Assembly (NCBI GenBank): GCA_025655595.1
Contig: JAHXIO010000019.1
Location: 1-64,000 of the forward strand
Origin: Candidatus Thiodiazotropha sp. (ex Monitilora ramsayi)
GTDB taxonomy: Bacteria > Pseudomonadota > Gammaproteobacteria > Chromatiales > Chromatiaceae
DNA: 64,000 nucleotides
Reading direction: 5' to 3'
The translations under genes were made by a program, and so were the position numbers. The notes below the pieces were generated by a model, which saw only the letters and a program-made list of their open reading frames with translations, did not search any database and was not told the origin of the DNA. Positions 1 through 64,000 of the stretch are shown piece after piece (within the stretch, counting starts at the first letter, position 1; each line of letters begins with the position of its first letter).

Positions 1-8
1 GGCTATTC

Positions 9-764
9 ATGACACCCCCCAGCGTTTCGATACCGAGAAGAGAACTGGCGATACGTGACAGTGCCGATTTAAAGATGCAGCGGATCATGGGCGAAACGAT
101 TGCCGTACGCATCTGGGGTGAGGGTCCCACGGTACTGCTCTGTCACGGGTGGGGCGGTCGAGGTACGCAGTTTTTTACACTAATCGAGGCGCTGGTGGCG
201 TCCGGCTATCGAGTGGTTGCCTTTGATGCGCCGGCCCATGGCGACTCCTCAGGGAGACGCACCAATATGCTTGAGGTGACCCGGACCATCTCCGTCATTG
301 CGGAAAAAGAGGGCCCAATCGATGCAGTGATCGGTCACTCGTTCGGATGCGGTACCGCGTTGCTGGCCATCGATCGATACCGGCTGCCATCCAATAAAGT
401 GGTACTGTTCAGCTGTTTTGCCGATACCTTATGGATCACTGAACAATTCGCTCAAGCCTTTGGTATCAGCGAAGCGGTTATCTTGGCCATGCGAGATGTG
501 GCGATGCATCGTTTCGCGGATCATTTCGATACCCCATGGGACTGGTTGCAACTCTCTCCGGTTAACACCATCCGGCAGGTGCAGGGGGATCTGCTGTTGA
601 TACACGATACACAGGATGCAGAGGTTCCCTATAGCCATGCGCTGAAACTCATGGAGATTGTACCCGATGCAAAGCTGCTGACCACCGAACGGTTGGGACA
701 CAAAAAAATTCTCAAGAACCGCACCTGTATCGATGCCTGTATCGAACATATCAGCAGTAGCTGA
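9..764 (+). CDS. alpha/beta hydrolase (start may lie outside window)
   Basis: This is an alpha/beta-hydrolase fold protein of 251 residues as read from the first ATG. The HGWGG segment at 46-50 fits the oxyanion-hole region. GHSFGCG places the nucleophile at Ser111, and Asp203 and His231 are plausible partners of the catalytic triad. The reading frame stays open to the window edge, so the true start may be upstream. Substrate cannot be told from sequence; the family includes esterases, thioesterases and lipases. No signal peptide is visible, so a cytoplasmic enzyme is likely. It is followed by a large palindromic repeat and not by another gene of the same operon. The fold call is firm and the activity is unknown. 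Confidence 0.8.
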   Translation: MTPPSVSIPRRELAIRDSADLKMQRIMGETIAVRIWGEGPTVLLCHGWGGRGTQFFTLIEALVASGYRVVAFDAPAHGDSSGRRTNMLEVTRTISVIAEKEGPIDAVIGHSFGCGTALLAIDRYRLPSNKVVLFSCFADTLWITEQFAQAFGISEAVILAMRDVAMHRFADHFDTPWDWLQLSPVNTIRQVQGDLLLIHDTQDAEVPYSHALKLMEIVPDAKLLTTERLGHKKILKNRTCIDACIEHISSS

Positions 765-781
765 CAAAGATTGATTAACCT

Positions 782-846
782 GTAGGGTGCGGCCCTGCCG
801 CACCATCATCTTAGGGTGGATCTGGTGCGGCAGGGCCGCACCCTAC
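782..846. repeat. Palindromic intergenic repeat, copy 1 (perfect inverted pair)
   Basis: Two perfectly complementary 24-bp arms (782-805 and 823-846) flank a 17-nt loop. The left arm begins GTAGGGTGCGGCCCTGCC and the right arm ends GGGCCGCACCCTAC. Each arm is itself partly palindromic. Related arms occur at 33110-33133 and 46705-46765. It resembles REP/MITE-like elements and could act as a transcript-ending hairpin, although no T-run follows. Confidence 0.85.
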
Positions 847-1066
847 CTTATCCATTGATCACTATTACCCAGGAAGAAACGACCGCTTCTCAATCAAGCT
901 GTGTGCCATGGCTGAAAACTGAATACCCAATGTGGTGAATGAAACATGTTCGATCGCTTACTGGTATTTACCCAGCAACACCGCCCAGACGCGATTTCAT
1001 GCTGCACTGCGAAAATCCTGCTAGACTGCCACCTTTGAGCCAAGCTGAGCGGAAAGCGGAGTGACA

Positions 1067-2464
1067 ATGCGTGCAAAGCGATATGACGTTGTAGTGATCG
1101 GCAGCGGCCCGGGTGGGGAGGGCGCCGCCATGAAGCTGGTGAAGTCGGGCAAGCAGGTAGCCATTATCGAGGCCTTTGACAAAGTCGGCGGGGGCTGCAC
1201 CCACTGGGGAACCATCCCCTCAAAGGCATTACGGCACAATATCCAATTGTTAAGAGACTTCCGGCGAAATCCCCTGTTCCAGCATACCCACGATCAGGTG
1301 CAGATTGAGTACTCGGATCTGTTACAAGCCGCAGGCAAGGTGATCAATGAACAGGTGCGCAGCCGCCTGCGCCACTACGCACGGAATCGGGTGGACGTTA
1401 TCCACGGCCGCGCCCATTTTACCGGCCCCCACCAAGTGGAGGTGGTGCAAAGCGGTGGTGTTGGAGAGACGATCGAAGCAGAACACTTCGTCATCGCCAC
1501 CGGTTCGCGTCCCTACCGTCCCGATGATTTGGACTTCAGTCATCCGCGGACACTGGATAGTGATTCGGTCCTGCGACTCGATCGTACGCCGGACTCCATT
1601 ACCATCTATGGCGCCGGTGTAATCGGATGCGAGTATGCCTCCATCTTCTGCAATCTTGACGTAAAGGTGAACCTGGTCAACACGCGCGACCGCCTGCTCT
1701 CGTTTCTGGATGATGAGATCACCGATGCCCTCAGCTACCATCTTCGAAATCAAGGTACGGTGATCCGACATGATGAAGAGTATGAACAGGTTGAAGCATT
1801 GGATGACGGTGTCGTACTGCATTGCAAATCGGGTAAGAAATTCAAGACTGATGTCCTGCTCTGGGCCAACGGCCGCAGCGGCAATACAGAGGCGATGGGA
1901 CTGGAAGAGATCGGCGTATCGGTCAACCATCGCGGACAGATCGAGGTCGATAAAACCTACGTGACATCACTGCCCCATGTCTATGCGGTCGGTGATGTGG
2001 TCGGTCCTCCCGCCCTGGCCAGCGCCAGTTACGATCAGGGTCGTTTCGTCGGCGCGCAGATCGCCACCGGCAGTGCAGACTGGCAGCTTATTGACGACTT
2101 TCCCACCGGTATCTATACCCTGCCCGAAATCAGTTCACTGGGTCGCACCGAGCGAGAGCTGACGGCACAGAAGGTGCCCTACGAGGTGGGACAAGCAGGG
2201 TTCCGCACCATAGCCCGGGCGCAGATTACGGGGCACGATGTGGGCATGCTGAAACTACTGTTCCACAGGGAGACCCTGGAGATCCTGGGCATCCACTGTT
2301 TCGGCGAAGGGGCCTCCGAGATCGTTCATATCGGACAGGCGGTCATGGCCCAGCCGGACAAGGCCAACAGCCTGCTCTATTTTGCGGAAACCACCTTCAA
2401 CTACCCGACCATGGCGGAGGCTTATCGGGTTGCTGCACTCAATGGTCTGAACCGGATATTCTAA
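1067..2464 (+). CDS. sthA: Soluble pyridine nucleotide transhydrogenase
   Basis: A cytoplasmic flavoprotein that transfers hydride between NADPH and NAD+, helping to balance the two cofactor pools. An FAD-binding GSGPGG lies at residues 12-17. [13 protein letters not shown] at about 41-53 is the SthA signature, in which the redox disulfide CxxxxC of related disulfide reductases is absent. A second dinucleotide site, [11 protein letters not shown], lies near 184. The C-terminus [17 protein letters not shown] matches the E. coli protein closely. ATG 1067 is chosen because GGAG at 1058-1061 is well spaced; GTG 1061 in the same frame is an alternative. It appears to be transcribed alone. Confidence 0.95.
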
Positions 2465-2624
2465 GCGGGTATATTTGTTTCTTATTTCATTTGAACGATA
2501 GTGATAGCTTTACTACAGAGAGAGGATGAAATTCACTAAGTAATCTGATGCTCTGTAAGCGGGCTGGGTGTCATGGCAAAATCGCCATGGACAGGATTTT
2601 GTCTATTTCATGGAGAGAGAAAAT

Positions 2625-3095
2625 ATGAAAATCGTCATCTATTTGCTTGTTGTGTTCGGCTTGATCTATTACGTCATGACACACCACTCTCCCTTTCAAA
2701 CCGAAGTTACAGATCCCTATTTCGTCGAAATCCGACTCGATATTAAAGAATCGGATGTGCAACTGGTGGGTGTGGGTAAGATGTTCTCCCTGGAGGATTG
2801 CCAGGCGAGGGCGGCAGTGGTTTGGCTCAATACACTGAAAGATATGGGTCAGGTGAAGGTCAGTTCGGAATGTAAGAAAACGCTACCTAAAAGATATTTG
2901 AAACTGTTTGATAACCAGAAATCATCGGCAACCTATGTGGCCTTCGACAAGGGAGACGGCGGGGAGCGTGATGGGCGGTTTCTGTTTTACGGTATTCCCT
3001 CGAGTTACGTCTATAAAGCGTGTGAAACACTGATCAAAGAAGCAAAAGGTTCTTACTCGGGAGATATCTATTGCATTCAGGGCACTGTAGGTTGA
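2625..3095 (+). CDS. Hypothetical membrane-anchored protein
   Basis: Not recognised. The protein is 156 residues from ATG 2625, which has a good GGAGAGAG ribosome site just upstream; the same frame is open upstream to 2568 but without a better start. Residues 1-18 form one hydrophobic segment (KIVIYLLVVFGLIYYVM), likely an N-terminal anchor or uncleaved signal. The rest is soluble and carries four cysteines (in EDCQAR, SECKK, KACET and IYCIQG), which could form disulfides if it is periplasmic. It sits alone between sthA and htpX. Nothing in the context points to a function. Confidence 0.65.
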   Translation: MKIVIYLLVVFGLIYYVMTHHSPFQTEVTDPYFVEIRLDIKESDVQLVGVGKMFSLEDCQARAAVVWLNTLKDMGQVKVSSECKKTLPKRYLKLFDNQKSSATYVAFDKGDGGERDGRFLFYGIPSSYVYKACETLIKEAKGSYSGDIYCIQGTVG

Positions 3096-3350
3096 AAGGT
3101 GATAGAAAGTTTTGAGTATGCAACTCAGCTGTGATCTTCACGGCCTCATTTGCGTTGCCAATGTAGCTCTTTTCAGCTGATATTGCTTATTGAAATGCCA
3201 GCAGAGTGAGCTCGCTGAACGATCGTGAGGTTGATATCCTTATTCTATCTAACCAACACTGAGCGAGTATTCACTGTGCCGGGAACTTGAAACAGGAAAA
3301 TCGAGTCTCCATATTAGTCCTATTCATATTTTTCTCGGGGTGCATGAATA

Positions 3351-4226
3351 ATGTTAAGAATCGCACTTTTCTTGGGTACCAATCTCGCTATTGTAATGCT
3401 GATCAGCATTACTTTTCGACTGCTCGGTGTCGAAGGCCTGCTGATGCAGAATGGCGTGGATCTCGATCTGAACACCCTGCTGATTTACTCGGCAGTGATC
3501 GGTTTCAGCGGCTCTTTGATCTCGTTGTTTATCTCCAAGTGGATGGCCAAGCGCAGTATGGGGGTCCAGCTCATCGAGCAGCCGGGTAATGCGGTAGAGC
3601 GATGGCTGGTCGATACGGTGTCCATGCAGGCGAATCAAGCCGGTATTGGTATGCCGGAGGTGGGAATATTTAATCACGGTTCCCCGAATGCATTTGCCAC
3701 GGGCTGGAATAAGAACGATGCTCTGGTGGCCGTGAGCAGCGGCCTGCTGCAACAGATGAGCCGTGATGAGGTGGAGGCGGTGCTGGCACACGAGGTAAGC
3801 CATGTGGCCAACGGGGATATGGTGACCCTCTCACTGATTCAGGGGGTGGTGAATACCTTTGTGATCTTTCTTTCCCGCATTATCGGCCATACCGTCGACC
3901 GTGTGGTCTTTAAAACAGAACGGGGTTACGGGCCGGCCTTCTTTATCGTCTCGATGATCGCCGAATTCGTACTCGGTATTTTGGCCATGACTATCGTGAT
4001 GTGGTTCTCCCGCTGGCGTGAGTTTCGTGCCGACAAGGGTGGGGCGGACTTGGCCGGTCGCCATAAGATGATCGCTGCCTTGAGGCGTCTGCAGCAGGCC
4101 CATGAGCCAGAGCCCATGCCGGATGAGATGGCAGCCTTTGCCATCAGTGCCGGAAAAGTACAGAAGATGTTTGCCAGTCACCCCCCCCTGGAAGATCGGA
4201 TTGCCGCGCTGGAACGTCTGAGCTGA
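3351..4226 (+). CDS. htpX: Membrane zinc protease HtpX
   Basis: An inner-membrane metalloprotease of the M48 family that degrades misfolded membrane proteins, in functional overlap with FtsH. The zinc motif HEVSH is at residues 147-151, and the third ligand is probably Glu224 in WREFRADK. Two hydrophobic segments precede the catalytic domain (about 4-24 and 44-61) and two follow the HEVSH helix (about 155-175 and 195-219), which is the usual HtpX topology. At 291 residues it has the usual length. The start is ATG 3351; a GGGG stretch about 10 nt upstream is the only ribosome-site-like sequence. In many bacteria htpX responds to envelope stress, but I see no clear operator here. Confidence 0.95.
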   Translation: MLRIALFLGTNLAIVMLISITFRLLGVEGLLMQNGVDLDLNTLLIYSAVIGFSGSLISLFISKWMAKRSMGVQLIEQPGNAVERWLVDTVSMQANQAGIGMPEVGIFNHGSPNAFATGWNKNDALVAVSSGLLQQMSRDEVEAVLAHEVSHVANGDMVTLSLIQGVVNTFVIFLSRIIGHTVDRVVFKTERGYGPAFFIVSMIAEFVLGILAMTIVMWFSRWREFRADKGGADLAGRHKMIAALRRLQQAHEPEPMPDEMAAFAISAGKVQKMFASHPPLEDRIAALERLS

Positions 4227-4258
4227 CCAGCTAGATATGAGCCCCGGGGTGGCGGGTA

Positions 4259-5122
4259 TCAGGCGTTGATCAATCGTTCGTTGTTTCGGATACGGTTCAC
4301 TGCTTCGATGACATGCTGCAGGTTCTCTTTCGCCTCGCTGGGCGGGACCTCCATGACTTTGCGTGCCGCAGGGAAGCTATGGTCGAGCAAGGAGAGGGCC
4401 TCGAAGCTGTTCCAGGGGGCTGTGTAGTCGTCTATGCCGCAGATATCCATCCAGTCGCCTTCTATAAACGACAGGTGTTCGTCGGAGAGGCCTCGATTGG
4501 TGTGCAGGTGTAGATGAAGGTTCTTTCCCCATCTTTCGAGTTGTCGCATCAGCTCCAACCAAGTTTGCAGTGACCGTTTCGACCAGACTTTGGCGTGGCC
4601 AAAGTCGAAACAGAAGTGGATCTGGTCGAGCTTGTGCCGAACCACGTCACCGAACAGGCGCTGGTATAACGCCACATCGTGATAGGTGTTTTCGATATAG
4701 ACGGGAAAGCGGTATTCACGGCAGAGCCGATTGAGGATGCGCAATTGCTCGATCAGTTTTTCATGTAGAGTATCCTGATATTCGGGTCTTCGTGTGAGGG
4801 AAAAGGCGGCGAGGTGATTGATACCGTAGCTGCTGCCCCACTGCAGTGAAGTTTCAATCTGACGCCGCAGCCGATCGAGCATATCGTCGTCATCCAGGCA
4901 AAAGACATTGAGGTACCGGTGATCGAAATGGGTATTCAGCGGGAGGCCACTCTTTGGCAGCAGGTTGTCGAAGAAATCGTGGGTGGCGGGATCGTGAAAA
5001 TAGAGGCCGATTTCAAAGGGTCTCTGTTCTTGTATGGATTGGAGCAGGAGGGGTTCCACCTCGTCCCGCCTTCTGTCCACCACTTTGTATCCGAATGTGC
5101 TGAGATGTCGGTCCATGTTCAT
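4259..5122 (-). CDS. TIM-barrel sugar-phosphate isomerase/epimerase-like protein
   Basis: A 287-residue protein of the xylose isomerase-like / AP endonuclease 2 TIM-barrel superfamily. Candidate metal-binding residues sit at the ends of predicted strands: Glu144 (in YIENT), Asp173 and His176 (CFDFGHAK), and His205 and His207 (HLHLHTN). Members include sugar epimerases, isomerases and endonuclease IV, so the substrate is open. It is convergent with htpX, only 32 nt from its stop, and apparently transcribed alone. Met1 and Met3 are both possible starts. The fold is likely; the enzyme activity is not assignable. Confidence 0.75.
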   Translation of the reverse strand: MNMDRHLSTFGYKVVDRRRDEVEPLLLQSIQEQRPFEIGLYFHDPATHDFFDNLLPKSGLPLNTHFDHRYLNVFCLDDDDMLDRLRRQIETSLQWGSSYGINHLAAFSLTRRPEYQDTLHEKLIEQLRILNRLCREYRFPVYIENTYHDVALYQRLFGDVVRHKLDQIHFCFDFGHAKVWSKRSLQTWLELMRQLERWGKNLHLHLHTNRGLSDEHLSFIEGDWMDICGIDDYTAPWNSFEALSLLDHSFPAARKVMEVPPSEAKENLQHVIEAVNRIRNNERLINA

Positions 5123-5316
5123 GGCCGGGTACTCTACTCTGCGTGGGTTACAACATTATGAATGGCTGTACGTGACGGGCAGGGGAGTGAAGAGAGTGAC
5201 CACGGAATGATCCGTGAATCTCTTGTTTATTGGCAAACAGAGACTTTTGTAGCGACAAATGTCCAATCTGTCACTATTGGCTCCATAGGTCGACCATGGA
5301 GAAAGAGAGATGTCTG

Positions 5317-5353
5317 AATGTTGGTGACCGGAAACGGACCGGTCACCAACATT
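5317..5353 (-). terminator. Perfect 15-bp hairpin beyond the RRM gene
   Basis: The arms 5317-5331 and 5339-5353 are perfectly complementary (AATGTTGGTGACCGG) with a 7-nt loop. It lies 51 nt past the stop of the minus-strand RNA-binding protein gene. No uninterrupted T-run follows on either strand, so it may be a transcript-stabilising 3' hairpin and not a classical intrinsic terminator. Confidence 0.5.
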
Positions 5354-5403
5354 TGCCTGTCAAATCAAGCGGAGGCGCCAGCTTTGACAGTATGGGGCGG
5401 TGC

Positions 5404-5685
5404 TTACCAGCGACCGCCGCCACCACCACCGCCACTGCGACGGGGCTTTTCCTGAGCTTCATTGATTCTCAGATCACGGCCTTGAAAGTCCTTTCCATTG
5501 AGCTGAGAGATGGCACGTTCGGCATCTGCCTGGCTCATCTCGACAAAAGCAAAACCGCGCGAACGGCGGGTTTCACGGTCGAGAATCAGGTTTGCGGACT
5601 GCACCTCTCCAACAGAGGTGAACAGTTCACGGATATCTTCTTCAGTGGCAGTCCAGGGCAGATTGCCGACATACAATTTCGTCAT
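5404..5685 (-). CDS. RNA-binding protein, single RRM with glycine-rich tail
   Basis: A 93-residue RNA recognition motif protein. RNP2 reads LYVGNL at 4-9 and RNP1 reads RGFAFVEM at 43-50, both with the aromatic residues that stack on RNA. The tail after about residue 80 is basic and then glycine-rich (RRSGGGGGGG), as in the cyanobacterial Rbp and proteobacterial RRM families that are often cold-induced. It is monocistronic, with a long upstream gap that could hold a regulated leader. Its targets are unknown. Two further RRM or RRM-like genes lie at 11692 and 62414. Confidence 0.92.
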   Translation of the reverse strand: MTKLYVGNLPWTATEEDIRELFTSVGEVQSANLILDRETRRSRGFAFVEMSQADAERAISQLNGKDFQGRDLRINEAQEKPRRSGGGGGGGRW

Positions 5686-6148
5686 CGATATATTCCTAAC
5701 AATATAGAGAGTTGTTCAAAATCTGACGGTCCCATTTAAAAAACCTGCCAGACAGACCTTGAACAGATTAACTACAGGGTCAGTGACCATGTATATCAGC
5801 CTGGAAACCAAAGGAATCCGATTCTCGACAAGAGGGAAGCTCAAACGGGGAAGCGGGTATGGGTCTGTTTCTTAGCTCGGGTCATCATACTCCGCCATTT
5901 CACGGGATGCCAATGGTTTTTCATCACCGTTTCGTGACAAAAAGAGGGGATTTGTCATGTTTGTTTAGTAGGTACCAGTCAGACGTGATTCCTTCCTTCT
6001 TGGCTTACTGACAGGAGCGGCACTCGTATAGGTCCATCTTTGTGGTGATTCCAGCCGTGATCAGCAGGACAGGGAGAGGATGAGAATCAGCGGAGTGAGT
6101 GAGAGGCCGTCAAAGAGGAATATCCGACGTGAGTAGTGAGCGCCAGCC
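5686..6148. other. Non-coding gap of 463 nt
   Basis: No supported gene. The left part should carry the promoter and leader of the minus-strand RRM gene; the right part lies downstream of the minus-strand gene ending at 6149. I saw no RNA gene and no strong hairpin with a T-run. Confidence 0.5.
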
Positions 6149-6913
6149 TTATATCTGGGGTTTTCGGACCGGTGTGATGAAGAAGAGGATAGCGAATAAC
6201 GTGACTGAAATGATTAGCATCCATTTAGCTAGCTGGTAGAGAGAGCGAATACGTTTATTGGCTTTTTGCACGATTTCGAACTGTTCCAGATAGATGGTTT
6301 CGCAAGCACCGTTACCACTGTCAGTGCGGGTGGTACTGGTATCACGGATGAAACCATTGGATGGGTTCTCGTATCTGGCCAACAGGCCTTGCAGCCGAAT
6401 GTGGTCGCCAGGCTCTGCTGACATCAGCTGCCGCTTGAGTTCCATGTCATCGGTCAGGATGTGGTTGTTGGAGAGCTGTGGTGGAACGAAACGGGAACCG
6501 GTTTCGGCATCCGGCCAATAGGCCCAACAGGTCCAACTGTCGTTCTCGAACGACATCTGCTGGTAGACGCCACTTTCAATGTTACTACCCCAGATCACGC
6601 AGAGATCCCGCACATTGATGAAGTCCTTCCATTTGTCATGATGCCAGATATCGCTGAAGGCATCGGCGTTGTGGTAGCTGACGATGACCCCCTCCAGCCA
6701 GTACGCATATCTGGGGGTGATCGTATAGTGTTCTCCACCCACTTCGACCTTGAATGGCTTGCGCGTAATTTTCTCCTGCTTAGGATCGCTCAGACGTTCC
6801 AGGTCGAATCCGTTCGGCTCGGGAAGCTTGTCTTTGCCCATAAGGGCGTACAGTAGTACGGCAAGCGAGAGGATGGCTATCCACTTGGTCACGGATTGCA
6901 AGGTGTGCAGCAT
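6149..6913 (-). CDS. Hypothetical protein with two membrane segments
   Basis: Not recognised. It is 254 residues long. One hydrophobic segment is near the N-terminus (about 9-24, WIAILSLAVLLYALMG) and one near the C-terminus (about 229-247, WMLIISVTLFAILFFI), leaving about 200 residues between them that would face the periplasm if both span the membrane. The middle is rich in Trp and Tyr and contains cysteines (DLCVIW, WTCWAY, GACETIY) that could be disulfide-bonded. The segment GDHIRLQGLLARY suggests a small beta-rich domain, but this is only an impression. It appears to be monocistronic. Confidence 0.65.
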   Translation of the reverse strand: MLHTLQSVTKWIAILSLAVLLYALMGKDKLPEPNGFDLERLSDPKQEKITRKPFKVEVGGEHYTITPRYAYWLEGVIVSYHNADAFSDIWHHDKWKDFINVRDLCVIWGSNIESGVYQQMSFENDSWTCWAYWPDAETGSRFVPPQLSNNHILTDDMELKRQLMSAEPGDHIRLQGLLARYENPSNGFIRDTSTTRTDSGNGACETIYLEQFEIVQKANKRIRSLYQLAKWMLIISVTLFAILFFITPVRKPQI

Positions 6914-7160
6914 GGATTGGGCTCCGCTCGATGAGGATGTCTGTAAGAGTGGTAGCGGCAGATATGACGATCAATTCAGCAGAAATTTGAGGGGCTGGGC
7001 CATACTACCTGACTACTGAGATGGTTGAAGGATGACCTAACCCTGTTCAATACTTCTTCGATATGAATTGCGGAGTCAACGGCGATAGTTATCAGCGAGG
7101 GCGGGTTTCCCGGAAGATACAAAACCTACAGAGGATTTGATCTTTTTGAGTGACTGAGCA

Positions 7161-7715
7161 ATGTCTCTAGATATAAAACCTCGGGCAGTACTTGAATTCT
7201 GGTTCTCTGCGAGAGTCCAAAGGCACTGGTTCGACTCGACTCCAAAACTGGATGATGAAATCCGTGAGCGTTTTGAGCGGCTCTGGATCTCCGCCGGGGA
7301 CGGGGAGCTTAGTGATTGGCAGAAATCCGCAAAAGGAGCACTGGCACTGGTGGTTGTGTTGGATCAGTTCCCCCTCAATATGTTCAGAAATCAACCTGCT
7401 GCATTTCAGACTGAGCAGCAAGCTGTATCTGTTACCAGGCAGGCTATCACCGACGGACTTGATGATGTGCTTGTAGGGAATCGGTTGGCATTTCTCTACA
7501 TGCCGTTGATGCATAGTGAATCGATGGCCGACCAGGACCTCTCAGTCAGACTGTTCGAGACGGCTGGTTTGAGGGAAAGCGCGAAATTCGCCCGCCACCA
7601 CCGGGAGATCGTCAAACGATTTGGCCGATTTCCCCACCGCAACGCTATTCTGGGTCGTGACAGCACACCTGACGAGATCGCCTATCTCGTATCGACGGAG
7701 GCCTTCAAGGGGTGA
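7161..7715 (+). CDS. DUF924 family protein
   Basis: A 184-residue protein that matches the DUF924 family, a TPR-like alpha-helical fold of unknown function common in proteobacteria. Family features seen are the N-terminal VLEFWFS, then LVVVLDQFPLNMFR, LAFLYMPLMHSES, and a C-terminal RFGRFPHRNAILGR followed by an acidic stretch. Length is typical. The start ATG 7161 has only a weak upstream GAG. Its 3' end overlaps the convergent gene at 7705 by 11 nt. Role unknown; not essential as far as the family is known. Confidence 0.88.
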   Translation: MSLDIKPRAVLEFWFSARVQRHWFDSTPKLDDEIRERFERLWISAGDGELSDWQKSAKGALALVVVLDQFPLNMFRNQPAAFQTEQQAVSVTRQAITDGLDDVLVGNRLAFLYMPLMHSESMADQDLSVRLFETAGLRESAKFARHHREIVKRFGRFPHRNAILGRDSTPDEIAYLVSTEAFKG

Positions 7716-8433
7716 CCCCGGAGGCTTTCTTCTCACCCTCCTCACAGTTTTTTTTGACCAACTCCAGCAGCTGTTCCAGATAGGCAAGACGTTTCAGTGA
7801 GACCTCAAGCTTGTCTTTTAGCTCTTTATCATTTTCAGTGTCGTCGATGAGGTAGAACATATCCTCGAAGAAGAACACAAAAAAACTGTCGAGAAAGAAT
7901 ATCTCACGGTTGGTGTCCATAACCAGGTTGTCCAACCCGAAAAGGTCGATCATTCTTGGATTGTCCGAGTTGCGCCACGCCTGAGCAGCTCGTACGAATC
8001 TGGCCAGTTGGATGCGTGATTTGGGGTTGGCGCAGAGGAGGCGGATCGCCTCCTCCTGGTTCTGCTGGTTCGCGATATTGAACCAGACGTTGACTGCCTT
8101 GGCGAGGACGATAACACTGGGCACACCATTGATCTTGGTGACCACAAAGAGTGCATCGGGAATGATTTCATCCAGTGTCTCTTTCAAGAGTCGATAGTGC
8201 TTTGCGAGCAGATGTGACTCCGACTCGGAATGGCGGGAGAGCGGCCATTTAATGACGAATTCGGTATAGCTTGTCCCCCCTTCTTCGTCATCAGACGCGG
8301 TACGCTTGCTGCTGCGCCAGACTTCGCAGTGGCTCCCGGTGGTGGAGATGAGAGAGGCGCGCAACTGTTTGTAATCAAGACAGGCAATATCGACGAGTAG
8401 TCGATCAAACTCTTTCCCGGGCGGGCTGTTCAT
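7705..8433 (-). CDS. Hypothetical protein, possibly a degenerate kinase-like fold
   Basis: Not firmly recognised. The 242-residue protein carries a segment like a kinase ATP-site strand (TEFVIKWP, Lys in the middle). A later stretch, IDLFGLDNLVMD followed by IFFLDSFFVFF, is laid out like the catalytic loop plus the metal-binding Asp of the protein-kinase/aminoglycoside-kinase superfamily. No glycine loop is evident. The C-terminal 45 residues are charged and helical (ELKDKLEVSLKRL). This kinase-like reading is inference from pattern only. The gene is convergent with the DUF924 gene, with an 11-nt 3' overlap. Confidence 0.6.
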   Translation of the reverse strand: MNSPPGKEFDRLLVDIACLDYKQLRASLISTTGSHCEVWRSSKRTASDDEEGGTSYTEFVIKWPLSRHSESESHLLAKHYRLLKETLDEIIPDALFVVTKINGVPSVIVLAKAVNVWFNIANQQNQEEAIRLLCANPKSRIQLARFVRAAQAWRNSDNPRMIDLFGLDNLVMDTNREIFFLDSFFVFFFEDMFYLIDDTENDKELKDKLEVSLKRLAYLEQLLELVKKNCEEGEKKASGVTP

Positions 8434-8509
8434 TCAAATATCAACGGCAATCTGACAGATGACGACAGCCTATCAGACATACGTGAAGAGGAGAATAATG
8501 GTGAGCTGA

Positions 8510-9487
8510 TTACCTGGCTGTACTATTCAATTGCTGTTTGAGGAACGCTGGTATGCGCGATTCAATCCAGTAGCTTTGTTTCCAAGGGTAGCGCCCGCTG
8601 ATGAAGCCCACATGTCCACCCTGCCGGGAGAGTTCCAGCGTAATGCCTGGTCCCAATTGTTCCTCATTGGGGGTGGAGCCGGACGGCATAAAGGGGTCGT
8701 CGGCGGCTTGTAGAATGAGGGTGGGTGTTACGATATCTCTAAGAAAACCGATGGAACTGCAGCGTCGATAGTAGTCATCGGCATCATCAAAGCCGTTGAG
8801 CGGTGCCGTGATCCGGTCATCGAAAGCGTAAATGGAGTCGATGGCGGACAGGTCCACATCGAGTGGAGCGGGGCGATTGGAGAACTTTCTCCGGTAGTTC
8901 GCAAGCAGCTTGTTCAACAAATATCGCTGATAGATTCTGGCGGTTCCCTTCTGTAGATGTTTTGCGGTTTTATCGAGATAAAAGGGCACGGATACAGCCA
9001 CCGCTGCAGAAAGCCGCGACCCTGCACCACTTTCGCCCAGGTATTTCAGCAACAGATTTCCACCCAGAGAGATGCCGATGACCGCACTTGGTTTTTCATC
9101 TCTCAGTTCCAGTTGTTCGAGTATCTCTACAAGGTCTTCCGTTGCGCCCGAGTGATAACTTCGTGCAAGGCGGTTCGGCTTTCTCCCGCAACCCCGTAAA
9201 TGCATGAAAACCGTGGTGAAGCCCGCTTCTGTGAGGGCCTCTAACATGGGAATGGCGTAATGGGACTGCAAGGAGCCCTCCAGACCATGAATCAGCATAA
9301 CCAAAGGGCCATCGCCGCGACGCCAAACAAGCTCGATGAAATCACCATCTCTCAACTCCACCGACTCCCATTCACCCTGAAACCCTCTGCCTGGTCGCAC
9401 CAGTGTTGGCCAGATGGTCTGAAGGTGGGGCGACTTGAGCCACCAGGGTGCTTTGAATTGGCTGGCTGCTAATTTTGGCATGTGCAA
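8510..9487 (-). CDS. YheT-family alpha/beta hydrolase
   Basis: A 325-residue hydrolase of the YheT/COG0429 family. It shares with E. coli YheT the N-terminal SPHLQTIWP, the HGLEGS oxyanion region, RGCGRKPNR, YHSGATEDL, and the nucleophile motif GISLGGN. Also shared are the Asp region LILQAADDPFMP and the His region GGHVGF near the C-terminus. Some relatives act as short-chain esterases, but the physiological substrate is unknown. The start is the first Met; Met3 is also possible. It lies upstream of, and in the same direction as, the gene at 7705, with a 76-nt gap. Confidence 0.92.
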   Translation of the reverse strand: MHMPKLAASQFKAPWWLKSPHLQTIWPTLVRPGRGFQGEWESVELRDGDFIELVWRRGDGPLVMLIHGLEGSLQSHYAIPMLEALTEAGFTTVFMHLRGCGRKPNRLARSYHSGATEDLVEILEQLELRDEKPSAVIGISLGGNLLLKYLGESGAGSRLSAAVAVSVPFYLDKTAKHLQKGTARIYQRYLLNKLLANYRRKFSNRPAPLDVDLSAIDSIYAFDDRITAPLNGFDDADDYYRRCSSIGFLRDIVTPTLILQAADDPFMPSGSTPNEEQLGPGITLELSRQGGHVGFISGRYPWKQSYWIESRIPAFLKQQLNSTAR

Positions 9488-9665
9488 AATAGTGAAAGGT
9501 CTGGATGTATTCTGTCCAGCAGAGATCCTTTTACGCGCGGGGCATCCCTACCGGTTTTCACCCCGATGACGTCCCAGTTTAAAACAGTTCGATATCAATC
9601 GATATGACGATAGCGAAATATTTCAGCAGGGAGTCGTGGCTTCCACTCCTGGCAGGGTCCACTGC

Positions 9666-10322
9666 CTAGTGACGCAGGTGGGGCTCTCCACCACTGCCCA
9701 TCATTTCGATAGTGCTTGTGAGCAGGAGATAGCGTTCCGAGAAAGGGACGGTTTCGAGAATGGCCTGCTTTTCCGTGTGGGATAAAGGAAGGAGTGTTGT
9801 CAGTACATTCAACACCTGTGCGAAGGGCAGCTCCTGCAGCGCTTCCCGGTTCATCTCCAGGTTGTTGGACTGCAGGTAGCTGTCCAGAGCAGCGAAAAAA
9901 GCGGGTTTATCAGCCGCCTCATCCAATGCGGAGAATTCATAGTCCGATGCAAAGCGATGCCAGTCCGGCTCCACCACTCTGTAACCACGAGCGCTTGGGA
10001 TCTCCTGTTTGATGTCAAAGCGACAGATACCCGTCAATATGATTTCGATACGTCCGTCGTGGGTTTCGTTATAGAAGGTTATCCGGCCCGCGCCGCCTGT
10101 TGTATGCACTCTGGGAGGGTTATCCGAATTTTCATCATCGACGGGCTGCACCAAGCCGATCAGATGATGGCTGGCCAACACATTCTGCACCATTTCGAGA
10201 TAACGTGGTTCGAAGATATTGAGCGGCAACTGGGCACCAGGCATAACCAGTGCGTTCTGCAGCGGGAATATCGGCAGAGTGGACGGCAGCAGATCGAACC
10301 TGGGAAGAAAAGGATTTTGCAT
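9666..10322 (-). CDS. LON substrate-binding-domain protein (no protease domain)
   Basis: A 218-residue protein comprising only the N-terminal LON domain (PUA-like), with no AAA+ or Ser-Lys protease parts. Family signatures are LPIFPLQNALVMPGAQLPLNI (split here), FEPRYLEMV, IGLVQP, and a GGAGRI strand. Length is typical of the stand-alone family found next to diverse genes. The role is not known; substrate recognition or regulation is often proposed. It diverges from the aldolase gene at 10490, and the 167-nt gap must hold both promoters. Confidence 0.9.
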   Translation of the reverse strand: MQNPFLPRFDLLPSTLPIFPLQNALVMPGAQLPLNIFEPRYLEMVQNVLASHHLIGLVQPVDDENSDNPPRVHTTGGAGRITFYNETHDGRIEIILTGICRFDIKQEIPSARGYRVVEPDWHRFASDYEFSALDEAADKPAFFAALDSYLQSNNLEMNREALQELPFAQVLNVLTTLLPLSHTEKQAILETVPFSERYLLLTSTIEMMGSGGEPHLRH

Positions 10323-10489
10323 GGTTTTTTTTCCGACGGATTACAGTTTTTATGAGCCTGACGAGGGCTGAATGTTCCACCAAGAGAAACGGGGTGTAGT
10401 TTTCTGGTGCACTCTTCTTACATAAATTCTTGCTGCTCCTATACTGGATATGCGTCAGATATAACAACTTGTACTTTGAGGGCATGACT

Positions 10490-11542
10490 GTGACCGATAT
10501 CGATAAGCTCCTGGGTGCGGAGTCAGAGAGCCTCCTATGTCATTCTTGTCAGACTATCCCGCGGGATATGCTCCATCTGCCGGGTCCCGATTATGTCGAC
10601 CGTGTGCTGGCTGAGAAAGATCTAAAACCCGGCGTCTTGCGATCTTTCCAGACAATCATGAACAGTGGACGGCTTGCCGGTACCGGTTATGTCTCTATTC
10701 TGCCTGTGGACCAGGGGGTAGAGCACTCCGGTGGCGCCTCTTTCGCCCCCAATCCCATCTATTTCGATCCCGCAAAGATTGTGGATCTCGCCATTGAAGG
10801 CGGATGCAATGCGGTGGCTTCCACGCTGGGCGTCCTGGGTTCGGTGGCTCGTCGATATGCCCATAAGATCCCTTTCCTGGTGAAGATCAACCACAATGAA
10901 ATGCTGACATATCCCACCCTCTACGATCAGACCCTGTTTGCCTCTGTGGATCAGGCCTTCGATATGGGGGCGATTGCGGTCGGTGCCACGATCTACTACG
11001 GCTCTGAGGAGTCCCGGCGACAGATCCAGGAGATATCCGACGCCTTTCAGCAAGCTCATGAACTGGGCATGGTGACCGTGCTCTGGGCCTATCTGAGAAA
11101 CCCGGCCTTCAAGGTAGAGGGTCATGACTACCATACTGCCGCCGATCTGACCGGGCAGGCGAACCACCTCGCTTCAACCCTGGAGGCGGATATCGTCAAA
11201 CAGAAGCAGGCAGAAGGGAACGGCGGCTATCGGGCTGTGAAATTTGGTAAAACCCATGAAAAGGTCTATACGGAACTGACTTCGGATCATCCCGTCGACC
11301 TGGTTCGCTATCAGGTTGCAAACTGCTATATGGGACGCGCGGGCCTGATAAATTCGGGTGGTGCTTCCTCAGGAGAGGGTGACTTGGCTCAGGCTGTGCG
11401 GACGGCTGTCATCAACAAACGAGCAGGCGGAATGGGGATGATTTCTGGCCGCAAGGCCTTTCAGCGGCCGATGTCAGAAGGTGTGGAACTTCTCCATGCT
11501 ATCCAGGATGTCTACCTGAGCGATAAAGTGACTATTGCCTGA
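10490..11542 (+). CDS. fbaB: Class I fructose-bisphosphate aldolase (FbaB/DhnA type)
   Basis: Schiff-base aldolase that interconverts fructose 1,6-bisphosphate with dihydroxyacetone phosphate and glyceraldehyde 3-phosphate, in glycolysis, gluconeogenesis or the Calvin cycle. It aligns through its length with E. coli Fba[25 protein letters not shown]-like, [15 protein letters not shown] and ADIVKQK, the last holding a probable active-site lysine region. GTG 10490 is chosen because GAGGG at 10478-10482 is correctly spaced. The product, 350 residues starting VTDIDKLLG, then aligns with the E. coli start MTDIAQLLG. ATG 10484 and a longer frame from 10430 are alternatives. Monocistronic. Confidence 0.94.
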
Positions 11543-11691
11543 CCTGTTGATATATTCACAACAGATGTCGAGGATTGATGTGTATGGCAAAAGCGCTACA
11601 CATATCTAATGATAATAAATAGTTAAAATTAAATATTAAAGTTATATATTGCTTGTAGTTGTCCATGTAATGGGCAGAATCCGGGGGAGAA

Positions 11692-12099
11692 ATGTGGGTT
11701 TTCATTAAGGGGATACCCGATGAAATGGGGTCTAGGGATCTTGAAATATTTATTAAACAGTTGCTCAAATCAACATGGATGCCATTTAGATTACCGGGAC
11801 GCATCAGAATTTCCGGAACAAAAATCCTCAAGATTGTACATACCAGAAGTCGTCTGACTGAATTCCATGGTTTGGTTCAGATTGAACCCAGGGACAAGTT
11901 GATGGGCGTCATCGAGAAGATCAATCAGTCAACGTTGTGCGGGCGTCGCTTGGAAGCGCACGTCTATGCAAAGCGATTAACCAGACGGGATCGAAGGAAG
12001 GTACTGACTGCTGGAGAACAGCATCGGCAAAATGATCGGCGAATAATTGAGCGGCGCAGAAAACACCTGGTAAGCCAAATCATCGATGCATCCCTCTGA
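11692..12099 (+). CDS. RRM-like putative RNA-binding protein
   Basis: A 135-residue protein whose first 95 residues look like a divergent RRM fold. MWVFIKGIPDEM resembles an RNP2 strand and FHGLVQIEP occupies the RNP1 position, but without its usual aromatic pair. The C-terminal 40 residues are very basic (RLTRRDRRK, RRIIERRRK), consistent with nucleic-acid binding. The start ATG 11692 follows GGGGGAGAA. It follows fbaB after 149 nt of AT-rich sequence. I rate RNA binding as likely but the family assignment as tentative. Confidence 0.7.
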   Translation: MWVFIKGIPDEMGSRDLEIFIKQLLKSTWMPFRLPGRIRISGTKILKIVHTRSRLTEFHGLVQIEPRDKLMGVIEKINQSTLCGRRLEAHVYAKRLTRRDRRKVLTAGEQHRQNDRRIIERRRKHLVSQIIDASL

Positions 12100-12635
12100 T
12101 CATAGGCCGGTATCTGAAACTCAATTGCCTTTGAACAAAGCAGGATGACCCGAATGCCGTCAGTGTGTGCAGCTCGATACTGAGCGTCGAAAGTCTGTTC
12201 AGGTTGACGAAATGTCGATACCTTTCTCAGCCATCCAACAATCTATGAACTCATTGTTTGAATTGATAGCTTGCTCGGCTGGTGGCGGGTGGTTCGCTCA
12301 GCTTTGTGTCTACAAATCCGGCTAACGCTGACTTCCACCGGGTTTCCCGAGAAATCACCAATTTCATATGTCTGGTTTTTTGAGTCATGCAACATCTCAG
12401 AGAGAGATGGCAGTATATTACTTTTCATTCAAGAAGTTAGCATATGGTGTTGTCTCCAGGGTGGCATGATCAAGTTCTTTGAATTGAGATAAGTGATCGG
12501 ACGCTTCTCGTCTCGGGTAGGGTTGTCAGTAAAAAAGTTTACAATTCTTTTAGCTTCTCCGGTTTGCCGACAATCGATCATCCTTCTAGACTCGAACTGT
12601 CCAATGCGGACGATAACCAAAAAGAGTAGAGGACA
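12100..12635. other. Non-coding gap of 536 nt
   Basis: No supported gene. Short open frames on both strands (12243-12428 minus, 12271-12492 plus) lack ribosome sites and protein-like composition. The right end carries the leader of the DUF4332 gene. A gene remnant is possible but I cannot identify one. Confidence 0.45.
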
Positions 12636-13040
12636 ATGACGAAATTAGTAGAGATTGAGGGCATCGGAGAGACCTACGCAGCCAAACTTCAGGCCGCCGG
12701 CGTGAGCAGCCTGGAGAACATGTTGCAAAAGGGTGCGACAAAAAAGGGGCGCAAAGAGGTAGAAGATGCAACCGGTATCAGCGGCAAGCTTGTTCTCCGC
12801 TGGGTGAATATGGCTGACCTCTTCCGTATCAAGGGGATTGGTGAGCAATACTCCGATCTGTTGGAGGCGGCCGGTGTCGATACCGTACCTGAATTGGCGC
12901 AGCGTAAACCAGAGAACCTCCATGCGAAAATGGTGGAAGTCAATGAAGCGAAGAATCTGGTAAGGGCCTTACCTCCACTTTCATCGGTGGAGTCCTGGGT
13001 GGCATCCGCCAAGGAGCTTCCCAGGGTAGTGACTTACTGA
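12636..13040 (+). CDS. DUF4332 helix-hairpin-helix protein
   Basis: A 134-residue protein of the DUF4332 family, made of two helix-hairpin-helix-like halves. The first contains LVEIEGIGETYAAKLQAAGV and the second FRIKGIGEQYSDLLEAAGVD; each has the IxGIGxxY hairpin seen in DNA-binding HhH motifs. Between them, GRKEVEDATGIS and VLRWVNMADL form the helical link. Function is unknown; non-specific DNA binding is suggested by the fold. Start ATG 12636 is preceded by AGAGGAC. A hairpin follows the gene at 13058-13091. Confidence 0.88.
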   Translation: MTKLVEIEGIGETYAAKLQAAGVSSLENMLQKGATKKGRKEVEDATGISGKLVLRWVNMADLFRIKGIGEQYSDLLEAAGVDTVPELAQRKPENLHAKMVEVNEAKNLVRALPPLSSVESWVASAKELPRVVTY

Positions 13041-13057
13041 GCCTATGAATCCTGGTC

Positions 13058-13091
13058 GGGAGGCCATTGATGGGTCTGCTGATGGCCTCCC
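13058..13091 (+). terminator. 10-bp hairpin after the DUF4332 gene
   Basis: GGGAGGCCAT (13058-13067) pairs perfectly with ATGGCCTCCC (13082-13091) around a 14-nt loop. It starts 17 nt after the stop codon. No T-run follows, so it is only terminator-like. Confidence 0.5.
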
Positions 13092-13187
13092 TCCGACTGT
13101 ATACCATTGCCACTTTTATCGGGTCCCTATTCAGGGCTCTCTCGTGTTCGGTTAATATAGGGAAATCATCGAGACAGGAGTTTCCAA

Positions 13188-13439
13188 ATGCCGACATACG
13201 ACTACTTTTGCGAGTCCAATGGCCGCAAGATTGAGGTGAGCCACAAGATTGACCAGAGTGTTACCACTTGGGGGGAACTAGCCGTTCTGGCCGGCATCGA
13301 TCCCGGTGATACACTGCTGGATGCGCCGGTTAAAAAGCTGATTACCAGTGCTGCTGTCATCAATAGCGCTACCTTGTCGAATCCGGAACCTGCATGTGCC
13401 AGCGGTGGGTGCTGCCCGGGAGGCAGCTGCGGTATCTAG
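13188..13439 (+). CDS. FmdB-like small protein with cysteine-rich tail
   Basis: An 83-residue protein that begins like FmdB-family zinc-ribbon proteins (MPTYDYFCESNG) and has the family's later VKKLIT strand. The two CxxC knuckles expected of the ribbon are not intact: the first reads CESN, and the second is replaced by a 20-residue insertion around WGELAVLAGIDPGD. A separate cysteine cluster sits at the C-terminus (CASGGCCPGGSCGI). AGGAG lies 7 nt before ATG 13188. The next gene starts 24 nt downstream, so the two may be co-transcribed. Function unknown. Confidence 0.8.
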   Translation: MPTYDYFCESNGRKIEVSHKIDQSVTTWGELAVLAGIDPGDTLLDAPVKKLITSAAVINSATLSNPEPACASGGCCPGGSCGI

Positions 13440-13463
13440 GCAACACGACAGCCTGCTGTAGCG

Positions 13464-14147
13464 ATGGCTTATCTACTGCTGCTGGCAATAATACTGTTAC
13501 TCCTGTTGGGTCCCCAGTTCTGGGTACAGTGGGTGATGAAAAGGTATAGCCGTCAACCGGAAGAGAATTTCCCCGGTGACGGAGGTGAACTGGCGCGCCA
13601 CCTACTTGATCGCTTTTCGCTGCAGTCAGTGCGTGTGGAAGTCACGGATATCGGTGATCATTACGACCCGGGGGATAAAGCGGTTCGTCTCACTAAGGAG
13701 AAGCTGGAGGGGCGATCACTGACTGCGATTACCACTGCGGCCCACGAGGTCGGACACGCTTTGCAGGATGCAGCGGATGAGCCAATGTTCCGACTGCGGA
13801 CTCGTCTGGCCGTGTTTGCGCAGTATGCTCAGAAGCTGGGTTCATTCCTGCTTTTTGCGGCACCGCTGTTGACCATTGTGACAAGAGCCCCGGCCCCCGG
13901 GCTGATCACGGGATTGGCGGCATTCCTGATTATGGGGACGAATGTGATTGTACAGTTGGTTACTCTACCCGTGGAGCTAGATGCCAGTTTTAAAAAGGCG
14001 CTGCCATTGCTGAAATCGGGCTACCTTGAACCAAAGCAATATCTGGCCGCAAAGCGGATACTACGGGCAGCGTCTCTAACCTATCTCTCGGCTTCTCTTG
14101 CGGGATTACTGAACTTTTGGCAGTGGCTCAGGGTCGTTCGGAGATAA
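13464..14147 (+). CDS. Zinc-dependent membrane peptidase (YugP family)
   Basis: A 227-residue integral membrane protein of the YugP/Zn_peptidase_2 family. The zinc-binding HEVGH follows AITTAA at about residues 94-98. Hydrophobic stretches lie at the N-terminus (YLLLLAIILLLLLGPQFW) and after the motif, with two near the middle and one near the C-terminus. The conserved order of N-terminal anchor, ITDIGDHYDP-like region and HExxH is present. Substrates are unknown. It starts 24 nt after the FmdB-like gene. The family call is confident. Confidence 0.88.
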   Translation: MAYLLLLAIILLLLLGPQFWVQWVMKRYSRQPEENFPGDGGELARHLLDRFSLQSVRVEVTDIGDHYDPGDKAVRLTKEKLEGRSLTAITTAAHEVGHALQDAADEPMFRLRTRLAVFAQYAQKLGSFLLFAAPLLTIVTRAPAPGLITGLAAFLIMGTNVIVQLVTLPVELDASFKKALPLLKSGYLEPKQYLAAKRILRAASLTYLSASLAGLLNFWQWLRVVRR

Positions 14148-14234
14148 ACGGATATTTTTCGCAGGAAGATGTGAAAGGATAGTCTGATGAGAGCGACAAG
14201 AATTCCAGACAAAAAAGAGCATGGGGAAAGCATC

Positions 14235-14681
14235 ATGAAACGATCTCGAACTGCAGTGGGGGGGGATTGGCAGTGGCTTTATCTTCTGTTGGCTGCTTTT
14301 TTCTCTTCCCAGGTGTGGGGTGAGGCAATGCAGGAGTCGCCAGTGCCTGATGCCTATGTAGCACGTGCACTGTTTACCACCGGTATTGCCGATCGTGAGC
14401 CGGTAGATCAGGTGGTGAGCCTTGAAGCATTTCAGGGCGAGATCTTCTTCTTTACCGATCTGAGAGGCTTGCAGGGCAGGTCAGTCACTCACCGTTGGGA
14501 GTTCGAGGGTCGGTTTATGGGGCAGATCGAATTTAAGGTCGGTGGGCCGCGCTGGCGTGTCTATTCAAAGAAGGCGTTGAATCCAGATGTTTCAGGTAAA
14601 TGGACTGTACTTGTGCTCGATGAATCGGGTTGGCCTCTCCATGCCAGCATCTTCATGCAGGGCGCACCGCGGGAAGAGTGA
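14235..14681 (+). CDS. DUF2914 domain protein, exported
   Basis: A DUF2914-family protein. From ATG 14235 it is 148 residues, and GGGGAAAG just upstream is a good ribosome site. An in-frame ATG at 14187 with AGGAT upstream would add 16 residues. The N-terminus has a basic start and then WLYLLLAAFFSSQVWGEA, a likely cleavable signal peptide, so the domain should be periplasmic. Domain features are ARALFTTGIADREPVD, VTHRWEFEG, and the C-terminal WTVLVLDESGWPL. In other proteins the domain is often a C-terminal add-on to membrane proteins; the role is unknown. Confidence 0.82.
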   Translation: MKRSRTAVGGDWQWLYLLLAAFFSSQVWGEAMQESPVPDAYVARALFTTGIADREPVDQVVSLEAFQGEIFFFTDLRGLQGRSVTHRWEFEGRFMGQIEFKVGGPRWRVYSKKALNPDVSGKWTVLVLDESGWPLHASIFMQGAPREE

Positions 14682-14690
14682 AAAGGTGCT

Positions 14691-17096
14691 TTACTCGGTA
14701 GCTTCCTGCTGGGTGGAGGCTGTCTCACTGTGAGGTTCGTTCATAGGTTCCGGCAGGATTGAAGTGGTATCAATCGTTACTGGCGTGTCGGCAGTGTCAA
14801 TCTGTCGCAATTGTTGGTTGAACTCCTCTTCAGCCATCTGACGGATAATCAGTTCAGCTTGGAGTTTGGCCTCATCCGATATAGTTGTATGAGTGAAAGT
14901 GATATCGCTTTCGTATGTCTTCAAGTTTTCGGGCGTGTAGGGCAGGGGAGAGGAGTTGGCAGGTGTTTGCTCTTGTCCAATGACTTCGTCATTTTCAGGC
15001 GTTACCTGCTCTGTGGTTTGTGGTTGAGAGTTGCTCTCCTGCTCATCTGATTTGTTGGCATCGCTTGCATTGGCGACATCAGGCACCACTGTCTCGGGTT
15101 CATTCTGTAAGTAATTGTAGAGATAACCGCCACCCAGTCCGATCAGGATGATAAGAATCAGGCTGGCGATTGTGAACGATGAGAGTGACCGCGGTTCTCT
15201 TGGCAGTTTTTCCGGCTCCCGCCGATAAACGGGTATGGATAGAGGAACAGGATCGACGGCTGCCTGTTCAGGTTTCGTTTGCTGGGGGGGAACCGGTTCT
15301 GTATCGGGGAATATCTTGACGACCGGCGCCCTTGTCTTAGGCGCATCTTCGGTTGTGGGAAACCCGTTAAAGAGCTGCTCACTCTCAGTGGGTTGATCCA
15401 ATATCGAACTATCGCTGTTTGTGGTTTCCGGCAGAGTCTCTTCGATCTTCTTAACGGATTCAGCTGCCTGTGCTTGTGAAATCAGTGCCTGCTGCTGTGT
15501 TTCGATAAGCTGTTGCTGAACCTGCTCAAGCTGTTCACGTAACAGGCTGATATTGTCTTTCAGGCTGGTATTGAGCTGATCGGCATCTCTATAGGCCGTC
15601 TCAGCCTTCTGAGCCCGGTTGCTTAGGGCGTCGAGTTGACCTTGCAGTCGCAGGTTCTCCTCTTCGTAGAACTGGTTGGCCTGCTTGAGGGTGGTAGTGC
15701 GCTCTTCCTCATTTTCGATCAGTTGCCGCTTTTCATGCTCAGTCTCTTCGACACGCTTCTGGAGATGATGATTGGCAGTCTGCAGTTCGGACAGTTTGAG
15801 ATGGATTTGCTGCTGTTCGCTTTCGAGTTCGAAGACCCTTTGCCTGAGTTGCTCTGATTCTGCCGATTGCTTATACCAGCGATCGACTTGGGTTTGCAGG
15901 TCCTTGTTCTCGTCAACCACTAGAGACAGCTGTTTTTGCAGATCGGTGATCTGGTGTATGGCTGTATCGCCGTTATTGCCTTGGCTTTGACTGCTGAGCT
16001 GTGTAGATGGGGAAGCGCTCAGGGCATTGTCCGAGCCTCGACTGGTAGCTGCGCCTGAAGCAACGGTATGGCTGAATAAACTACTGTTCTGGGCGCTGTG
16101 ATCCTGGGAACTGTCGGGTAAGGAATCGACCGGCGTGAGTGTGTCGTTGCCTTTGTCGATGACGCGGTTTCCCCCCAGGTCCATGGCGGCTTTGAGTCGT
16201 CCCTCAGCGAGCAACAGAAGTTCTCTGAGGCGTGTGCCATGTTTGATCTCAGGCGCCGAGATGCCAATGCTTGCGCTGACGGCATCATCTGATTCACCCA
16301 GATAGAATTGCTTGGCTGTCAGATCTTCCAGAATTCTGCGGCCGATATAGCGTGTGCCTATAGCGTTCGAGGCAGGGCGCAGGATGGCGAATAATCCGTT
16401 ACCGAAATAACCCATCGTGTCGTCAGGATGGATATGTTGTCGGATAATCTCTGTCGTGGCCATGAGTATATGCTCAACAGCGTGCCCACTATAGTGGTTG
16501 CTGATGCTGTCGAATTGATCGATTTTCAGCAAGGCTACGGCTAACTCGTTCTTGTTGCGGATGGCGAACGAGAGTTCTTTGCTGGCAGTCTCTGTGAATT
16601 GTGACTGACTTGCGATGCCTGGGAGTAGTTCTGTCTCATGCGATTCATCCGGCAGAATGAGATAGCTCTCATTCTCCTGCTGGGTGATCAGTGTGTTGGC
16701 GAAATTGACTATGTTGGCGGGGTCGAAAGGTTTGGTTACGATTTCGGTTGCCCCGTTTTCCAGAAGCGATTGACGGGTGCCACTGTCCTCTTCATTTCCT
16801 GTCACAATGATGAAGGGAAGATTTTTTATTCTTGTGATTTCTGACTGTCTGATCTTTTTGAGCAGGCCTCGACCATCGAGCCGGGGCATGGAAAGGTCAG
16901 AGAAGATCAACCGAATATGTGGGTGTTCGAGTAGAAGCTCCCAGGCTTGCTGGCCATCTTCCGCCTCAACGAGATGGCAGTCGTTCTTCAGAATATTTTT
17001 CAGGGAGACACGGACCACTCTGGAGTCGTCGACAATAAGGATGACCGGCTTATCCTCAGATTCTGTAGATAGCCTGTTTATTGCGTGCTCAGCCAT
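14691..17096 (-). CDS. Response regulator with degenerate GGDEF, coiled coil and C-terminal membrane segment
   Basis: An 801-residue protein. Residues about 17-140 form a receiver domain: ILIVDDSRVVR holds the acidic pair, FSDLSMPRLDG the phospho-accepting Asp, and VTKPFDP the conserved Lys. Residues about 165-310 are GGDEF-like, but the signature site reads FGNGLFAIL, so cyclase activity is unlikely. A long coiled coil (about 375-545) follows. One membrane segment (about 638-660, TIASLILIILIGLGGGYLYNY) comes next, then about 140 acidic, low-complexity residues. Basic residues before the membrane segment put the receiver in the cytoplasm and the tail outside. Monocistronic. The architecture is unusual. 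Confidence 0.82.
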   Translation of the reverse strand: MAEHAINRLSTESEDKPVILIVDDSRVVRVSLKNILKNDCHLVEAEDGQQAWELLLEHPHIRLIFSDLSMPRLDGRGLLKKIRQSEITRIKNLPFIIVTGNEEDSGTRQSLLENGATEIVTKPFDPANIVNFANTLITQQENESYLILPDESHETELLPGIASQSQFTETASKELSFAIRNKNELAVALLKIDQFDSISNHYSGHAVEHILMATTEIIRQHIHPDDTMGYFGNGLFAILRPASNAIGTRYIGRRILEDLTAKQFYLGESDDAVSASIGISAPEIKHGTRLRELLLLAEGRLKAAMDLGGNRVIDKGNDTLTPVDSLPDSSQDHSAQNSSLFSHTVASGAATSRGSDNALSASPSTQLSSQSQGNNGDTAIHQITDLQKQLSLVVDENKDLQTQVDRWYKQSAESEQLRQRVFELESEQQQIHLKLSELQTANHHLQKRVEETEHEKRQLIENEEERTTTLKQANQFYEEENLRLQGQLDALSNRAQKAETAYRDADQLNTSLKDNISLLREQLEQVQQQLIETQQQALISQAQAAESVKKIEETLPETTNSDSSILDQPTESEQLFNGFPTTEDAPKTRAPVVKIFPDTEPVPPQQTKPEQAAVDPVPLSIPVYRREPEKLPREPRSLSSFTIASLILIILIGLGGGYLYNYLQNEPETVVPDVANASDANKSDEQESNSQPQTTEQVTPENDEVIGQEQTPANSSPLPYTPENLKTYESDITFTHTTISDEAKLQAELIIRQMAEEEFNQQLRQIDTADTPVTIDTTSILPEPMNEPHSETASTQQEATE

Positions 17097-17589
17097 GTTT
17101 GTCGTTTCTTGTTAAGTCATTGAACATAGGAATTCTGCCCTTTTCATCGACAGTTTAAACATATTCTTGAGTCGGAGAATGTAAACTTATAGTCCACAAA
17201 ATTAAGTTAAGTAACTGTAATGTATGGGAATTAGAGTATTTTATCTGCTCTATATTTATAGATGAAATGAGAGGTGAATCACTAATCGGGTATCGCCATT
17301 CTGAGCCTTGGCGCCTGCCTGCAGATGAATGGATGTTTGGGGGGAGGGAACATCCGAAAAAGCATGCCGGTGACTGAATGAGGGGCGATCGGTTCGAATC
17401 CAGATTGAAACCTAGTCTCCAGGATCCTAATCGTTGCAGTTCAACGCACAGTTTGGGAGCGTTTTTTTGAGGCGGACTAGTGGGATAGCAGGTTCATGGG
17501 CTAAACTTAACGGACCGAATGCCCGCTCATCCGAAGTGAAGAGGTCAGTGGCTGATGGGACTGACTATTGAAACGGTGCAACCCAATTA
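17097..17589. other. Non-coding divergent region of 493 nt
   Basis: This region separates the minus-strand REC/GGDEF gene from the plus-strand HDOD gene and must hold both promoters. The first 200 nt are AT-rich. At 17443-17468 a weak 5-bp stem (AACGC/GCGTT) is followed by T5, which could end a small RNA, but no matching promoter is evident. A tRNA-like string near 17392 does not fold as a tRNA arm. Confidence 0.4.
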
Positions 17590-18504
17590 ATGAGTAAATC
17601 GGTATTTCATCTTTCCGATGGCGACCCCGTCGATCAGGAAAAGGAGAAAAAAGAGAAGGAGAAAGCGACGGACGACGCTTCGGTCAAGGAGTTTGTCCAG
17701 TCTGTCCGTGAAGATCTCCACGCAAATAATATCTATCTGCCCACCCTGCCGTCACTGGCCCTTGAAGCCCTGGTAGTGATCAACGATGTGGACAGCTCGT
17801 CAGCAGATCTGGAAAAGGTCATCGCACGGGATGCGGCGTTGACTGCCCGTCTGATCAGATATGCCAACAGTCCTCTCTATCGCGGGCTGAATACCATTAC
17901 TACCATCCGGCCGGCCATTACCCGAATCGGATTTCAGCGTGTAAAAAATGCAGTTTACGCCGTCTCAATGAAAGAGGTCTTCAGGACTTCTGTTAAAGAG
18001 ATTGAAAAACGCATGGAGCAGCTCTGGTCCCATTCAGTCAAAGTCGGGGCACAGGCTGCGATATTGGCAAAAAGCCAGCCGGGCATGGATGCCGATATAG
18101 CACTTGTGGCGGGTCTGGTACATGACATCGGCCATATTCCACTCTTGATCAAGGCGACGAAGCACGAGGAATTGATCCGCAAACCCGAGCTGCTGGATCG
18201 TGTGCTGGAAAAGCTCCACACTCAACTGGGCGGCAGTATTCTCAAGCTCTGGAAATTCGATCCATTAGTGATCGCTGCGGCAGCAGAACACGAGGATCTG
18301 ACCCGCAATCCTGGGGAGACACCCGTCGATTACGTGGATGTGGTGCAGGTCGCCAATATCTTGGTCTATGAAGGCAGTGATCACCGCTTGGCGAATGTGG
18401 ATAGATCGGCTATTAAGGCCTTTTCAAGACTGCAAAGAGGCGAGGAGGAGAGCGCGCCATCTGTGGATGAGGATACCAAGCACGTAGAGGATGTGGTCTT
18501 CTGA
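17590..18504 (+). CDS. HDOD domain signalling protein
   Basis: A 304-residue protein with one HDOD domain, a metal-independent relative of HD phosphohydrolases used in bacterial signalling. The first 30 residues are charged and low-complexity (EKEKKEKEKATDD). HDOD features are LPTLPSLALEALVVIND, ARDAALTARLIRYANSPLY, AITRIGFQRVKNAVY, and LVAGLVHDIGHIPLL, with a final AAAEHEDL helix. Such proteins often sit near c-di-GMP or response-regulator genes, as here, where the REC/GGDEF gene diverges upstream. No enzymatic activity is predicted. The stop is 2 nt from the convergent maf gene. Confidence 0.9.
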   Translation: MSKSVFHLSDGDPVDQEKEKKEKEKATDDASVKEFVQSVREDLHANNIYLPTLPSLALEALVVINDVDSSSADLEKVIARDAALTARLIRYANSPLYRGLNTITTIRPAITRIGFQRVKNAVYAVSMKEVFRTSVKEIEKRMEQLWSHSVKVGAQAAILAKSQPGMDADIALVAGLVHDIGHIPLLIKATKHEELIRKPELLDRVLEKLHTQLGGSILKLWKFDPLVIAAAAEHEDLTRNPGETPVDYVDVVQVANILVYEGSDHRLANVDRSAIKAFSRLQRGEEESAPSVDEDTKHVEDVVF

Positions 18505-18506
18505 TC

Positions 18507-19103
18507 TTAAAGATCGAGCACATCGACACCTTCACTGCGGAGCATATCGATAAGGCGGATCAAGGGCAGCCCGATGAGTGATGATGGATCATCTCCCTCC
18601 ATGCGCTGAAAAAGACAGATACCCAAGCCTTCCGATTTGAACGATCCTGCGCAGTTATATGGCTGCTCTCGATTCAGATAATTCTCGATTTCCGTACGGG
18701 TCAGTGTGCGGAATTCCACATGGAATGGTTCACACAGCACTTGTGTACGGCCAGACGAGCTGTGCATAAGGCACAAGCCGGTGAGAAAATTGACCCGTTT
18801 GCCCGACACCTGCATCAACTGCTCGACAGCTTTGTCATGATTACCGGGTTTACCGAGTACTTGACCTTCTATGGTGGCGACCTGGTCGGAACCGATAATC
18901 AGTGCCTCAGGATGGGTCTCGGCAACAGCCCGCGCCTTGCTTTCTGCCAGTCGGGAGACCAGTGCCTGCGCGGTCTCGTTCGGTAGGCGGGACTCGTCAA
19001 CATCAGGTGAGACGCTGCTGAATTCCATGCCTAAACGACTGAGGAGTTCCCGCCGGAAGGGGGAACTGGACGCGAGTATTAGTGGCGGATGTGATTTTGG
19101 CAT
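18507..19103 (-). CDS. yceF: Maf-like nucleotide pyrophosphatase, YceF subtype
   Basis: A 198-residue house-cleaning pyrophosphatase. E. coli YceF hydrolyses 7-methyl-GTP to the monophosphate. Seen are LILASSSPFRRELLSRLG (the Maf signature), VDES, LIIGSDQV with the catalytic Asp, LGKPG, TGLCL, and CAGSFKSEGLGI, which matches the YceF subtype better than YhdE. In E. coli the gene adjoins yceD-rpmF-plsX; here it points away from them and the oad genes intervene. It is cytoplasmic. The 297-nt gap to oadG contains its promoter. Confidence 0.93.
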   Translation of the reverse strand: MPKSHPPLILASSSPFRRELLSRLGMEFSSVSPDVDESRLPNETAQALVSRLAESKARAVAETHPEALIIGSDQVATIEGQVLGKPGNHDKAVEQLMQVSGKRVNFLTGLCLMHSSSGRTQVLCEPFHVEFRTLTRTEIENYLNREQPYNCAGSFKSEGLGICLFQRMEGDDPSSLIGLPLIRLIDMLRSEGVDVLDL

Positions 19104-19400
19104 TGGCGCTTCCTACTCAGATAAATGCATAGTCTCAGCCGTTTGATCTGGCTCGTGAGTTAGAGGGGCCTGCATGGTATCAGATGCATTTGCACTTTGA
19201 AGAGTCACGGGCTATTTTTTATTGCGCTACAGTATTAGCATTAAGTGACTCAATGCTTACCATGGATATTCTAAATACATACGGGGTATTCAATGCAAAT
19301 CAGATTGTTACGGCCATTCTGAAAAAAAATTGCTGCTTGACAACAAATCGCAGGACAACGTAGAAAGGGCCGATTGTCGACAACGAGATGAATTAGACTG

Positions 19401-19661
19401 ATGCCAATAACAGATATGCTTATGTCGGGCGCAAGCCTGATGCTGGTCGGAATGGGGATTGTGTTTACTTTCCTGCTGGTGTTGGTCTTCGCCATGAAAG
19501 GCATGTCAAAGTTTGCGATCTTTGTTGTTGAGAGACACGGCAGTTCAGAGATTCAACCCCATCATCCATCGTCAACCGAACAGGGGCAGGCTGGCGTTAG
19601 GGGGGATTTAATTGCGGTGATTTCGGCAGCAGTTTCACAGTATCGTATGAACCGCAGCTAA
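19401..19661 (+). CDS. oadG: Oxaloacetate decarboxylase gamma subunit
   Basis: The 86-residue small subunit of the Na+-translocating oxaloacetate decarboxylase. A single membrane helix near the N-terminus (LMLVGMGIVFTFLLVLVFAMKGM) carries the family's GMGIVFTFL signature. The tail is soluble with two adjacent histidines (QPHHPSS) that may help bind zinc, and a final helix (LIAVISAAVSQYRMNR). It anchors the alpha subunit to the beta subunit. It is first in oadGAB, 71 nt before oadA. No strong ribosome site is seen before ATG 19401. Confidence 0.92.
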   Translation: MPITDMLMSGASLMLVGMGIVFTFLLVLVFAMKGMSKFAIFVVERHGSSEIQPHHPSSTEQGQAGVRGDLIAVISAAVSQYRMNRS

Positions 19662-19732
19662 ACCTGCTGGAGCTCCTCTTCTTTTAATTAACACCTGTTA
19701 CCAGGCTGTTCACAGACAACGGCGGCTAGTTT

Positions 19733-21535
19733 ATGAGCGAAACCAAACCACTCGGTATCACAGATGTTGTTTTGCGCGATGCGCATCAATCTCTCTTTGC
19801 AACCAGAATGCGAATTGAGGATATGCTTCCCATCGCCGAGAAACTCGACAAGGTCGGATTCTGGTCTCTGGAGACTTGGGGCGGCGCGACTTTTGATGCC
19901 TGTATCCGCTTTCTGGGAGAGGATCCCTGGGAGCGCATTCGCACACTCAAGGCGGCTATGCCCAATACCCCAATGCAGATGCTGTTCAGGGGGCAGAATA
20001 TCCTCGGTTACCGTCACTACGCGGACGATGTGGTGAAAAAGTTCGTCGAACGCGCCGCAATCAATGGTGTTGATGTCTTCCGCATCTTCGATGCGATGAA
20101 TGATCTGCGTAATCTGGAGACTGCCGTCCAGGCAACACTGGATGTGGACAAGCACGCGCAGGGCACCATGTCCTATACCGTGAGTCCGGTACACAATATG
20201 GATTACTGGCTCGATATGGGCCGGCGACTGGAGGATATGGGGTGCCACTCTATCTGCATCAAGGATATGGCCGGTCTACTTAACCCCTATGTCGCCTTTG
20301 ATCTGGTGACACAGCTGAAAGAGAACGTCTCCATCCCCATCGCCATGCAGTCCCATGCCACAACCGGCATGAGCACAACCACCAATATCAAGGCTGCCGA
20401 GGCGGGCATCGACATGCTCGATACTTCCATCTCCTCCATGAGTATGACCTATGGTCACTCAGCGACGGAATCGGTCGTGGCGATTCTGCAGGAGAACGAG
20501 CGCGATACGGGGCTTAATCTGGAACTTCTGGAAGAGATTGCCGCCTACTTTCGTGAAGTACGTAAGAAGTACGCCAAATTCGAAGGTTCGCTTAGAGGTG
20601 TCGATTCCCGCATATTAGTCGCCCAGGTGCCAGGCGGAATGCTGACCAATATGGAGAATCAGCTGCGAGAGCAGGGTGCAACGGAAAAACTTGACGATGT
20701 GCTTGAAGAGATCCCTCGCGTGAGAAAGGATCTCGGGTATATTCCACTGGTGACGCCCACCTCGCAGATTGTGGGTACTCAAGCTGTTATCAATGTCCTC
20801 ATGGGTGAGCGATATAAGACCATCGCCAAAGAGACGGAAGGTGTACTCAAAGGTGAATATGGTGCGACACCGGCACCGGTTAACGCCGAGTTACAGGCAC
20901 GAGTACTCGGAGATGACAAAGAGGCAGTGACCTGTCGCCCGGCTGATCTGCTGGACGATGAGATGGATAAGCTCACTGCCGAATTCAATGAACTGGCCAA
21001 AGAGCATAATATCGACGTTGCCGATGCGGAAGTGGATGACGTGTTGATCTACGCACTCTTCCCACAGGTCGGATTGAAGTTCCTCAAGAACCGGAACAAC
21101 CCGGATGCCTTCGAGCCTGCACCGGGCAATGAGCCGGCACCTGTTGCAGCAGCAGCGCCTGCGGCTCCCGCCGGAGGCCCCGAAGCCTACCAGGTGGAAG
21201 TCAATGGCGTGACCTACAACGTCAAGGTCTCTCCAGCTGGGGCTGTGACCGACGTGGCGCCGGCTGCATCCAGTGCGCCCGCTGCTACGCCCGCACCCGC
21301 ACCTGCTCCAGCGTCGGGAGGAGGTGCAAATATCACCGCGCCTCTGTCAGGCAACATACACAGCATCAAAGTGGCTGCTGGACAGAGTGTGAATACAGGG
21401 GACGTGGTTATGGTGCTGGAGGCCATGAAAATGGAGACTGAGGTTCGAGCCTCTTCCTCTGGCACTGTCGCCCAGATTCTGGTCAAGGAAGGCGATGCGG
21501 TGCAGGTCGGTACCCCTTTGCTGAGTTTGTCCTGA
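19733..21535 (+). CDS. oadA: Oxaloacetate decarboxylase alpha subunit (biotin protein)
   Basis: A 600-residue carboxyltransferase. It moves the carboxyl group of oxaloacetate to biotin, releasing pyruvate, and delivers it to OadB. The N-terminal carboxyltransferase barrel shows [36 protein letters not shown], and a CIKDMAG metal-site strand. After about residue 460 comes an Ala/Pro linker ([23 protein letters not shown]) and then the biotinyl domain, with the biotin lysine at 566 in EAMKMETE. The next gene, oadB, starts 1 nt after the stop, so translation is probably coupled. Confidence 0.96.
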
Positions 21536-21536
21536 T

Positions 21537-22676
21537 ATGGTTGAGATAGGCGTAGAAGCACTTTGGCAGTCCACTGGGCTGGCCAATTTTACTTGGGGGC
21601 AGGCGCTCATGATGGGTGTCGGCGGTATTCTTATCTACTTAGCAGTGGTCAAGAAATTTGAACCGCTGCTGTTGGTACCCATCGGTTTTGGCGCCATTCT
21701 CAGCAACATTCCATTGGCGGGCATCGGCGGCAGCGAAGGATTGTTGGGTTATATCTATCAGGTGGGGATAGAGACAGGCGTCTTCCCGTTGCTCATCTTC
21801 ATGGGCGTTGGGGCATTGACCGATTTCGGGGCATTGATCGCCAGGCCCTCGACACTGTTCCTTGGCGCGGCAGCTCAGTTCGGCATCTTTGTGACCCTGC
21901 TGGGCGCCTTGGCGCTGAACTTCATTCCCGGTTTTGATTTCACACTGGCCGATGCCTCCGCCATTGCAATCATTGGTGGAGCGGATGGCCCCACGGCAAT
22001 CTTTCTGGCATCGCGACTCTCACCTGATCTGTTGGGTGCGATTGCAGTGGCAGCCTATTCGTATATGGCGCTTGTGCCGATTATTCAGCCGCCAATCATG
22101 CGATTGTTGACGACGGAAAAGGAAAGGAATGTGGTCATGCAGCAGATGCGGCATGTGAACAAGCTGGAGAAGATCCTGTTTCCGTTTGCCGTGTTGTTCC
22201 TGTGCCTCATTTTTCTTCCTTCTGCCGCCCCCCTGATCGGGATGCTGACATTCGGCAACCTGCTACGTGAGTGTGGAGTGGTCGAGCGCCTCAGCCATGC
22301 CGCACAGAACGAAATCATCAATATAGTGACAATTTTTCTCGGTCTGGCTGTGGGCTCCAAGCTCTCGGCAGATAAGTTTTTGGCTATCGAGACACTGGGT
22401 ATTCTCGCTTTGGGCGCATTCGCTTTCTGCGTCGGTACAGCGGCAGGTCTCCTTATGGGCAAGGTCATGCACCGGGTGTCAGGTGGTAAGGTCAATCCGC
22501 TGATTGGCGCAGCCGGCGTGTCAGCTGTACCCATGGCTGCACGTGTGGTCAACAAGGTCGGTTTGGAATCCAACCATCACAACTTTCTGCTGATGCACGC
22601 CATGGGGCCCAATGTGGCGGGTGTGATCGGTTCCGCAGTTGCGGCAGGTGTGCTGCTTGCCATCGTTGGAGGCTGA
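21537..22676 (+). CDS. oadB: Oxaloacetate decarboxylase beta subunit (Na+ pump)
   Basis: A 379-residue polytopic inner-membrane subunit. It decarboxylates carboxybiotin and exports Na+. It starts with [14 protein letters not shown], followed by many hydrophobic helices. The conserved [19 protein letters not shown], with the Asp essential for Na+ coupling in the family, lies at about residues 142-160. The C-terminal [17 protein letters not shown] and [17 protein letters not shown] match the family. The ATG begins one nucleotide after the oadA stop. A perfect hairpin follows at 22692-22720. Confidence 0.95.
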
Positions 22677-22691
22677 AATAATCCCCCAGTA

Positions 22692-22720
22692 GACTCCCGT
22701 GTTATTTTGACACGGGAGTC
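22692..22720 (+). terminator. Hairpin ending the oad genes
   Basis: GACTCCCGTG (22692-22701) pairs perfectly with CACGGGAGTC (22711-22720) around a 9-nt loop, 15 nt after oadB. There is no T-run after it; CCTCCCG follows, so termination efficiency is uncertain. It separates oadGAB from yceD. Confidence 0.55.
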
Positions 22721-22745
22721 CCTCCCGTAATAATATTGCCCGCTT

Positions 22746-23270
22746 ATGTCGCAGCGCATGCCCGATCGTCTGGATCCCTGGCGTTTCGCAGATCTTGGTA
22801 AAGAGATCAGTGGACAGATTCCGTTGGATTCTCTGCCCAGGCTAGGTGCCTGCCTGTTGGATTGTGCGGGAGAAGTTACTTTCGACCTGCACTTTCAGAG
22901 GGACCTGCAGCGGCGAGCTACCCTCACAGGAGTGATTAGGGCTGTTCTGGTACTTGAGTGCCAGCGGTGTCTGGAGGCGGTGAACCTGCCTGTCGAGGCT
23001 GAAATGGCCGTAGCATTTGTCGAGGGGTACGACCAGGCGGCGCAACTGCCTGAAAGCCTTGATCCGTGCATGGTGGAAGATGGACAGGTTCAATTCATGG
23101 ATTTGATCGAGGATGAGTTGCTGTTAATGCTGCCGCAGGTTGCAATGCATGAATCAGATGTTTGTCAGAAGCCGTTGACTGAAATGGCTGATGAAAAGCC
23201 AGCGGTGCAGGAGGCACAGACTGGTGAAAATCCGTTTGCAGTTCTATCCGAACTGAAACGCGAAAAGTAA
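22746..23270 (+). CDS. yceD: YceD/DUF177 family protein
   Basis: A 174-residue protein upstream of rpmF, the position conserved across gammaproteobacteria. Family features are the central LVLECQRCLEAVNLPVEA with its CxxC, and the acidic LIEDELLLMLPQVAMHE. A second cysteine follows in DVCQK. In plants and bacteria DUF177 proteins are linked to 23S rRNA maturation; a ribosome-related role here is from family knowledge. It is followed after 34 nt by rpmF, and co-transcription is likely. Confidence 0.93.
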   Translation: MSQRMPDRLDPWRFADLGKEISGQIPLDSLPRLGACLLDCAGEVTFDLHFQRDLQRRATLTGVIRAVLVLECQRCLEAVNLPVEAEMAVAFVEGYDQAAQLPESLDPCMVEDGQVQFMDLIEDELLLMLPQVAMHESDVCQKPLTEMADEKPAVQEAQTGENPFAVLSELKREK

Positions 23271-23304
23271 TAGATTTTTTTGACTTAGATTCAGGAGATC
23301 AGCC

Positions 23305-23487
23305 ATGGCTGTTCAAAAAAGTAAAAAGACCCCTTCACGACGTGGCATGCGTCGTTCTCATGACGCACTTAAAGGTGAAACCCTGTCCATCGATTCCACC
23401 TCTGGTGAGGTGCATTTGCGTCATCATGTAACGGCTGATGGCTTTTACAAAGGCCGCAAGGCTATCGACAACACCAAGGGCGAGTAA
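23305..23487 (+). CDS. rpmF: 50S ribosomal protein L32
   Basis: A 60-residue basic ribosomal protein starting [20 protein letters not shown], the classical L32 N-terminus, with [13 protein letters not shown] near the end. It lacks the zinc cysteines found in some L32 forms, as is usual for gammaproteobacteria. AGGAG lies 10 nt upstream of the start. It sits between yceD and plsX, as in E. coli. Confidence 0.97.
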
Positions 23488-23519
23488 TCTCTCGATCTCC
23501 CTTATCTTTGGTGAGTTAT

Positions 23520-23558
23520 GAACCCGTGCACTGGGCCTGTCCCTCTGCCGGGTTCTTT
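23520..23558 (+). terminator. Weak terminator-like hairpin after rpmF
   Basis: GAACCCG (23520-23526) pairs with CGGGTTC (23549-23555) around a 22-nt loop and is followed by only three T. It may attenuate read-through into plsX. Confidence 0.35.
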
Positions 23559-23582
23559 ACATATGGGTGTTTTCAGTAGCGA

Positions 23583-24605
23583 ATGAGTAAGCCAGTCACA
23601 ATCTCGTTGGATGCCATGGGTGGTGATTTTGGGGCTGAAGTGATTGTGCCTGCGGCACTCAAGTATCTCTCTCGCGACAAAGAGACCCGGTTGATCCTGG
23701 TCGGTCGGGAGGAGGTTCTCAAGGATAAGGTGGGTAACCATGCTTTTGGTGAGCGTTTGACCATTAAGCATGCCTCGGAGACGGTGGAGATGGATGAGCT
23801 GCCATCGAAAGCATTGCGCGGTAAGAAAGACTCTTCCATGCGTGTGGCGATCGACCTGGTCAAGGCTGGCGAGGCGGATGCCTGCGTCAGTGCCGGTAAT
23901 ACCGGCGCTCTGATGGCCACTTCACGCTTTGTTCTGAAAATGCTGCCGAACATCGATCGGCCGGCTATCATCACGGCACTGCCATCCATAGAAGGTCAGA
24001 CCTACATGCTGGATCTGGGCGCCAATGTGGATTGCACCGCCGACCACCTATTTCAATTCGCAGTGATGGGTAGCGAGCAGGTATCGGCGGTAGCGGAGAT
24101 TCCCAATCCCCGGATCGGCCTGTTGAACATCGGCCAGGAAGAGATCAAGGGTAACGAACAGGTCAAGGGCGCGCATGAATTGCTCTCCAACAGCTCGCTC
24201 AATTACGTGGGTTATGCGGAGGGGGATGATATCTACAACGGTGGGAACGATGTAATCGTCTCAGACGGCTTTGTGGGGAATATCGCTCTCAAAAGCAGTG
24301 AAGGGGTGGCGAAAATGATCAGCCACTTCATGAAGCAGGGATTCAAAAAGAACATATTGACCATGCTGGCCGGACTGATCGCCTTACCCGTGTTGCGCAG
24401 TCTGCGCCGTAGGATAGATCCGCGCCGTTACAACGGTGCCAGTCTGTTAGGGCTCAGAGGCATCGTTATCAAGAGCCATGGCAGCGCTGATGAACTGGCC
24501 TACATGAACGCGATCTCCATCGCGAAAAAAGAGGTGCTGGCCGATGTGCCGGGCCGAATCGCCGAACAGGTAAAGACGCATATGGAAAAGAGAGAGATCG
24601 CGTGA
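23583..24605 (+). CDS. plsX: Phosphate acyltransferase PlsX
   Basis: A 340-residue enzyme that makes acyl-phosphate from acyl-ACP for phospholipid synthesis. Signatures are [20 protein letters not shown] (exactly at the N-terminus), [50 protein letters not shown] (split), and [18 protein letters not shown]. It is a peripheral membrane enzyme. The gene overlaps fabH by 4 nt. The start ATG 23583 lies 95 nt after rpmF with no strong ribosome site. Confidence 0.97.
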
Positions 24606-25570
24606 TCTATTCCAGAATTACAGGCACAGGCGGTTATCTTCCCGATAATGTGGTGACCAACAAAGATCTGGAGAAGATAGTCGACACCACCGATCAGTGG
24701 ATCGTCGAGCGTACCGGAATACACAAGCGCCATATCGCCCGTGAAGATGAATATACCTGTGATCTGGCGGAGAAGGCGGCCCTCAACGCCCTCGATATGG
24801 CAGGGCTATCGCCTCAGGATATCGATCTGATCGTGGTGGCGACAACCACGGCCGATCAAGTCTTCCCCAGTACCGCCTGTCTACTGCAGGCCCGTCTGGG
24901 TATCCACGGTCCCGCGGCTTTCGATGTGCAGGCAGTCTGCACCGGGTTTGTCTATGCACTCAGTGTGGCCGATCAGTTCGTCAGGAACGGTTCGGCTACC
25001 AAGGCGCTGGTGGTCGGTGCGGAAACGGTTTCGCGGATCATCGACTGGACCGACCGCAATACCTGTGTCCTTTTCGGCGACGGTGCGGGCGCCGTGGTGA
25101 TCGAAGCCAGCGACGAGCCGGGTATCATCTCCACCCATCTGCATGCGGACGGGGCCTTCGAACAACTTCTGCGGGTACCGGGTGGTATCTCCCGGGGCTA
25201 TGCCCAGATGCAGGAGGGCAATGCCTACATGGAGATGCGGGGTAATGAGGTCTTCAAGATGGCAGTGACCACCCTGGGTCGAATTGTCGATGAGACCCTG
25301 GCGGCCAATGGTATGGAGAAGTCCGATATCGACTGGCTGATCCCCCATCAGGCCAATATCCGCATTATCAACGCCACGGCGAAAAAGCTGCAGACCCCGA
25401 TGGACCGCGTTGTGGTAACCGTGCACGAACACGGAAACACCTCAGCCGCCTCTGTGCCGCTGGCACTGGACGTGGCTGTCAGAGACGGCCGCATCAAGCG
25501 GGGGGAGACCTTGTTGATGGAGGCCTTCGGTGGCGGTTTTACCTGGGGCTCCGTGTTAGCCAAGTTTTAA
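24602..25570 (+). CDS. fabH: 3-oxoacyl-ACP synthase III
   Basis: A 322-residue condensing enzyme that starts fatty-acid synthesis from acetyl-CoA and malonyl-ACP. The catalytic Cys lies in [12 protein letters not shown] (about residue 113), the His in WLIPHQAN, and the Asn in [12 protein letters not shown]. The N-terminal [16 protein letters not shown] is typical. The start is GTG 24602, which overlaps the plsX stop (GTGA arrangement) and implies translational coupling. It is followed 24 nt later by fabD. Confidence 0.97.
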
Positions 25571-25594
25571 TTCAATTCCAATCTCCGAATTCTC

Positions 25595-26536
25595 ATGAGT
25601 GACTCCAGCTTCAGTATTGTTTTCCCCGGTCAGGGTTCCCAGTCGGTCGGTATGCTCAGTACCCTGGCCGAGGCCTACAGCAGTGTGACTGAAACATTTT
25701 CCGAGGCCTCGGAAGCCTTGGGTTACGATCTCTGGTCACTGGTCCAGAATGGCCCGGCCGAAGATCTTAACCAGACCACACGAACACAGCCCGCCATGCT
25801 GGCATCCGGTGTGGCCGTCTGGCGTGTCTGGCAAGCTCTGGGTGGTGCCAAACCCGCTCAGATGGCAGGCCATAGCCTCGGGGAATACACCGCACTGGTC
25901 TGTGCCGGTGCGCTCTCATTCAGTGATGCCGTCAAGCTGGTGGCTGAACGGGGCCGTTACATGCAGGAAGCCGTACCCGAAGGGACTGGCGCCATGGCTG
26001 CGATTCTCGGCCTGGATGACGATAAGGTCAGGCAGGTGTGTACCGATGCCGCGGATGGCGAGGTTGTGGAAGCGGTCAATTTCAACTCACCAGGACAGGT
26101 GGTGATCGCCGGTAACAAGGCGGCTGTTGATCGTGCCTGTGAGCTGGCAAAGGGTGCCGGTGCCAAGCGCGCATTACCACTGCAGGTCAGTGTGCCTTCC
26201 CATTGTGCGTTGATGAAACCTGCTGCTGAGCGGTTGTCGGAAATGTTGGCCTCGGTATCGATAAGCACACCTGTTATTCCGGTTCTGCACAATGTGAATG
26301 TGGATACTGCTAATGATCCGGATGCTATTCGTCAGCTTCTGGCGGCACAGCTCCATAGCCCGGTGCGCTGGGTCGAGACGGTTGAGAGGATGGCGGCAGC
26401 CGGTTCAACCGTCCTGTTGGAGGCCGGTCCTGGCAAGGTATTGGCTGGATTGACCAAGCGTATCGATAGAAATCTCAAAGGGGTTGCGGCATTCGATCCC
26501 GACACCCTGAACAGTGCGTTGGAGACAATAAAATGA
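25595..26536 (+). CDS. fabD: Malonyl-CoA-ACP transacylase
   Basis: A 313-residue enzyme that loads malonyl groups onto ACP. The nucleophile motif GHSLGEYTALVCAG places the Ser at about residue 92. The N-terminal FPGQGSQSVGM and the QVSVPSHCALM segment with the active-site His are present. The 3' end overlaps fabG by 4 nt (ATGA). It is within the fab operon. Confidence 0.97.
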   Translation: MSDSSFSIVFPGQGSQSVGMLSTLAEAYSSVTETFSEASEALGYDLWSLVQNGPAEDLNQTTRTQPAMLASGVAVWRVWQALGGAKPAQMAGHSLGEYTALVCAGALSFSDAVKLVAERGRYMQEAVPEGTGAMAAILGLDDDKVRQVCTDAADGEVVEAVNFNSPGQVVIAGNKAAVDRACELAKGAGAKRALPLQVSVPSHCALMKPAAERLSEMLASVSISTPVIPVLHNVNVDTANDPDAIRQLLAAQLHSPVRWVETVERMAAAGSTVLLEAGPGKVLAGLTKRIDRNLKGVAAFDPDTLNSALETIK

Positions 26537-27276
26537 ATCTGGAGAACGAAATTGCTCTGGTGACAGGTGCCAGCCGTGGTATCGGTGCCGCCATCGCTGA
26601 CAGGCTTGCAGCGGCCGGTGCGGTAGTGATCGGAACGGCAACCTCTGAAAAGGGTGCGGATGCCATATCAGAGCGTATGCAGGCAGCGGGTCAGAAAGGC
26701 AAAGGCATGGTGCTCAATGTCTCTGAACAGGGATCCATCGATGCCCTGATGGAGGCGATCACCAGCGAGTTCGGTAATCCAACCGTTCTGGTCAATAACG
26801 CCGGTATTACACGGGACAACCTGCTCATGCGCATGAAGGACGACGAGTGGGAGAGTATCATCAACACCAATCTCAGCTCTGTCTTCCGTCTCAGCAAGGC
26901 AGTACTGCGCGGCATGATGAAGGCGCGTAAGGGCAGGGTGATCAATATCTCCTCCGTGGTCGGCACCATGGGCAATGCCGGGCAGACCAACTATGCCGCC
27001 GCCAAGGCCGGCATCCACGGCTTTACCCGCTCCATGGCCAGGGAGGTGGGCTCCCGAGGCATCACTGTCAATTCGGTGGCTCCGGGTTTTATCGAGACCG
27101 ACATGACCAAAGAGCTGCCAGAAGCGCAACGTAAGGCGCTTGAAGAGAATATCCCCCTGCAGAAGCTTGGCCAGCCTGAGGATATCGCCAATGCAGTCCT
27201 CTTTCTCGCCGGTGAATCAGGACGCTATATCACAGGCGAGACACTCCATGTGAATGGTGGAATGTACATGGTATGA
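26533..27276 (+). CDS. fabG: 3-oxoacyl-ACP reductase
   Basis: A 247-residue short-chain dehydrogenase. It reduces 3-oxoacyl-ACP with NADPH. The cofactor motif TGASRGIG lies at about 12-19 and NNAG near 88. The catalytic Ser is in ISSVVGTMGNAGQTN and the Tyr-Lys in YAAAKAG, and the C-terminus ITGETLHVNGGMYMV is typical. It overlaps fabD by 4 nt. A 195-nt gap with T-rich tracts separates it from acpP, which probably has its own promoter. Confidence 0.97.
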   Translation: MNLENEIALVTGASRGIGAAIADRLAAAGAVVIGTATSEKGADAISERMQAAGQKGKGMVLNVSEQGSIDALMEAITSEFGNPTVLVNNAGITRDNLLMRMKDDEWESIINTNLSSVFRLSKAVLRGMMKARKGRVINISSVVGTMGNAGQTNYAAAKAGIHGFTRSMAREVGSRGITVNSVAPGFIETDMTKELPEAQRKALEENIPLQKLGQPEDIANAVLFLAGESGRYITGETLHVNGGMYMV

Positions 27277-27471
27277 AGCATATTGCGTGCACATGCGCAT
27301 GTGGTACAGCATAAAGAATATTCTGTAATTTATTGTTTTTTAAAAAATAATAGGGTTTTTTATGGCGTATGAATCTTCTGAGGATTACGCTTTTCTCAAC
27401 AGTTTTTTGTTACTACAATACCGCATCGGTCCTATTCGAGGCCGTCGGTTAATCCAGAGGAAATTAATAAC
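27277..27471 (+). promoter_or_regulatory. Probable acpP promoter region
   Basis: This 195-nt gap inside an otherwise tight operon is AT-rich. TACAAT at about 27414-27419 could be a -10 element; the -35 match is poor. In E. coli acpP is expressed far above its neighbours from its own promoters, so an internal promoter here is expected but not shown. Confidence 0.4.
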
Positions 27472-27705
27472 ATGAGCGATGTCGTAGAACGAGTTCGTAA
27501 AATTGTCGTAGAACAACTGGGCGTTAAAGAGGAAGAGGTGACTTTAGAAGCCTCCTTCGTGGATGATCTTGGCGCTGACTCTCTCGACACGGTGGAATTA
27601 GTGATGGCCCTCGAAGAGGAGTTCGAAACCGAAATTCCCGATGAAGAGGCTGAGAAGATCACGACTGTGCAGTTGGCGATTGACTACATCAACGCACACA
27701 GCTGA
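27472..27705 (+). CDS. acpP: Acyl carrier protein
   Basis: A 77-residue acidic protein that carries growing acyl chains on phosphopantetheine. The attachment serine lies in [20 protein letters not shown] at about residue 38. AGAGGAAA lies 8-14 nt before ATG 27472. It is bounded by a promoter-like gap upstream and a strong terminator downstream, consistent with high independent expression. Confidence 0.98.
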
Positions 27706-27727
27706 TCAGCTAAACACTTTCATGACA

Positions 27728-27772
27728 GGCCGCCTTGCCCCCCTCGACGTTGGGGCGCGGCCTTTTGCTTTT
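27728..27772 (+). terminator. Intrinsic terminator after acpP
   Basis: GGCCGC and GCCCC pair with GGGGC and GCGGCC around a 10-nt loop, with a 3-nt bulge (CTT), followed by TTTTGCTTTT. It is the strongest terminator in the fab cluster, lying between acpP and fabF. It would help keep acpP transcript levels apart from those of downstream genes. Confidence 0.85.
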
Positions 27773-27804
27773 CTGCCACACCACAGCATTGGGGGGTAGT
27801 CTAC

Positions 27805-29046
27805 ATGACTGCAAGAAGGGTTGTTGTTACCGGATTAGGCATGGTCTCACCGGTGGGATTGGATATTCCCTCGTCCTGGGAGAGTATCGTTGCCGGGAAG
27901 AGCGGTATTCAACCCATCACCCATTTCGATGTTGAACCATTCTCAACCCGCTTCGGCGGTCCCATCTACGGCTTCGAAATCACCGACTATGTGTCGAAGA
28001 AGGAAGCCAAAAAGATGGATAATTTTATCCATTACGGCGTCGCAGCGGGTATCCAGGCGATTAAGGACTCAGGGCTTGAGGTCACCGAGGAGAATGCCGA
28101 CCGCATCGGTGTTTTGGTTGGCTCCGGTATCGGGGGTATTACCGGTATCGAAAACAGCTACCAATCCTACCTGGATGGCGGACCACGCAAGATCTCTCCC
28201 TTCTTCGTACCCGCCAGTATCATCAATATGGTCTCGGGCAACCTCTCCATCATGTATGGTTTGAAAGGGCCCAACTACTCTATCGTTTCTGCCTGCAGCA
28301 GTGGCGCACACAGTATCGGTGAGGCGGCGATGATGATTCGCTATGGCCGTACCGATGTGATGATCGCCGGTGGTGCGGAAATGGCGACCTCACCTGTGGG
28401 TCTGGGTGGTTTTGCCGCTGCCAGGGCGCTCTCCAAGCGCAATGACGATCCCCAGGGTGCCAGTCGTCCCTGGGACAAGGATCGTGACGGTTTCGTGTTG
28501 AGCGACGGTGCAGGCGTGATAGTGCTCGAGGAGTATGAGCGCGCCAAGGCTCGCGGTGCCAAAATCTATGCGGAGCTGATTGGTGTGGGGATGAATTCAG
28601 ACGCTTATCATATGACGGCCCCCTCAGTTGACGGTTCGGGTGCCGCCAAGTGTATGGAGCTGGCACTCAAGGATGGTGGATTGAACAAGGAGGATGTGGA
28701 CTACATCAATGCCCATGGCACCTCCACCCCGGCCGGTGATGTGGCGGAAACCATGGCGGTGAAGCGTGCTTTCGGCGACCATGCCCACAAGCTCTGCGTC
28801 AGCTCCACCAAATCGATGACCGGACACATGCTGGGTGCAGCGGGCGGCGCTGAAGCGGTCTACAGTATCCTGGCTTTGCATCATCAGGTTGTACCGCCAA
28901 CCATCAACCTGGAAAATCCGGATCCGGATTGCGATCTCGACTATGTGCCCAATACCGCACGTGAGATGAAGATGGATGTGGTGATCTCCAACTCATTCGG
29001 ATTCGGCGGAACCAACGGTACGTTGGCCTTCCGAAAAGCGGACTGA
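27805..29046 (+). CDS. fabF: 3-oxoacyl-ACP synthase II
   Basis: A 413-residue elongating condensing enzyme. The catalytic Cys lies in SACSSGAHS, and the two His in [11 protein letters not shown] and [13 protein letters not shown]. The C-terminal [13 protein letters not shown] is the ketoacyl synthase signature. It follows the acpP terminator. The next gene, pabC, starts 22 nt downstream. Confidence 0.97.
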
Positions 29047-29068
29047 CACGGATAGCCCAGCTCCCGAC

Positions 29069-29905
29069 TTGACAGAGTCAGGCCATTTGCTTGTAAACGG
29101 CATCCCAACCGACCAGGTTCCCCTCAGCGACAGGGGTCTGCAATATGGTGATGGCCTCTTCGAGACCATAGCGGTTATCGATTCTAAGCCTCGTGCCTGG
29201 CATCGCCATATGGTCAGGCTGGCACGAGGGGAGAGTGCGCTGGGGATACCCGAGACCGATAAAGAACAGCTATATTCAGAGGCCCTCTCTCTCTCTCATG
29301 GGTTGCTGAATGGGGTGCTGAAGATCATCGTCACCCGCGGCAGTGGCGGACGAGGCTATCGGCCTCCTGAGGTCTGTAAGCCGCGCCGCATCCTCTCCCT
29401 GCACAATTGGCCCGATTATCCGGATCACTGGTTTACGGAAGGTGTGCAGCTGCGTGTCTGCGAGACCCGATGGAGTCGAAACAGCCGTCTCTCCGGACTT
29501 AAACACCTCAATCGGCTGGAGCAGGTTCTGGCCCGTCAGGAATGGCAGGATCCTGAGATCGCAGAAGGCCTGATGCTGGACGAAGCGGGTAGCGTCATCT
29601 CCGCTACACAGAGCAATCTGTTTGCCGTAGTGGATGGTGAGCTGGTCACACCGGATCTGAGCCAATCGGGGATTGCCGGCGTCATGCGCGAACTGGTTAT
29701 CGAATGCGCCGGGAAGCTGGGCATCCCGGTGAGGATCGCCGCTATCGATGTCGAGGGTCTCAAACAGGCAGATGCACTCTTCCTGACCAACTCGATTATG
29801 GGGATTTGTCCGGTTGCCGCATTGAGTGATCATCGCTTTAAGGATCACAAACCTGCGGCAAAACTGCGGCACGAGATAATCGAAGCCATCGCCGGCAGTG
29901 CCTGA
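29069..29905 (+). CDS. pabC: Aminodeoxychorismate lyase
   Basis: A 278-residue PLP enzyme of the branched-chain aminotransferase fold. It releases pyruvate from aminodeoxychorismate to give p-aminobenzoate for folate. The N-terminal LVNGIPTDQVPLSDRGLQYGDGLFET, split across strands, and SRLSGLKHLNRLEQVLAR with the PLP lysine match E. coli PabC. The position between fabF and mltG is conserved. The only suitable start is TTG 29069; no ATG or GTG in frame is closer to the family N-terminus. Confidence 0.92.
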   Translation: MTESGHLLVNGIPTDQVPLSDRGLQYGDGLFETIAVIDSKPRAWHRHMVRLARGESALGIPETDKEQLYSEALSLSHGLLNGVLKIIVTRGSGGRGYRPPEVCKPRRILSLHNWPDYPDHWFTEGVQLRVCETRWSRNSRLSGLKHLNRLEQVLARQEWQDPEIAEGLMLDEAGSVISATQSNLFAVVDGELVTPDLSQSGIAGVMRELVIECAGKLGIPVRIAAIDVEGLKQADALFLTNSIMGICPVAALSDHRFKDHKPAAKLRHEIIEAIAGSA

Positions 29906-29974
29906 TTGTGAAACAGTGGTTATTTATTCCTTTCGACCACTACAAACTGTCCGTTATTCAGTAGAATAGAGTTC

Positions 29975-30973
29975 ATGCTGAATCGACTGCTCGGAATCAC
30001 CATCTTTGTCATAAGCATCCTCCTGGCCTGGGGATGGATGCAGTATGACGACTTCGTCAGCAGGCCACTTGATTTGCCGGAAAACGGTATTCGATACGAC
30101 CTCACGTCAGGCACTACCATTAGAGGATTGGCTGACGATCTCAAACAGCAGGGTTACATCAATAAACCACTTCTTCTTCGTGTGCTGGCTCGCTGGACCG
30201 GTCAGGCCAGTCGGCTAAAGGCGGGTGAATACCAAATTCCTCATGGCACCACGCCGCCCCAACTATTGGAGATTCTGACTTCTGCACGGGTGGTACAACA
30301 CGCCTTGACTATCATTGAGGGCTGGACCTTTAAGCAGCTGATGCAGGCCGTCAGAGCGAACGATGCCTTGACCCATACCCTGGGTGGTGTGGAGGATCTA
30401 CAGATCATGCAGGCGCTGGGCTATGCAGAAAAACATCCGGAAGGCCGCTTCTACCCCGATACCTATCACTTCCCCAAGGCCACCACCGATGTAGAGTTTC
30501 TTCAACGCGCTTACCGTCGCATGGAAGAGAGCTTGCAAAAGATCTGGGAGAAGCGCGATGAGAATCTCCCCCTGAAATCACCCTATGAGGCTCTGATTCT
30601 CGCCTCAATCATAGAAAAAGAGACCGGTTTGCCCGAAGAGCGGGGCAAGATTGCCGGAGTTTTCGTGCGACGCCTGCAGAAGGGGATGCGTTTGCAGACC
30701 GATCCCACTGTGATTTACGGCATGGGAGATGACTACGACGGTAATATTCGGCGACGTGATCTGACCACCGATACACCCTACAACACCTATGTGCACAAGG
30801 GCTTGACGCCCACGCCAATTGCCATGCCAAGTGGGGCAGCCATCGAGGCGGCGCTCCACCCGGAAGCAGGCGATGCCCTCTATTTCGTAGCCACCGGGAA
30901 TGGCGGCCACCACTTTTCCGCCACCCTGGAAGCACACAACAAGGCCGTACGGAAATACCAGCTGAAAAGATGA
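29975..30973 (+). CDS. mltG: Endolytic peptidoglycan transglycosylase MltG
   Basis: A 332-residue inner-membrane YceG/MltG enzyme that cuts nascent glycan strands and may end their polymerisation. One N-terminal membrane segment (LLGITIFVISILLAWGW) is followed by a periplasmic part with a LysM-like region (GTTIRGLADDLKQQG). The catalytic domain holds LASIIEKETGLPEERGKIAGV, with the conserved Glu, then QTDPTVIYG, PYNTY and LPPTPI-like residues. It overlaps tmk by 4 nt. Confidence 0.95.
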   Translation: MLNRLLGITIFVISILLAWGWMQYDDFVSRPLDLPENGIRYDLTSGTTIRGLADDLKQQGYINKPLLLRVLARWTGQASRLKAGEYQIPHGTTPPQLLEILTSARVVQHALTIIEGWTFKQLMQAVRANDALTHTLGGVEDLQIMQALGYAEKHPEGRFYPDTYHFPKATTDVEFLQRAYRRMEESLQKIWEKRDENLPLKSPYEALILASIIEKETGLPEERGKIAGVFVRRLQKGMRLQTDPTVIYGMGDDYDGNIRRRDLTTDTPYNTYVHKGLTPTPIAMPSGAAIEAALHPEAGDALYFVATGNGGHHFSATLEAHNKAVRKYQLKR

Positions 30974-31608
30974 AACAGCAACGCGGACGATTCATTACCG
31001 TCGAGGGTGGCGAGGGTGCTGGTAAAAGCAGTAACCTCGCGTTTATACAGTCGATGCTCGAGGCGGCGGGCAAGCCAGTCCTGTTTACCCGCGAGCCAGG
31101 CGGCACGCCGCTCGGGGAGTCGATTCGCGAATTGCTGCTGGGACATCAGCACACAGGCATGGCCGAAGAGACTGAACTCCTGCTCATGTTTGCCGCCAGG
31201 GCGGAGCATCTGCAGAGTAAAATCGTGCCGGCGTTGGAGGCCGGGACCTGGGTTCTGTGTGACCGCTTTACCGACGCCAGCTACGCCTACCAGGGGGCAG
31301 GGCGGGGGATTGCACGCGAGCGTATCGCAAAGCTGGAGGACTATGTACAGGGAGACCTCAGACCTGATCTGACTCTCTTGCTCGATCTGCCGGTGGAGAC
31401 CGGTCTGGAGCGTGCAGGCAATCGGTCAGCGCCAGATCGGTTTGAGAAAGAGGCTGTGGGTTTTTTTGAGAGGGTGCGCCGGGGTTATCTGCAGATCGCC
31501 GCCGACGAACCAGAGAGAGTGCGCATCATCGACGCCTCGCCAGCACTCGAGCAGGTACAGCAACAGATCTCAACTGTCCTCCAGGACTATCTGGCCACCG
31601 ATGGATAA
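30970..31608 (+). CDS. tmk: Thymidylate kinase
   Basis: A 212-residue kinase that phosphorylates dTMP to dTDP. P-loop GGEGAGKSSN lies at about 13-22. TREPGGTPLGE and CDRFTDASYAYQGAGRG are the DR[YF] and substrate-binding motifs. The start ATG overlaps the mltG stop and the 3' end overlaps holB by 8 nt, so all three are probably co-translated. Confidence 0.97.
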   Translation: MKQQRGRFITVEGGEGAGKSSNLAFIQSMLEAAGKPVLFTREPGGTPLGESIRELLLGHQHTGMAEETELLLMFAARAEHLQSKIVPALEAGTWVLCDRFTDASYAYQGAGRGIARERIAKLEDYVQGDLRPDLTLLLDLPVETGLERAGNRSAPDRFEKEAVGFFERVRRGYLQIAADEPERVRIIDASPALEQVQQQISTVLQDYLATDG

Positions 31609-32593
31609 TTCCGTTTATTCCCGCCTGCCTTGGCAGGAAGATCAATGGCACCGGTTGCAGCAGGCCCGGCGTCAGGGCAGGCTACCACACGCCTTGCTGC
31701 TTTGCGGGCCCCGTGGAGTGGGAAAGGAGGCCTTTGCGCTGGCATTCACTCAGACCGTTCTCTGTCCCGAGAGCGATGAAGCGGGGCGGCCCTGTGGTTC
31801 GTGCCGTCACTGCCACTTGCTCCACAGCGGCAGTCATCCCGATTTCCAGCGGGTTGTGCCGGAAGAGGAGAGCAAAAGCGGCGAGATCAAGATTGAGGCG
31901 ATCAGAAACCTTACCGCTGGTGCGGCACTGACCGCGCAGAGTGGCGGTCACAAAGTCGTGCTTATTCAACCGGCTCATCGTATGAACACGGCTGCCGCTA
32001 ACAGTCTCCTAAAGACACTGGAGGAGCCGACCGGTGATACCCTCATCATCCTGCTGACCGATCAGCCTGCCAGGCTGCTGCCCACCATCAGAAGCCGTTG
32101 CCAGCAGGTGCTGTTCCAGATACCGCCATACGAAATCTCTCTGAGCTGGCTGGAAGGTAAGGTCGAGCACGCGGATGGAGATACGCTGCTCTCCCTCGCC
32201 AGTGGTGCTCCGTTGTTGGCGCTGAACCTCGATGACGGCGAGTTGTTGGCTACCCGTCAGCGGATGCTGAAACAGTTTCTCTCCCTGGGGATGCGGAGAG
32301 AGGACCCGGTTGCCATCGCGCAGGACTGGACCGGATTCGACGGGCGCCTGCTGATGGATTGGCTTGCAGGCTGGGTCATAGACCTGCTGCGTCTGAAGAC
32401 GGCACAGCAACCACCGCAGCTCTTCAACCGGGATCAAGCTCAAGCTTTGCACAGCTTGGCCGACAAGATAAACTCAGGGGTATTGCATCGTTATCTCGGC
32501 TCGGTCTATGAGGCTCGTGCCCGGATCGACAGCAATCTCAATCCCCAAATGGTGCTGGAACAACTGCTTATCGAGTGGCATGCCTGCCGCTGA
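31601..32593 (+). CDS. holB: DNA polymerase III delta-prime subunit
   Basis: A 330-residue clamp-loader subunit. It starts at ATG 31601 inside the 3' end of tmk; the longer open frame from 31412 is only an overlap. P-loop-like GPRGVGKEAFA and a four-cysteine zinc module (CPESDEAGRPCGSCRHC) are present. LLKTLEEPTGDTLIILLTD and RSRCQQ are the SRC-type motifs. It loads the beta clamp with the gamma and delta subunits. It precedes pilZ by 35 nt. Confidence 0.95.
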   Translation: MDNSVYSRLPWQEDQWHRLQQARRQGRLPHALLLCGPRGVGKEAFALAFTQTVLCPESDEAGRPCGSCRHCHLLHSGSHPDFQRVVPEEESKSGEIKIEAIRNLTAGAALTAQSGGHKVVLIQPAHRMNTAAANSLLKTLEEPTGDTLIILLTDQPARLLPTIRSRCQQVLFQIPPYEISLSWLEGKVEHADGDTLLSLASGAPLLALNLDDGELLATRQRMLKQFLSLGMRREDPVAIAQDWTGFDGRLLMDWLAGWVIDLLRLKTAQQPPQLFNRDQAQALHSLADKINSGVLHRYLGSVYEARARIDSNLNPQMVLEQLLIEWHACR

Positions 32594-32628
32594 GATGCCT
32601 ACAGAGAGAGGAACGACGAGGAATCGAC

Positions 32629-32976
32629 ATGGCTGGTGGACCCAAACAAGGTATTCTTTCGCTGACCATCAAGGACAAGAACGCCCTCTATGCGGCATAT
32701 ATGCAGTTCGTTCAATATGGGGGTCTATTTATTCCTACCACCAAGCAGTACCGTCTCGGTGATGAAGTCTTTATGCTGCTGACACTGATGGATGAAGCCG
32801 AGCGTTTGCCGGTTGCCGGTAAAATTATCTGGATCACCCCGGTCGGCGCTGAAGGTAACCGCGCAGCGGGTATCGGCGTTCAGTTCAGTGACCAGGATGG
32901 CGGTGCGGCCCGCAATAAGATCGAAACCTACCTTGCCGGCGCTCTCAAGTCGGATCGTCCAACCCATACCCTCTAA
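32629..32976 (+). CDS. pilZ: PilZ domain protein of the tmk-holB cluster
   Basis: A 115-residue PilZ-fold protein located, as in Pseudomonas and Xanthomonas, just after holB. It resembles P. aeruginosa PilZ, needed for type IV pili, with GGLFIPT, YRLGDEVFMLLTLM, and IGVQFSDQDGG. The N-terminal RxxxR c-di-GMP motif is missing, as in that founding member, so direct c-di-GMP binding is unlikely. GAGGAA lies 6 nt before ATG 32629. Confidence 0.92.
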   Translation: MAGGPKQGILSLTIKDKNALYAAYMQFVQYGGLFIPTTKQYRLGDEVFMLLTLMDEAERLPVAGKIIWITPVGAEGNRAAGIGVQFSDQDGGAARNKIETYLAGALKSDRPTHTL

Positions 32977-33109
32977 CCTAACCTTCCTGTTTGTCCGGTA
33001 GCCGGACGGTTCACTTCTGGTAGAATCCTGGCGCAGTTGACCTGCCGCTCATGCGCCGGCTATGCCCTTGAAGCCCGGCGGCATAGCCACGTCTTACAAG
33101 GAGAAGAGC

Positions 33110-33133
33110 GTAGGGTGCAGCCCTGCCGCACCA
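33110..33133. repeat. Palindromic intergenic repeat, copy 2 (single arm)
   Basis: A 24-nt arm differing at one base from 782-805 (GTAGGGTGCAGCCCTGCC at its start), with no inverted partner nearby. It lies 69 nt upstream of tatD. As at 46743, it is followed by AATTAC. Confidence 0.7.
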
Positions 33134-33201
33134 ATTACCCATCGACCGCCAACTGCGGCAAAATAAACAAGCGACAAACAACGACTAACAGGACCCTAAT
33201 C

Positions 33202-33981
33202 ATGCTGGTGGATTCCCACTGCCATCTCGACCGCGTTGCGCTCGATCACTACGACAACCGCTTCGATCAATTCGTCCAACAGACCATTGAAAGCGGTGTC
33301 GGCCAAATGCTCTGCGTCTCCATCGACCTGGAGTCCTGGCCTGCCATGGTCAAGCTGGTTGAACCCTATCCACAGATCAACATCTCGGTTGGTGTTCATC
33401 CCAACGACAAGGATCGGCGGGAACCCAGCGTGGAAGAACTGGTTGAGCTCTCACAGACCTCCAAGGTAGTTGCTATCGGCGAGACCGGCCTCGACTACTT
33501 TCATGGCGAGGGTGATCTCGATTGGCAGCGCGACCGGTTTCGCCGCCATATCCGTGCAGCCACGACTGCGAATAAACCCCTTATCATCCACACTCGAGAC
33601 GCCAAGTCCGATACTATCGGTATCATGCAGGAAGAGAATGCAGCTGAGGCGGGCGGTGTAATGCACTGCTTCACTGAAGACTGGTCCATGGCGGAGCAAG
33701 CGTTGGAGATGGGTTTTTATATCTCTTTCTCCGGCATCATCACGTTTAAAAATGCTGCAGATCTGCGCGAAGTGGTCAAGCAGGTTCCCATGGATCGACT
33801 GCTGATCGAGACTGATTCTCCCTATCTGGCACCCGTTCCCTTTCGCGGTAAGCCCAATCAACCCCGCTATGTGAAAAAAGTGGCGGAGTGTGTTGCGGAG
33901 CTGAAGGGAGTGACCTCCGAGGTAGTGGCAGATCAGACGAAGGAGAATTTTTTCCGTTGTTTCCCATTGGCAATAGGTTGA
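33202..33981 (+). CDS. TatD-family metal-dependent hydrolase (YcfH type)
   Basis: A 259-residue TatD-fold DNase/hydrolase in the conserved slot after pilZ (E. coli ycfH). Metal ligands are seen in VDSHCHLD (HxH), GETGLDYF (Glu), HTRDA, MHCFTED (His), and ETDSPYLAP (Asp). ATG 33202 is chosen because the family starts directly at MLVDSHCHLD; the frame is open upstream to 33037 but that stretch contains the intergenic repeat. The enzyme is cytoplasmic; relatives are 3'-5' DNases. Confidence 0.94.
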   Translation: MLVDSHCHLDRVALDHYDNRFDQFVQQTIESGVGQMLCVSIDLESWPAMVKLVEPYPQINISVGVHPNDKDRREPSVEELVELSQTSKVVAIGETGLDYFHGEGDLDWQRDRFRRHIRAATTANKPLIIHTRDAKSDTIGIMQEENAAEAGGVMHCFTEDWSMAEQALEMGFYISFSGIITFKNAADLREVVKQVPMDRLLIETDSPYLAPVPFRGKPNQPRYVKKVAECVAELKGVTSEVVADQTKENFFRCFPLAIG

Positions 33982-34368
33982 TGCTGTGATTTTTCGCCAT
34001 TTTTTTAGATGAAAATCCCGGTGTTTTATCCGATATGACAATCACGGACTTTTCACACCTTCACGTTGATTGTCTTGATTGGCTGTTTGCCTTTGAAATC
34101 AATTCTCCAAAAGCTTGCAACGGTTAGATGAGGCTAGCTCTTCTTCACTTTTCTTATTGAACCTTAAGTGTGTCGACACTTTTCCAGTTAAGAATCATAG
34201 ACTTGATTTCGTACGAATTGAGCTTTTTCTGCTCAGGATCAATAAGCAAGCGATCAGCAACTGTTATAATTCCATGATACTTGCTTCGCTTGATATTCAT
34301 CGATATGGGGTCCCTTCCTTGATAACAAACGACTAGCTGTTTACACAGTGCTTTCTGGAGTGGCTTTC
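33982..34368. other. Non-coding gap of 387 nt
   Basis: No gene supported. It should hold the promoter of the GGDEF-EAL gene. I see no clear terminator for tatD and no RNA gene. Confidence 0.45.
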
Positions 34369-37300
34369 ATGCTACAACGCCTCAACATGACCGGCATGGT
34401 GAGGGATAAAGAAAACCATCCAGGGACGGGACTTTTTTCAGAACAGATCAGACTGATCTATGCCAATGCGTTGCCTTCCACCGTAGCGATCCTTGCGGTC
34501 ACAATATTGGCCTGGATCGGACTGGATGAGGCTGTACCCGCTTGGATGCTCAACCTTTGGGCCGGCTACATGTTATTTGTAGCGACAGGTCGAATGACAC
34601 TCTATCTTTTATACACGAAAAAATTCGATGGATCCCGAATCAGACTCTGGGCAGGCTTGATAATCGCTTCGGCATCATCTGCCGGTATTGGTTGGGCCGG
34701 TGTCAGTCTATTTGCCCATATAGCAGTGGACCCGGCTTACAAAATCGTTATCGTCATGGTTGTCCTCGGCATCATGGCGGCTACCGTTCCGGTTCTCTCT
34801 GCACTATTGGTCGCTTTTTTTACGGCCAGTTTGCCACCGGCATTGACGCTTTATGTGGTGATTGCCCAATGGCAGAGTAACGGTACACCTCTCCTACTGA
34901 CAGCACTCTCCGTTTATACGGTGCTCGTAATTTATACAGCGATCAACACCAATCGAATTCTGTTACGGACGCTCAGTCTGCAGAGAGATAAAGAGACATT
35001 GATCGATAACCTGAATATTGAGATCTCTGATAGACAACTGGCCCAGGATCAATTGGAGCTGCATAAGCAGAATCTGGAGAGTGTCGTACACGATCGTACC
35101 CAACAGCTGTCCCGTATTAATGAAGAGTTGAAGAAAGAAATTGCCGTAAGGCAGCAATCGGAAAGCGAACTGCGTGAATCGCATGATCGGTTTACCGCGG
35201 TATTGAATACGCTGGATGCTGCCGTCTATGTAGCGGACATGGAGAGCTATGAGGTTCTGTTCATGAATCAGCGAGCTGTTGCTCGCTGGGGTGATTGTGT
35301 TGGAGGAACCTGCTGGAAGATGATGCAGGAGGATGCTAAGGGGCCATGTGAATTCTGTAGCAACAACGAACTGCTCAGCCGTGAGGGAGATCCAACAGGA
35401 ATATACTCGTGGGAGCACCATATCGAGGAAACCAATGAGTGGCTGGATTGCCGCGACCAGGCGATTCAATGGCCGGATGGCCGACTGGTACGCATGGAGA
35501 TTGCCACAGATATCACCCATCGGGTGCAGGCTGAACAGTGTGTTCGGGCGGAGCATCAGTTCCTACAAACCATTATTGACGGTGTAGCGGATCCGATCAT
35601 GGTGGTGGATATGGACTACAGCGTAAAACTGATGAACAAGGCGGCTGAAGAGACGCCTGTGATGATGAACGATCGGGCCGAACAAAAATGCTATCAGGTG
35701 AGCCATGGGCAAGATTTTCCCTGTACCGGAGATGATCACAGTTGTCCGCTTGAGATTGCAGAGAAAACCCATGAGCCTGTTACTGTCATTCATCGTCACA
35801 AGACTGCGGACGGGTCCGATCGTTTGTTTGAGGTGGTTGGCACCCCCTTGTTCGATGAACAGCATAGGGTTTCCGGCATTGTACAGGTCTCACGAGATAT
35901 CACTGCGCATATCCAAACTCAGCAGGAGCTGCAGGAGAAGAAGACTCGTCTCGAGCACGTGGCCTATCATGACAGCCTCACCGGCCTTCCCAACAGGACG
36001 CTATTGGCAGACCGCTTAAACCAGACTATGGCACAAGTTAATCGTCGGGATAATCAGCTTGCCGTGGCCTACCTGGATCTTGACGGCTTTAAGGAGATCA
36101 ATGATACCTATGGGCATGAAGTCGGTGACCTGTTTCTTGTCGCCTTATCCCACCGTGTCAAAGAGATATTGAGAGAGGGCGATACTATCGCTCGTCTGGG
36201 CGGAGATGAGTTTGTTGCTGTGTTGGTGGATCTGAAGGATTCCAAGGACAGTATTCCGTTGCTGGAGCGTATGCTCTCCGCTGCTTCACAACCGGTCCAT
36301 CTGGGAAAAATCAATTTGCAGATTTCCGCCAGTATCGGTGTCACCTTCTATCCTCAATCCGAAGATGTCGACGCGGACCAACTCCTGCGTCAGGCCGATC
36401 AGGCTATGTATAACGCCAAAGTGACCGGCAAGAATCGTTACCACTTCTTCGAGGCAGACAAGTACCGGGGTCTGCGCGGGCGTCATGAGAGTGTGGCAAG
36501 GATAAGTCAAGGATTATCGCGGAATGAATTTATCCTCCACTACCAACCCCGGGTCAATATGCGTTCTGGTGAGATCATTGGTGCTGAGGCATTGATCCGA
36601 TGGAAGCACGCCACACGCGGGCTGCTATTGCCGGGAGAGTTCCTGCCACTGATAGAGGACGATGAGCTGGCAGTAACCCTGGATGAGTGGGTGATTGATG
36701 CCGTACTGAGTCAAATGGAGCAGTGGAAAGCCGATGGTCATATGCTATCGATTAGTGTCAACATCGGTGCCCGCTTTCTGCAGAAGAGTAATTTTGTCGA
36801 TAAACTCAATGCACATCTGCAGGCACATCCTCAAATCGATGCAGGTAAATTGGAACTCGAGGTTCTGGAAACCAGTGCGTTGGAGGATATGGCCCAGGTA
36901 TCGGAAGTGATTAAAACCTGTCGCGAGATGGGAGTGATATTTGCTCTGGACGACTTTGGTACCGGCTACTCCTCGCTAACATACCTCAAACTGTTGCCGG
37001 CTGAGTATCTCAAAATCGACCAGAGCTTCGTTCGCGACATGCTTGACGACACGGAGGATCTGGCCATCCTAGAAGGCGTTCTCGGCCTGGCAACGGCCTT
37101 CCGCAGAGAAGCCATTGCGGAGGGTGTGGAGAGTATCGAGCACGGGCAACTGCTACTGCAACTGGGCTGCGATCTGGCACAGGGTTATGCTATTGCCAGA
37201 CCGATGCCTGCCGATCAACTGATAACATGGATGCAGACCTGGCAACCCGATCCGATCTGGGTAGGCCAGAATACCGTCCCGAGAGAGGACGTTCCTCTCC

Positions 37301-37629
37301 TCTTCGCCAGCGTTGAGCACCGTTCATGGGTGCGAAATGTAGAAAATTGTGTGAAAGGTCAAGCGGTCAGTAATCAGATAATGAGTATTGACGACTGTCG
37401 ATTCGGTAAATGGTTGCATAACATAGGGCACAAACAGTATGGCGACCATGAAGGATTCAAGAAGGTAGAGAGACTGCACCGTCAGATCCACAATCTGGCA
37501 ATCGGTCTCTGCGAATCTAAAGGCTTGAAAAACGACCTGCCCATTGAACAGGGTCTGAACGAACTCAACAGTCTCAAGGATGCGTTGATCCGAGCGTTGA
37601 ATACCCTGATCCTCAGACAAAGATCCTAA
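34369..37629 (+). CDS. Membrane GGDEF-EAL protein with two PAS and a C-terminal CZB zinc domain
   Basis: A 1086-residue c-di-GMP enzyme. About six hydrophobic helices span residues 20-205, followed by a coiled coil (about 210-270). Two cysteine-bearing PAS domains lie at about 270-510. The GGDEF domain has RLGGDEF at about 608-614 and a REGD inhibitory site five residues before it. EAL starts near 738 (GAEALIRW), with DDFGTGYSSL intact, so both activities are possible. The C-terminus matches a CZB zinc-binding domain: His983, Cys1010 (CRFGKW), His1037 and His1041. ATG 34369 has GGAG 9 nt upstream; GTG 34348 is an alternative. Confidence 0.9.
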   Translation: MLQRLNMTGMVRDKENHPGTGLFSEQIRLIYANALPSTVAILAVTILAWIGLDEAVPAWMLNLWAGYMLFVATGRMTLYLLYTKKFDGSRIRLWAGLIIASASSAGIGWAGVSLFAHIAVDPAYKIVIVMVVLGIMAATVPVLSALLVAFFTASLPPALTLYVVIAQWQSNGTPLLLTALSVYTVLVIYTAINTNRILLRTLSLQRDKETLIDNLNIEISDRQLAQDQLELHKQNLESVVHDRTQQLSRINEELKKEIAVRQQSESELRESHDRFTAVLNTLDAAVYVADMESYEVLFMNQRAVARWGDCVGGTCWKMMQEDAKGPCEFCSNNELLSREGDPTGIYSWEHHIEETNEWLDCRDQAIQWPDGRLVRMEIATDITHRVQAEQCVRAEHQFLQTIIDGVADPIMVVDMDYSVKLMNKAAEETPVMMNDRAEQKCYQVSHGQDFPCTGDDHSCPLEIAEKTHEPVTVIHRHKTADGSDRLFEVVGTPLFDEQHRVSGIVQVSRDITAHIQTQQELQEKKTRLEHVAYHDSLTGLPNRTLLADRLNQTMAQVNRRDNQLAVAYLDLDGFKEINDTYGHEVGDLFLVALSHRVKEILREGDTIARLGGDEFVAVLVDLKDSKDSIPLLERMLSAASQPVHLGKINLQISASIGVTFYPQSEDVDADQLLRQADQAMYNAKVTGKNRYHFFEADKYRGLRGRHESVARISQGLSRNEFILHYQPRVNMRSGEIIGAEALIRWKHATRGLLLPGEFLPLIEDDELAVTLDEWVIDAVLSQMEQWKADGHMLSISVNIGARFLQKSNFVDKLNAHLQAHPQIDAGKLELEVLETSALEDMAQVSEVIKTCREMGVIFALDDFGTGYSSLTYLKLLPAEYLKIDQSFVRDMLDDTEDLAILEGVLGLATAFRREAIAEGVESIEHGQLLLQLGCDLAQGYAIARPMPADQLITWMQTWQPDPIWVGQNTVPREDVPLLFASVEHRSWVRNVENCVKGQAVSNQIMSIDDCRFGKWLHNIGHKQYGDHEGFKKVERLHRQIHNLAIGLCESKGLKNDLPIEQGLNELNSLKDALIRALNTLILRQRS

Positions 37630-37731
37630 ACGTATCTAGAACCTCGGTTGGCTAAAAAATTTAGCGCGAGAACTGCCCGCAGCTACATCCGGCAAGTTGT
37701 ACCGCGTATGGCCATGCATGTCTGAATGATA

Positions 37732-37758
37732 GCGGGTATGGATAGATACCCGCTTTTT
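37732..37758 (+). terminator. Intrinsic terminator after the GGDEF-EAL gene
   Basis: GCGGGTAT (37732-37739) pairs perfectly with ATACCCGC (37746-37753) around a 6-nt loop and is followed by T5. It ends the plus-strand gene, and sits between convergent transcription units. Confidence 0.85.
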
Positions 37759-37761
37759 CAC

Positions 37762-39546
37762 TCAATGCCCGTCATACAACCCCTTCAACTCATCCGCATA
37801 GCGTTCATAAATGGCTTTGCGTTTGAGTTTCATGGTTGGGGTGATCAGCCCGTTCTCGATGGTCCAGGGCTCCTTGATCACAGACATGTTGACGATCTTC
37901 GCATATCCTGGGAAGTTGTCGAGCTGGCTGTTGACTCGGTCAAGCAGGTCCTCTTTCTGTTGCGGTGAGAGCTGGCTGGGATCTAACCCTTCCTCTTTTG
38001 CACCCTCCTCACTGAGGACGACAAGGGTACTGAGGTAAGGTTTGGCTTCACCGATGACGAGCACCTGTTCGAACAGGCTGTCCATGGCAATACACATCTC
38101 CATATCGGCGGGCGGTACCTTTTCGCCGTTGGCCATGACGATGATCTCTTTCAGACGCCCGGTGATGAAGATGTGGCCATCCTCCATCTTGACCTTGTCG
38201 CCAGTGTGCAGCCAGCCCTCTTCGTCGATGACGTCAGCAGTGGCATGGCGGTTGTTCCAGTACCCGAGCATCACATTGGGTCCGCGCACCATGAGTTCAT
38301 CAGCATCACTGATCTTGATATCCAGTCCCGGGAATGGGATACCGACACTGGCCGGTATGTTGTTCTCATGGGTATTGGCGGAGATGATGGGACTGGTCTC
38401 GGTCAAACCGTAGCCCTGCAGGATGGGCACGCCCAGACCAATGAAGACCTTGGCGATATCGGGTGCCAATGGTGCGCCGCCGGAGACGGCGATACGCAGC
38501 CGACCACCCAGCTTCTCCTGGATCTTACCCGCAACCAGTTTCTTGTAGAGCGGCCAGAGAGCCAGCTTGGGTGACCAACCTGTACGGCCATGTGAATGTT
38601 CGAATCGCAGCCAGCCTGTCTCTACAGCGCCGTTGAAGATCGCCTTGGCGATGGCGGAGTCGTGCTGCAGTTTGTCCTGGATCTTGGCGTAGACCCGCTC
38701 GAAGATGCGGGGTACCGAAATCAAAACAGTGGGCTTGATCGCCTGCAGGTCCTCACCCAGTTGGGGAATGGATCGAGCGAAAGCGACACTGGCGCCAGCC
38801 ACCATCGCCAAAATACAGCCGACGGTTCGCTCAAGTGTATGTGAGAGCGGCAGAAAGGAGAGAAAACTGTCGGTCGTATAGATATCGATGATCTTAAGAC
38901 CACTCTCGATATCCCAGAGCATATTGTGGTGGCTCAACATGACGCCCTTGGAGCGACCGGTGGTACCGGAGGTATAGACGATAGTCGCAAGCGTTTCGCT
39001 TGGAATATCGATCGCCTGAGGTTCCTCAAGGCCCTGATTGGGCAGCCAGTCGTCGATATAGACCAAGCGCGGCTGCAGCCCCATGGGGTCGACCCGTTCC
39101 AGGGTGACGATGCGGTTGAGACCGGCTAGTTGGTTACGAATCTTCTGCAGGTCCTGCCACTGTTCGTCACTCTCCAGCAGCAACAGGCGTACGCCGGCAT
39201 CCTGCAGGATATAACCGATGTTCTCGGCACGGTCATTGGTATAGAGGGGAACGCTGACAAGACCCAGTCCCTGTGCCGCCATATCGAACAGGATCCACTC
39301 GCTGCAGTTGCGCAGCATGAGCGCCACCCGGTCACCGGGTTTCAGATCCTCTTTTTGAAAAGCCGCCTGCCAGCGTGCGACCTGCTCACCCATCTCGGCC
39401 CAGGTGATATCCCGCCAAGCGGACTGTGCTTCATCGTACTGCGTATAAGCGGTTTTATCGGGCGAGCGTCTGACCCGCTCGAGAAAAACACTGGCCAGGG
39501 TGTCTGCGTCCTTCAGTTGGATATAATCGATATTCGCTCTCTTCAT
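37762..39546 (-). CDS. fadD: Long-chain acyl-CoA synthetase
   Basis: An AMP-forming ligase that activates long-chain fatty acids with CoA. The AMP-binding motif YTSGTTGRSKGVMLSHHN is present, followed by GYGLTETSP, and TGDKVKMEDGHIFITGRLKE near the C-terminal domain. The start is set at the Met beginning MKRANIDYIQLKDADTL (594 residues), where family homology begins. The frame is open to 39639, overlapping the upstream gene by 11 nt, so a longer form is possible. It is the last gene of the beta-oxidation operon. Confidence 0.92.
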   Translation of the reverse strand: MKRANIDYIQLKDADTLASVFLERVRRSPDKTAYTQYDEAQSAWRDITWAEMGEQVARWQAAFQKEDLKPGDRVALMLRNCSEWILFDMAAQGLGLVSVPLYTNDRAENIGYILQDAGVRLLLLESDEQWQDLQKIRNQLAGLNRIVTLERVDPMGLQPRLVYIDDWLPNQGLEEPQAIDIPSETLATIVYTSGTTGRSKGVMLSHHNMLWDIESGLKIIDIYTTDSFLSFLPLSHTLERTVGCILAMVAGASVAFARSIPQLGEDLQAIKPTVLISVPRIFERVYAKIQDKLQHDSAIAKAIFNGAVETGWLRFEHSHGRTGWSPKLALWPLYKKLVAGKIQEKLGGRLRIAVSGGAPLAPDIAKVFIGLGVPILQGYGLTETSPIISANTHENNIPASVGIPFPGLDIKISDADELMVRGPNVMLGYWNNRHATADVIDEEGWLHTGDKVKMEDGHIFITGRLKEIIVMANGEKVPPADMEMCIAMDSLFEQVLVIGEAKPYLSTLVVLSEEGAKEEGLDPSQLSPQQKEDLLDRVNSQLDNFPGYAKIVNMSVIKEPWTIENGLITPTMKLKRKAIYERYADELKGLYDGH

Positions 39547-39628
39547 GATTTGCGCTTCGTTGTTTTCGTTTTCTGCCCCATCAGTCACCTTCTTTCCGGC
39601 GTGACCGACCTCCTCGAATAGTAACATC

Positions 39629-41659
39629 TCACACCTCACCTAATTGAGTCCAACCCGAATCGGGGTGAAACTTACCGCCGTGGCGTTGCTCCAGCACCTC
39701 GAGCCGGTGACGTTGCTGTTCCAGTCCGCCGCTGTAGATAGTATGCATGGGTCCGCCACGGAAGGGGGCGTAACCGGTACCGAATATGACGCCGGCATCC
39801 AGCAGATCGGCGTCTTCCACCACACCTTCGCGCAGACAGGCGACCGATTCATTGAGCAGACGGAAGATCATGCGGTCTGCAAGATCGGCCGGTGGTTGAT
39901 AGTTGCTGTCTACCTTTTCACGTTGCAAGCGGCCTTTCTCGTAGCGATAGAAACCCTGTCCCGTCTTCTTGCCCAACAACTTCTTTTCCACCACCAGGTT
40001 TTCGAGCTTGCGGGGAATGGTCAGGTCAAACAGCGGGGCCAGCTTCTTCGCTACGGCAAGGCAGATGTCGAGTCCCACTGCATCAGCCAATTCCACCGGT
40101 CCCATCGGCATGCCGAACTCGACTGCCGCCCGGTCAATGGCGGGAGCGGGCACCCCTTCATCCAGCAGGCTCATGGCTTCCAGGAGATAGGGCATCAGAA
40201 TCCGATTGACCAGGAAACCGGGACTGCTCTTCACCGGCAGCGGTAAGCGGTCGATTCGGCGAACAAAAGCAGCACCCTTGTCGATCAGTGCCGGATCGGT
40301 CTTTGCTCCGCGTACCACCTCGACCAGTTGCATCTTGGCTACCGGGTTGAAGAAATGGAGGCCGATGAGCCGCTTTGGATCGTTCAGACCCTCCGCAATA
40401 TCCTCCAGCGGAATACTGGAAGTGTTGGTGGCCATGATCGCCTCCGGCTTGAGTTGACTCTCCAGGCTCTGGAACAGCTTTTGTTTGGTCTCCAGATCCT
40501 CGAAGATCGCCTCGATGGCCACATCGGCCTGGTTCACACCGTATCCCTTGGGATCGGGAATCAGACGGTCCATGGCGGCGCTAACCAGACGTTTCGAGCG
40601 CAGTTTGCGCTTGAAGAGCTTGTGCGCCCGCTCGACCGCCTGAGTCAGATATTTAGCCTCCCGGTCCTGTAGGGTGACGCGCATACCTTTGAGGGCACAC
40701 CAGGCGGCGATGTCGCCTCCCATGATGCCGCCCCCCACGACGTGGAGGTGTTGCGGCCTGAACTGCACATGGGAGCCGAGTGACTTCATGCGTTCCTGCA
40801 GAAAGAAGACACGGATCAGGTTCTGAGCAGTCTCACCGGTCAGCAGACGGCTGACTTCAGCAGCCTCACTGTCGAACATCGCTCCTCTGTCGCCACCATG
40901 GGCTTTCCAGTGGTCGATCAGGGCATAGGGTGCAGGGTAGTGTTTAGGCCTTGCGTGCTTGGCGGTCTCCTTGATAAACATGGGGGAGAGTAGATGGCGA
41001 GCTGGCAGACTGTTGAGCAGTTGCTGAAAGCGGGAGGCCTTGCGTAACGCAGGCCGGTTCTCGATAAAGGAGATGGCGGTTGCCCGCATCTGCCGCTCGG
41101 GAACGGCTTGATCGACCAATCCCATCTTCTTTCCCTGGCGACCGCTAAGACTGCGACCGCTCAGCATCAGCTTCATCGCCTGCAGTGCGCCAATTCGTTC
41201 GATGCTGCGTACCGATCCACCATAGCCGGGGAAGAGGCCGAGTCTGACTTCTGGAAAGGCGAGTCGGGTTGATTCATCGTCCCGGGTAACCCGGTAGTCG
41301 CAACTGAGGGCTAATTCGAGGCCACCGCCCAAGCAGAATCCGTGGATCAGGCTGAGGGTGGGGAAGGGCATATCCTCCATCCGTTGGTAGAGGTTATGCA
41401 CCCAGCGGATGTGTTCTTCCGCCTCCCGCCTGTGCATGCCGCTCCTGAAGTTCTCCACATCGGCACCGGCGATGAAGCCGTTCTTTTTGTCAGACAGGAT
41501 GATCAGTCCTTTTGGCAGGGTCACTTCCAACTCGTCCAGAATGTCGTCCAGCTCCTGTAGTGCCTCGATGGAGAGGATGTTGACCGCACTGTCGGCATGA
41601 TCGAAACGAAGCCATGCGATACCTTGGTCATCAGTTTCCAGTTGCAGGTGTCTGTTCAT
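39629..41659 (-). CDS. fadJ: Enoyl-CoA hydratase / 3-hydroxyacyl-CoA dehydrogenase
   Basis: A 676-residue bifunctional beta-oxidation enzyme. The N-terminal crotonase half (about 1-270) has FIAGADVENF, SLIHGFCLGGGLELALSCDYR (split), and LGLFPGYGGS. The C-terminal dehydrogenase half starts at about 305 with VVGGGIMGGDIAAW and contains IMATNTSSIPLEDIAE, LIGLHFFNPVAKM, and PGFLVNRIL. It partners the thiolase encoded just upstream (4-nt overlap). FadB and FadJ types are hard to tell apart by eye; FadJ fits the neighbouring FadI-length thiolase. Confidence 0.93.
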   Translation of the reverse strand: MNRHLQLETDDQGIAWLRFDHADSAVNILSIEALQELDDILDELEVTLPKGLIILSDKKNGFIAGADVENFRSGMHRREAEEHIRWVHNLYQRMEDMPFPTLSLIHGFCLGGGLELALSCDYRVTRDDESTRLAFPEVRLGLFPGYGGSVRSIERIGALQAMKLMLSGRSLSGRQGKKMGLVDQAVPERQMRATAISFIENRPALRKASRFQQLLNSLPARHLLSPMFIKETAKHARPKHYPAPYALIDHWKAHGGDRGAMFDSEAAEVSRLLTGETAQNLIRVFFLQERMKSLGSHVQFRPQHLHVVGGGIMGGDIAAWCALKGMRVTLQDREAKYLTQAVERAHKLFKRKLRSKRLVSAAMDRLIPDPKGYGVNQADVAIEAIFEDLETKQKLFQSLESQLKPEAIMATNTSSIPLEDIAEGLNDPKRLIGLHFFNPVAKMQLVEVVRGAKTDPALIDKGAAFVRRIDRLPLPVKSSPGFLVNRILMPYLLEAMSLLDEGVPAPAIDRAAVEFGMPMGPVELADAVGLDICLAVAKKLAPLFDLTIPRKLENLVVEKKLLGKKTGQGFYRYEKGRLQREKVDSNYQPPADLADRMIFRLLNESVACLREGVVEDADLLDAGVIFGTGYAPFRGGPMHTIYSGGLEQQRHRLEVLEQRHGGKFHPDSGWTQLGEV

Positions 41660-42957
41660 GACGCACTCTCCAGTAGCATGGCGCCGCCCTGGCCGCCGCC
41701 GATACAGAGGCTGGCAATGCCGCGTTTGGCATCGTTCTGTTTTAATGTCTTCAGCAGATGCAGGACTAACCTTGCCCCACTGGCGCCTACTGGATGACCG
41801 ATGCTGATGGCACCGCCGTTCACATTGAGTCTCTCATCCGGGATCGGCGCGGGAAGCTTGTCCAGGCCAACCTCCTGTTGCATATACTCGCTGTCTTGCC
41901 AGGCGGCCTGGCATGCCAGTACCTGCGCTGCGAAGGCCTCGTTGATCTCCCAGTAGTCGATCTCTTCACTGTTGATATTCTGTTTCTTAAGGAGTTGTCC
42001 CATGGCATGCACGGGACCCAGTCCCATCTGACTGGGGTCGAGTGCCGACCAGTGGGAATCGACAATCCGGCCAAGCACTGGGAGATCGTGACGTTTGACT
42101 GCTTCTTCGGAGGCCAGCACCAGCATGGCCGCGCCATCGGTGATCTGGGCGCTGTTGCCGGCGGTGACCTTGCCCACCGGGCGATCAAAGGCCGGTTTGA
42201 GTTTGCCCAGTTTTTCCAAGGTGCTCTCTCTGCGTAGCCCGTCATCGGTTTCGAACAGGTGACCGCCGTTGTCGAAGATGGGTTCAATTTCGCCCAGTCT
42301 GCCGTTATCGGTGGCCTCCGTCAGACGCTGGTGGCTGCGCAGGGCGAAATGGTCCATGGCATCCCGGTCGATATGGAATCTCCAGGCCAGCTTCTCAGCA
42401 GTTTGCCCCATGGAGAGACCTGCCAGAGGATCGGTCAATCCCCGCAATAGTGCGATGATGAGCTGGAAGTGGTGCGGTCTGAGAGCGACCAGTTGACGTC
42501 CTCTGGCGTTAAAACTCTTTGCGCGGTTCCAATCGGCGAGCCAGGCTACCATACGCTGATTGAGCAGGATCGGGTGGTGGCTCATCGATTCGGTACCGCC
42601 TGCCAGCACGAGCTCTGCACGGCCACTGCTGATATCGAGGGCGGCGCTGTCGATGGCCTGCATGCCGGAAGCGCAGTTACGCTGTACCGTCCAGGCGGGA
42701 ACCTTGTCGCCGCAGCCGAGACGCAGGGCGACAATCCTGGCGATGTTGGCTTCGTCAGGGCCGGGGGCAATGCAACCCAGTATCACTTCATCGAACTGCT
42801 CGGGTGAGAAGGATTGCCTCAATAAAAGCGGCCGGCCCGCGCCGACCGCAAGATCGGATGCCAGGAAGGGACCCGGCTTACCCTGTGCCTTCAGAAACGG
42901 GGTGCGACTGCCATCGACGATATAAACGGCCCTGGCAGCGGTCGACGTCTTGCTCAT
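41656..42957 (-). CDS. fadI: Acetyl-CoA acyltransferase (thiolase)
   Basis: A 433-residue thiolase that cleaves 3-ketoacyl-CoA in beta-oxidation. The nucleophilic Cys lies in NCASGMQAID at about residue 96, the His in NVNGGAISIGHPVGASGARL, and the second Cys in SLCIGGGQGGAML. The length and the WLADW insertion after the Cys suggest the FadI and not the shorter FadA form. It overlaps the next gene by 4 nt and is 33 nt after the acyl-CoA dehydrogenase stop. Confidence 0.92.
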   Translation of the reverse strand: MSKTSTAARAVYIVDGSRTPFLKAQGKPGPFLASDLAVGAGRPLLLRQSFSPEQFDEVILGCIAPGPDEANIARIVALRLGCGDKVPAWTVQRNCASGMQAIDSAALDISSGRAELVLAGGTESMSHHPILLNQRMVAWLADWNRAKSFNARGRQLVALRPHHFQLIIALLRGLTDPLAGLSMGQTAEKLAWRFHIDRDAMDHFALRSHQRLTEATDNGRLGEIEPIFDNGGHLFETDDGLRRESTLEKLGKLKPAFDRPVGKVTAGNSAQITDGAAMLVLASEEAVKRHDLPVLGRIVDSHWSALDPSQMGLGPVHAMGQLLKKQNINSEEIDYWEINEAFAAQVLACQAAWQDSEYMQQEVGLDKLPAPIPDERLNVNGGAISIGHPVGASGARLVLHLLKTLKQNDAKRGIASLCIGGGQGGAMLLESAS

Positions 42958-42990
42958 GAATAGCTCCTCCGGTTACTTTCTTTCTTTTCC

Positions 42991-45474
42991 TCACGCGACA
43001 CCCAGCCTGTCCAACAGGGAGACTTTGTCGCCGGTTTTTCTTTTCTCTGTCACATCCTCGCTCAGACCCTCGAATGAGTTCACCTGGATGACCTGGTTGC
43101 GCAGTTGTCGGGCCTTCACGATTTTCTCCTGATCGGAGTGGGTCAGAATACCCAGGGAGATCGCCTCTTCGATGGCGCTGTCTTCGTCTCTTGCGTTCAA
43201 CTGTCCTGCCCGTCTGGCACGGAGCAGTGTCTTCTCGATAGGCGCAGCATCTGTGACAGCCGTCAGTGCCTGCTCCAGTTGTGCGATCCGTTGTGTCATC
43301 AGATCGGTCAAGTAGATACCGTGGGTCAGGCGGTCCCGTGCCTCACCGGGTCGCAGTATCAGACGGGTGACCTGATGATCGAGGGCATCCGTGGGCTTGT
43401 AAAAGGGGAGCCCGGTGGGAAAGATCAACAGACGTAACATCCAGGCCAGGGGTCTGACCGGCAGATTTCTCAATAGCGCCCGCAGGGCATGCTGTATCCG
43501 GTAGAGGGATTCGTCCATGGCCCATTGCATCAGGGGGAGATCCGCCGTTTGCATCCCCTCTTCATGGAAACGCTTGAGGGTGGCGCTGGCGATGTAGAGC
43601 TCGCTCAACATGTCGCCCAACCTGGCGGAGAGTCTCTCCTTGCGCTTGAGTGAGCCGCCCAGGGTCATTAGGGCCATATCGGCGGTCAGGGCGAAGGCGG
43701 AAGCCATCCAGTTGAGACGCTGAAAATACCGCTTTGCCGGGCCGTCCACAGGACTTTCTGAAAGTCTGCCGTGTGTGATGCCGAGCCAGAAGGTGCGGGC
43801 AAAGTTGGTGAGCACGAACCCGACATGACTGAAGAGGGCCTCGTCAAAGGACTTGAGTGCTGTTTTCGGATCGGGGTTCTCTGCCGCATCGAACTCTTTC
43901 AGGACATAGGGGTGGCAACGAATCGCACCCTGGCCAAAGATAATCATGCTGCGGGTCAGTATGTTCGCCCCTTCCACAGTGATGGCAATGGGAATCGCCT
44001 GATAAGCGCGCCCCATCAGGTTGTCTGGGCCCAGGCAGATGCCGCTGCCACCCTGTACGTCCATGGCATCATTGATCACCTGGCGATAGCGTTCCGTCAG
44101 GTGGTACTTCACGATGGCGGAGATGACCGACGGCGATTCTCCGTCGTCCAGGGCGCTGAGGGTGAGCTTACGCGCCGCGTCCATCTGATAGGTCAGGCCT
44201 GCGATGCGGGCCAGGGCCTCCTCTACGCCTTCGAACTCACCAATCGGGGTACCGAACTGGCTGCGAACAGCGGCGTAAGCGCCCGTGTATCGACTTGCCT
44301 GTTTGCCGGCACCGGTGGAGAGGGCGGGCAGGGAGATCCCCCGGCCTTCGGAGAGACACTCAACCAACATGCGCCAGCCGTGACCGATGCCGTCACGACC
44401 GCCGATCACCCAGTCCAGCGGAATGAAGACATCCTTGCCGGTGATGGGGCCGTTCTGAAAAGGGAGATTCAGCGGCATATGACGTTGGCCGATAGAAACA
44501 CCCTCGGTGTTACTGGGTATGAGGGCAACGGTGATGCCGGGATAGGTCTCGTCGCTCACCAGATGCTCAGGATCCTCCAGTTTGAAGGCGAGTCCGATCA
44601 ACGTCGCAATCGGCGCCAGGGTGATATAGCGTTTATCGAACTCGAGACGAATACCCAGGGTCTCTTCACCTTCGTATTCATCGTAAGTGATAACACCCCG
44701 ATCCGGGATGGCACCGGCGTCACTGCCGGCTTTGGGGCCGGTAAGGGCAAAGCAGGGGATCTCCTCACCGGTGGCGAGCCCGTTGAGATATTGGGACTTC
44801 TGCTCATCGGTGCCGTAGTGCATCAGCAGCTTGGCCGGTCCGAGCGAATTGGGCACCATCACAGTGACAGCGGCGGTAACACTGCGGCTGGCGATCTTCA
44901 TTACGGCCTGGGAGTGGGCGTAGGCTGAGAAGCCGAGGCCGCCGTAGGATTCGGGGATGATCATGCCGAACAGGCCGGCGTCCTTGATGAACTGCCAGAC
45001 CTCCTCTGGCAGGTCCTGCTCCTTGTGGGTGATTTCCCAGTCATCCAATTTATCGCAGAGCTCCTGCACCGGACCATCGATGAAGGCCTGTTCACGCGCT
45101 GTCAGTCTGCAGGAGGGGTGTCGCAGCAGGTGGCGCCAATCGGGCTGACCGGAAAAAAGCTCACCATCCCACCAGACGTTACCGGCATTGAGCGCCTCCT
45201 TCTCCGTGTCGGACATGGCAGGCATTACCTTGCGGAAAGCCTTCAACAGGGGACGGGTGATCCAGGCCTGTCGTTGTTCGGGCATCAGATAGAAGAAGAG
45301 GAAACCCGCATAGAGCAGCCAAAGGGGAGCGGCAACCGGGCCGCTCAACAGGCCGGCCAGTTGCAGGCTGACCAGCAATACTGGAGGCACAAGGATCCAG
45401 ACTATCGATCTGGCCGATCCATACGCCAAGCCCCATATGGTGATGAGAATGAGGGTTAAACCGAGTATGCTCAT
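42991..45474 (-). CDS. fadE: Acyl-CoA dehydrogenase, FadE type
   Basis: An 827-residue membrane-associated flavoprotein, the first oxidation step of beta-oxidation. Two hydrophobic helices lie at the N-terminus (about 5-70). The ACAD domain shows IIPESYGGLGFSAYAHS, CFALTGPKAGSDAGAIPD (FAD/substrate), and QVINDAMDVQGGSGIC. A long C-terminal extension (DUF1974 type) is typical of FadE. The start ATG overlaps the stop of the upstream YiiX-like gene by 4 nt, so all five genes form one transcription unit. Confidence 0.94.
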   Translation of the reverse strand: MSILGLTLILITIWGLAYGSARSIVWILVPPVLLVSLQLAGLLSGPVAAPLWLLYAGFLFFYLMPEQRQAWITRPLLKAFRKVMPAMSDTEKEALNAGNVWWDGELFSGQPDWRHLLRHPSCRLTAREQAFIDGPVQELCDKLDDWEITHKEQDLPEEVWQFIKDAGLFGMIIPESYGGLGFSAYAHSQAVMKIASRSVTAAVTVMVPNSLGPAKLLMHYGTDEQKSQYLNGLATGEEIPCFALTGPKAGSDAGAIPDRGVITYDEYEGEETLGIRLEFDKRYITLAPIATLIGLAFKLEDPEHLVSDETYPGITVALIPSNTEGVSIGQRHMPLNLPFQNGPITGKDVFIPLDWVIGGRDGIGHGWRMLVECLSEGRGISLPALSTGAGKQASRYTGAYAAVRSQFGTPIGEFEGVEEALARIAGLTYQMDAARKLTLSALDDGESPSVISAIVKYHLTERYRQVINDAMDVQGGSGICLGPDNLMGRAYQAIPIAITVEGANILTRSMIIFGQGAIRCHPYVLKEFDAAENPDPKTALKSFDEALFSHVGFVLTNFARTFWLGITHGRLSESPVDGPAKRYFQRLNWMASAFALTADMALMTLGGSLKRKERLSARLGDMLSELYIASATLKRFHEEGMQTADLPLMQWAMDESLYRIQHALRALLRNLPVRPLAWMLRLLIFPTGLPFYKPTDALDHQVTRLILRPGEARDRLTHGIYLTDLMTQRIAQLEQALTAVTDAAPIEKTLLRARRAGQLNARDEDSAIEEAISLGILTHSDQEKIVKARQLRNQVIQVNSFEGLSEDVTEKRKTGDKVSLLDRLGVA

Positions 45475-46433
45475 GTGTCAGCCTCCCTGACCTTTGGCTG
45501 GATTTCTGTGGAGTCTGTCTCTGCCTTACTAGACTTGTACGTCTTTGGCTTCTTTTTTGGTTTCAGTCGAAAGACGGTACGGCTCTCTTTGCATTCCGGT
45601 TCGCCCTCGCGGGTGACGGCGGCGAAAGCCCGTTCGTCGTCGTTGAAGAGGATAGTCTCGTCACACCAGGGCAGTTTGCGGTAGACACCCAGATCATCCA
45701 GCCCAAGAAAGGGGTATTTGATGATATTGAAGTAGGGTGAATAGTCGAAATCCTTGGGTGTGAAGAGACGCGGATTCCGTTTGAAGAAACGAATGCTGCC
45801 ATCTTCATCCCGGTCGATGAATGGCAGGATAGGGAAGTTGACCCGGTTGTAGGCGGAGGCGATCAGAGAGGAGCAGACTGCACGGGTGGGCGTTCCCGCA
45901 TTGTGCTCAAAGAGACTGGATCGCCATTTCCTCGGAAGGATGGTCCAGGGGAAGAAAAAGCGGGCCAGGTCGAACAGATGTCTTACATCGTAATCGAGAC
46001 CCAGATGCTCGAGGGAGTGGGCCACCACCCTGTGGGCATCCTCAGGCTCCAGTCCAGCCGGGCGACAGATCCGCAGATGGTCGTAGCGGTATTTCGACAC
46101 TGGCACGATGATGGTGCCTTCACCCAGCAACGCCTCCACCAGCAGGGGCTCGGAGAGGTCGCCTTGATAGGCCATTCTGACCCGCTGCTGGAGGTCGGGA
46201 TCGCGGATATCGTAGATCCGGCCGATATAGAGGGCGGAGTGGGTCCACGAGGTCTGGGTAATGGCCTTGATGACATTGCTGACCCGGCTACGTCCCTCGA
46301 CGAGCAGAACATCCCCTGGCCGCAGCTCGTAACTGAGCCGGGCAAAGTCGCAGAGTGGGGACGTGGGTGGCGGTCCTTCCTTCGTCAACCAGTCCGTGAT
46401 CCACTTCATGAATCGCTGGCCAAAACGTCTCAT
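45471..46433 (-). CDS. YiiX/YebB-like permuted papain-fold amidohydrolase
   Basis: A 320-residue protein of the NlpC/P60 superfamily in its circularly permuted form. The His block is RPGDVLLVEGRSRVSNVIKA (split) then TSWTHSALYIG. The Cys block, which comes later in the chain, is TRAVCSSLIASAY. Some relatives are amidases acting on lipids or peptidoglycan. No signal peptide is seen; the C-terminal 40 residues are basic. It leads the beta-oxidation operon (4-nt overlap with fadE), which hints at a role in releasing fatty acids from an amide or ester. That is inference. Confidence 0.85.
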   Translation of the reverse strand: MRRFGQRFMKWITDWLTKEGPPPTSPLCDFARLSYELRPGDVLLVEGRSRVSNVIKAITQTSWTHSALYIGRIYDIRDPDLQQRVRMAYQGDLSEPLLVEALLGEGTIIVPVSKYRYDHLRICRPAGLEPEDAHRVVAHSLEHLGLDYDVRHLFDLARFFFPWTILPRKWRSSLFEHNAGTPTRAVCSSLIASAYNRVNFPILPFIDRDEDGSIRFFKRNPRLFTPKDFDYSPYFNIIKYPFLGLDDLGVYRKLPWCDETILFNDDERAFAAVTREGEPECKESRTVFRLKPKKKPKTYKSSKAETDSTEIQPKVREADT

Positions 46434-46812
46434 CTCTAAAACCCAGTAAAATACTAAGTATTGTGCTCAGTATAGACCGTAAAAATGGAGTGTGGGTTTC
46501 AATTCAGGAGTTTAGAGAAATGGAATATAGGTTTAATAATATTAGTTATTACAATAAATTAAAGATATTTATTAATGTGTAACGATAAATATGATGGCTG
46601 TGAAATTATGCACAGGATTCTTAAATATAAGGGGTCTGAAGCGAATGATGCTTCTATATAAGGGTGATCTGAGATTGAAGCCGTATGAATTTCTGAGCTG
46701 TTTCGGTGGGGCATGGCCCCACCCTACAGATTGGGATATTGCGTAGGGTGGGGCCCTGCCCCACCAATTACTATCCACAGCACTCCTTTGAAGTAAGTAT
46801 TGGCCTGGGTTT
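46434..46812. other. Non-coding gap of 379 nt with palindromic repeat
   Basis: The left part is AT-rich and should carry the promoter of the minus-strand beta-oxidation operon. The right part contains the intergenic palindrome at 46705-46765 and the 3' end of hypD's transcript. No gene seen. Confidence 0.5.
46705..46765. repeat. Palindromic intergenic repeat, copy 3 (inverted pair)
   Basis: Two 23-nt arms (46705-46727 and 46743-46765) are complementary with one mismatch around a 15-nt loop. The right arm starts GTAGGGTGGGGCCCTGCC, a variant of the copies at 782 and 33110. Downstream of hypD it could also serve as a transcript-ending hairpin. Confidence 0.8.
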
Positions 46813-47931
46813 CTACTCGTGATCTGTGGCCCGATCCGATACCCGCTCCCTGATACCGCCGCTCCACCAGATACGGCAGGCACCCTCATCAGAGACCATA
46901 CAGGGACCGATGGGATTTCTGGGTGTACAGGCCTCGCCGTAGAGCCTGCACTGGTTGGGATATTTGCGGCCGAGCACCACCTGGGCGCAGTCGCAGCCCG
47001 GCGGCATCTCTCCGGCCCTTTTTCGTTCAGGCGTGTCGTAATCGGGGTAGCGTAGCCTGGCATCCCACTGGGCATAGCCCGGACTCAGGGCGTAACCCGA
47101 TTTCGGGATGATCCCGATACCGCGCCAGTTGGCGTCCACCACCGCCAGGGCTTCCTCCAGGTGCTGCTTTGCACTGGGATTCCCTCCCGGTCTCACCAGT
47201 TCCGGATAACAATTGTCGAGAAACCGCCGCTCGTCGAGCCACTGGCGAAGCACGGAGTAGGTGGCCGCCAGCAGGCTCTCGGGTGTGAAGCCGGCCACGG
47301 CGGCAGGAATATCGTGATCCTTGACCACGAACTCCCACTCTTCGGGTCCCATCACTGTGGAGACGTGTCCCGGCGCCACCAGGGCATCGAACCCGGGTGT
47401 GTCCGAGTCCAATAACATGGAGACTGCAGGCCAGGTGAGCCGTCCCGAGAGAAGTATGGAGAGGTTATCCGGTATGCCCTGAACCAGTAGAGACGCGACG
47501 GGAGCGGTGGTGGTCTCGAAACCGGCGGCAAAGAAGACTACCGGCTTGTCGGGTTCAGAATTGGCAATCTGTACCGCTTCCAGCGGTGATGCAATGGGGC
47601 GGATATCGGCTCCCGCGGCATGGGCCTGATCCAGCGATCTTGGCTCGCCCTTGGGAACATTGACCGGTACCCGCAGCATATCGCCGAAGGCGACCAAGGT
47701 AATCGGTTCATGCAGCGCCAGCTGCATCGCCTGATAGATGTCCTCTTCGGGACAGACGCAGACGGGACAGCCGGGGCCGGGAATCAATTCTATCTGCTTC
47801 GGCAATGCACCCCTGAGGCCCGCCATGGTGATGGAGCGCTCATGTCCGCCGCAGACATTCATGATACGCACGGTTTGGTTCAGCGGCAGAGCGTGTATCC
47901 GAGACAGCCAGCCTTTGGCATCCAGTGTCAT
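46813..47931 (-). CDS. hypD: Hydrogenase maturation protein HypD
   Basis: A 372-residue iron-sulfur scaffold that, with HypC, holds the Fe(CN)2CO unit for the [NiFe] site. Signatures are VCGGHERSI, IELIPGPGCPVCVCPEE, FAAGFETTTAPVA, VAPGHVSTVMG, PGCDCAQVVLG and ACRIWWSGG. ATG 47931 is chosen because it gives the usual HypD length and lies 16 nt after hypB. The frame is open upstream to 48075 but that part overlaps hypB. It is the last gene of the minus-strand hypCABD unit. Confidence 0.95.
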   Translation of the reverse strand: MTLDAKGWLSRIHALPLNQTVRIMNVCGGHERSITMAGLRGALPKQIELIPGPGCPVCVCPEEDIYQAMQLALHEPITLVAFGDMLRVPVNVPKGEPRSLDQAHAAGADIRPIASPLEAVQIANSEPDKPVVFFAAGFETTTAPVASLLVQGIPDNLSILLSGRLTWPAVSMLLDSDTPGFDALVAPGHVSTVMGPEEWEFVVKDHDIPAAVAGFTPESLLAATYSVLRQWLDERRFLDNCYPELVRPGGNPSAKQHLEEALAVVDANWRGIGIIPKSGYALSPGYAQWDARLRYPDYDTPERKRAGEMPPGCDCAQVVLGRKYPNQCRLYGEACTPRNPIGPCMVSDEGACRIWWSGGIRERVSDRATDHE

Positions 47932-47947
47932 AAGGCCTGCAATCCCC

Positions 47948-48766
47948 TCAGCCGTGTGCGTGAAGGTGTTGGCCTTCGGGGGCAATTGTCGGCGTGGCCG
48001 TTTTTCCTTCGCGCCTTCTCGCCGACTGTTCTGCCATCTGTTCTTCCAGCCAGGAGAGCCAGAGGTCGAGTCCATCGCCGCTCTTTGCGGAGGTCAGGCT
48101 CACCGGTGCCTCAACGGCAAGGTGTCGTACGGCCATCTCAGCCTTGTTCGGATCGAACTCGTCCAGTACCGCAAGTAGATCTGACTTGGTGATCAGCACA
48201 TGATCCGCGGCGCGGAAGATCACCGGGTATTTAGCTGGCTTGTCGTCGCCTTCTGTCACGGATAACAGGGTGACATTGCGGTGCTGTCCCAGGTCGAAGC
48301 TGGCAGGGCAGACCAGGTTGCCTACATTTTCTATAAAGAGGATATCGATGCTATCGAGATTCATCTGATGCAAGGCATCGTGGATCATGTGTGCATCGAG
48401 GTGGCAGGCCGTACCCGTTGTGATCTGTACCGCCGGAACCCCTTTGGCGCGGATACGCTCGGCATCGTTCTCAGTCTCCAGATCGCCTTCGATAACGCCA
48501 ATGCGATACTTGTTCCTGAAGGCGTCGATAGTGCTTTCCAGGAGACGTGTCTTGCCGCTGCCGGGGGAAGACATCAGGTTGATCGCCAACACCTGATGAC
48601 GATCGAAGTGCTCCCGGTTGTGGGCAGCCTGGTGATCATTCTCACTCAACAGGTTCTGCAGCACCTCCACGGCGACCTTGCCGTCATGGGTATGCTCATG
48701 CTTTCCACCTTCTTCCACCAGATGCCGGTTGCCCGGGGTGATATTACAGCCGCATGTGTCGCACAT
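47948..48766 (-). CDS. hypB: Hydrogenase nickel incorporation GTPase HypB
   Basis: A 272-residue GTPase delivering nickel to the hydrogenase precursor. The N-terminal CDTCGC is a metal-binding motif. His-rich stretches follow (GGKHEHTHDG). The P-loop is LMSSPGSGKTRLLE, with EGDLETENDAERI and the metal-site TGTACHLDAHM; VGNLVCPA and ITKSDLL are G-domain motifs. The C-terminal tail is unusual in being long and ending LHAHG. It lies between hypA and hypD. Confidence 0.96.
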   Translation of the reverse strand: MCDTCGCNITPGNRHLVEEGGKHEHTHDGKVAVEVLQNLLSENDHQAAHNREHFDRHQVLAINLMSSPGSGKTRLLESTIDAFRNKYRIGVIEGDLETENDAERIRAKGVPAVQITTGTACHLDAHMIHDALHQMNLDSIDILFIENVGNLVCPASFDLGQHRNVTLLSVTEGDDKPAKYPVIFRAADHVLITKSDLLAVLDEFDPNKAEMAVRHLAVEAPVSLTSAKSGDGLDLWLSWLEEQMAEQSARRREGKTATPTIAPEGQHLHAHG

Positions 48767-48828
48767 TTACCTGACTCCTGAAAAGGGGACTGTTTGAAAA
48801 CAAATAGATTGTGGTTGGACGTTTCTTG

Positions 48829-49203
48829 TCATGCCGGTTGCTGGATGGACTCATCTGTATGGCGGTTCAGTTCCACGCTGGCGAGGAGTAGTTCGTCACC
48901 GCTGATGACCTGGGTGCGATAACTGTCGCAGGATTGGCAGAGCAGCCTGTTGGCTTGTGCGTCCGACTCTTTGCCGCAGGCCAGGCACCTGACACGAATT
49001 GGCGCCTCTTCCGTCACCAACTCGGCATGGTCGGCAATGGTACCGGCACGGGCGATGGTAAACGCCTGCTGCAACAGGTCGGGTACCACACCGGAGAGGG
49101 GGCCGATACGAATCACAATGCGTGTGATCTCGCTGGCGTTCTCCCGCTGCGCGATCTCCTCGACTTGGGAGAGCATCGCCTGGCAGATGGAGAGTTCATG
49201 CAT
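48829..49203 (-). CDS. hypA: Hydrogenase nickel chaperone HypA
   Basis: A 124-residue nickel chaperone. The N-terminal MHELSICQAML contains the Ni-binding Met-His-Glu. The zinc site has two cysteine pairs, CLACG and CQSC, separated by 14 residues. It partners HypB. It lies 33 nt downstream of the hypC stop on the minus strand, within the same unit. Confidence 0.95.
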   Translation of the reverse strand: MHELSICQAMLSQVEEIAQRENASEITRIVIRIGPLSGVVPDLLQQAFTIARAGTIADHAELVTEEAPIRVRCLACGKESDAQANRLLCQSCDSYRTQVISGDELLLASVELNRHTDESIQQPA

Positions 49204-49236
49204 GCGTGGAGTATCTCGTGAACAAGCCGTCAGCGA

Positions 49237-49479
49237 TCAGTGGTCAGTGGGAGGATTCGACAGACTCAACATTTCGTCGTAGATCTCCCAGGCGGATTGC
49301 GCCTCCTGCGGTGTGACCTTCTGAATGGCGTAGCCGACATGCACCACTACGAAATCATCCGGGACCAGTGTTTCGTGCTGTAACATAAAGAGACTCACTT
49401 CCCGCTCGATACCCTTGGCTTCGCAACGGGCGGTGAAACCGTCGATCTCTTTTATCTGCATCGGTATGCCGAGACACAT
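49237..49479 (-). CDS. hypC: Hydrogenase maturation chaperone HypC
   Basis: An 80-residue chaperone that binds HypD and the large-subunit precursor. It starts MCLGIPMQIKEID, with the essential Cys2, and has VVVHVGYAIQKV, a typical HypC strand. AAGG lies 7 nt upstream of the start. It is the first gene of hypCABD, and only 53 nt separate it from the divergent protease gene, so the two promoters must overlap or be compact. Confidence 0.96.
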   Translation of the reverse strand: MCLGIPMQIKEIDGFTARCEAKGIEREVSLFMLQHETLVPDDFVVVHVGYAIQKVTPQEAQSAWEIYDEMLSLSNPPTDH

Positions 49480-49532
49480 GGTATAACCTTATCTGGTTTA
49501 TCTTAAGTTTCATTCTCACCAGGAGTCATGAT

Positions 49533-50015
49533 TTGTCAATCGAAACCGTATTGATTCTCGGCATCGGAAATACCCTACTAACTGATGAGGGAATCGGCGT
49601 GCATCTCGTGGAACGCATGCGAAATGAAGTGGGGGAGATGAAGGGTGTCGAGTATATGGATGGGGGTACGCTCAGCTTTACACTGGCAGAGCCCATTGGT
49701 CGAGTCGATGGTTTGATCGTCGTGGATGCGGCACGCATGGGAGAGGCGCCGGGAAGTTTAAAGGTCTTCCATGACGAAGAGATGGATCGCTATCTCTCCG
49801 GCAACCGATCCAGTGTTCATGAAGTCAGTCTCACCGATCTGATGGACATCGCAAGACTCTCTGAATCACTACCGCAACAACGCTGTCTCATCGGCATTGA
49901 ACCCGAGTCGGTCGATTGGGGTGAAGCACCGACGCAAAAGGTTGACGCCGCAATCAAACTTGGCATCCAAGAGATACTCTCTATACTCAACACGTGGATG
50001 AAAAACGATCCGTAA
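49533..50015 (+). CDS. hupD: Hydrogenase maturation endopeptidase
   Basis: A 160-residue protease of the HyaD/HupD/HybD family. It removes the C-terminal tail of the large subunit after nickel insertion. The N-terminal LILGIGNTLLTDEGIGVHLVE (split) carries the Ni-sensing Glu, VVDAARMG the Asp, and SSVHEVSL the His. Start is TTG 49533 with AGGAG 7 nt upstream. An ATG at 49528 is in another frame. Its likely substrate is HynL at 53678. Confidence 0.94.
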   Translation: MSIETVLILGIGNTLLTDEGIGVHLVERMRNEVGEMKGVEYMDGGTLSFTLAEPIGRVDGLIVVDAARMGEAPGSLKVFHDEEMDRYLSGNRSSVHEVSLTDLMDIARLSESLPQQRCLIGIEPESVDWGEAPTQKVDAAIKLGIQEILSILNTWMKNDP

Positions 50016-50101
50016 AAAATTACGTATCTTTAAGAAAACGGAAACAATTCGAACAAAAAAAATCAATCACGATGCGCTTTAATGATCCAGGTCAGTATCA
50101 C

Positions 50102-50119
50102 TATCAGTTATTGCTGATA
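50102..50119 (+). promoter_or_regulatory. Dyad in the gap before hupH/hynS
   Basis: TATCAG and CTGATA are separated by 6 nt (TTATTG), forming an 18-nt dyad 36 nt upstream of the hupH start. The 139-nt AT-rich gap after the protease gene suggests a separate promoter for the structural genes. The regulator is unknown. Confidence 0.35.
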
Positions 50120-50154
50120 TTCTTTCGATTAGACCAACAATCACGGTATTCGTA

Positions 50155-50598
50155 ATGCAAAAGCTGCAGGATATCGCTGTGAGGGTTGAGTCAAAGGATG
50201 TGCCACTCAACCACTCCAATGCGACCCCCATCTTGCATGAAATTCACCATGCGCTGCAGAGGCTGGCGACGCAGCAGGAAACCACGACGATCGATTTGCG
50301 CGCCATCCCTTTCGGTCCTGGCGATGAAGAGGATCTTTTAAACCGCCTGGGTACCGGAGAAGTCCAAATCGAACTCGATTCACTGGGTACCAGCAAGCTC
50401 TGGGAGACCGCCTTCAGCGGTGTCTGGATCATCGACCATCGAAACGCCGAAGGTGAGCGAGTCGCCCTACAAATCGAAGTGACCCGGGTGCCGGAGATTA
50501 TCCAGACCCACCCCGACGATGTCACAGATTCTTTGCAACTGCTTGATAATCAACTTAACCCGAACCGTACCGAGACTTCAGGTCTGCGGGAGGAGTAG
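50155..50598 (+). CDS. hupH: Hydrogenase assembly protein HupH/HyaF C-terminal-domain type
   Basis: A 147-residue protein that matches the HupH/HyaF C-terminal domain. The family pattern is IPFGPGDEEDLLNRLGTGEV, then KLWETAFSGVWIIDH, corresponding to the conserved GxGEV and ETxFxGVW blocks. Full HyaF/HupH proteins have two such halves; here only one is present. Related proteins help mature the small subunit. The hynS start follows 2 nt after its stop, supporting coupled expression. Confidence 0.85.
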   Translation: MQKLQDIAVRVESKDVPLNHSNATPILHEIHHALQRLATQQETTTIDLRAIPFGPGDEEDLLNRLGTGEVQIELDSLGTSKLWETAFSGVWIIDHRNAEGERVALQIEVTRVPEIIQTHPDDVTDSLQLLDNQLNPNRTETSGLREE

Positions 50599-50600
50599 TG

Positions 50601-51707
50601 ATGGCTGACCATATGAAGCGATTCAGGCAAACTCTGGGTGAGAGCTTGCGGGAACGAGGCGTCTCCAGACGCGGTTTTCTCAAGTACTGTACCGCCACGG
50701 CATCGATGATGGCGCTGCCGCCCACCATGGTGCCGGCCGTGGCAGCGGCGCTGGAGAAGGCGAAGCGACCGTCGGTAATCTGGCTCTCTTTTCAGGAGTG
50801 CACCGGATGTACGGAATCGATCACCCGCAGCCATTCTCCCTCGCTCGAGAATCTGATCTTCGATCATATCTCCCTCGATTATCACCATACACTACAGGTC
50901 GCCTCCGGTGATGCGGCAGAAGCGGCGCGCGAAGCCGCGATGCATGAGAACGAAGGCAAATATCTTGTGGTGGTGGATGGTTCGATCCCATTGGGCAACC
51001 CGGGATTCTCGACTATTGCCGGTATCAGTAATTTGCAGATGATGGAAGAGACAGTAGCCGGCGCCGCTGCGGTGATTGCCGTCGGTTCCTGTGCCGCCTT
51101 CGGCGGTCTGCCCCAAGCCAATCCCAATCCGACGGGGGCCGCCTCCGTTTCCGATATCGTGCATGACAAGCCTGTGGTGAACGTCTCCGGCTGTCCACCG
51201 ATTCCAACGGTGATCACCGGTGTGCTCGCCCACTTTCTGACCTTCGGCTCTCTGCCCGAGCTGGATGCCCTTGGCCGTCCCATGGTGTTCTACGGACAGA
51301 GCATTCACGACCGTTGTTACCGGCGTCCGTTTTACGACAAAGGCCTCTTCGCAGAGACCTTCGACGATGAGGGGGCACGCAAAGGCTGGTGCCTCTACCG
51401 GCTCGGCTGCAAGGGACCCATGGCCTACAACGCCTGCGCCACCACCAAGTGGAATCAGGGTGTGAGCTGGCCTGTAGAATCGGGACACGGTTGTCTGGGT
51501 TGCTCAGAGCCCGATTTCTGGGATGCGGGCGGTTTCTACAATGCGCTCTCCATCCCGGACAGCGACATAATCCGCAATGCAGGCATCGTGACCGCAGCCG
51601 GTGTCGCCCTCGGCGCCGCCGCAGGCGCGCTCAACCGCAGCACGCGGGCCAAGGCCGCCGCCAAACATGAGACAGTTACCATCGACGATCTGGATAGAAA
51701 ATCATGA
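50601..51707 (+). CDS. hynS: [NiFe] hydrogenase small subunit, Isp type
   Basis: A 368-residue FeS subunit. The twin-arginine signal SRRGFLKYC at 22-30 directs export of the folded heterodimer. Proximal cluster residues include CTGC (67-70), GSCAAFGG and SGCPPIP. Medial/distal cluster motifs are HDRCYRR, CLYRLGCKGP and HGCLGCSEPDFWD. The C-terminus has a weak hydrophobic stretch (IVTAAGVALGAAAGAL). ATG 50601 follows GGGAGGAG at a good distance; an overlapping GTG at 50598 is less likely. The 3' end overlaps isp1 by 4 nt. Confidence 0.96.
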   Translation: MADHMKRFRQTLGESLRERGVSRRGFLKYCTATASMMALPPTMVPAVAAALEKAKRPSVIWLSFQECTGCTESITRSHSPSLENLIFDHISLDYHHTLQVASGDAAEAAREAAMHENEGKYLVVVDGSIPLGNPGFSTIAGISNLQMMEETVAGAAAVIAVGSCAAFGGLPQANPNPTGAASVSDIVHDKPVVNVSGCPPIPTVITGVLAHFLTFGSLPELDALGRPMVFYGQSIHDRCYRRPFYDKGLFAETFDDEGARKGWCLYRLGCKGPMAYNACATTKWNQGVSWPVESGHGCLGCSEPDFWDAGGFYNALSIPDSDIIRNAGIVTAAGVALGAAAGALNRSTRAKAAAKHETVTIDDLDRKS

Positions 51708-52366
51708 CCACACCGACAGACTTTCTTTTATGGGTTAGGGGACCGGGCTTCGATATCGCACTGGTCGTCTTCATACTGGGTGTCATTATTCGATTGCTTG
51801 AAGTTCTGGTGCTCGGTCGCAAACATGACTATTCGGAGCCGAGGGGCGGCGAGTTGGGTCCGGGTCTGAAGACCGTAGTGACGCGTACGTTGCCGGAGAC
51901 GGGCTCGTTCAAACGGGCGCCGTTTACCGTGATCGGCGGCTATATCTGGCACATCGGATTCTTCATCAGCCTGTTTCTGTTTGTGCCCCATATCGAGCTG
52001 ATCAATGCGACCCTGGGACTGAGCTGGCCGGGTATTGCCAGCAACCTGGTGGATGCGGTCGCGGCAGTGACCATCGTGACCCTGATCGCGATGCTCTTCA
52101 GCCGTCTCACGCATCCGGTCAAACGCTATCTGAGCGGACCGGAGGACTATCTCACCTGGCTGGTCACCTTCCTGCCCATGTTGACGGGCTATCTGGCCTA
52201 CCATCGGATGATCGATCCCTATCCGCTGGTGCTGGGTCTGCACATTCTCAGTGTCGAAGTGCTGATGATCGTGTTTCCATTCACCAAGCTGATGCACGCT
52301 TTCACCTTTTTCATCGCTCGCTGGTACAACGGTGCCATGTCCGGCCGTAGAGGAGTTCAATCATGA
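51704..52366 (+). CDS. isp1: Isp1, cytochrome b-like membrane subunit
   Basis: A 220-residue integral membrane protein with about five helices, similar to the gamma subunit of nitrate reductase and DsrM-like cytochromes b. Candidate heme ligands include His in YIWHIGFF and HILSVEVLM, plus the histidines in FSRLTHPVKRYL and AYHRM. It should take electrons from HynS at the outer face and pass them through hemes to Isp2. It overlaps genes on both sides by 4 nt (ATGA), so expression is tightly linked. Confidence 0.92.
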   Translation: MTTPTDFLLWVRGPGFDIALVVFILGVIIRLLEVLVLGRKHDYSEPRGGELGPGLKTVVTRTLPETGSFKRAPFTVIGGYIWHIGFFISLFLFVPHIELINATLGLSWPGIASNLVDAVAAVTIVTLIAMLFSRLTHPVKRYLSGPEDYLTWLVTFLPMLTGYLAYHRMIDPYPLVLGLHILSVEVLMIVFPFTKLMHAFTFFIARWYNGAMSGRRGVQS

Positions 52367-53631
52367 GTGGCGCAACCCTTGAGAGAGGCCTGAATGCCTT
52401 TCGTGAACAGATGAACGCACCCATCGCATCATTCTTCTCCAGTTGTGTGAATTGCGGCATGTGCGCCGAAGCCTGCCTCTTCTACACCGAGACAGAGGAC
52501 CCCAAGTACACCCCTATCAACAAGCTGGAGCCTTTCCGCCGTGTATGGGAGCAGGAGTACACCCTCTGGGGAAAACTCAAATCGATGATCGGGCTGACCG
52601 AGCCGGTGACCGATGAGCTGCTGGCGGAATGGGAGGAGCTGATCTACGACGGCTGCACCCTCTGCGGACGCTGCTCCATGGTTTGTCCCGTGGGCAACGA
52701 CATCAGCTACATGATCCGCCGCGCCCGTGAGGGATTCGTCGCCGCCGGTTACGCGCCGGAGGGAATCAAGGGCGCCAGCCGCCGGGCCGTTACCATCGGT
52801 AGCCCCATGGGGGTGAAGTTGCCCGCCCTGCAGGCGCAGATCAAACACGTGGAGGCCGACACCGGGCTCACTATCCCGATCGATGTGGAAGGGGCCGACT
52901 ATATGGCGCTGCTCTCTTCCATGGAGATCATGAACTTCCCCGAATACCTGGAGGCGCTGGGTCGCATCTTCAAACAGGCGGGCGTCAGCTGGACCATCAG
53001 CTCCGAGGCCTTCGAGGCGACCAACTCGGGCATCCAGATCGGTTCGTCGGACATCGCCCGCGTGTTGGTCAGCCGCGTGGTCAGCGCCGCCGAGAAGCTG
53101 AAGGTCAAGTATGTGATCAGCCCCGAGTGCGGTCATGCCTATACCGCCATTCGTTGGGAGGGACCCAACCTGATCGGCAGGCCCTACGACTTCAAAGTGG
53201 TGCATATCCTCGAACTGCTCGATGAGCTGCGCGCCAGCGGCCGCATCAAGACCGAGGGCACAGAGGAGGACCGCCTCACCTTCCACGACCCCTGCCAGAT
53301 CGTCCGCAAGGGCGGTGTGCTGGAACAGCCCCGCAACCTGTTGGAGATGGTCACCAGCGACTACGTCGACATGACCGACCATCGGGAGATGAACTGGTGT
53401 TGCGGCGGCGGTGGCGGCGTCAGCGCCAACGAGCGGGCGGAAGAGCTGAGGATCAAGGTTTTCAAACGCAAGAAATCCCAGCTCGATGAGCTGAATGTGG
53501 ATACCCTGGTTACCGCATGCGCCAATTGCCGGCTGATCATCGAAGAGGGATTGGAAGAGTACCGTATGGAGATGCCGGTGGTGGGCCTGACCGAAGTGAT
53601 CGCCGAACACCTGGTTGAAGACAAAGAGTAG
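52363..53631 (+). CDS. isp2: Isp2, HdrD-like iron-sulfur protein
   Basis: A 422-residue cytoplasmic protein resembling heterodisulfide reductase HdrD and DsrK. Two [4Fe-4S] motifs, CVNCGMCAEAC and CTLCGRCSMVCPVG, lie in the first 115 residues. They are followed by CCG-type cysteine blocks: PECGHAY, FHDPCQIV, NWCCGGGGGVSANE and CANCRLIIEEGL. This cysteine set binds the non-cubane cluster in HdrB/D. It may reduce a disulfide or a sulfur carrier; the acceptor in Isp hydrogenases is unsettled. The gene couples to isp1 by overlap. Confidence 0.94.
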   Translation: MSGATLERGLNAFREQMNAPIASFFSSCVNCGMCAEACLFYTETEDPKYTPINKLEPFRRVWEQEYTLWGKLKSMIGLTEPVTDELLAEWEELIYDGCTLCGRCSMVCPVGNDISYMIRRAREGFVAAGYAPEGIKGASRRAVTIGSPMGVKLPALQAQIKHVEADTGLTIPIDVEGADYMALLSSMEIMNFPEYLEALGRIFKQAGVSWTISSEAFEATNSGIQIGSSDIARVLVSRVVSAAEKLKVKYVISPECGHAYTAIRWEGPNLIGRPYDFKVVHILELLDELRASGRIKTEGTEEDRLTFHDPCQIVRKGGVLEQPRNLLEMVTSDYVDMTDHREMNWCCGGGGGVSANERAEELRIKVFKRKKSQLDELNVDTLVTACANCRLIIEEGLEEYRMEMPVVGLTEVIAEHLVEDKE

Positions 53632-53677
53632 CCCCAACTGAGTGCGGTCAGTCCGTACCGATAGGAGACGAGAAAAA

Positions 53678-55399
53678 ATGAGTGACAGAATCGTCGTTGA
53701 TCCCATCACGAGAATCGAGGGGCATCTGCGTATAGAGGCCCAGATGGAGGGTGACCGGATCGCCAGCGCCTATTCATCGGGAACCATGGTTCGCGGCATT
53801 GAGGTGATACTCAAGGGCAGGGACCCGCGTGACGCCTGGGCCTTCGCGCAGCGTATCTGCGGGGTCTGCACACTGGTACACGGCCTTGCTTCGGTCCGGT
53901 CGGTTGAAGACGCCCTGAACTATCAGATCCCGCAGAATGCCCAGCTTATTCGCAATCTGATGATCGGCGCCCAGTACATCCACGATCACGTAATGCACTT
54001 CTACCATCTGCACGCGCTGGATTGGGTCGATGTGGTATCGGCGCTCTCCGCCGATCCGGCCAAGACCTCCGAACTGGCCCAGTCGCTCAGTAACTGGCCG
54101 AAGTCCTCGCCGGGCTACTTCTCCGACATGAAGAAGAAGCTGAAAGGTTTTGTCGATGCCGGGCAACTGGGTATCTTCGCCAAGGCCTACTGGGGGCACT
54201 CGGTCTACAAGCTGCCGCCGGAGGCCAATCTCATGGCGGTGGCCCACTATCTGGAAGCCCTCTCCTGGCAGCGCGATGTGGTGAAACTGCATGCCATCTT
54301 CGGCGGCAAGAATCCCCACCCCAACTTTCTGGTTGGCGGTGTGGCATCTCCTATCGATCTCAACTCCGACTCCGCCATCAACAGCAAGAAGCTGGCGCAG
54401 GTGCAGGACGTAATCACCAAGATGCGTGAGTTTACCGATCAGGTCTACGTACCCGATACGCTCGCCGTTGCCAGCTTCTACAAGGATTGGGGCGAGCGGG
54501 GCGAAGGGCTGGGTAACTTTCTCTGCTACGGCGACCTGCCGATGACCTCGATGGACGATCCCGACAGCTTCTTCTTCCCGCCGGGTGTAATCCTGGATCG
54601 GGATCTGTCGACCATCCATCCCCTCGATCTCAACAACGCGGATGAGATCCAGGAGCAGGTGGCTCACTCCTGGTACGACTACAGCGTCGGCAAGGAGCAG
54701 GGACTGCATCCCTACGACGGCGAGACCAATCTCAACTACACCGGACCTGAGCCTCCTTACAAACAGTTGGATGTGGAGGACTCCTACTCCTGGCTGAAGT
54801 CACCCCGCTGGAAGGGTAAATCAGTTGAAGTGGGACCCCTGGCCCGTGTCCTGATGCTCTATGCCAACGGACATGAACAGACCCAGGAGCTGGTCAACAT
54901 GACCTTGAGTCATCTGGATCTGCCGACAAGGGCGCTTTTCTCAACCCTTGGCAGAACAGCGGCCCGTACCCTGGAGACAAAGATCCTGGCCGATGCCATG
55001 CAGGGTTGGTACGACCAGTTGATCGCCAACATCAAAGCGGGGGATACCAAGACCTTCAACGAGACCTTGTGGGATCCCTCCACCTGGCCAAAACAGTGTC
55101 AGGGCGTCGGTTTCATGGAAGCGCCTCGCGGCGCACTCGGCCACTGGATCGTGATCGAGAACGGCAAGATCGCCAACTACCAGGCGGTGGTGCCCAGCAC
55201 CTGGAATGCCGGACCCCGCGACGCCCAGGGACAGGCCGGTGCCTATGAAGCCGCCCTGCAGGACAACCACCAACTGGCCGATGCCAAACAGCCTGTGGAG
55301 ATACTGCGTACCATCCACAGCTTTGATCCCTGTATCGCCTGTGCTGTTCACCTCTCTGACGAAGAGGGTGAAGAGATGTTGCAGGTGAAAGTGAAATAA
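53678..55399 (+). CDS. hynL: [NiFe] hydrogenase large subunit, Isp type
   Basis: The 573-residue catalytic subunit that splits H2. The N-terminal motif RICGVCTLVH gives nickel ligands Cys61 and Cys64. The C-terminal DPCIACAVH gives Cys552 and Cys555, with His558 the probable cleavage site; a 15-residue tail would be removed by HupD. DPITRIEGHLRIE is the typical start. ATG 53678 has AGGAGA 10 nt upstream; the frame is open from 53642. A clear terminator follows, so this is the last gene of the unit. Confidence 0.97.
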   Translation: MSDRIVVDPITRIEGHLRIEAQMEGDRIASAYSSGTMVRGIEVILKGRDPRDAWAFAQRICGVCTLVHGLASVRSVEDALNYQIPQNAQLIRNLMIGAQYIHDHVMHFYHLHALDWVDVVSALSADPAKTSELAQSLSNWPKSSPGYFSDMKKKLKGFVDAGQLGIFAKAYWGHSVYKLPPEANLMAVAHYLEALSWQRDVVKLHAIFGGKNPHPNFLVGGVASPIDLNSDSAINSKKLAQVQDVITKMREFTDQVYVPDTLAVASFYKDWGERGEGLGNFLCYGDLPMTSMDDPDSFFFPPGVILDRDLSTIHPLDLNNADEIQEQVAHSWYDYSVGKEQGLHPYDGETNLNYTGPEPPYKQLDVEDSYSWLKSPRWKGKSVEVGPLARVLMLYANGHEQTQELVNMTLSHLDLPTRALFSTLGRTAARTLETKILADAMQGWYDQLIANIKAGDTKTFNETLWDPSTWPKQCQGVGFMEAPRGALGHWIVIENGKIANYQAVVPSTWNAGPRDAQGQAGAYEAALQDNHQLADAKQPVEILRTIHSFDPCIACAVHLSDEEGEEMLQVKVK

Positions 55400-55435
55400 C
55401 CAACTAACAACAGCACGACAATACATGGGTGTTGG

Positions 55436-55470
55436 GCCTCTGTCCGTTAGGGCAGGGGCTTTTGTTTTTA
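55436..55470 (+). terminator. Intrinsic terminator after hynL
   Basis: A 10-bp stem (GCCTCTGTCC with GGGCAGGGGC, two G-U pairs) and a GTTA loop are followed by TTTTGTTTTT. It lies 37 nt after the hynL stop and ends the hydrogenase unit. Confidence 0.88.
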
Positions 55471-55473
55471 TCG

Positions 55474-55965
55474 GTGTCAACTAAAAAAACACGACAGTGA
55501 GTATAAATATGTCGACGGCGATTCTAAAAACGTCGGTGGTGACTTAAATCATCTTGTTGTTGACTAACAATGCGTCGGCAATGATATGAAACAGCTCGAC
55601 GGTGACTATAAATGAGTCAACAATGACTCTAAACAACCGGATGCTGATTTAAGAAAGAGTCAACGATGACTCGAATCAACCCAACAATGATTAAAAAAGA
55701 GTCAGCAGTGAGTCGAGATACCCCGACAATGCCTGGAAAAGAGTCGGCAATGAGTCGAATCATCCCGCCATTGAGAAAAAGAGAATAATCGGTGAGTTGA
55801 ATCAACCCGACGTAGAAAGAAATAGTGTCATTGCCGAGTTCAGAGAGTCTCTCAGCTGATTGTTTTTTAGTCATTAGTGACTAAAAAGAAGTTAATCATG
55901 ACTTCTATCAAGTCACCATTGAGTTATTTTTTATCGACAGTGATTGAAAAAGTGTGATTGGTGAG
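55474..55965. repeat. Degenerate 42-bp tandem repeat array
   Basis: About eleven diverged units follow each other with a period of 42 bp. The clearest unit starts are at 55530, 55572, 55614, 55657, 55699, 55741 and 55781. Each unit is built of two related halves, about 23 nt (GAGTCAACAATGACTC then GAATCAA) and about 19 nt (CCCGACAATGATT then A-rich). Several first halves are dyads of GAGTC and GACTC 6 nt apart. Read on the minus strand, three units form a 14-residue repeat in an 81-codon open frame (55629-55874), which I regard as non-coding. No known element is recognised. Confidence 0.75.
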
Positions 55966-56224
55966 CAAAACAAACCCATTAGAGCAGGTCTGATATCCCC
56001 GTATTCCCCAATTTCGAGTAGAGCGATATCCAATGTCATCAATCCGGGTTGGGAAATAGAATGATACATTCCTCTCATGTAGGAAATTGACTACAGACAT
56101 ACTGCTACGTTTCTGGCATCTTTGGGTAAGGTTATGATAAATAGAAAGTAAATAGAGTCATTCACGATGATCTCTAGGATTTCTAATCAATTCAAGGAAG
56201 GCGTTAAGATGAGAACTTTTTTCC
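55966..56224. other. AT-rich non-coding stretch
   Basis: Between the tandem array and the first small gene of the accessory region, no gene or RNA is supported. GGCGTTAAGATGA near 56201 resembles the end of an attC site but has no left partner. Confidence 0.35.
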
Positions 56225-56277
56225 ACATAACGCAATATTTGTGACGTCTACATAATCACCTGTTACATGTCTTAGGA
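56225..56277 (+). repeat. Weak attC-like site 1
   Basis: ACATAAC (56225-56231) could be the left core and CTTAGGA (56271-56277) the right core. GTGA and TCAC form a short inner stem. The right core merges into the AGGAG ribosome site of the next gene, as at 60094 and 61515. The site is short and imperfect. Confidence 0.3.
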
Positions 56278-56285
56278 GAATTTTT

Positions 56286-56510
56286 GTGGAACCTGAATTG
56301 TTGGCAGACAAATTAAAGGAAATGTATTTTAATTCGGATGAAGGAGAGACCGCAGTTTCTATACATCTTTTCGGCATTAAATATGCGGCCGAAATAATGG
56401 AATGTGGTGCATCACCTAAGCAATTAGCAAAGCTGGCAGGCGTACCTGAAACTTATGGTACTGAAATCAACAAAGGCCGAAATCTGGCTAAATATGTGAA
56501 ATTGAAATAG
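56286..56510 (+). CDS. Small HTH-like protein
   Basis: A 74-residue protein starting at GTG 56286, with AGGAGA 7 nt upstream. The C-terminal half looks like a helix-turn-helix: SPKQLAKLAGVPETYGTEINKG, split here as SPKQLAKLAG and VPETYGTEINKGRN. The N-terminal half includes AVSIHLFGIKYAAEI. It resembles small HTH-like proteins found near defence and mobile genes, but I cannot name the family with certainty. It opens the run of plus-strand accessory genes and is AT-richer than the hydrogenase genes. Confidence 0.7.
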   Translation: MEPELLADKLKEMYFNSDEGETAVSIHLFGIKYAAEIMECGASPKQLAKLAGVPETYGTEINKGRNLAKYVKLK

Positions 56511-56663
56511 AGCCTGAGTGTATTTAGGCTGATAGGGGGGATAGGTCAGGGCTCGATTCCCTGGGCGTTTGTTGGCTCCATAGCCCTACTGCTGTTTTTA
56601 CTGCGTTATTATTGCCACATGTTGATTCTATCTTTCAACGGCAACAGTATTAAGGAGGTGTCT

Positions 56664-56768
56664 ATGGTTAAAACATTAATTGCTCGTACTCAGGTTTTTT
56701 TAAGTTCTGTATTGGAAACAATCTGGGCTATAGGAGTCGGCAACGTTGGTGGTCACCTATCAACCTAA
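56664..56768 (+). CDS. Possible 34-residue small protein
   Basis: A short frame with an unusually good ribosome site: AAGGAGGTG ends 3 nt before ATG 56664. The product reads MVKTLIARTQVFLSSVLETI, then WAIGVGNVGGHLST. It ends 11 nt before the attC-like site at 56780, the place where a cassette gene should end. It is moderately hydrophobic and might be membrane-active. Too short for family recognition; it is equally possible that it is a leader peptide. Confidence 0.4.
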   Translation: MVKTLIARTQVFLSSVLETIWAIGVGNVGGHLST

Positions 56769-56779
56769 GTGCATTTACC

Positions 56780-56846
56780 ATGTAACAAGAGCCTGCATAG
56801 AATTCCAGCCGCTGCGCGGCTTTCACCTGTGAGGCTGGCGTTATGC
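56780..56846 (+). repeat. attC-like recombination site 2
   Basis: The right core GTTATGC is at 56840-56846 and the left core ATGTAAC at 56780-56786. L-box-like arms AGCCT (56790-56794) and AGGCT (56832-56836) pair with an extrahelical base. The centre is a perfect hairpin, AGCCGC/GCGGCT (56807-56821). The 67-bp length fits attC. Confidence 0.65.
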
Positions 56847-56864
56847 GAATGGAGAGAATTAGCG

Positions 56865-57461
56865 TTGGATAAATTTGAAGCTGTTAGGTTTTATGGTCTT
56901 GCTAGTAATTTTTGGCAGCTTACTCTAAACGTTGCTGAGGAATTGATCGAACGTGGAAACCCTAGTTCGATGTCGTATGAGGGATGGGGCTGGCCTAGTG
57001 ATGAAGAGTATGAAGAACACACGAAATGGTCTGATCTAAATATAATTGAACCAACTTTATTTAACTTTTATCACGGCATAGAGTTAAGCCTAAAATCTCT
57101 GATCTTAGCCAAAGAAGAAGAATTAAAAAATGATCATAAACTCTCCAATCTACTAACCATAGTAAAGGAATTGTATGGAGCTGTAGGCTTTGTAGAATTT
57201 TACGAAAAATATATTTATCAGAAAAAGCTTCCAGAGGTTATCAACAACTTTTGTCGAGAAACTGGAATGACAATGGATCTTTACTTTCAAAGCTTGAAAT
57301 ATCCAACAAGCACTAAAGGCCATGAGTTTAACCATTCATCATTGAGAGCCTTAGATGATATCGGTGTTACTCTATTTCAAGAAATATCAGAAGATTTAAG
57401 GTCGGCTAGAAAAGAAGTGCAAAAATACATTGCTAGCGAGTGCAGCGATGTTCTCGCATAA
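56865..57461 (+). CDS. HEPN-like hypothetical protein (cassette gene)
   Basis: An all-helical protein of 198 residues from TTG 56865, with GGAG 11 nt upstream. The frame is open further upstream, but that part runs through the attC-like site. Central LFNFYHGIELSLKSLILAKEEE and HKLSNLLTIVKELY resemble the HEPN fold of RNases and nucleotidyltransferase partners. The catalytic RxxxxH motif is not seen, so RNase activity is doubtful. Its stop codon TAA lies inside the left core GCATAAC of the next attC, a cassette hallmark. The HEPN reading is tentative. Confidence 0.7.
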   Translation: MDKFEAVRFYGLASNFWQLTLNVAEELIERGNPSSMSYEGWGWPSDEEYEEHTKWSDLNIIEPTLFNFYHGIELSLKSLILAKEEELKNDHKLSNLLTIVKELYGAVGFVEFYEKYIYQKKLPEVINNFCRETGMTMDLYFQSLKYPTSTKGHEFNHSSLRALDDIGVTLFQEISEDLRSARKEVQKYIASECSDVLA

Positions 57462-57524
57462 CAAACAGCTGCAGCGGATCAATTTACGCTGCGCTTCAAT
57501 TGCCCGCTGAGCTGGTCGTTATGC
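57456..57524 (+). repeat. attC recombination site 3 (best match)
   Basis: The left core GCATAAC (57456-57462) and right core GTTATGC (57518-57524) are exact reverse complements. Inside, AGCT and CAGCGG pair with CCGCTG and AGCT, leaving a single extrahelical G on the left arm, which is the canonical attC polarity feature. CAATT and AATTG extend the central stem. The length of 69 bp is typical of attC. Confidence 0.85.
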
Positions 57525-57536
57525 AGCTAAACAACC

Positions 57537-58271
57537 ATGAAATCAATTCTCTTTGAGAAAGCGGCAGACATATTGGATCTCGCTTCTGACAGCGATTATC
57601 AGGTGCTCGATTTTGGATGCGGAAATGGAGAATTGCTAGGAACTCTTTCTGGAAGGGTCGGGACAAGGTCACGCTTAGTGGGATACGATGCAATGGAGAA
57701 ATCCATTGCAATTGCGCAGGCACGCCATCCGAATGCAGAGTTCATCTGCGAGCGATTTGGCGAAGAATTGCCGTTCCCAGATACCTCGTTCGATGTGTTT
57801 GTGACTGTTGACACACTGGAATGTATCAAGAACAAAGAGGCGCTGTTAGCTGAGATTCATCGCGTTCTAAAGCCTGGCGGGGAAATCCTCGCCATGCACT
57901 GGGACTGGGATACACAGACATACAATATCCCAACCCGAGATCTTGCCCGGAAGGCCGTACGGGCCTTTTCCGACTGGAAACAACCGTGGATGGATGAGGC
58001 GGACGGCCAAATGGGTAGGAAGTTGTGGGGGTTGTTCGAGGGTAGTGGAAAATTCCATGGAAGCTCTGATGCTTTTTGCTTGATCGAGACCGAGTACGAA
58101 GCCGGGCAGTATGGCTACGACCGCGCGCGAGACTTATCCGGGCTGGTTGAAGCTGGAGAGTTCGATGAGGGAGAATACAAGCAATTTCGCCGCGAGCTAT
58201 CCGAAAGTCATCAAGGAGGGGAGTATTTCTATAGTGTCACATCCTTTGTCTATCACGGGCGGCGAGCATAA
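57537..58271 (+). CDS. Class I SAM-dependent methyltransferase (cassette gene)
   Basis: A 244-residue methyltransferase. The SAM-binding motif I is VLDFGCGNGELLG at about 23-35. It is followed by LVGYDAMEKSI with the acidic ribose ligand, a motif near FDVFVTVDTLECI, and LKPGGEILAMHW. The C-terminal part has a Trp/Tyr-rich substrate region (WDTQTYNIP). Substrate unknown; small molecules are plausible (Methyltransf_11 type). The start is 12 nt after attC 3, and the stop TAA sits within GCATAAC, the left core of the next site. Confidence 0.88.
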   Translation: MKSILFEKAADILDLASDSDYQVLDFGCGNGELLGTLSGRVGTRSRLVGYDAMEKSIAIAQARHPNAEFICERFGEELPFPDTSFDVFVTVDTLECIKNKEALLAEIHRVLKPGGEILAMHWDWDTQTYNIPTRDLARKAVRAFSDWKQPWMDEADGQMGRKLWGLFEGSGKFHGSSDAFCLIETEYEAGQYGYDRARDLSGLVEAGEFDEGEYKQFRRELSESHQGGEYFYSVTSFVYHGRRA

Positions 58272-58296
58272 CCATCGGCTGAGCCGTTCGTTAGAG
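58266..58296 (+). repeat. Collapsed attC-like site 4
   Basis: GCATAAC (58266-58272) and GTTAGAG (58290-58296) flank only 17 nt, in which CGGCT and AGCCG would be the inner L-box arms. The whole central stem of a normal attC is missing. It looks like an internal deletion that joins two cassettes. Confidence 0.5.
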
Positions 58297-58320
58297 GCGA
58301 TAAACAGAGTACATACGCAG

Positions 58321-58659
58321 ATGGATGAAATACAAATAGATAGCTTCAGACAGCAGTTGCTCGAGCTGCGGTCAGAACTCATAAATCTAAGCAGCACGTC
58401 TGACGACGCAGCAAAGCCTGTGGAACTGGATCAATCAGCCGTTGGCAGGCTCAGTCGAATGGATGCGATGCGTGCGCAAGGCATGGCAATTGAAGCAAAA
58501 GGACGGCGTGAAGACCAGCTCTTAAGAATTGAGGGCGCATTGCGTCGAATTGCCGCTGGTGATTATGGCGTCTGCCTCACGTGTGGGGAAGAGATAAACA
58601 TCCGCAGACTAGAGGTGGATCCTACTTACACTCAATGCATCATGTGTGCGGATAAATAA
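58321..58659 (+). CDS. DksA/TraR-family zinc finger protein
   Basis: A 112-residue protein with the four-cysteine zinc finger CLTC and CIMC separated by a helix (GEEINIRRLEVDPTYTQ), as in TraR and DksA. The N-terminal two thirds form a helical hairpin (MDEIQIDSFRQQLLELRSEL). The tip residues, SAVGRLSRMDAMRAQGMA, resemble small DksA-like proteins that bind RNA polymerase. The DxxDxA tip of DksA is only partly kept. ATG 58321 gives the family start; the frame is open upstream through the methyltransferase. Role in transcription is family inference. Confidence 0.87.
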   Translation: MDEIQIDSFRQQLLELRSELINLSSTSDDAAKPVELDQSAVGRLSRMDAMRAQGMAIEAKGRREDQLLRIEGALRRIAAGDYGVCLTCGEEINIRRLEVDPTYTQCIMCADK

Positions 58660-58663
58660 TAGC

Positions 58664-58750
58664 TTATAACAAGCCGTTAAACCCGCTCACTTCACACTCT
58701 AGGATGTGTCACAGCTACACTGCATCGTGTCTGTTAACGCAGCGTTATTT
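58664..58750 (+). repeat. attC-like recombination site 5
   Basis: The left core TTATAAC (58664-58670) begins 5 nt after the zinc finger gene. CGTTAA and TTAACG form L-box-like arms, and GCGTTATTT (58742-58750) ends the site with an imperfect right core. Inner CAC and GTG repeats allow a stem. Length is 87 bp. Confidence 0.55.
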
Positions 58751-58771
58751 TTATATAGAAGGAATTCAGCA

Positions 58772-59224
58772 ATGAACATTTATAAAGGAATGGTCGCTCT
58801 TCTGGCCATCTTGGCTATCGTCGGATGCCAATCCAATCAAGCAAAAATGGATCCAGCCGTTCGAATGTCAGTTAAAACGGTTGCAATTGTTGCCTCAGAT
58901 CAACTTCCTGAAGAGATCTTCTATATGGGTTCAGAGCATGCATTTAGTGTTGCACTTGGAGGCGTGGTCGGGGCGCTAATTGCCCAAGGTGCTAGTACCA
59001 CGGGTGAGAAAATCGATATGCACCTTAAGCAAAACGTCGATATGCCTAGTATTTACAGGTCACAATTCATCGAAGTCTTCAACAAGAATAATCCACACAA
59101 TATGAGGATAGTTACCGAAGAAGAGGCAGATGCCGTGATTACTCTTGTAATAACTCGTTACGGCTTCGGTAAGGCAAACGCTTTTGCAAGCAACCTCAGG
59201 CCTCTCTTATTATCGGTGGGATAA
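58772..59224 (+). CDS. Lipoprotein, N-terminal part of a frame-disrupted gene
   Basis: This frame encodes 150 residues from ATG 58772, which has GAAGGAA upstream. The N-terminus is a lipoprotein signal: LLAILAIVGCQS, with Cys19 as the lipidation site. The body contains KTVAIVASDQLPEEIFYMG, then GGVVGALIAQGAS, resembling outer-membrane-associated lipoproteins of unknown function. The frame ends in a stop at 59222 directly before a second frame whose product continues the protein (59227-59412). The two look like one gene broken by a one-base shift near 59195-59220. Confidence 0.7.
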   Translation: MNIYKGMVALLAILAIVGCQSNQAKMDPAVRMSVKTVAIVASDQLPEEIFYMGSEHAFSVALGGVVGALIAQGASTTGEKIDMHLKQNVDMPSIYRSQFIEVFNKNNPHNMRIVTEEEADAVITLVITRYGFGKANAFASNLRPLLLSVG

Positions 59225-59226
59225 AG

Positions 59227-59412
59227 ATGCAAGAAAAGTCTGGAAACATTATCTGGAGCGATGGTGCATCGGTTAGCCCACTGAACTCAGATATTTATGG
59301 AACAGACATCGAGAGCTATTTTAGAGATCCAGCGAACTTCGAACGGTCACTTTCCAGTGCGTTCAAATCAATCTCGGAAGAATTGGTTCAAAAGCTAAAT
59401 AATAATACATAA
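59227..59412 (+). pseudogene. C-terminal part of the frame-disrupted lipoprotein gene
   Basis: A 61-residue frame beginning MQEKSGNIIWSDGASVSP. It is open upstream to overlap the end of the preceding frame, where it would read SLIIGGIKMQEKSG. No ribosome site precedes ATG 59227. The product fits as the continuation of the lipoprotein: a W-containing strand followed by a C-terminal helix (ERSLSSAFKSISEELVQKL). Its stop TAA lies in ACATAAC, the left core of the next attC-like site. Either a real frameshift or a sequencing error could explain the split. Confidence 0.55.
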
Positions 59413-59496
59413 CAAGGTGCTCACTACGCTCACTATCGTTCACTGGGACAGCCTACGTACGCTGCGCTCTGGCTACCCGTTACCACAAAGTTAAGT
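59407..59496 (+). repeat. attC-like recombination site 6
   Basis: The left core ACATAAC (59407-59413) contains the stop codon of the preceding frame. The right core GTTAAGT (59490-59496) matches the GTTRRRY consensus. An inner stem forms between GGGACAGCC and GGCTACCC with one mismatch. The 90-bp length is within the attC range. Confidence 0.6.
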
Positions 59497-59550
59497 GTCA
59501 GAACAATAAGTCATATATTTAAAAAGATACGAATCTTAAGGAAAATATTC

Positions 59551-59925
59551 ATGATAAAAATTTCAGTGAGTATTGATGTCTCAGACCTGAAGCAGGCGGA
59601 GAGCTTTTATATAGAAGCTCTAGGTTGTAAAAAACTTAGAGATCAAGGCTCAGATATGTCTGTTCTTTCTACAGATAATTGCGATATATATCTCCAGGAA
59701 AAAGAAGCTGGAAGCAAGCCTCTCGTATCAGATGAAGTTGTCCGTGATTATAAGCGTCATTGGACTCCTGTTCATTTGGATTTTCTAACAGAGAATGTTG
59801 ATGAGATTGTCAGAAAAATACTCCGGTTAGGTGGTTTACATGAAGGCGGAGAAAGTGGGGATTGGGGGTCTATTGCTTATTGTGCAGACCCATTCGGTAA
59901 CGGTTTTTGTGTGATCAATGAATGA
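59551..59925 (+). CDS. VOC-family (glyoxalase-fold) protein (cassette gene)
   Basis: A 124-residue protein with the two babbabb modules of the vicinal oxygen chelate fold. VSIDVSDLKQAESFYIEALG opens the first. WTPVHLDFLTENVDEIV opens the second, with its metal-site His, and it ends DPFGNGFCVINE with the final Glu. The third ligand position is not clear. Members include glyoxalases, dioxygenases and antibiotic-binding proteins, so function is open. AAGGAAAA lies about 10 nt upstream of ATG 59551. One of three VOC domains within 2.8 kb. Confidence 0.85.
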   Translation: MIKISVSIDVSDLKQAESFYIEALGCKKLRDQGSDMSVLSTDNCDIYLQEKEAGSKPLVSDEVVRDYKRHWTPVHLDFLTENVDEIVRKILRLGGLHEGGESGDWGSIAYCADPFGNGFCVINE

Positions 59926-59998
59926 TACAAATAGTAATCAGGGTTAACGCGTCAATTATTCTATCTTAAAAAACAATTAGTTATGATATTAAAAAAAC

Positions 59999-60100
59999 AC
60001 CTAACAGTGCTATCAGCATGGACATCAAAAAGCTACGCATCGCTTCGCTTTTTGCCTCCGGTTATGGCAGGCGATATACACTAAATTTTCATTATTAGGA
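59999..60100 (+). repeat. attC-like recombination site 7
   Basis: The left core ACCTAAC (59999-60005) matches RYYYAAC exactly. A central stem pairs CAAAAAGC with GCTTTTTG. The right core appears to be ATTAGGA (60094-60100), whose AGGAG serves as the ribosome site of the next gene. The outer arms pair only partly. Confidence 0.5.
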
Positions 60101-60107
60101 GCAGTTA

Positions 60108-60479
60108 ATGGAAACATATGAAAAAGGCGTTGCTCAGTTAGTAGCTATGCTCGGTGAGGAAGGAGCGGGAGAAATAGCCAGAAAGTTCTATGATTTAAGT
60201 CCTGCGTTTGAAAGGGAAGCTGTTTCTGTAGTATTTGGCCGTACTTGGTCAAGAGATCAGATCGATTTAAAAACAAGGTCTCTTTGCAGTATTTGTATAC
60301 TTGCATCACTAGGTCGAATAAATGCGCTAAAGATCAACTTTACTCTAGCAATTCAAAATGGCGCAACTAAAGAGGAAATTGTTGAAGTTCTGTTACAAGT
60401 TGCTGTTTATGCAGGCTATCCGGCCGCGCTTGATGCCTTGGCAACATTCAAAGAAGTTATTGGTGATAGCAATACATAG
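60108..60479 (+). CDS. Carboxymuconolactone decarboxylase-like protein (cassette gene)
   Basis: A 123-residue helical protein of the CMD/AhpD superfamily. The pattern AFEREAVSVVFGRTWSRDQIDLKTRSL, then AIQNGATKEEIVEVLLQVAVYAGYPAAL, matches gamma-carboxymuconolactone decarboxylase-type proteins. The redox CxxC of AhpD is not in place (CSICILAS has a C-x-x-C but without the following His). No aromatic-degradation genes are nearby, so a generic or stress role is as likely. AGGAG lies 8 nt before ATG 60108, within the right core of attC-like site 7. Confidence 0.87.
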   Translation: METYEKGVAQLVAMLGEEGAGEIARKFYDLSPAFEREAVSVVFGRTWSRDQIDLKTRSLCSICILASLGRINALKINFTLAIQNGATKEEIVEVLLQVAVYAGYPAALDALATFKEVIGDSNT

Positions 60480-60505
60480 CTGGGCTAGGCACAATCACCT
60501 TATAG

Positions 60506-60706
60506 ATGTTGTTTGTTCTCAGAAATGGACACGATGGTATGGCTCGGGCTGAATTATGCGGAGGAGAAAATGGAGATATCAACATATATATAATAAATAG
60601 CGTGAATCTTCCTGATGCAGAATCTATAGAGTTTAGGTCCGTGAGTCATCCTGTCAATTATCAAGATAAAAAATGTGAATATACTAGCAATGTAAATATA
60701 GATTAA
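60506..60706 (+). CDS. Doubtful small hypothetical protein
   Basis: A 66-residue frame that ends just before a weak attC-like site. It has no clear ribosome site at ATG 60506; another in-frame ATG lies at 60536. The sequence (for example DAESIEFRSVSHPVNYQDK) has ordinary composition but no recognisable family. Its place at the end of a cassette is the only support. Confidence 0.3.
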   Translation: MLFVLRNGHDGMARAELCGGENGDINIYIINSVNLPDAESIEFRSVSHPVNYQDKKCEYTSNVNID

Positions 60707-60760
60707 TTACTTTCACTCGTTCGACGCACAGTCTCGAGCGGCTTATTTTCAACGTTATCT
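60706..60760 (+). repeat. Weak attC-like site 8
   Basis: GTTATCT at 60754-60760 resembles a right core, and CTCG and CGAG pair inside. The left core is not convincing. It is placed where a site is expected, between two accessory genes. Confidence 0.25.
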
Positions 60761-60845
60761 TGCATTGTCAGGTTTGTGTCGTTACCAACCTTAGAATGAT
60801 ATGACATAGTGCGAATTTTATGATTACCCGATGAGGTGACACAGT

Positions 60846-61439
60846 GTGATAAAGGAAATTCGAACTTCTAAGGGCTGGACACAAGAGCAACTGGCTCAGT
60901 TTAGCGGGCTAAGCATTAGAACAATTCAGCGTATTGAGCGTGGGCATAATGCAGGGTTAGAGTCGTTAAAGTGTCTCGCTGCGGTATTTGATATGGACCT
61001 GTCAGAATTACAAAATGAGAGTTGCACTGGGAGTGAGCTCTTCCTGGGTGCTGACCCAATTTTACCGGTTAAAAGTGTTAATGAGACCGCTAAGTTCTAT
61101 AAGGAAGCATTAGGGTTCGAAATAGAGATACTTTGGAATACACCTCCTTACGCAGTTGTTGCTAGGGATAGAACAATTATCGAGTTTGGAGAAGGAAGAA
61201 AAGAATACGCTGGTACTGGTGTTTGCGTAATCTTTGTGAATGATGTGGATGCGGTTTATAAGGAGTATTCAGATAAGGATGTAGAGTTCTTTGGGGATAT
61301 AGCAAATCGTGACTACGGCAGTCGTGATTTCCGCATAAAAGATAATAACGGCAACGTTTTGATATTCAGTAGCCCTCTGATTAATCAGAAGGAGTTAATC
61401 GATGCTGGAAACTCCGTCAAAAGGAAAGCGGTAAGTTAA
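60846..61439 (+). CDS. XRE DNA-binding domain fused to a VOC domain (cassette gene)
   Basis: A 197-residue two-domain protein. Residues about 3-58 form an XRE-type helix-turn-helix (TQEQLAQFSGLSIRTIQRIERG), split as WTQEQLAQFSGLS and IRTIQRIERG. Residues about 66-180 are a VOC fold (LPVKSVNETAKFYKEALGFE, GVCVIFVNDVDAVY, IKDNNGNVLIFSSP). It could be a ligand-responsive transcription factor. GTG 60846 is the likely start, with GAGGTG 8 nt upstream. The stop TAA lies inside AGTTAAC, the left core of the next attC-like site. Confidence 0.88.
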   Translation: MIKEIRTSKGWTQEQLAQFSGLSIRTIQRIERGHNAGLESLKCLAAVFDMDLSELQNESCTGSELFLGADPILPVKSVNETAKFYKEALGFEIEILWNTPPYAVVARDRTIIEFGEGRKEYAGTGVCVIFVNDVDAVYKEYSDKDVEFFGDIANRDYGSRDFRIKDNNGNVLIFSSPLINQKELIDAGNSVKRKAVS

Positions 61440-61521
61440 CTAGACTAGACTGGTATCACTCGGAAACCGAAAAGTACCGCTTCGCTCTACTTTTTGGTTC
61501 CGGTTAATTTCGACATTAGGA
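61434..61521 (+). repeat. attC-like recombination site 9
   Basis: The left core AGTTAAC (61434-61440) holds the stop codon of the XRE-VOC gene. A long central stem pairs CGGAAACCGAAAAGTA with TACTTTTTGGTTCCGG, allowing small mismatches. The right core is ATTAGGA (61515-61521); the following GG completes an AGGAGG ribosome site for the next gene. Confidence 0.55.
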
Positions 61522-61534
61522 GGCGTATCTAAAA

Positions 61535-61771
61535 ATGAAGAAGCTAAAAAATGAGAAAGAACTGGTTAAGAAAGCAATTGCCGAAGGTATGAAATACGGA
61601 GAAGAGAGAGGTGTGGTTGAATTTGAACCCACAGACTCCGCAAATGAAAAGATAGAGTACATTTATCGCTTACTAGTGCACGATAAAGTCATACAGCCAA
61701 TTCCTCAGGATCAGATTTCTCAATTGTCCATGAGGCACAAACTGGCCATATGGGCATCTAAACTAAAGTAG
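61535..61771 (+). CDS. DUF5062 family small protein (cassette gene)
   Basis: A 78-residue charged helical protein matching DUF5062, a family known mainly from Vibrio and relatives. Shared features are the basic start MKKLKNEKELVKKA, EKIEYIYRLLVHDKVIQPI, and MRHKLAIWASKL at the end. Function unknown. AGGAGG at 61518-61523 lies 11 nt before ATG 61535 and overlaps the attC right core. Confidence 0.78.
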   Translation: MKKLKNEKELVKKAIAEGMKYGEERGVVEFEPTDSANEKIEYIYRLLVHDKVIQPIPQDQISQLSMRHKLAIWASKLK

Positions 61772-61927
61772 GGAGTGGTTCTTGGAGGTCTGGATGATAT
61801 CCATGATCTGTAATGCTGCAGTGTATACATGCGAGCGCATGCGCACCGATAAAATAACCGAGGTGAGTTTCTATTGCTGCTGACACAAGGTATTAGCTGA
61901 AAATCTTTTCAACCTAAAGAATACGAA

Positions 61928-62323
61928 ATGAAAGAAATTACTGGTATCAATCACATTGGAATCAGAGTCACTGACCTGGAAACAGCTAGACGGTTTTATG
62001 CGCAACTAGGATTCAAATTACTAGCAGGTCCTATTGGTCCCGAGCCAGTCGCAATTTTGCAGCATCCCTCTGGCGTAACTATTAATTTGATACTCAATGC
62101 AGATTCTGGTGTTACTGATAACGTACTTATGGATATTCCTGAAAGGCATCCCGGTTATACTCATATAGCACTCGATGTTAATGACATAGAAGCTGTGGAA
62201 GCGTCGGTAAAAAAACTAGGTATTAAGATCACTGAAGGTCCGATCACGTTACCAGACGGTGGGGTGATGTTTTTTATCCGGGATCAAGACAGAAATGTAA
62301 TTGAATTTCACCAAAACGGCTGA
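61928..62323 (+). CDS. VOC-family (glyoxalase/bleomycin-resistance fold) protein
   Basis: A 131-residue VOC protein. The first module begins ITGINHIGIRVTDLETARRFY, with the metal-site His in NHIGI. The second contains YTHIALDVNDIEAVEA with a second His, and the C-terminal RDQDRNVIEFHQNG supplies the Glu. All three metal-ligand positions of a canonical VOC enzyme are therefore kept. The substrate is unknown. It is the last plus-strand gene of the accessory run. I do not see a convincing attC on either side of it. Confidence 0.88.
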   Translation: MKEITGINHIGIRVTDLETARRFYAQLGFKLLAGPIGPEPVAILQHPSGVTINLILNADSGVTDNVLMDIPERHPGYTHIALDVNDIEAVEASVKKLGIKITEGPITLPDGGVMFFIRDQDRNVIEFHQNG

Positions 62324-62413
62324 TTCAGCAGCTGACAATTGTGCCAATACGGACGCGATAAGGCATTGTATGCTGTTGCTCACGCCGCCTTTTATTCCCG
62401 GTTGTGAGATGAA

Positions 62414-62680
62414 TTAGCGGCGTCTGCCACCACGACCTTTTTTAGGGTTGTTAATCCCTACACCGATGGTACTGCCGTCAATGCTTTTTCCATCAAGCGC
62501 GCTTATGGCGGCACGGCCTTCATGTCCTTCCATTTCGACGGTGGCGAAGCCTTTGCACTCGCCTGAGAATATATCTTTAACAAGTTTGATTGAGCGCACT
62601 GCGCCATAGGTGGAAAAGAGGGAGGTTACGCTCTCTTCAGTGGATGAGCGCGGAAGGCCACGCACGAATATCGTTATCAA
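62414..62680 (-). CDS. RNA-binding protein, single RRM
   Basis: An 88-residue RRM protein. RNP2 is IFVRGL at 4-9 and RNP1 is KGFATVEM at 43-50, in which one aromatic residue of the usual pair is replaced. The C-terminus is basic and glycine-rich (KKGRGGRRR). It lies 114 nt downstream of the cold-shock gene on the same strand, and could be co-expressed with it at low temperature. The two are separated by a hairpin at 62749-62772, so read-through would be partial. Confidence 0.92.
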   Translation of the reverse strand: MITIFVRGLPRSSTEESVTSLFSTYGAVRSIKLVKDIFSGECKGFATVEMEGHEGRAAISALDGKSIDGSTIGVGINNPKKGRGGRRR

Positions 62681-62748
62681 TGATCTGGCCTGTTTTGAGC
62701 GCCGGGAAAACGCGTTTGCCGGCTATGTGTGGTGTCGAATCAACGAAA

Positions 62749-62772
62749 TTGGGCTTGCCGAAACAAGCCCAA
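62749..62772 (-). terminator. Hairpin after the cold-shock gene
   Basis: TTGGGCTTG (62749-62757) pairs perfectly with CAAGCCCAA (62764-62772) around a 6-nt loop. On the minus strand it is followed by TTTCGTT. It is probably a modest intrinsic terminator 23 nt after the csp stop. Confidence 0.6.
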
Positions 62773-62794
62773 AATAGAGATTGCTGGATAGCTG

Positions 62795-63004
62795 CTACAA
62801 AGGGACAACTTCGTTAGCCTGGGGTCCTTTCGCGCCTTCAGCCTCGACGAACTCGACTTGTTGACCTTCGGTCAGGGACCGGTGTCCCTCGCCAACGATC
62901 GAGCGAAAATGAACAAAAAGATCTTTGCCGTTTTCACGGGCGATAAATCCATAACCTTTTGCACTGTCGAACCATTTGACAGTTCCGGTCTGTTTTTCAG
63001 ACAT
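62795..63004 (-). CDS. CspA-family cold-shock protein
   Basis: A 69-residue OB-fold RNA chaperone. RNP1 KGYGFI is at 16-21 and RNP2 LFVHF at 29-33, with [11 protein letters not shown] at the start and [15 protein letters not shown] at the end, all typical. It binds single-stranded RNA and DNA and melts secondary structure. A gap of about 400 nt upstream could contain the long 5' leader that such genes use for cold induction. Confidence 0.96.
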
Positions 63005-63420
63005 GCTTACTGAGCCTCGAATATTTTGATGAACTGGAAAAAATGTACCTGCTACTGAATAGAGATTTGGCAGGCAAAATATGAGTCGATCTGGATGGAA
63101 CTCTGAATAGTAACAGCAGACGAGAGATCATATGCGGGACAAATATCAATCAGATACAGAAACGTTATGCGAAAATGTCTGGAAAAGCAATGTTTTATTC
63201 CAATTGATGAGAACTCATGACTTCCCTCATCCTGTAACTCAAGACTGAGAATAAAAATCGATACGTCTGGGTGAATTCAACACACCTCTCTTTCATAAAG
63301 CTCTCATATGTCCGGTTTTTTACGAAATCGTGACCCGGGGCGAGAAGGTATCAGATTCAGTTTGTTTTCATTTTCGTCTGCCAATCTTCGCTACATCACT
63401 AATAGATTGGGAGAATTTCA
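63005..63420. other. Non-coding divergent region of 416 nt
   Basis: This region holds the promoter and probable long leader of the minus-strand csp gene and the promoter of the plus-strand cytochrome gene. No RNA gene or strong hairpin with a T-run is seen. GGGAGAAT lies just before the cytochrome start. Confidence 0.5.
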
Positions 63421-63984
63421 ATGAGTCAACAGCGTGAAATCAATGTCTGGGACCCGCTGGTAAGGCTGTTCCACTGGACGCTGGTGGGAGCGTTTACCGT
63501 CGCCTGGCTCACCGAGGATGAGTGGATGACGCTGCACAGCTATGCCGGCTACCTGATTATGGGTCTGCTGCTGTTCCGCCTTTTCTGGGGGGTTGTCGGT
63601 CCCCGGTACGCCCGTTTCAGCGACTTCGTCAAGAAGCCGGATACCGTCCTGGGTTATCTGAAGGATCTGACTGTCCTGCGGGCAAAGCGCTATATCGGCC
63701 ATAACCCTGCCGGCGGAGCGATGATCGTTGCATTACTGCTATCGCTGTTAGTCACCACGTTGACCGGCTTGCTGGCCTATGGCGCTGTGGGTTCGGGGCC
63801 GCTCTCCGGGTTTTTACCCGTGAGTTTTGGGTATGGCAGCGAATGGATGGAGGAGCTGCATGAGTTTTTCGCCAATTTCACCCTGCTACTGGTGGTGATC
63901 CATGTGGGTGGGGTGGTCTTCGAGTCACTGTTCCATAAGGAGAATCTGGTTCGCTCCATGTTCACCGGCACCAAGCGGGCCTGA
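63421..63984 (+). CDS. Cytochrome b561-type membrane protein
   Basis: A 187-residue integral membrane cytochrome of the bacterial cyt b561 / Ni-Fe hydrogenase b-type family. Four hydrophobic helices are seen. Candidate heme ligands are His in VRLFHWTLVG, LHSYAGYL, ELHEFFANF and LVVIHVGGV, the standard four-position pattern for two hemes. It transfers electrons between a soluble donor and quinone. GGGAGAAT lies 5 nt upstream of ATG 63421. Although related to hydrogenase cytochromes, it lies 8 kb from the hydrogenase and a soluble c-type partner may be outside the window. Confidence 0.9.
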   Translation: MSQQREINVWDPLVRLFHWTLVGAFTVAWLTEDEWMTLHSYAGYLIMGLLLFRLFWGVVGPRYARFSDFVKKPDTVLGYLKDLTVLRAKRYIGHNPAGGAMIVALLLSLLVTTLTGLLAYGAVGSGPLSGFLPVSFGYGSEWMEELHEFFANFTLLLVVIHVGGVVFESLFHKENLVRSMFTGTKRA

Positions 63985-64000
63985 TCCTTTTCAGTTTGAA

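Follow-up and report, generated by a model that had tools for sequence, protein, structure and literature searches.

An integron is usually pictured as one integrase, one attI and one array of cassettes, and clusters that lack an integrase are usually taken for relics, rearrangements or the outcome of off-target insertion. How, then, did a run of cassettes without an integrase gene come to lie between a hydrogenase large-subunit gene and a cytochrome b561 gene? The run is on the plus strand of a window of 64,000 nucleotides (the whole stretch of DNA that was analysed), the contig being unbroken from the hydrogenase to the cytochrome b561 gene, in an assembly of 46 contigs that is labelled G000 in comparisons. 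The original prediction was of a CALIN (attC sites and cassettes without a nearby intI), or the far end of a chromosomal integron, in a hydrogen-oxidising gammaproteobacterium. The host, a member of the genus Candidatus Thiodiazotropha, is indeed a gammaproteobacterium and has hydrogenase genes.

attC sites and cassettes in the window

The cores of an attC site are RYYYAAC and GTTRRRY, and the site also has inner boxes and an extrahelical base. The check proposed with the prediction, an attC covariance model, was run with a model of our own, R1, trained solely on sites from other genomes. Of 36 hand-picked sites tried, 18 met the pairing rule, and 7 others, in which the right spacer is 5 nt long, were included by hand, giving 25 of the 36 in R1; the alignment was built on joined left and right arms, as whole-site alignment misaligned the right arms. 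Over the 64 kb, R1 found three attC sites, at 57456, 56780 and 58664 (Table 1), and just two other matches in the rest of the window, with E-values of 0.35 and 0.67. Six sites had been named in all, and these three are borne out by R1 scores, whereas those at 59407, 59999 and 61434 gave no R1 match in the window search. Read by eye, the latter look like decayed attC sites; for instance, the right cores at 59999 and 61434 are GATATAC and ATTAGGA, against GTTRRRY. The distal half of the array is decayed.

The site at 57456-57524 has its two core boxes and two inner boxes as well as an extrahelical G, and is the sole scoring site whose bottom-strand fold beats its shuffles (z=-4.4). Neither the site at 56780 (z=-0.75) nor that at 58664 (z=-0.16) does so; the value for the 31-nt remnant in cassette 3 is z=-2.4. 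The short plus-strand genes lie in a run as described, and the four stop codons said to fall inside left cores are all correctly placed, the cores being GCATAAC (TAA at 57459), GCATAAC (58269), ACATAAC (59410) and AGTTAAC (61437). Cassette 1 starts with GTTACAT, which pairs with the ATGTAAC arm of its attC at 7 of 7 positions. Cassette 4 has an 89%-identical relative in the sister genome G005, where an intI-less attI lies 2.3-2.8 kb upstream of it.

Table 1. Features of the hydrogenase-cytochrome b561 locus, in window coordinates
Feature	Position	Strand	Remarks
Terminator-like hairpin	55434..55461	+	3' of hydrogenase large-subunit gene
Degenerate 42-bp tandem repeats	55603..55811		Upstream of leader
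Leader element	56079..56122	+	GTAGGAAn5CTACAGACA-n12-TnTGnCATCTT; operator-like
attI site	56223-56266	+	R2 29.5 bits, E=4.2e-8
Cassette 1	56263..56840	+	HTH_73 gene 56286-56510; 34-aa ORF by eye
attC of cassette 1	56780-56846	+	R1 26.6 bits, E=6e-5
Cassette 2	56841..57518	+	HEPN-like gene, barely above Pfam cut-off; own core match 7/7
attC of cassette 2	57456-57524	+	R1 44.5 bits, E=3.6e-10
Cassette 3	57519..58290	+	Methyltransferase gene 57537-58271; own core match 7/7
Remnant of cassette 3 attC, 31 nt	58266-58296	+	Left core matches own cassette start 7/7
Cassette 4	58291..58744	+	DksA/TraR zinc-finger gene; own core match 5/7
attC of cassette 4	58664-58750	+	R1 23.3 bits, E=6e-4
Probable cassette 5	58745..59490	+	Two ORFs, the first without a Pfam match; ends in decayed attC 59407-59496; by eye
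Probable cassette 6	59491..60073	+	Glyoxalase-like gene; ends in decayed attC 59999-60079
Possible cassettes	60108..61521	+	Carboxymuconolactone decarboxylase-like gene, HTH-glyoxalase gene, decayed attC-like site 61433-61521

An attI site and a leader at the head of the array

A second model, R2, describes the attI and was made from ten intI-adjacent sites of ten relatives, none of them G000. It matches the window once, with no second match in the 64 kb up to E=5. The core of this site, G|TT, lies at 56262/56263, cassette 1 begins exactly there, and the core partner match is 7 of 7. As judged from sequence, the array is shown to be headed by an attI and to lack intI; and since cassette 1 starts at the core of an attI at the head, the array is not the far end of a chromosomal integron. 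Sites of this kind are found next to IntI genes with an N-terminal extension in Candidatus Thiodiazotropha and its relatives. The attI of the window has a shorter form than the intI-adjacent attI sites, however, covering model positions 49-92 of 94 (44 positions), whereas other platforms (intI-less attI sites) align over as many as 92 positions. A 15-nt match to the attI region of the sister genome G018, GATAGGGGGGATAGG at 56531 (E=0.014), falls inside cassette 1, may be due to chance and was rejected.

Upstream of the attI lies a leader element that is common to eight intI-less attI sites of G000, where it precedes each site on the side on which intI would lie. Outside G000, 12 copies were found in three sister symbiont MAGs, and all 12 precede an attI. 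The left edge of the leader similarity is sharp, at TGTAGG. Sequence resembling the tandem repeats at 55603..55811 is also present upstream of several other platforms in the genome. For a cassette promoter (Pc), a sigma-70 scan of 55380-56400 gave seven weak matches, where 2.7 are expected; two of the seven, on the plus strand, lie at the array head or behind it.

The integrase genes, and the same locus in relatives

No intI was found in the window by a whole-genome TIGR02249 search or by tblastn with 24 IntI proteins (the queries being read from the matched frame), in agreement with the predicted lack of an integrase near the array. With three R1 sites, where at least two are required, and no nearby intI, the CALIN label fits. 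Elsewhere in the genome, where a search for intI had been suggested, TIGR02249 finds two full-length intI genes on other contigs, C14 and C2 (439.6 and 406.5 bits, respectively, against a cut-off of 265). Both lie at contig ends, which have 91 bp in common.

In the eight relatives whose copy of the locus was retrieved, the flanking genes are separated by 0.2-0.9 kb, the array is absent, and no attC match is found between the two genes. A gene order fixed in all relatives, which had been named as a finding that would speak against an integron, is therefore not what is seen. Two sister genomes, G005 and G018, have their own intI behind the hydrogenase gene; it is of standard length (329 aa) and has a different attI region. 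The likeness of the window to these genomes stops at 55463. The intergenic DNA of relatives does not align at the locus.

Dispersed attI platforms without an integrase

The attI of the window is one of many. The genome searches by R1 and R2 scored up to 150 candidates per genome, which makes their counts lower bounds, and R2 gives at least 16 matches in G000 with E<=2.4e-4, one beside intI and 15 intI-less, including that of the window. Among the matches listed at this threshold, the intI-less sites score 23-61 bits, as compared to 77.8 for the intI-adjacent site. For nine of the 15 intI-less G000 sites listed, an attC lies within 3 kb downstream on the same strand, with none in the other three quadrants. 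Over five genomes, the same is true of 18 of the 47 intI-less attI listed, again with none in each other quadrant, although the share varies (0 of 5 listed in G015, 1 of 4 in G004). Conversely, G000 has at least 38 attC matches with E<=0.05; 18 of those listed are not behind an R2 attI, and for nine of these the head would fall past a contig end.

The pairing of attI with the first cassette was assessed by a core test with a fixed GTT rule on 18 platforms (12 of G000, five of G005, one of G018), from which one G005 platform without GTT was dropped. In 11 of the 17 (nine of the 12 in G000), the seven core bases of the attI pair exactly with the first attC arm, where about one is obtained under shuffled pairing; six first cassettes fail to match exactly. 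Two of three extra platforms, in G002 and G004, also match. The test included one weak attI match, C9:2.7k (E=0.009), while four intI-less G000 sites with E<=2.4e-4 (C1:156k, C6:29k, C4:356k and C1:119k) have no attC match and fell outside it. The flanks of the C9 platform are not conserved. At one attI, a CBASS defence pair comes immediately behind the site.

Up to at least 20 R2 matches are found per genome. In G004, an assembly of a single contig, the four R2 attI among the matches listed are all at least 90 kb from its three intI genes. Among the matches listed, R2 has none in eight genomes of the same class from other families; the attI kind is not confined to the genus, however, since two of the R2 training sites (G024 and G039) come from outside it.

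How the arrays may have been loaded

The array in the window is probably an integrase-less integron, made up of a leader, an attI and a partly decayed array, and one of about 12 platforms that are loaded in trans by an IntI encoded elsewhere. Here, the IntI from C14 or C2 would insert cassettes at dispersed attI sites, and the leader would supply or control the expression otherwise given by the intI region. To judge from the more than 12 other enzyme-less landing sites in the genome, many scattered sites may be loaded by a single enzyme made elsewhere. A wider reading, to which we give slightly less than an even chance, is that of a satellite integron, in which one or two integrases serve at least 12 dispersed intI-less attI platforms, many with a dedicated leader, and captured genes are spread widely, including to the hydrogenase locus and to the attI with the CBASS pair. 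Counted against loading in trans is that cis integrases, later lost, could have loaded the arrays. The window copy itself may be inactive, since its attI is short and its array has decayed in the distal half.

The arrays could instead be ordinary integrons, loaded in cis long ago, from which intI was deleted in place to leave attI and cassettes behind; this we regard as unlikely. Loss of intI is one of three CALIN origins given in the part of the review PMC8618304 that was consulted, and the decay of the distal sites and the lower scores of intI-less attI as compared to the intI-adjacent site are both consistent with it. Against deletion, no intI remnant was found upstream of 18 attI sites (tblastn with the 24 IntI proteins, E<0.001, over the available 1.5-4 kb), and independent deletions would not yield the same leader at eight sites on the intI side. 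Two sister genomes do have an integron with intI at the locus, but the standard length of that intI and its different attI region speak against this origin. Moreover, intI-less arrays of G000 and of the sister species G005 share a 1.43-kb cassette at 99.2% identity, as compared to 87% for the hydrogenase DNA of the two genomes, and this points to recent loading.

The identity of this cassette ends at recombination junctions, which also tells against a scheme where the leader-attI unit and its cassettes were copied by a mobile element or gene conversion, with no present role for IntI. Such copying, which would suit the sharp left edge at TGTAGG and the number of attI matches per genome, is rather improbable, as C1:119k in G000 and C2:181k in G005 have upstream sequence in common up to the attI and different sequence behind it. 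Far more remote is an origin by off-target insertion at non-classical attG sites. Sites of this type are named in the consulted part of PMC12444791 and in a reference title within PMC11023631, but the head here aligns to the attI model, over 44 of 94 positions, behind a leader. Hardly more credible is an assembly artefact, with a local intI lost in a contig break or collapse: although both G000 intI genes lie at contig ends, the window is continuous, and intI-less attI arrays are also carried by G004, on its single contig, and by G002, in 10 contigs.

Relation to known systems and significance

The array resembles a CALIN in having attC sites and cassettes without a nearby intI, but CALINs are defined by attC alone, whereas the arrays here have a recognisable attI at their head and, in many cases, a common leader. 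With sedentary chromosomal integrons it shares a chromosomal position and an attI followed by cassettes in one orientation, but there is no cis intI, and many short arrays are present in place of a single large array. Delta-attI-type cassettes of mobile integrons, as described in the consulted part of PMC12901181, also place attI outside the usual intI-attI layout; there, attI pieces are within the cassettes of mobile integrons, whereas here attI heads chromosomal arrays. The CALINs of Xanthomonas are integrase-less arrays at conserved or fixed loci away from intI, and CALINs can be mobilised in trans, according to the part of PMC12444791 consulted; that part mentions no attI or leader at them, and the array here has both. 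No attI-headed integrase-less arrays were found in titles and abstract beginnings of the open-access literature.

Many intI-less attI heads, a common leader and a recently exchanged cassette together represent a concrete further route to CALINs. They also suggest that some of the CALINs known from other bacteria could be reclassified by searches that take attI into account.

The cassette array and its attI site

The cassette array in the window is real. It lies in the first 64 kb of contig C8, which the window covers, in the source genome (G000; 4.68 Mb, 46 contigs). A covariance model of attC (R1), trained on 25 attC sites from other genomes, each no more than about 20 kb from an intI gene and none from G000, scores three of the six sites of the original prediction (57456, 56780 and 58664; see table), whereas the three distal ones have decayed. 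Two further R1 matches in the window have E-values of 0.35 and 0.67; in eight relatives' loci that lack the array (L083-L090), R1 found nothing up to E = 1. Cassette identity can also be checked independently of R1, by comparing the start bases of a cassette with the left core of its own attC, with which they pair. This core test gives 7/7 for cassettes 1, 2 and 3, and 5/7 for cassette 4. A 31-nt mini attC at 58266-58296 has nearly lost its loop, with a left core that still fits its own cassette start.

Coordinates of the array's attC sites and flanking genes (window positions) and of the two integrase genes (fetched segments)
Feature	Coordinates	Strand	Remarks
attC	57456-57524	+	R1 44.5 bits
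attC	56780-56846	+	R1 26.6 bits
attC	58664-58750	+	R1 23.3 bits
hydrogenase large-subunit gene	ends 55399		left flank of array; name read by eye
cytochrome b561-like gene	63421-63984		right flank of array; name read by eye
C14 intI	L009:7239-8627		product about 460 aa
C2 intI	L010:669-2063		product about 460 aa

The original prediction that no integrase is in view of the array was borne out, as tblastn with 24 IntI proteins found no match in the window at E < 0.001. The intI search that it suggested for the rest of the genome yielded two full-length genes, one close to an end of contig C14 and one close to an end of contig C2, both exceeding the integron-integrase cut-off. Each product has roughly 145 additional N-terminal residues; the two extensions are 41% identical over 95 residues and have no Pfam match at E ≤ 0.001. 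This extended form is also present in several relatives. An identical 91-bp stretch stands at the end of C14 and the start of C2; it is the beginning of one cassette, which occupies the first position after the C14 attI and the second after the C2 intI.

The extended IntI genes share a conserved upstream site, characterised by two or three direct repeats and the core CTGTTA. A sequence-only attI model (R2), built from ten relatives' sites (eight of the ten relatives in Candidatus Thiodiazotropha), has a single match in the window, at 56223-56266 (E = 4.2e-8), and the head of the array is, judged by its sequence, a predicted attI. Cassette 1 begins exactly at the attI core with GTTACAT, the partner of which, ATGTAAC, is in the attC at 56780; the originally predicted start of the array, 56225, lies within the attI match. 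Inside cassette 1, at 56531-56545, the 15 bases GATAGGGGGGATAGG recur unchanged in the attI region of the integron that the relative G018 has at this locus, with 14/15 bases in the G005 counterpart, a match that may be either chance or a relic.

attI sites without integrase genes

In the source genome, R2 has at least 19 matches at E ≤ 1, at least 16 of them at E ≤ 2.4e-4. One of the latter adjoins an intI gene (on C14), the site of the C2 integrase being more divergent and missed by R2. Matches with E ≤ 0.001 were found in 16/16 members of the genus, G000 counted, and, among the matches listed, in none of eight genomes of other families.

Excluding intI-adjacent sites, 47 intI-less attI sites were compared (15 from G000, 19 from G005, 4 each from G002 and G004, and 5 from G015), and paired with attC matches at E ≤ 0.05. 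At least 18 of the 47 are followed on the same strand by an attC no more than 3 kb away (9 in G000, 6 in G005, 2 in G002, 1 in G004 and 0 in G015); among the matches listed, none has an attC within that distance downstream on the opposite strand or upstream on either strand. The core test is perfect in 11 of the 17 attI platforms tested, including nine of 12 from G000 (shuffled mean about 1), and in two of three further platforms from G002 and G004. G004 consists of one contig, and contig breaks therefore do not account for intI-less attI arrays.

There is also counter-evidence. The intI-less sites of G000 score below the intI-adjacent one with R2, and of at least 38 attC matches in this genome (E ≤ 0.05), 20 are headed by an R2 attI (at distances up to about 7 kb) and 18 are not. 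For nine of these 18 (C24, C6 end and C1 start), the head would fall past the contig end. The unheaded places are C24, C6:244-246k, C1:0-6k, C7:76k, C5:67k, C5:350k, C4:164k and C3:277k, three being contig ends. The attI-headed structure without intI is well supported. The pertinent part of one review derives CALINs from off-target insertion, intI loss or rearrangement (PMC8618304), and IntegronFinder is described, in the section concerned, as missing attI outside class 1 (PMC9024848). The portions of the open-access CALIN and integron literature consulted held no description of attI-headed arrays without an integrase.

On C10 (L121), a second hydrogenase large-subunit-like gene, which has 32% identity to the G018 hydrogenase, is followed after about 0.9 kb by an attI (57908-57999). 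The platforms of C9 and C26 (among L100, L111 and L109) have in common an opposite-strand gene, located about 360-940 bp before attI, with a product that contains MSQNLI, and the C4:91k platform shares DNA with C9 in this region.

Eight G000 platforms share a leader, GTAGGAAn5CTACAGACA-n12-TnTGnCATCTT, which has fixed spacing and precedes the attI match by about 110-125 bp. Scanning G000 with the 20-nt pattern GTAGGAAn3GnCTACAGAC (up to two mismatches) gave 11 matches, eight of them exact, and five for a reversed control. An R2 attI follows seven of the eight exact matches (the exception being C2:24179) and one of the three inexact ones (C12). In a collection of 84,980 species, with one genome each and G000 possibly absent, the strict pattern has 12 occurrences, which are confined to three sister MAGs and all precede a same-strand attI (two as partial matches). 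The leader begins with an operator-like palindrome, and the role we infer for it is a putative one.

The locus in relatives

The same-genus MAGs G005 (JAHXIQ), G014 (JAHXHT) and G018 (JAHXIP), titled Candidatus Thiodiazotropha, belong to the gammaproteobacterial family Sedimenticolaceae; the hosts named in these titles are clams. G000 joins G005 and G018 in the hydrogenase tree, and G018 and G014 in the cytochrome b561 tree (support 1.0 in each). These two genes are 0.2-0.9 kb apart in eight fetched relatives. A minus-strand intI of standard length (329 aa in both genomes) comes after the hydrogenase gene in G018 and G005, and in G005 it sits behind a duplicated hydrogenase end. The duplication (L081:3900-5480) surrounds an inserted gene with, by eye, a PEP-CTERM-like end. 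Behind the G018 intI comes a plus-strand array in which R1 has eight matches; on the cytochrome side of this locus, inspection by eye shows attC-like sites, and R1 has one weak match (E = 0.21). The G005 contig stops about 100 bases past the first junction, and no match to cytochrome b561 was found in this genome. Between its array and cytochrome b561, the window has minus-strand ORFs (62414-63004) resembling those for an RNA-binding and a cold-shock protein; G005 has similar DNA (71%) on a different contig.

The integrons of the sisters indicate that this spot has hosted integrons in the clade. Their IntI and attI are of a different type; G000 has at this spot an integrase-less platform, which either replaced the sister type or arrived independently.

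Cassette exchange and probable loading in trans

A 1.43-kb HEAT-repeat cassette is common to the intI-less arrays at C4:91k in G000 and C2:653k in G005, with 99.2% identity that runs from core to next core between unrelated flanks; hydrogenase DNA is 87% identical between these genomes. C1:119k in G000 and C2:181k in G005 agree at 93% identity over the 1.8 kb leading up to attI; what follows differs, being a CBASS cyclase and 2TM effector in G000 and other content in G005. Such an arrangement would be expected from cassette turnover at a resident attI. The CBASS pair (SMODS cyclase and SLATT_6 2TM effector) lies directly behind the intI-less attI, at L096:248-2148 (C1, about 117.2-119.2 kb). 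Elsewhere, about 800 bp behind an intI-less array on C5 (L105:5254-6056) is 97% identical to a G018 stretch between array end and cytochrome b561 (L091:2314-3114).

Mobilisation of CALIN cassettes in trans is described in the relevant parts of two papers (PMC12444791, PMC9668308). Upstream of 18 attI sites, in the 1.5-4 kb available, tblastn with 24 IntI proteins detected neither intI nor its remnants (E < 0.001), and from this result and the whole-genome intI search we infer that IntI acts in trans. Loading of cassettes in trans is the likely means by which these platforms would be filled.
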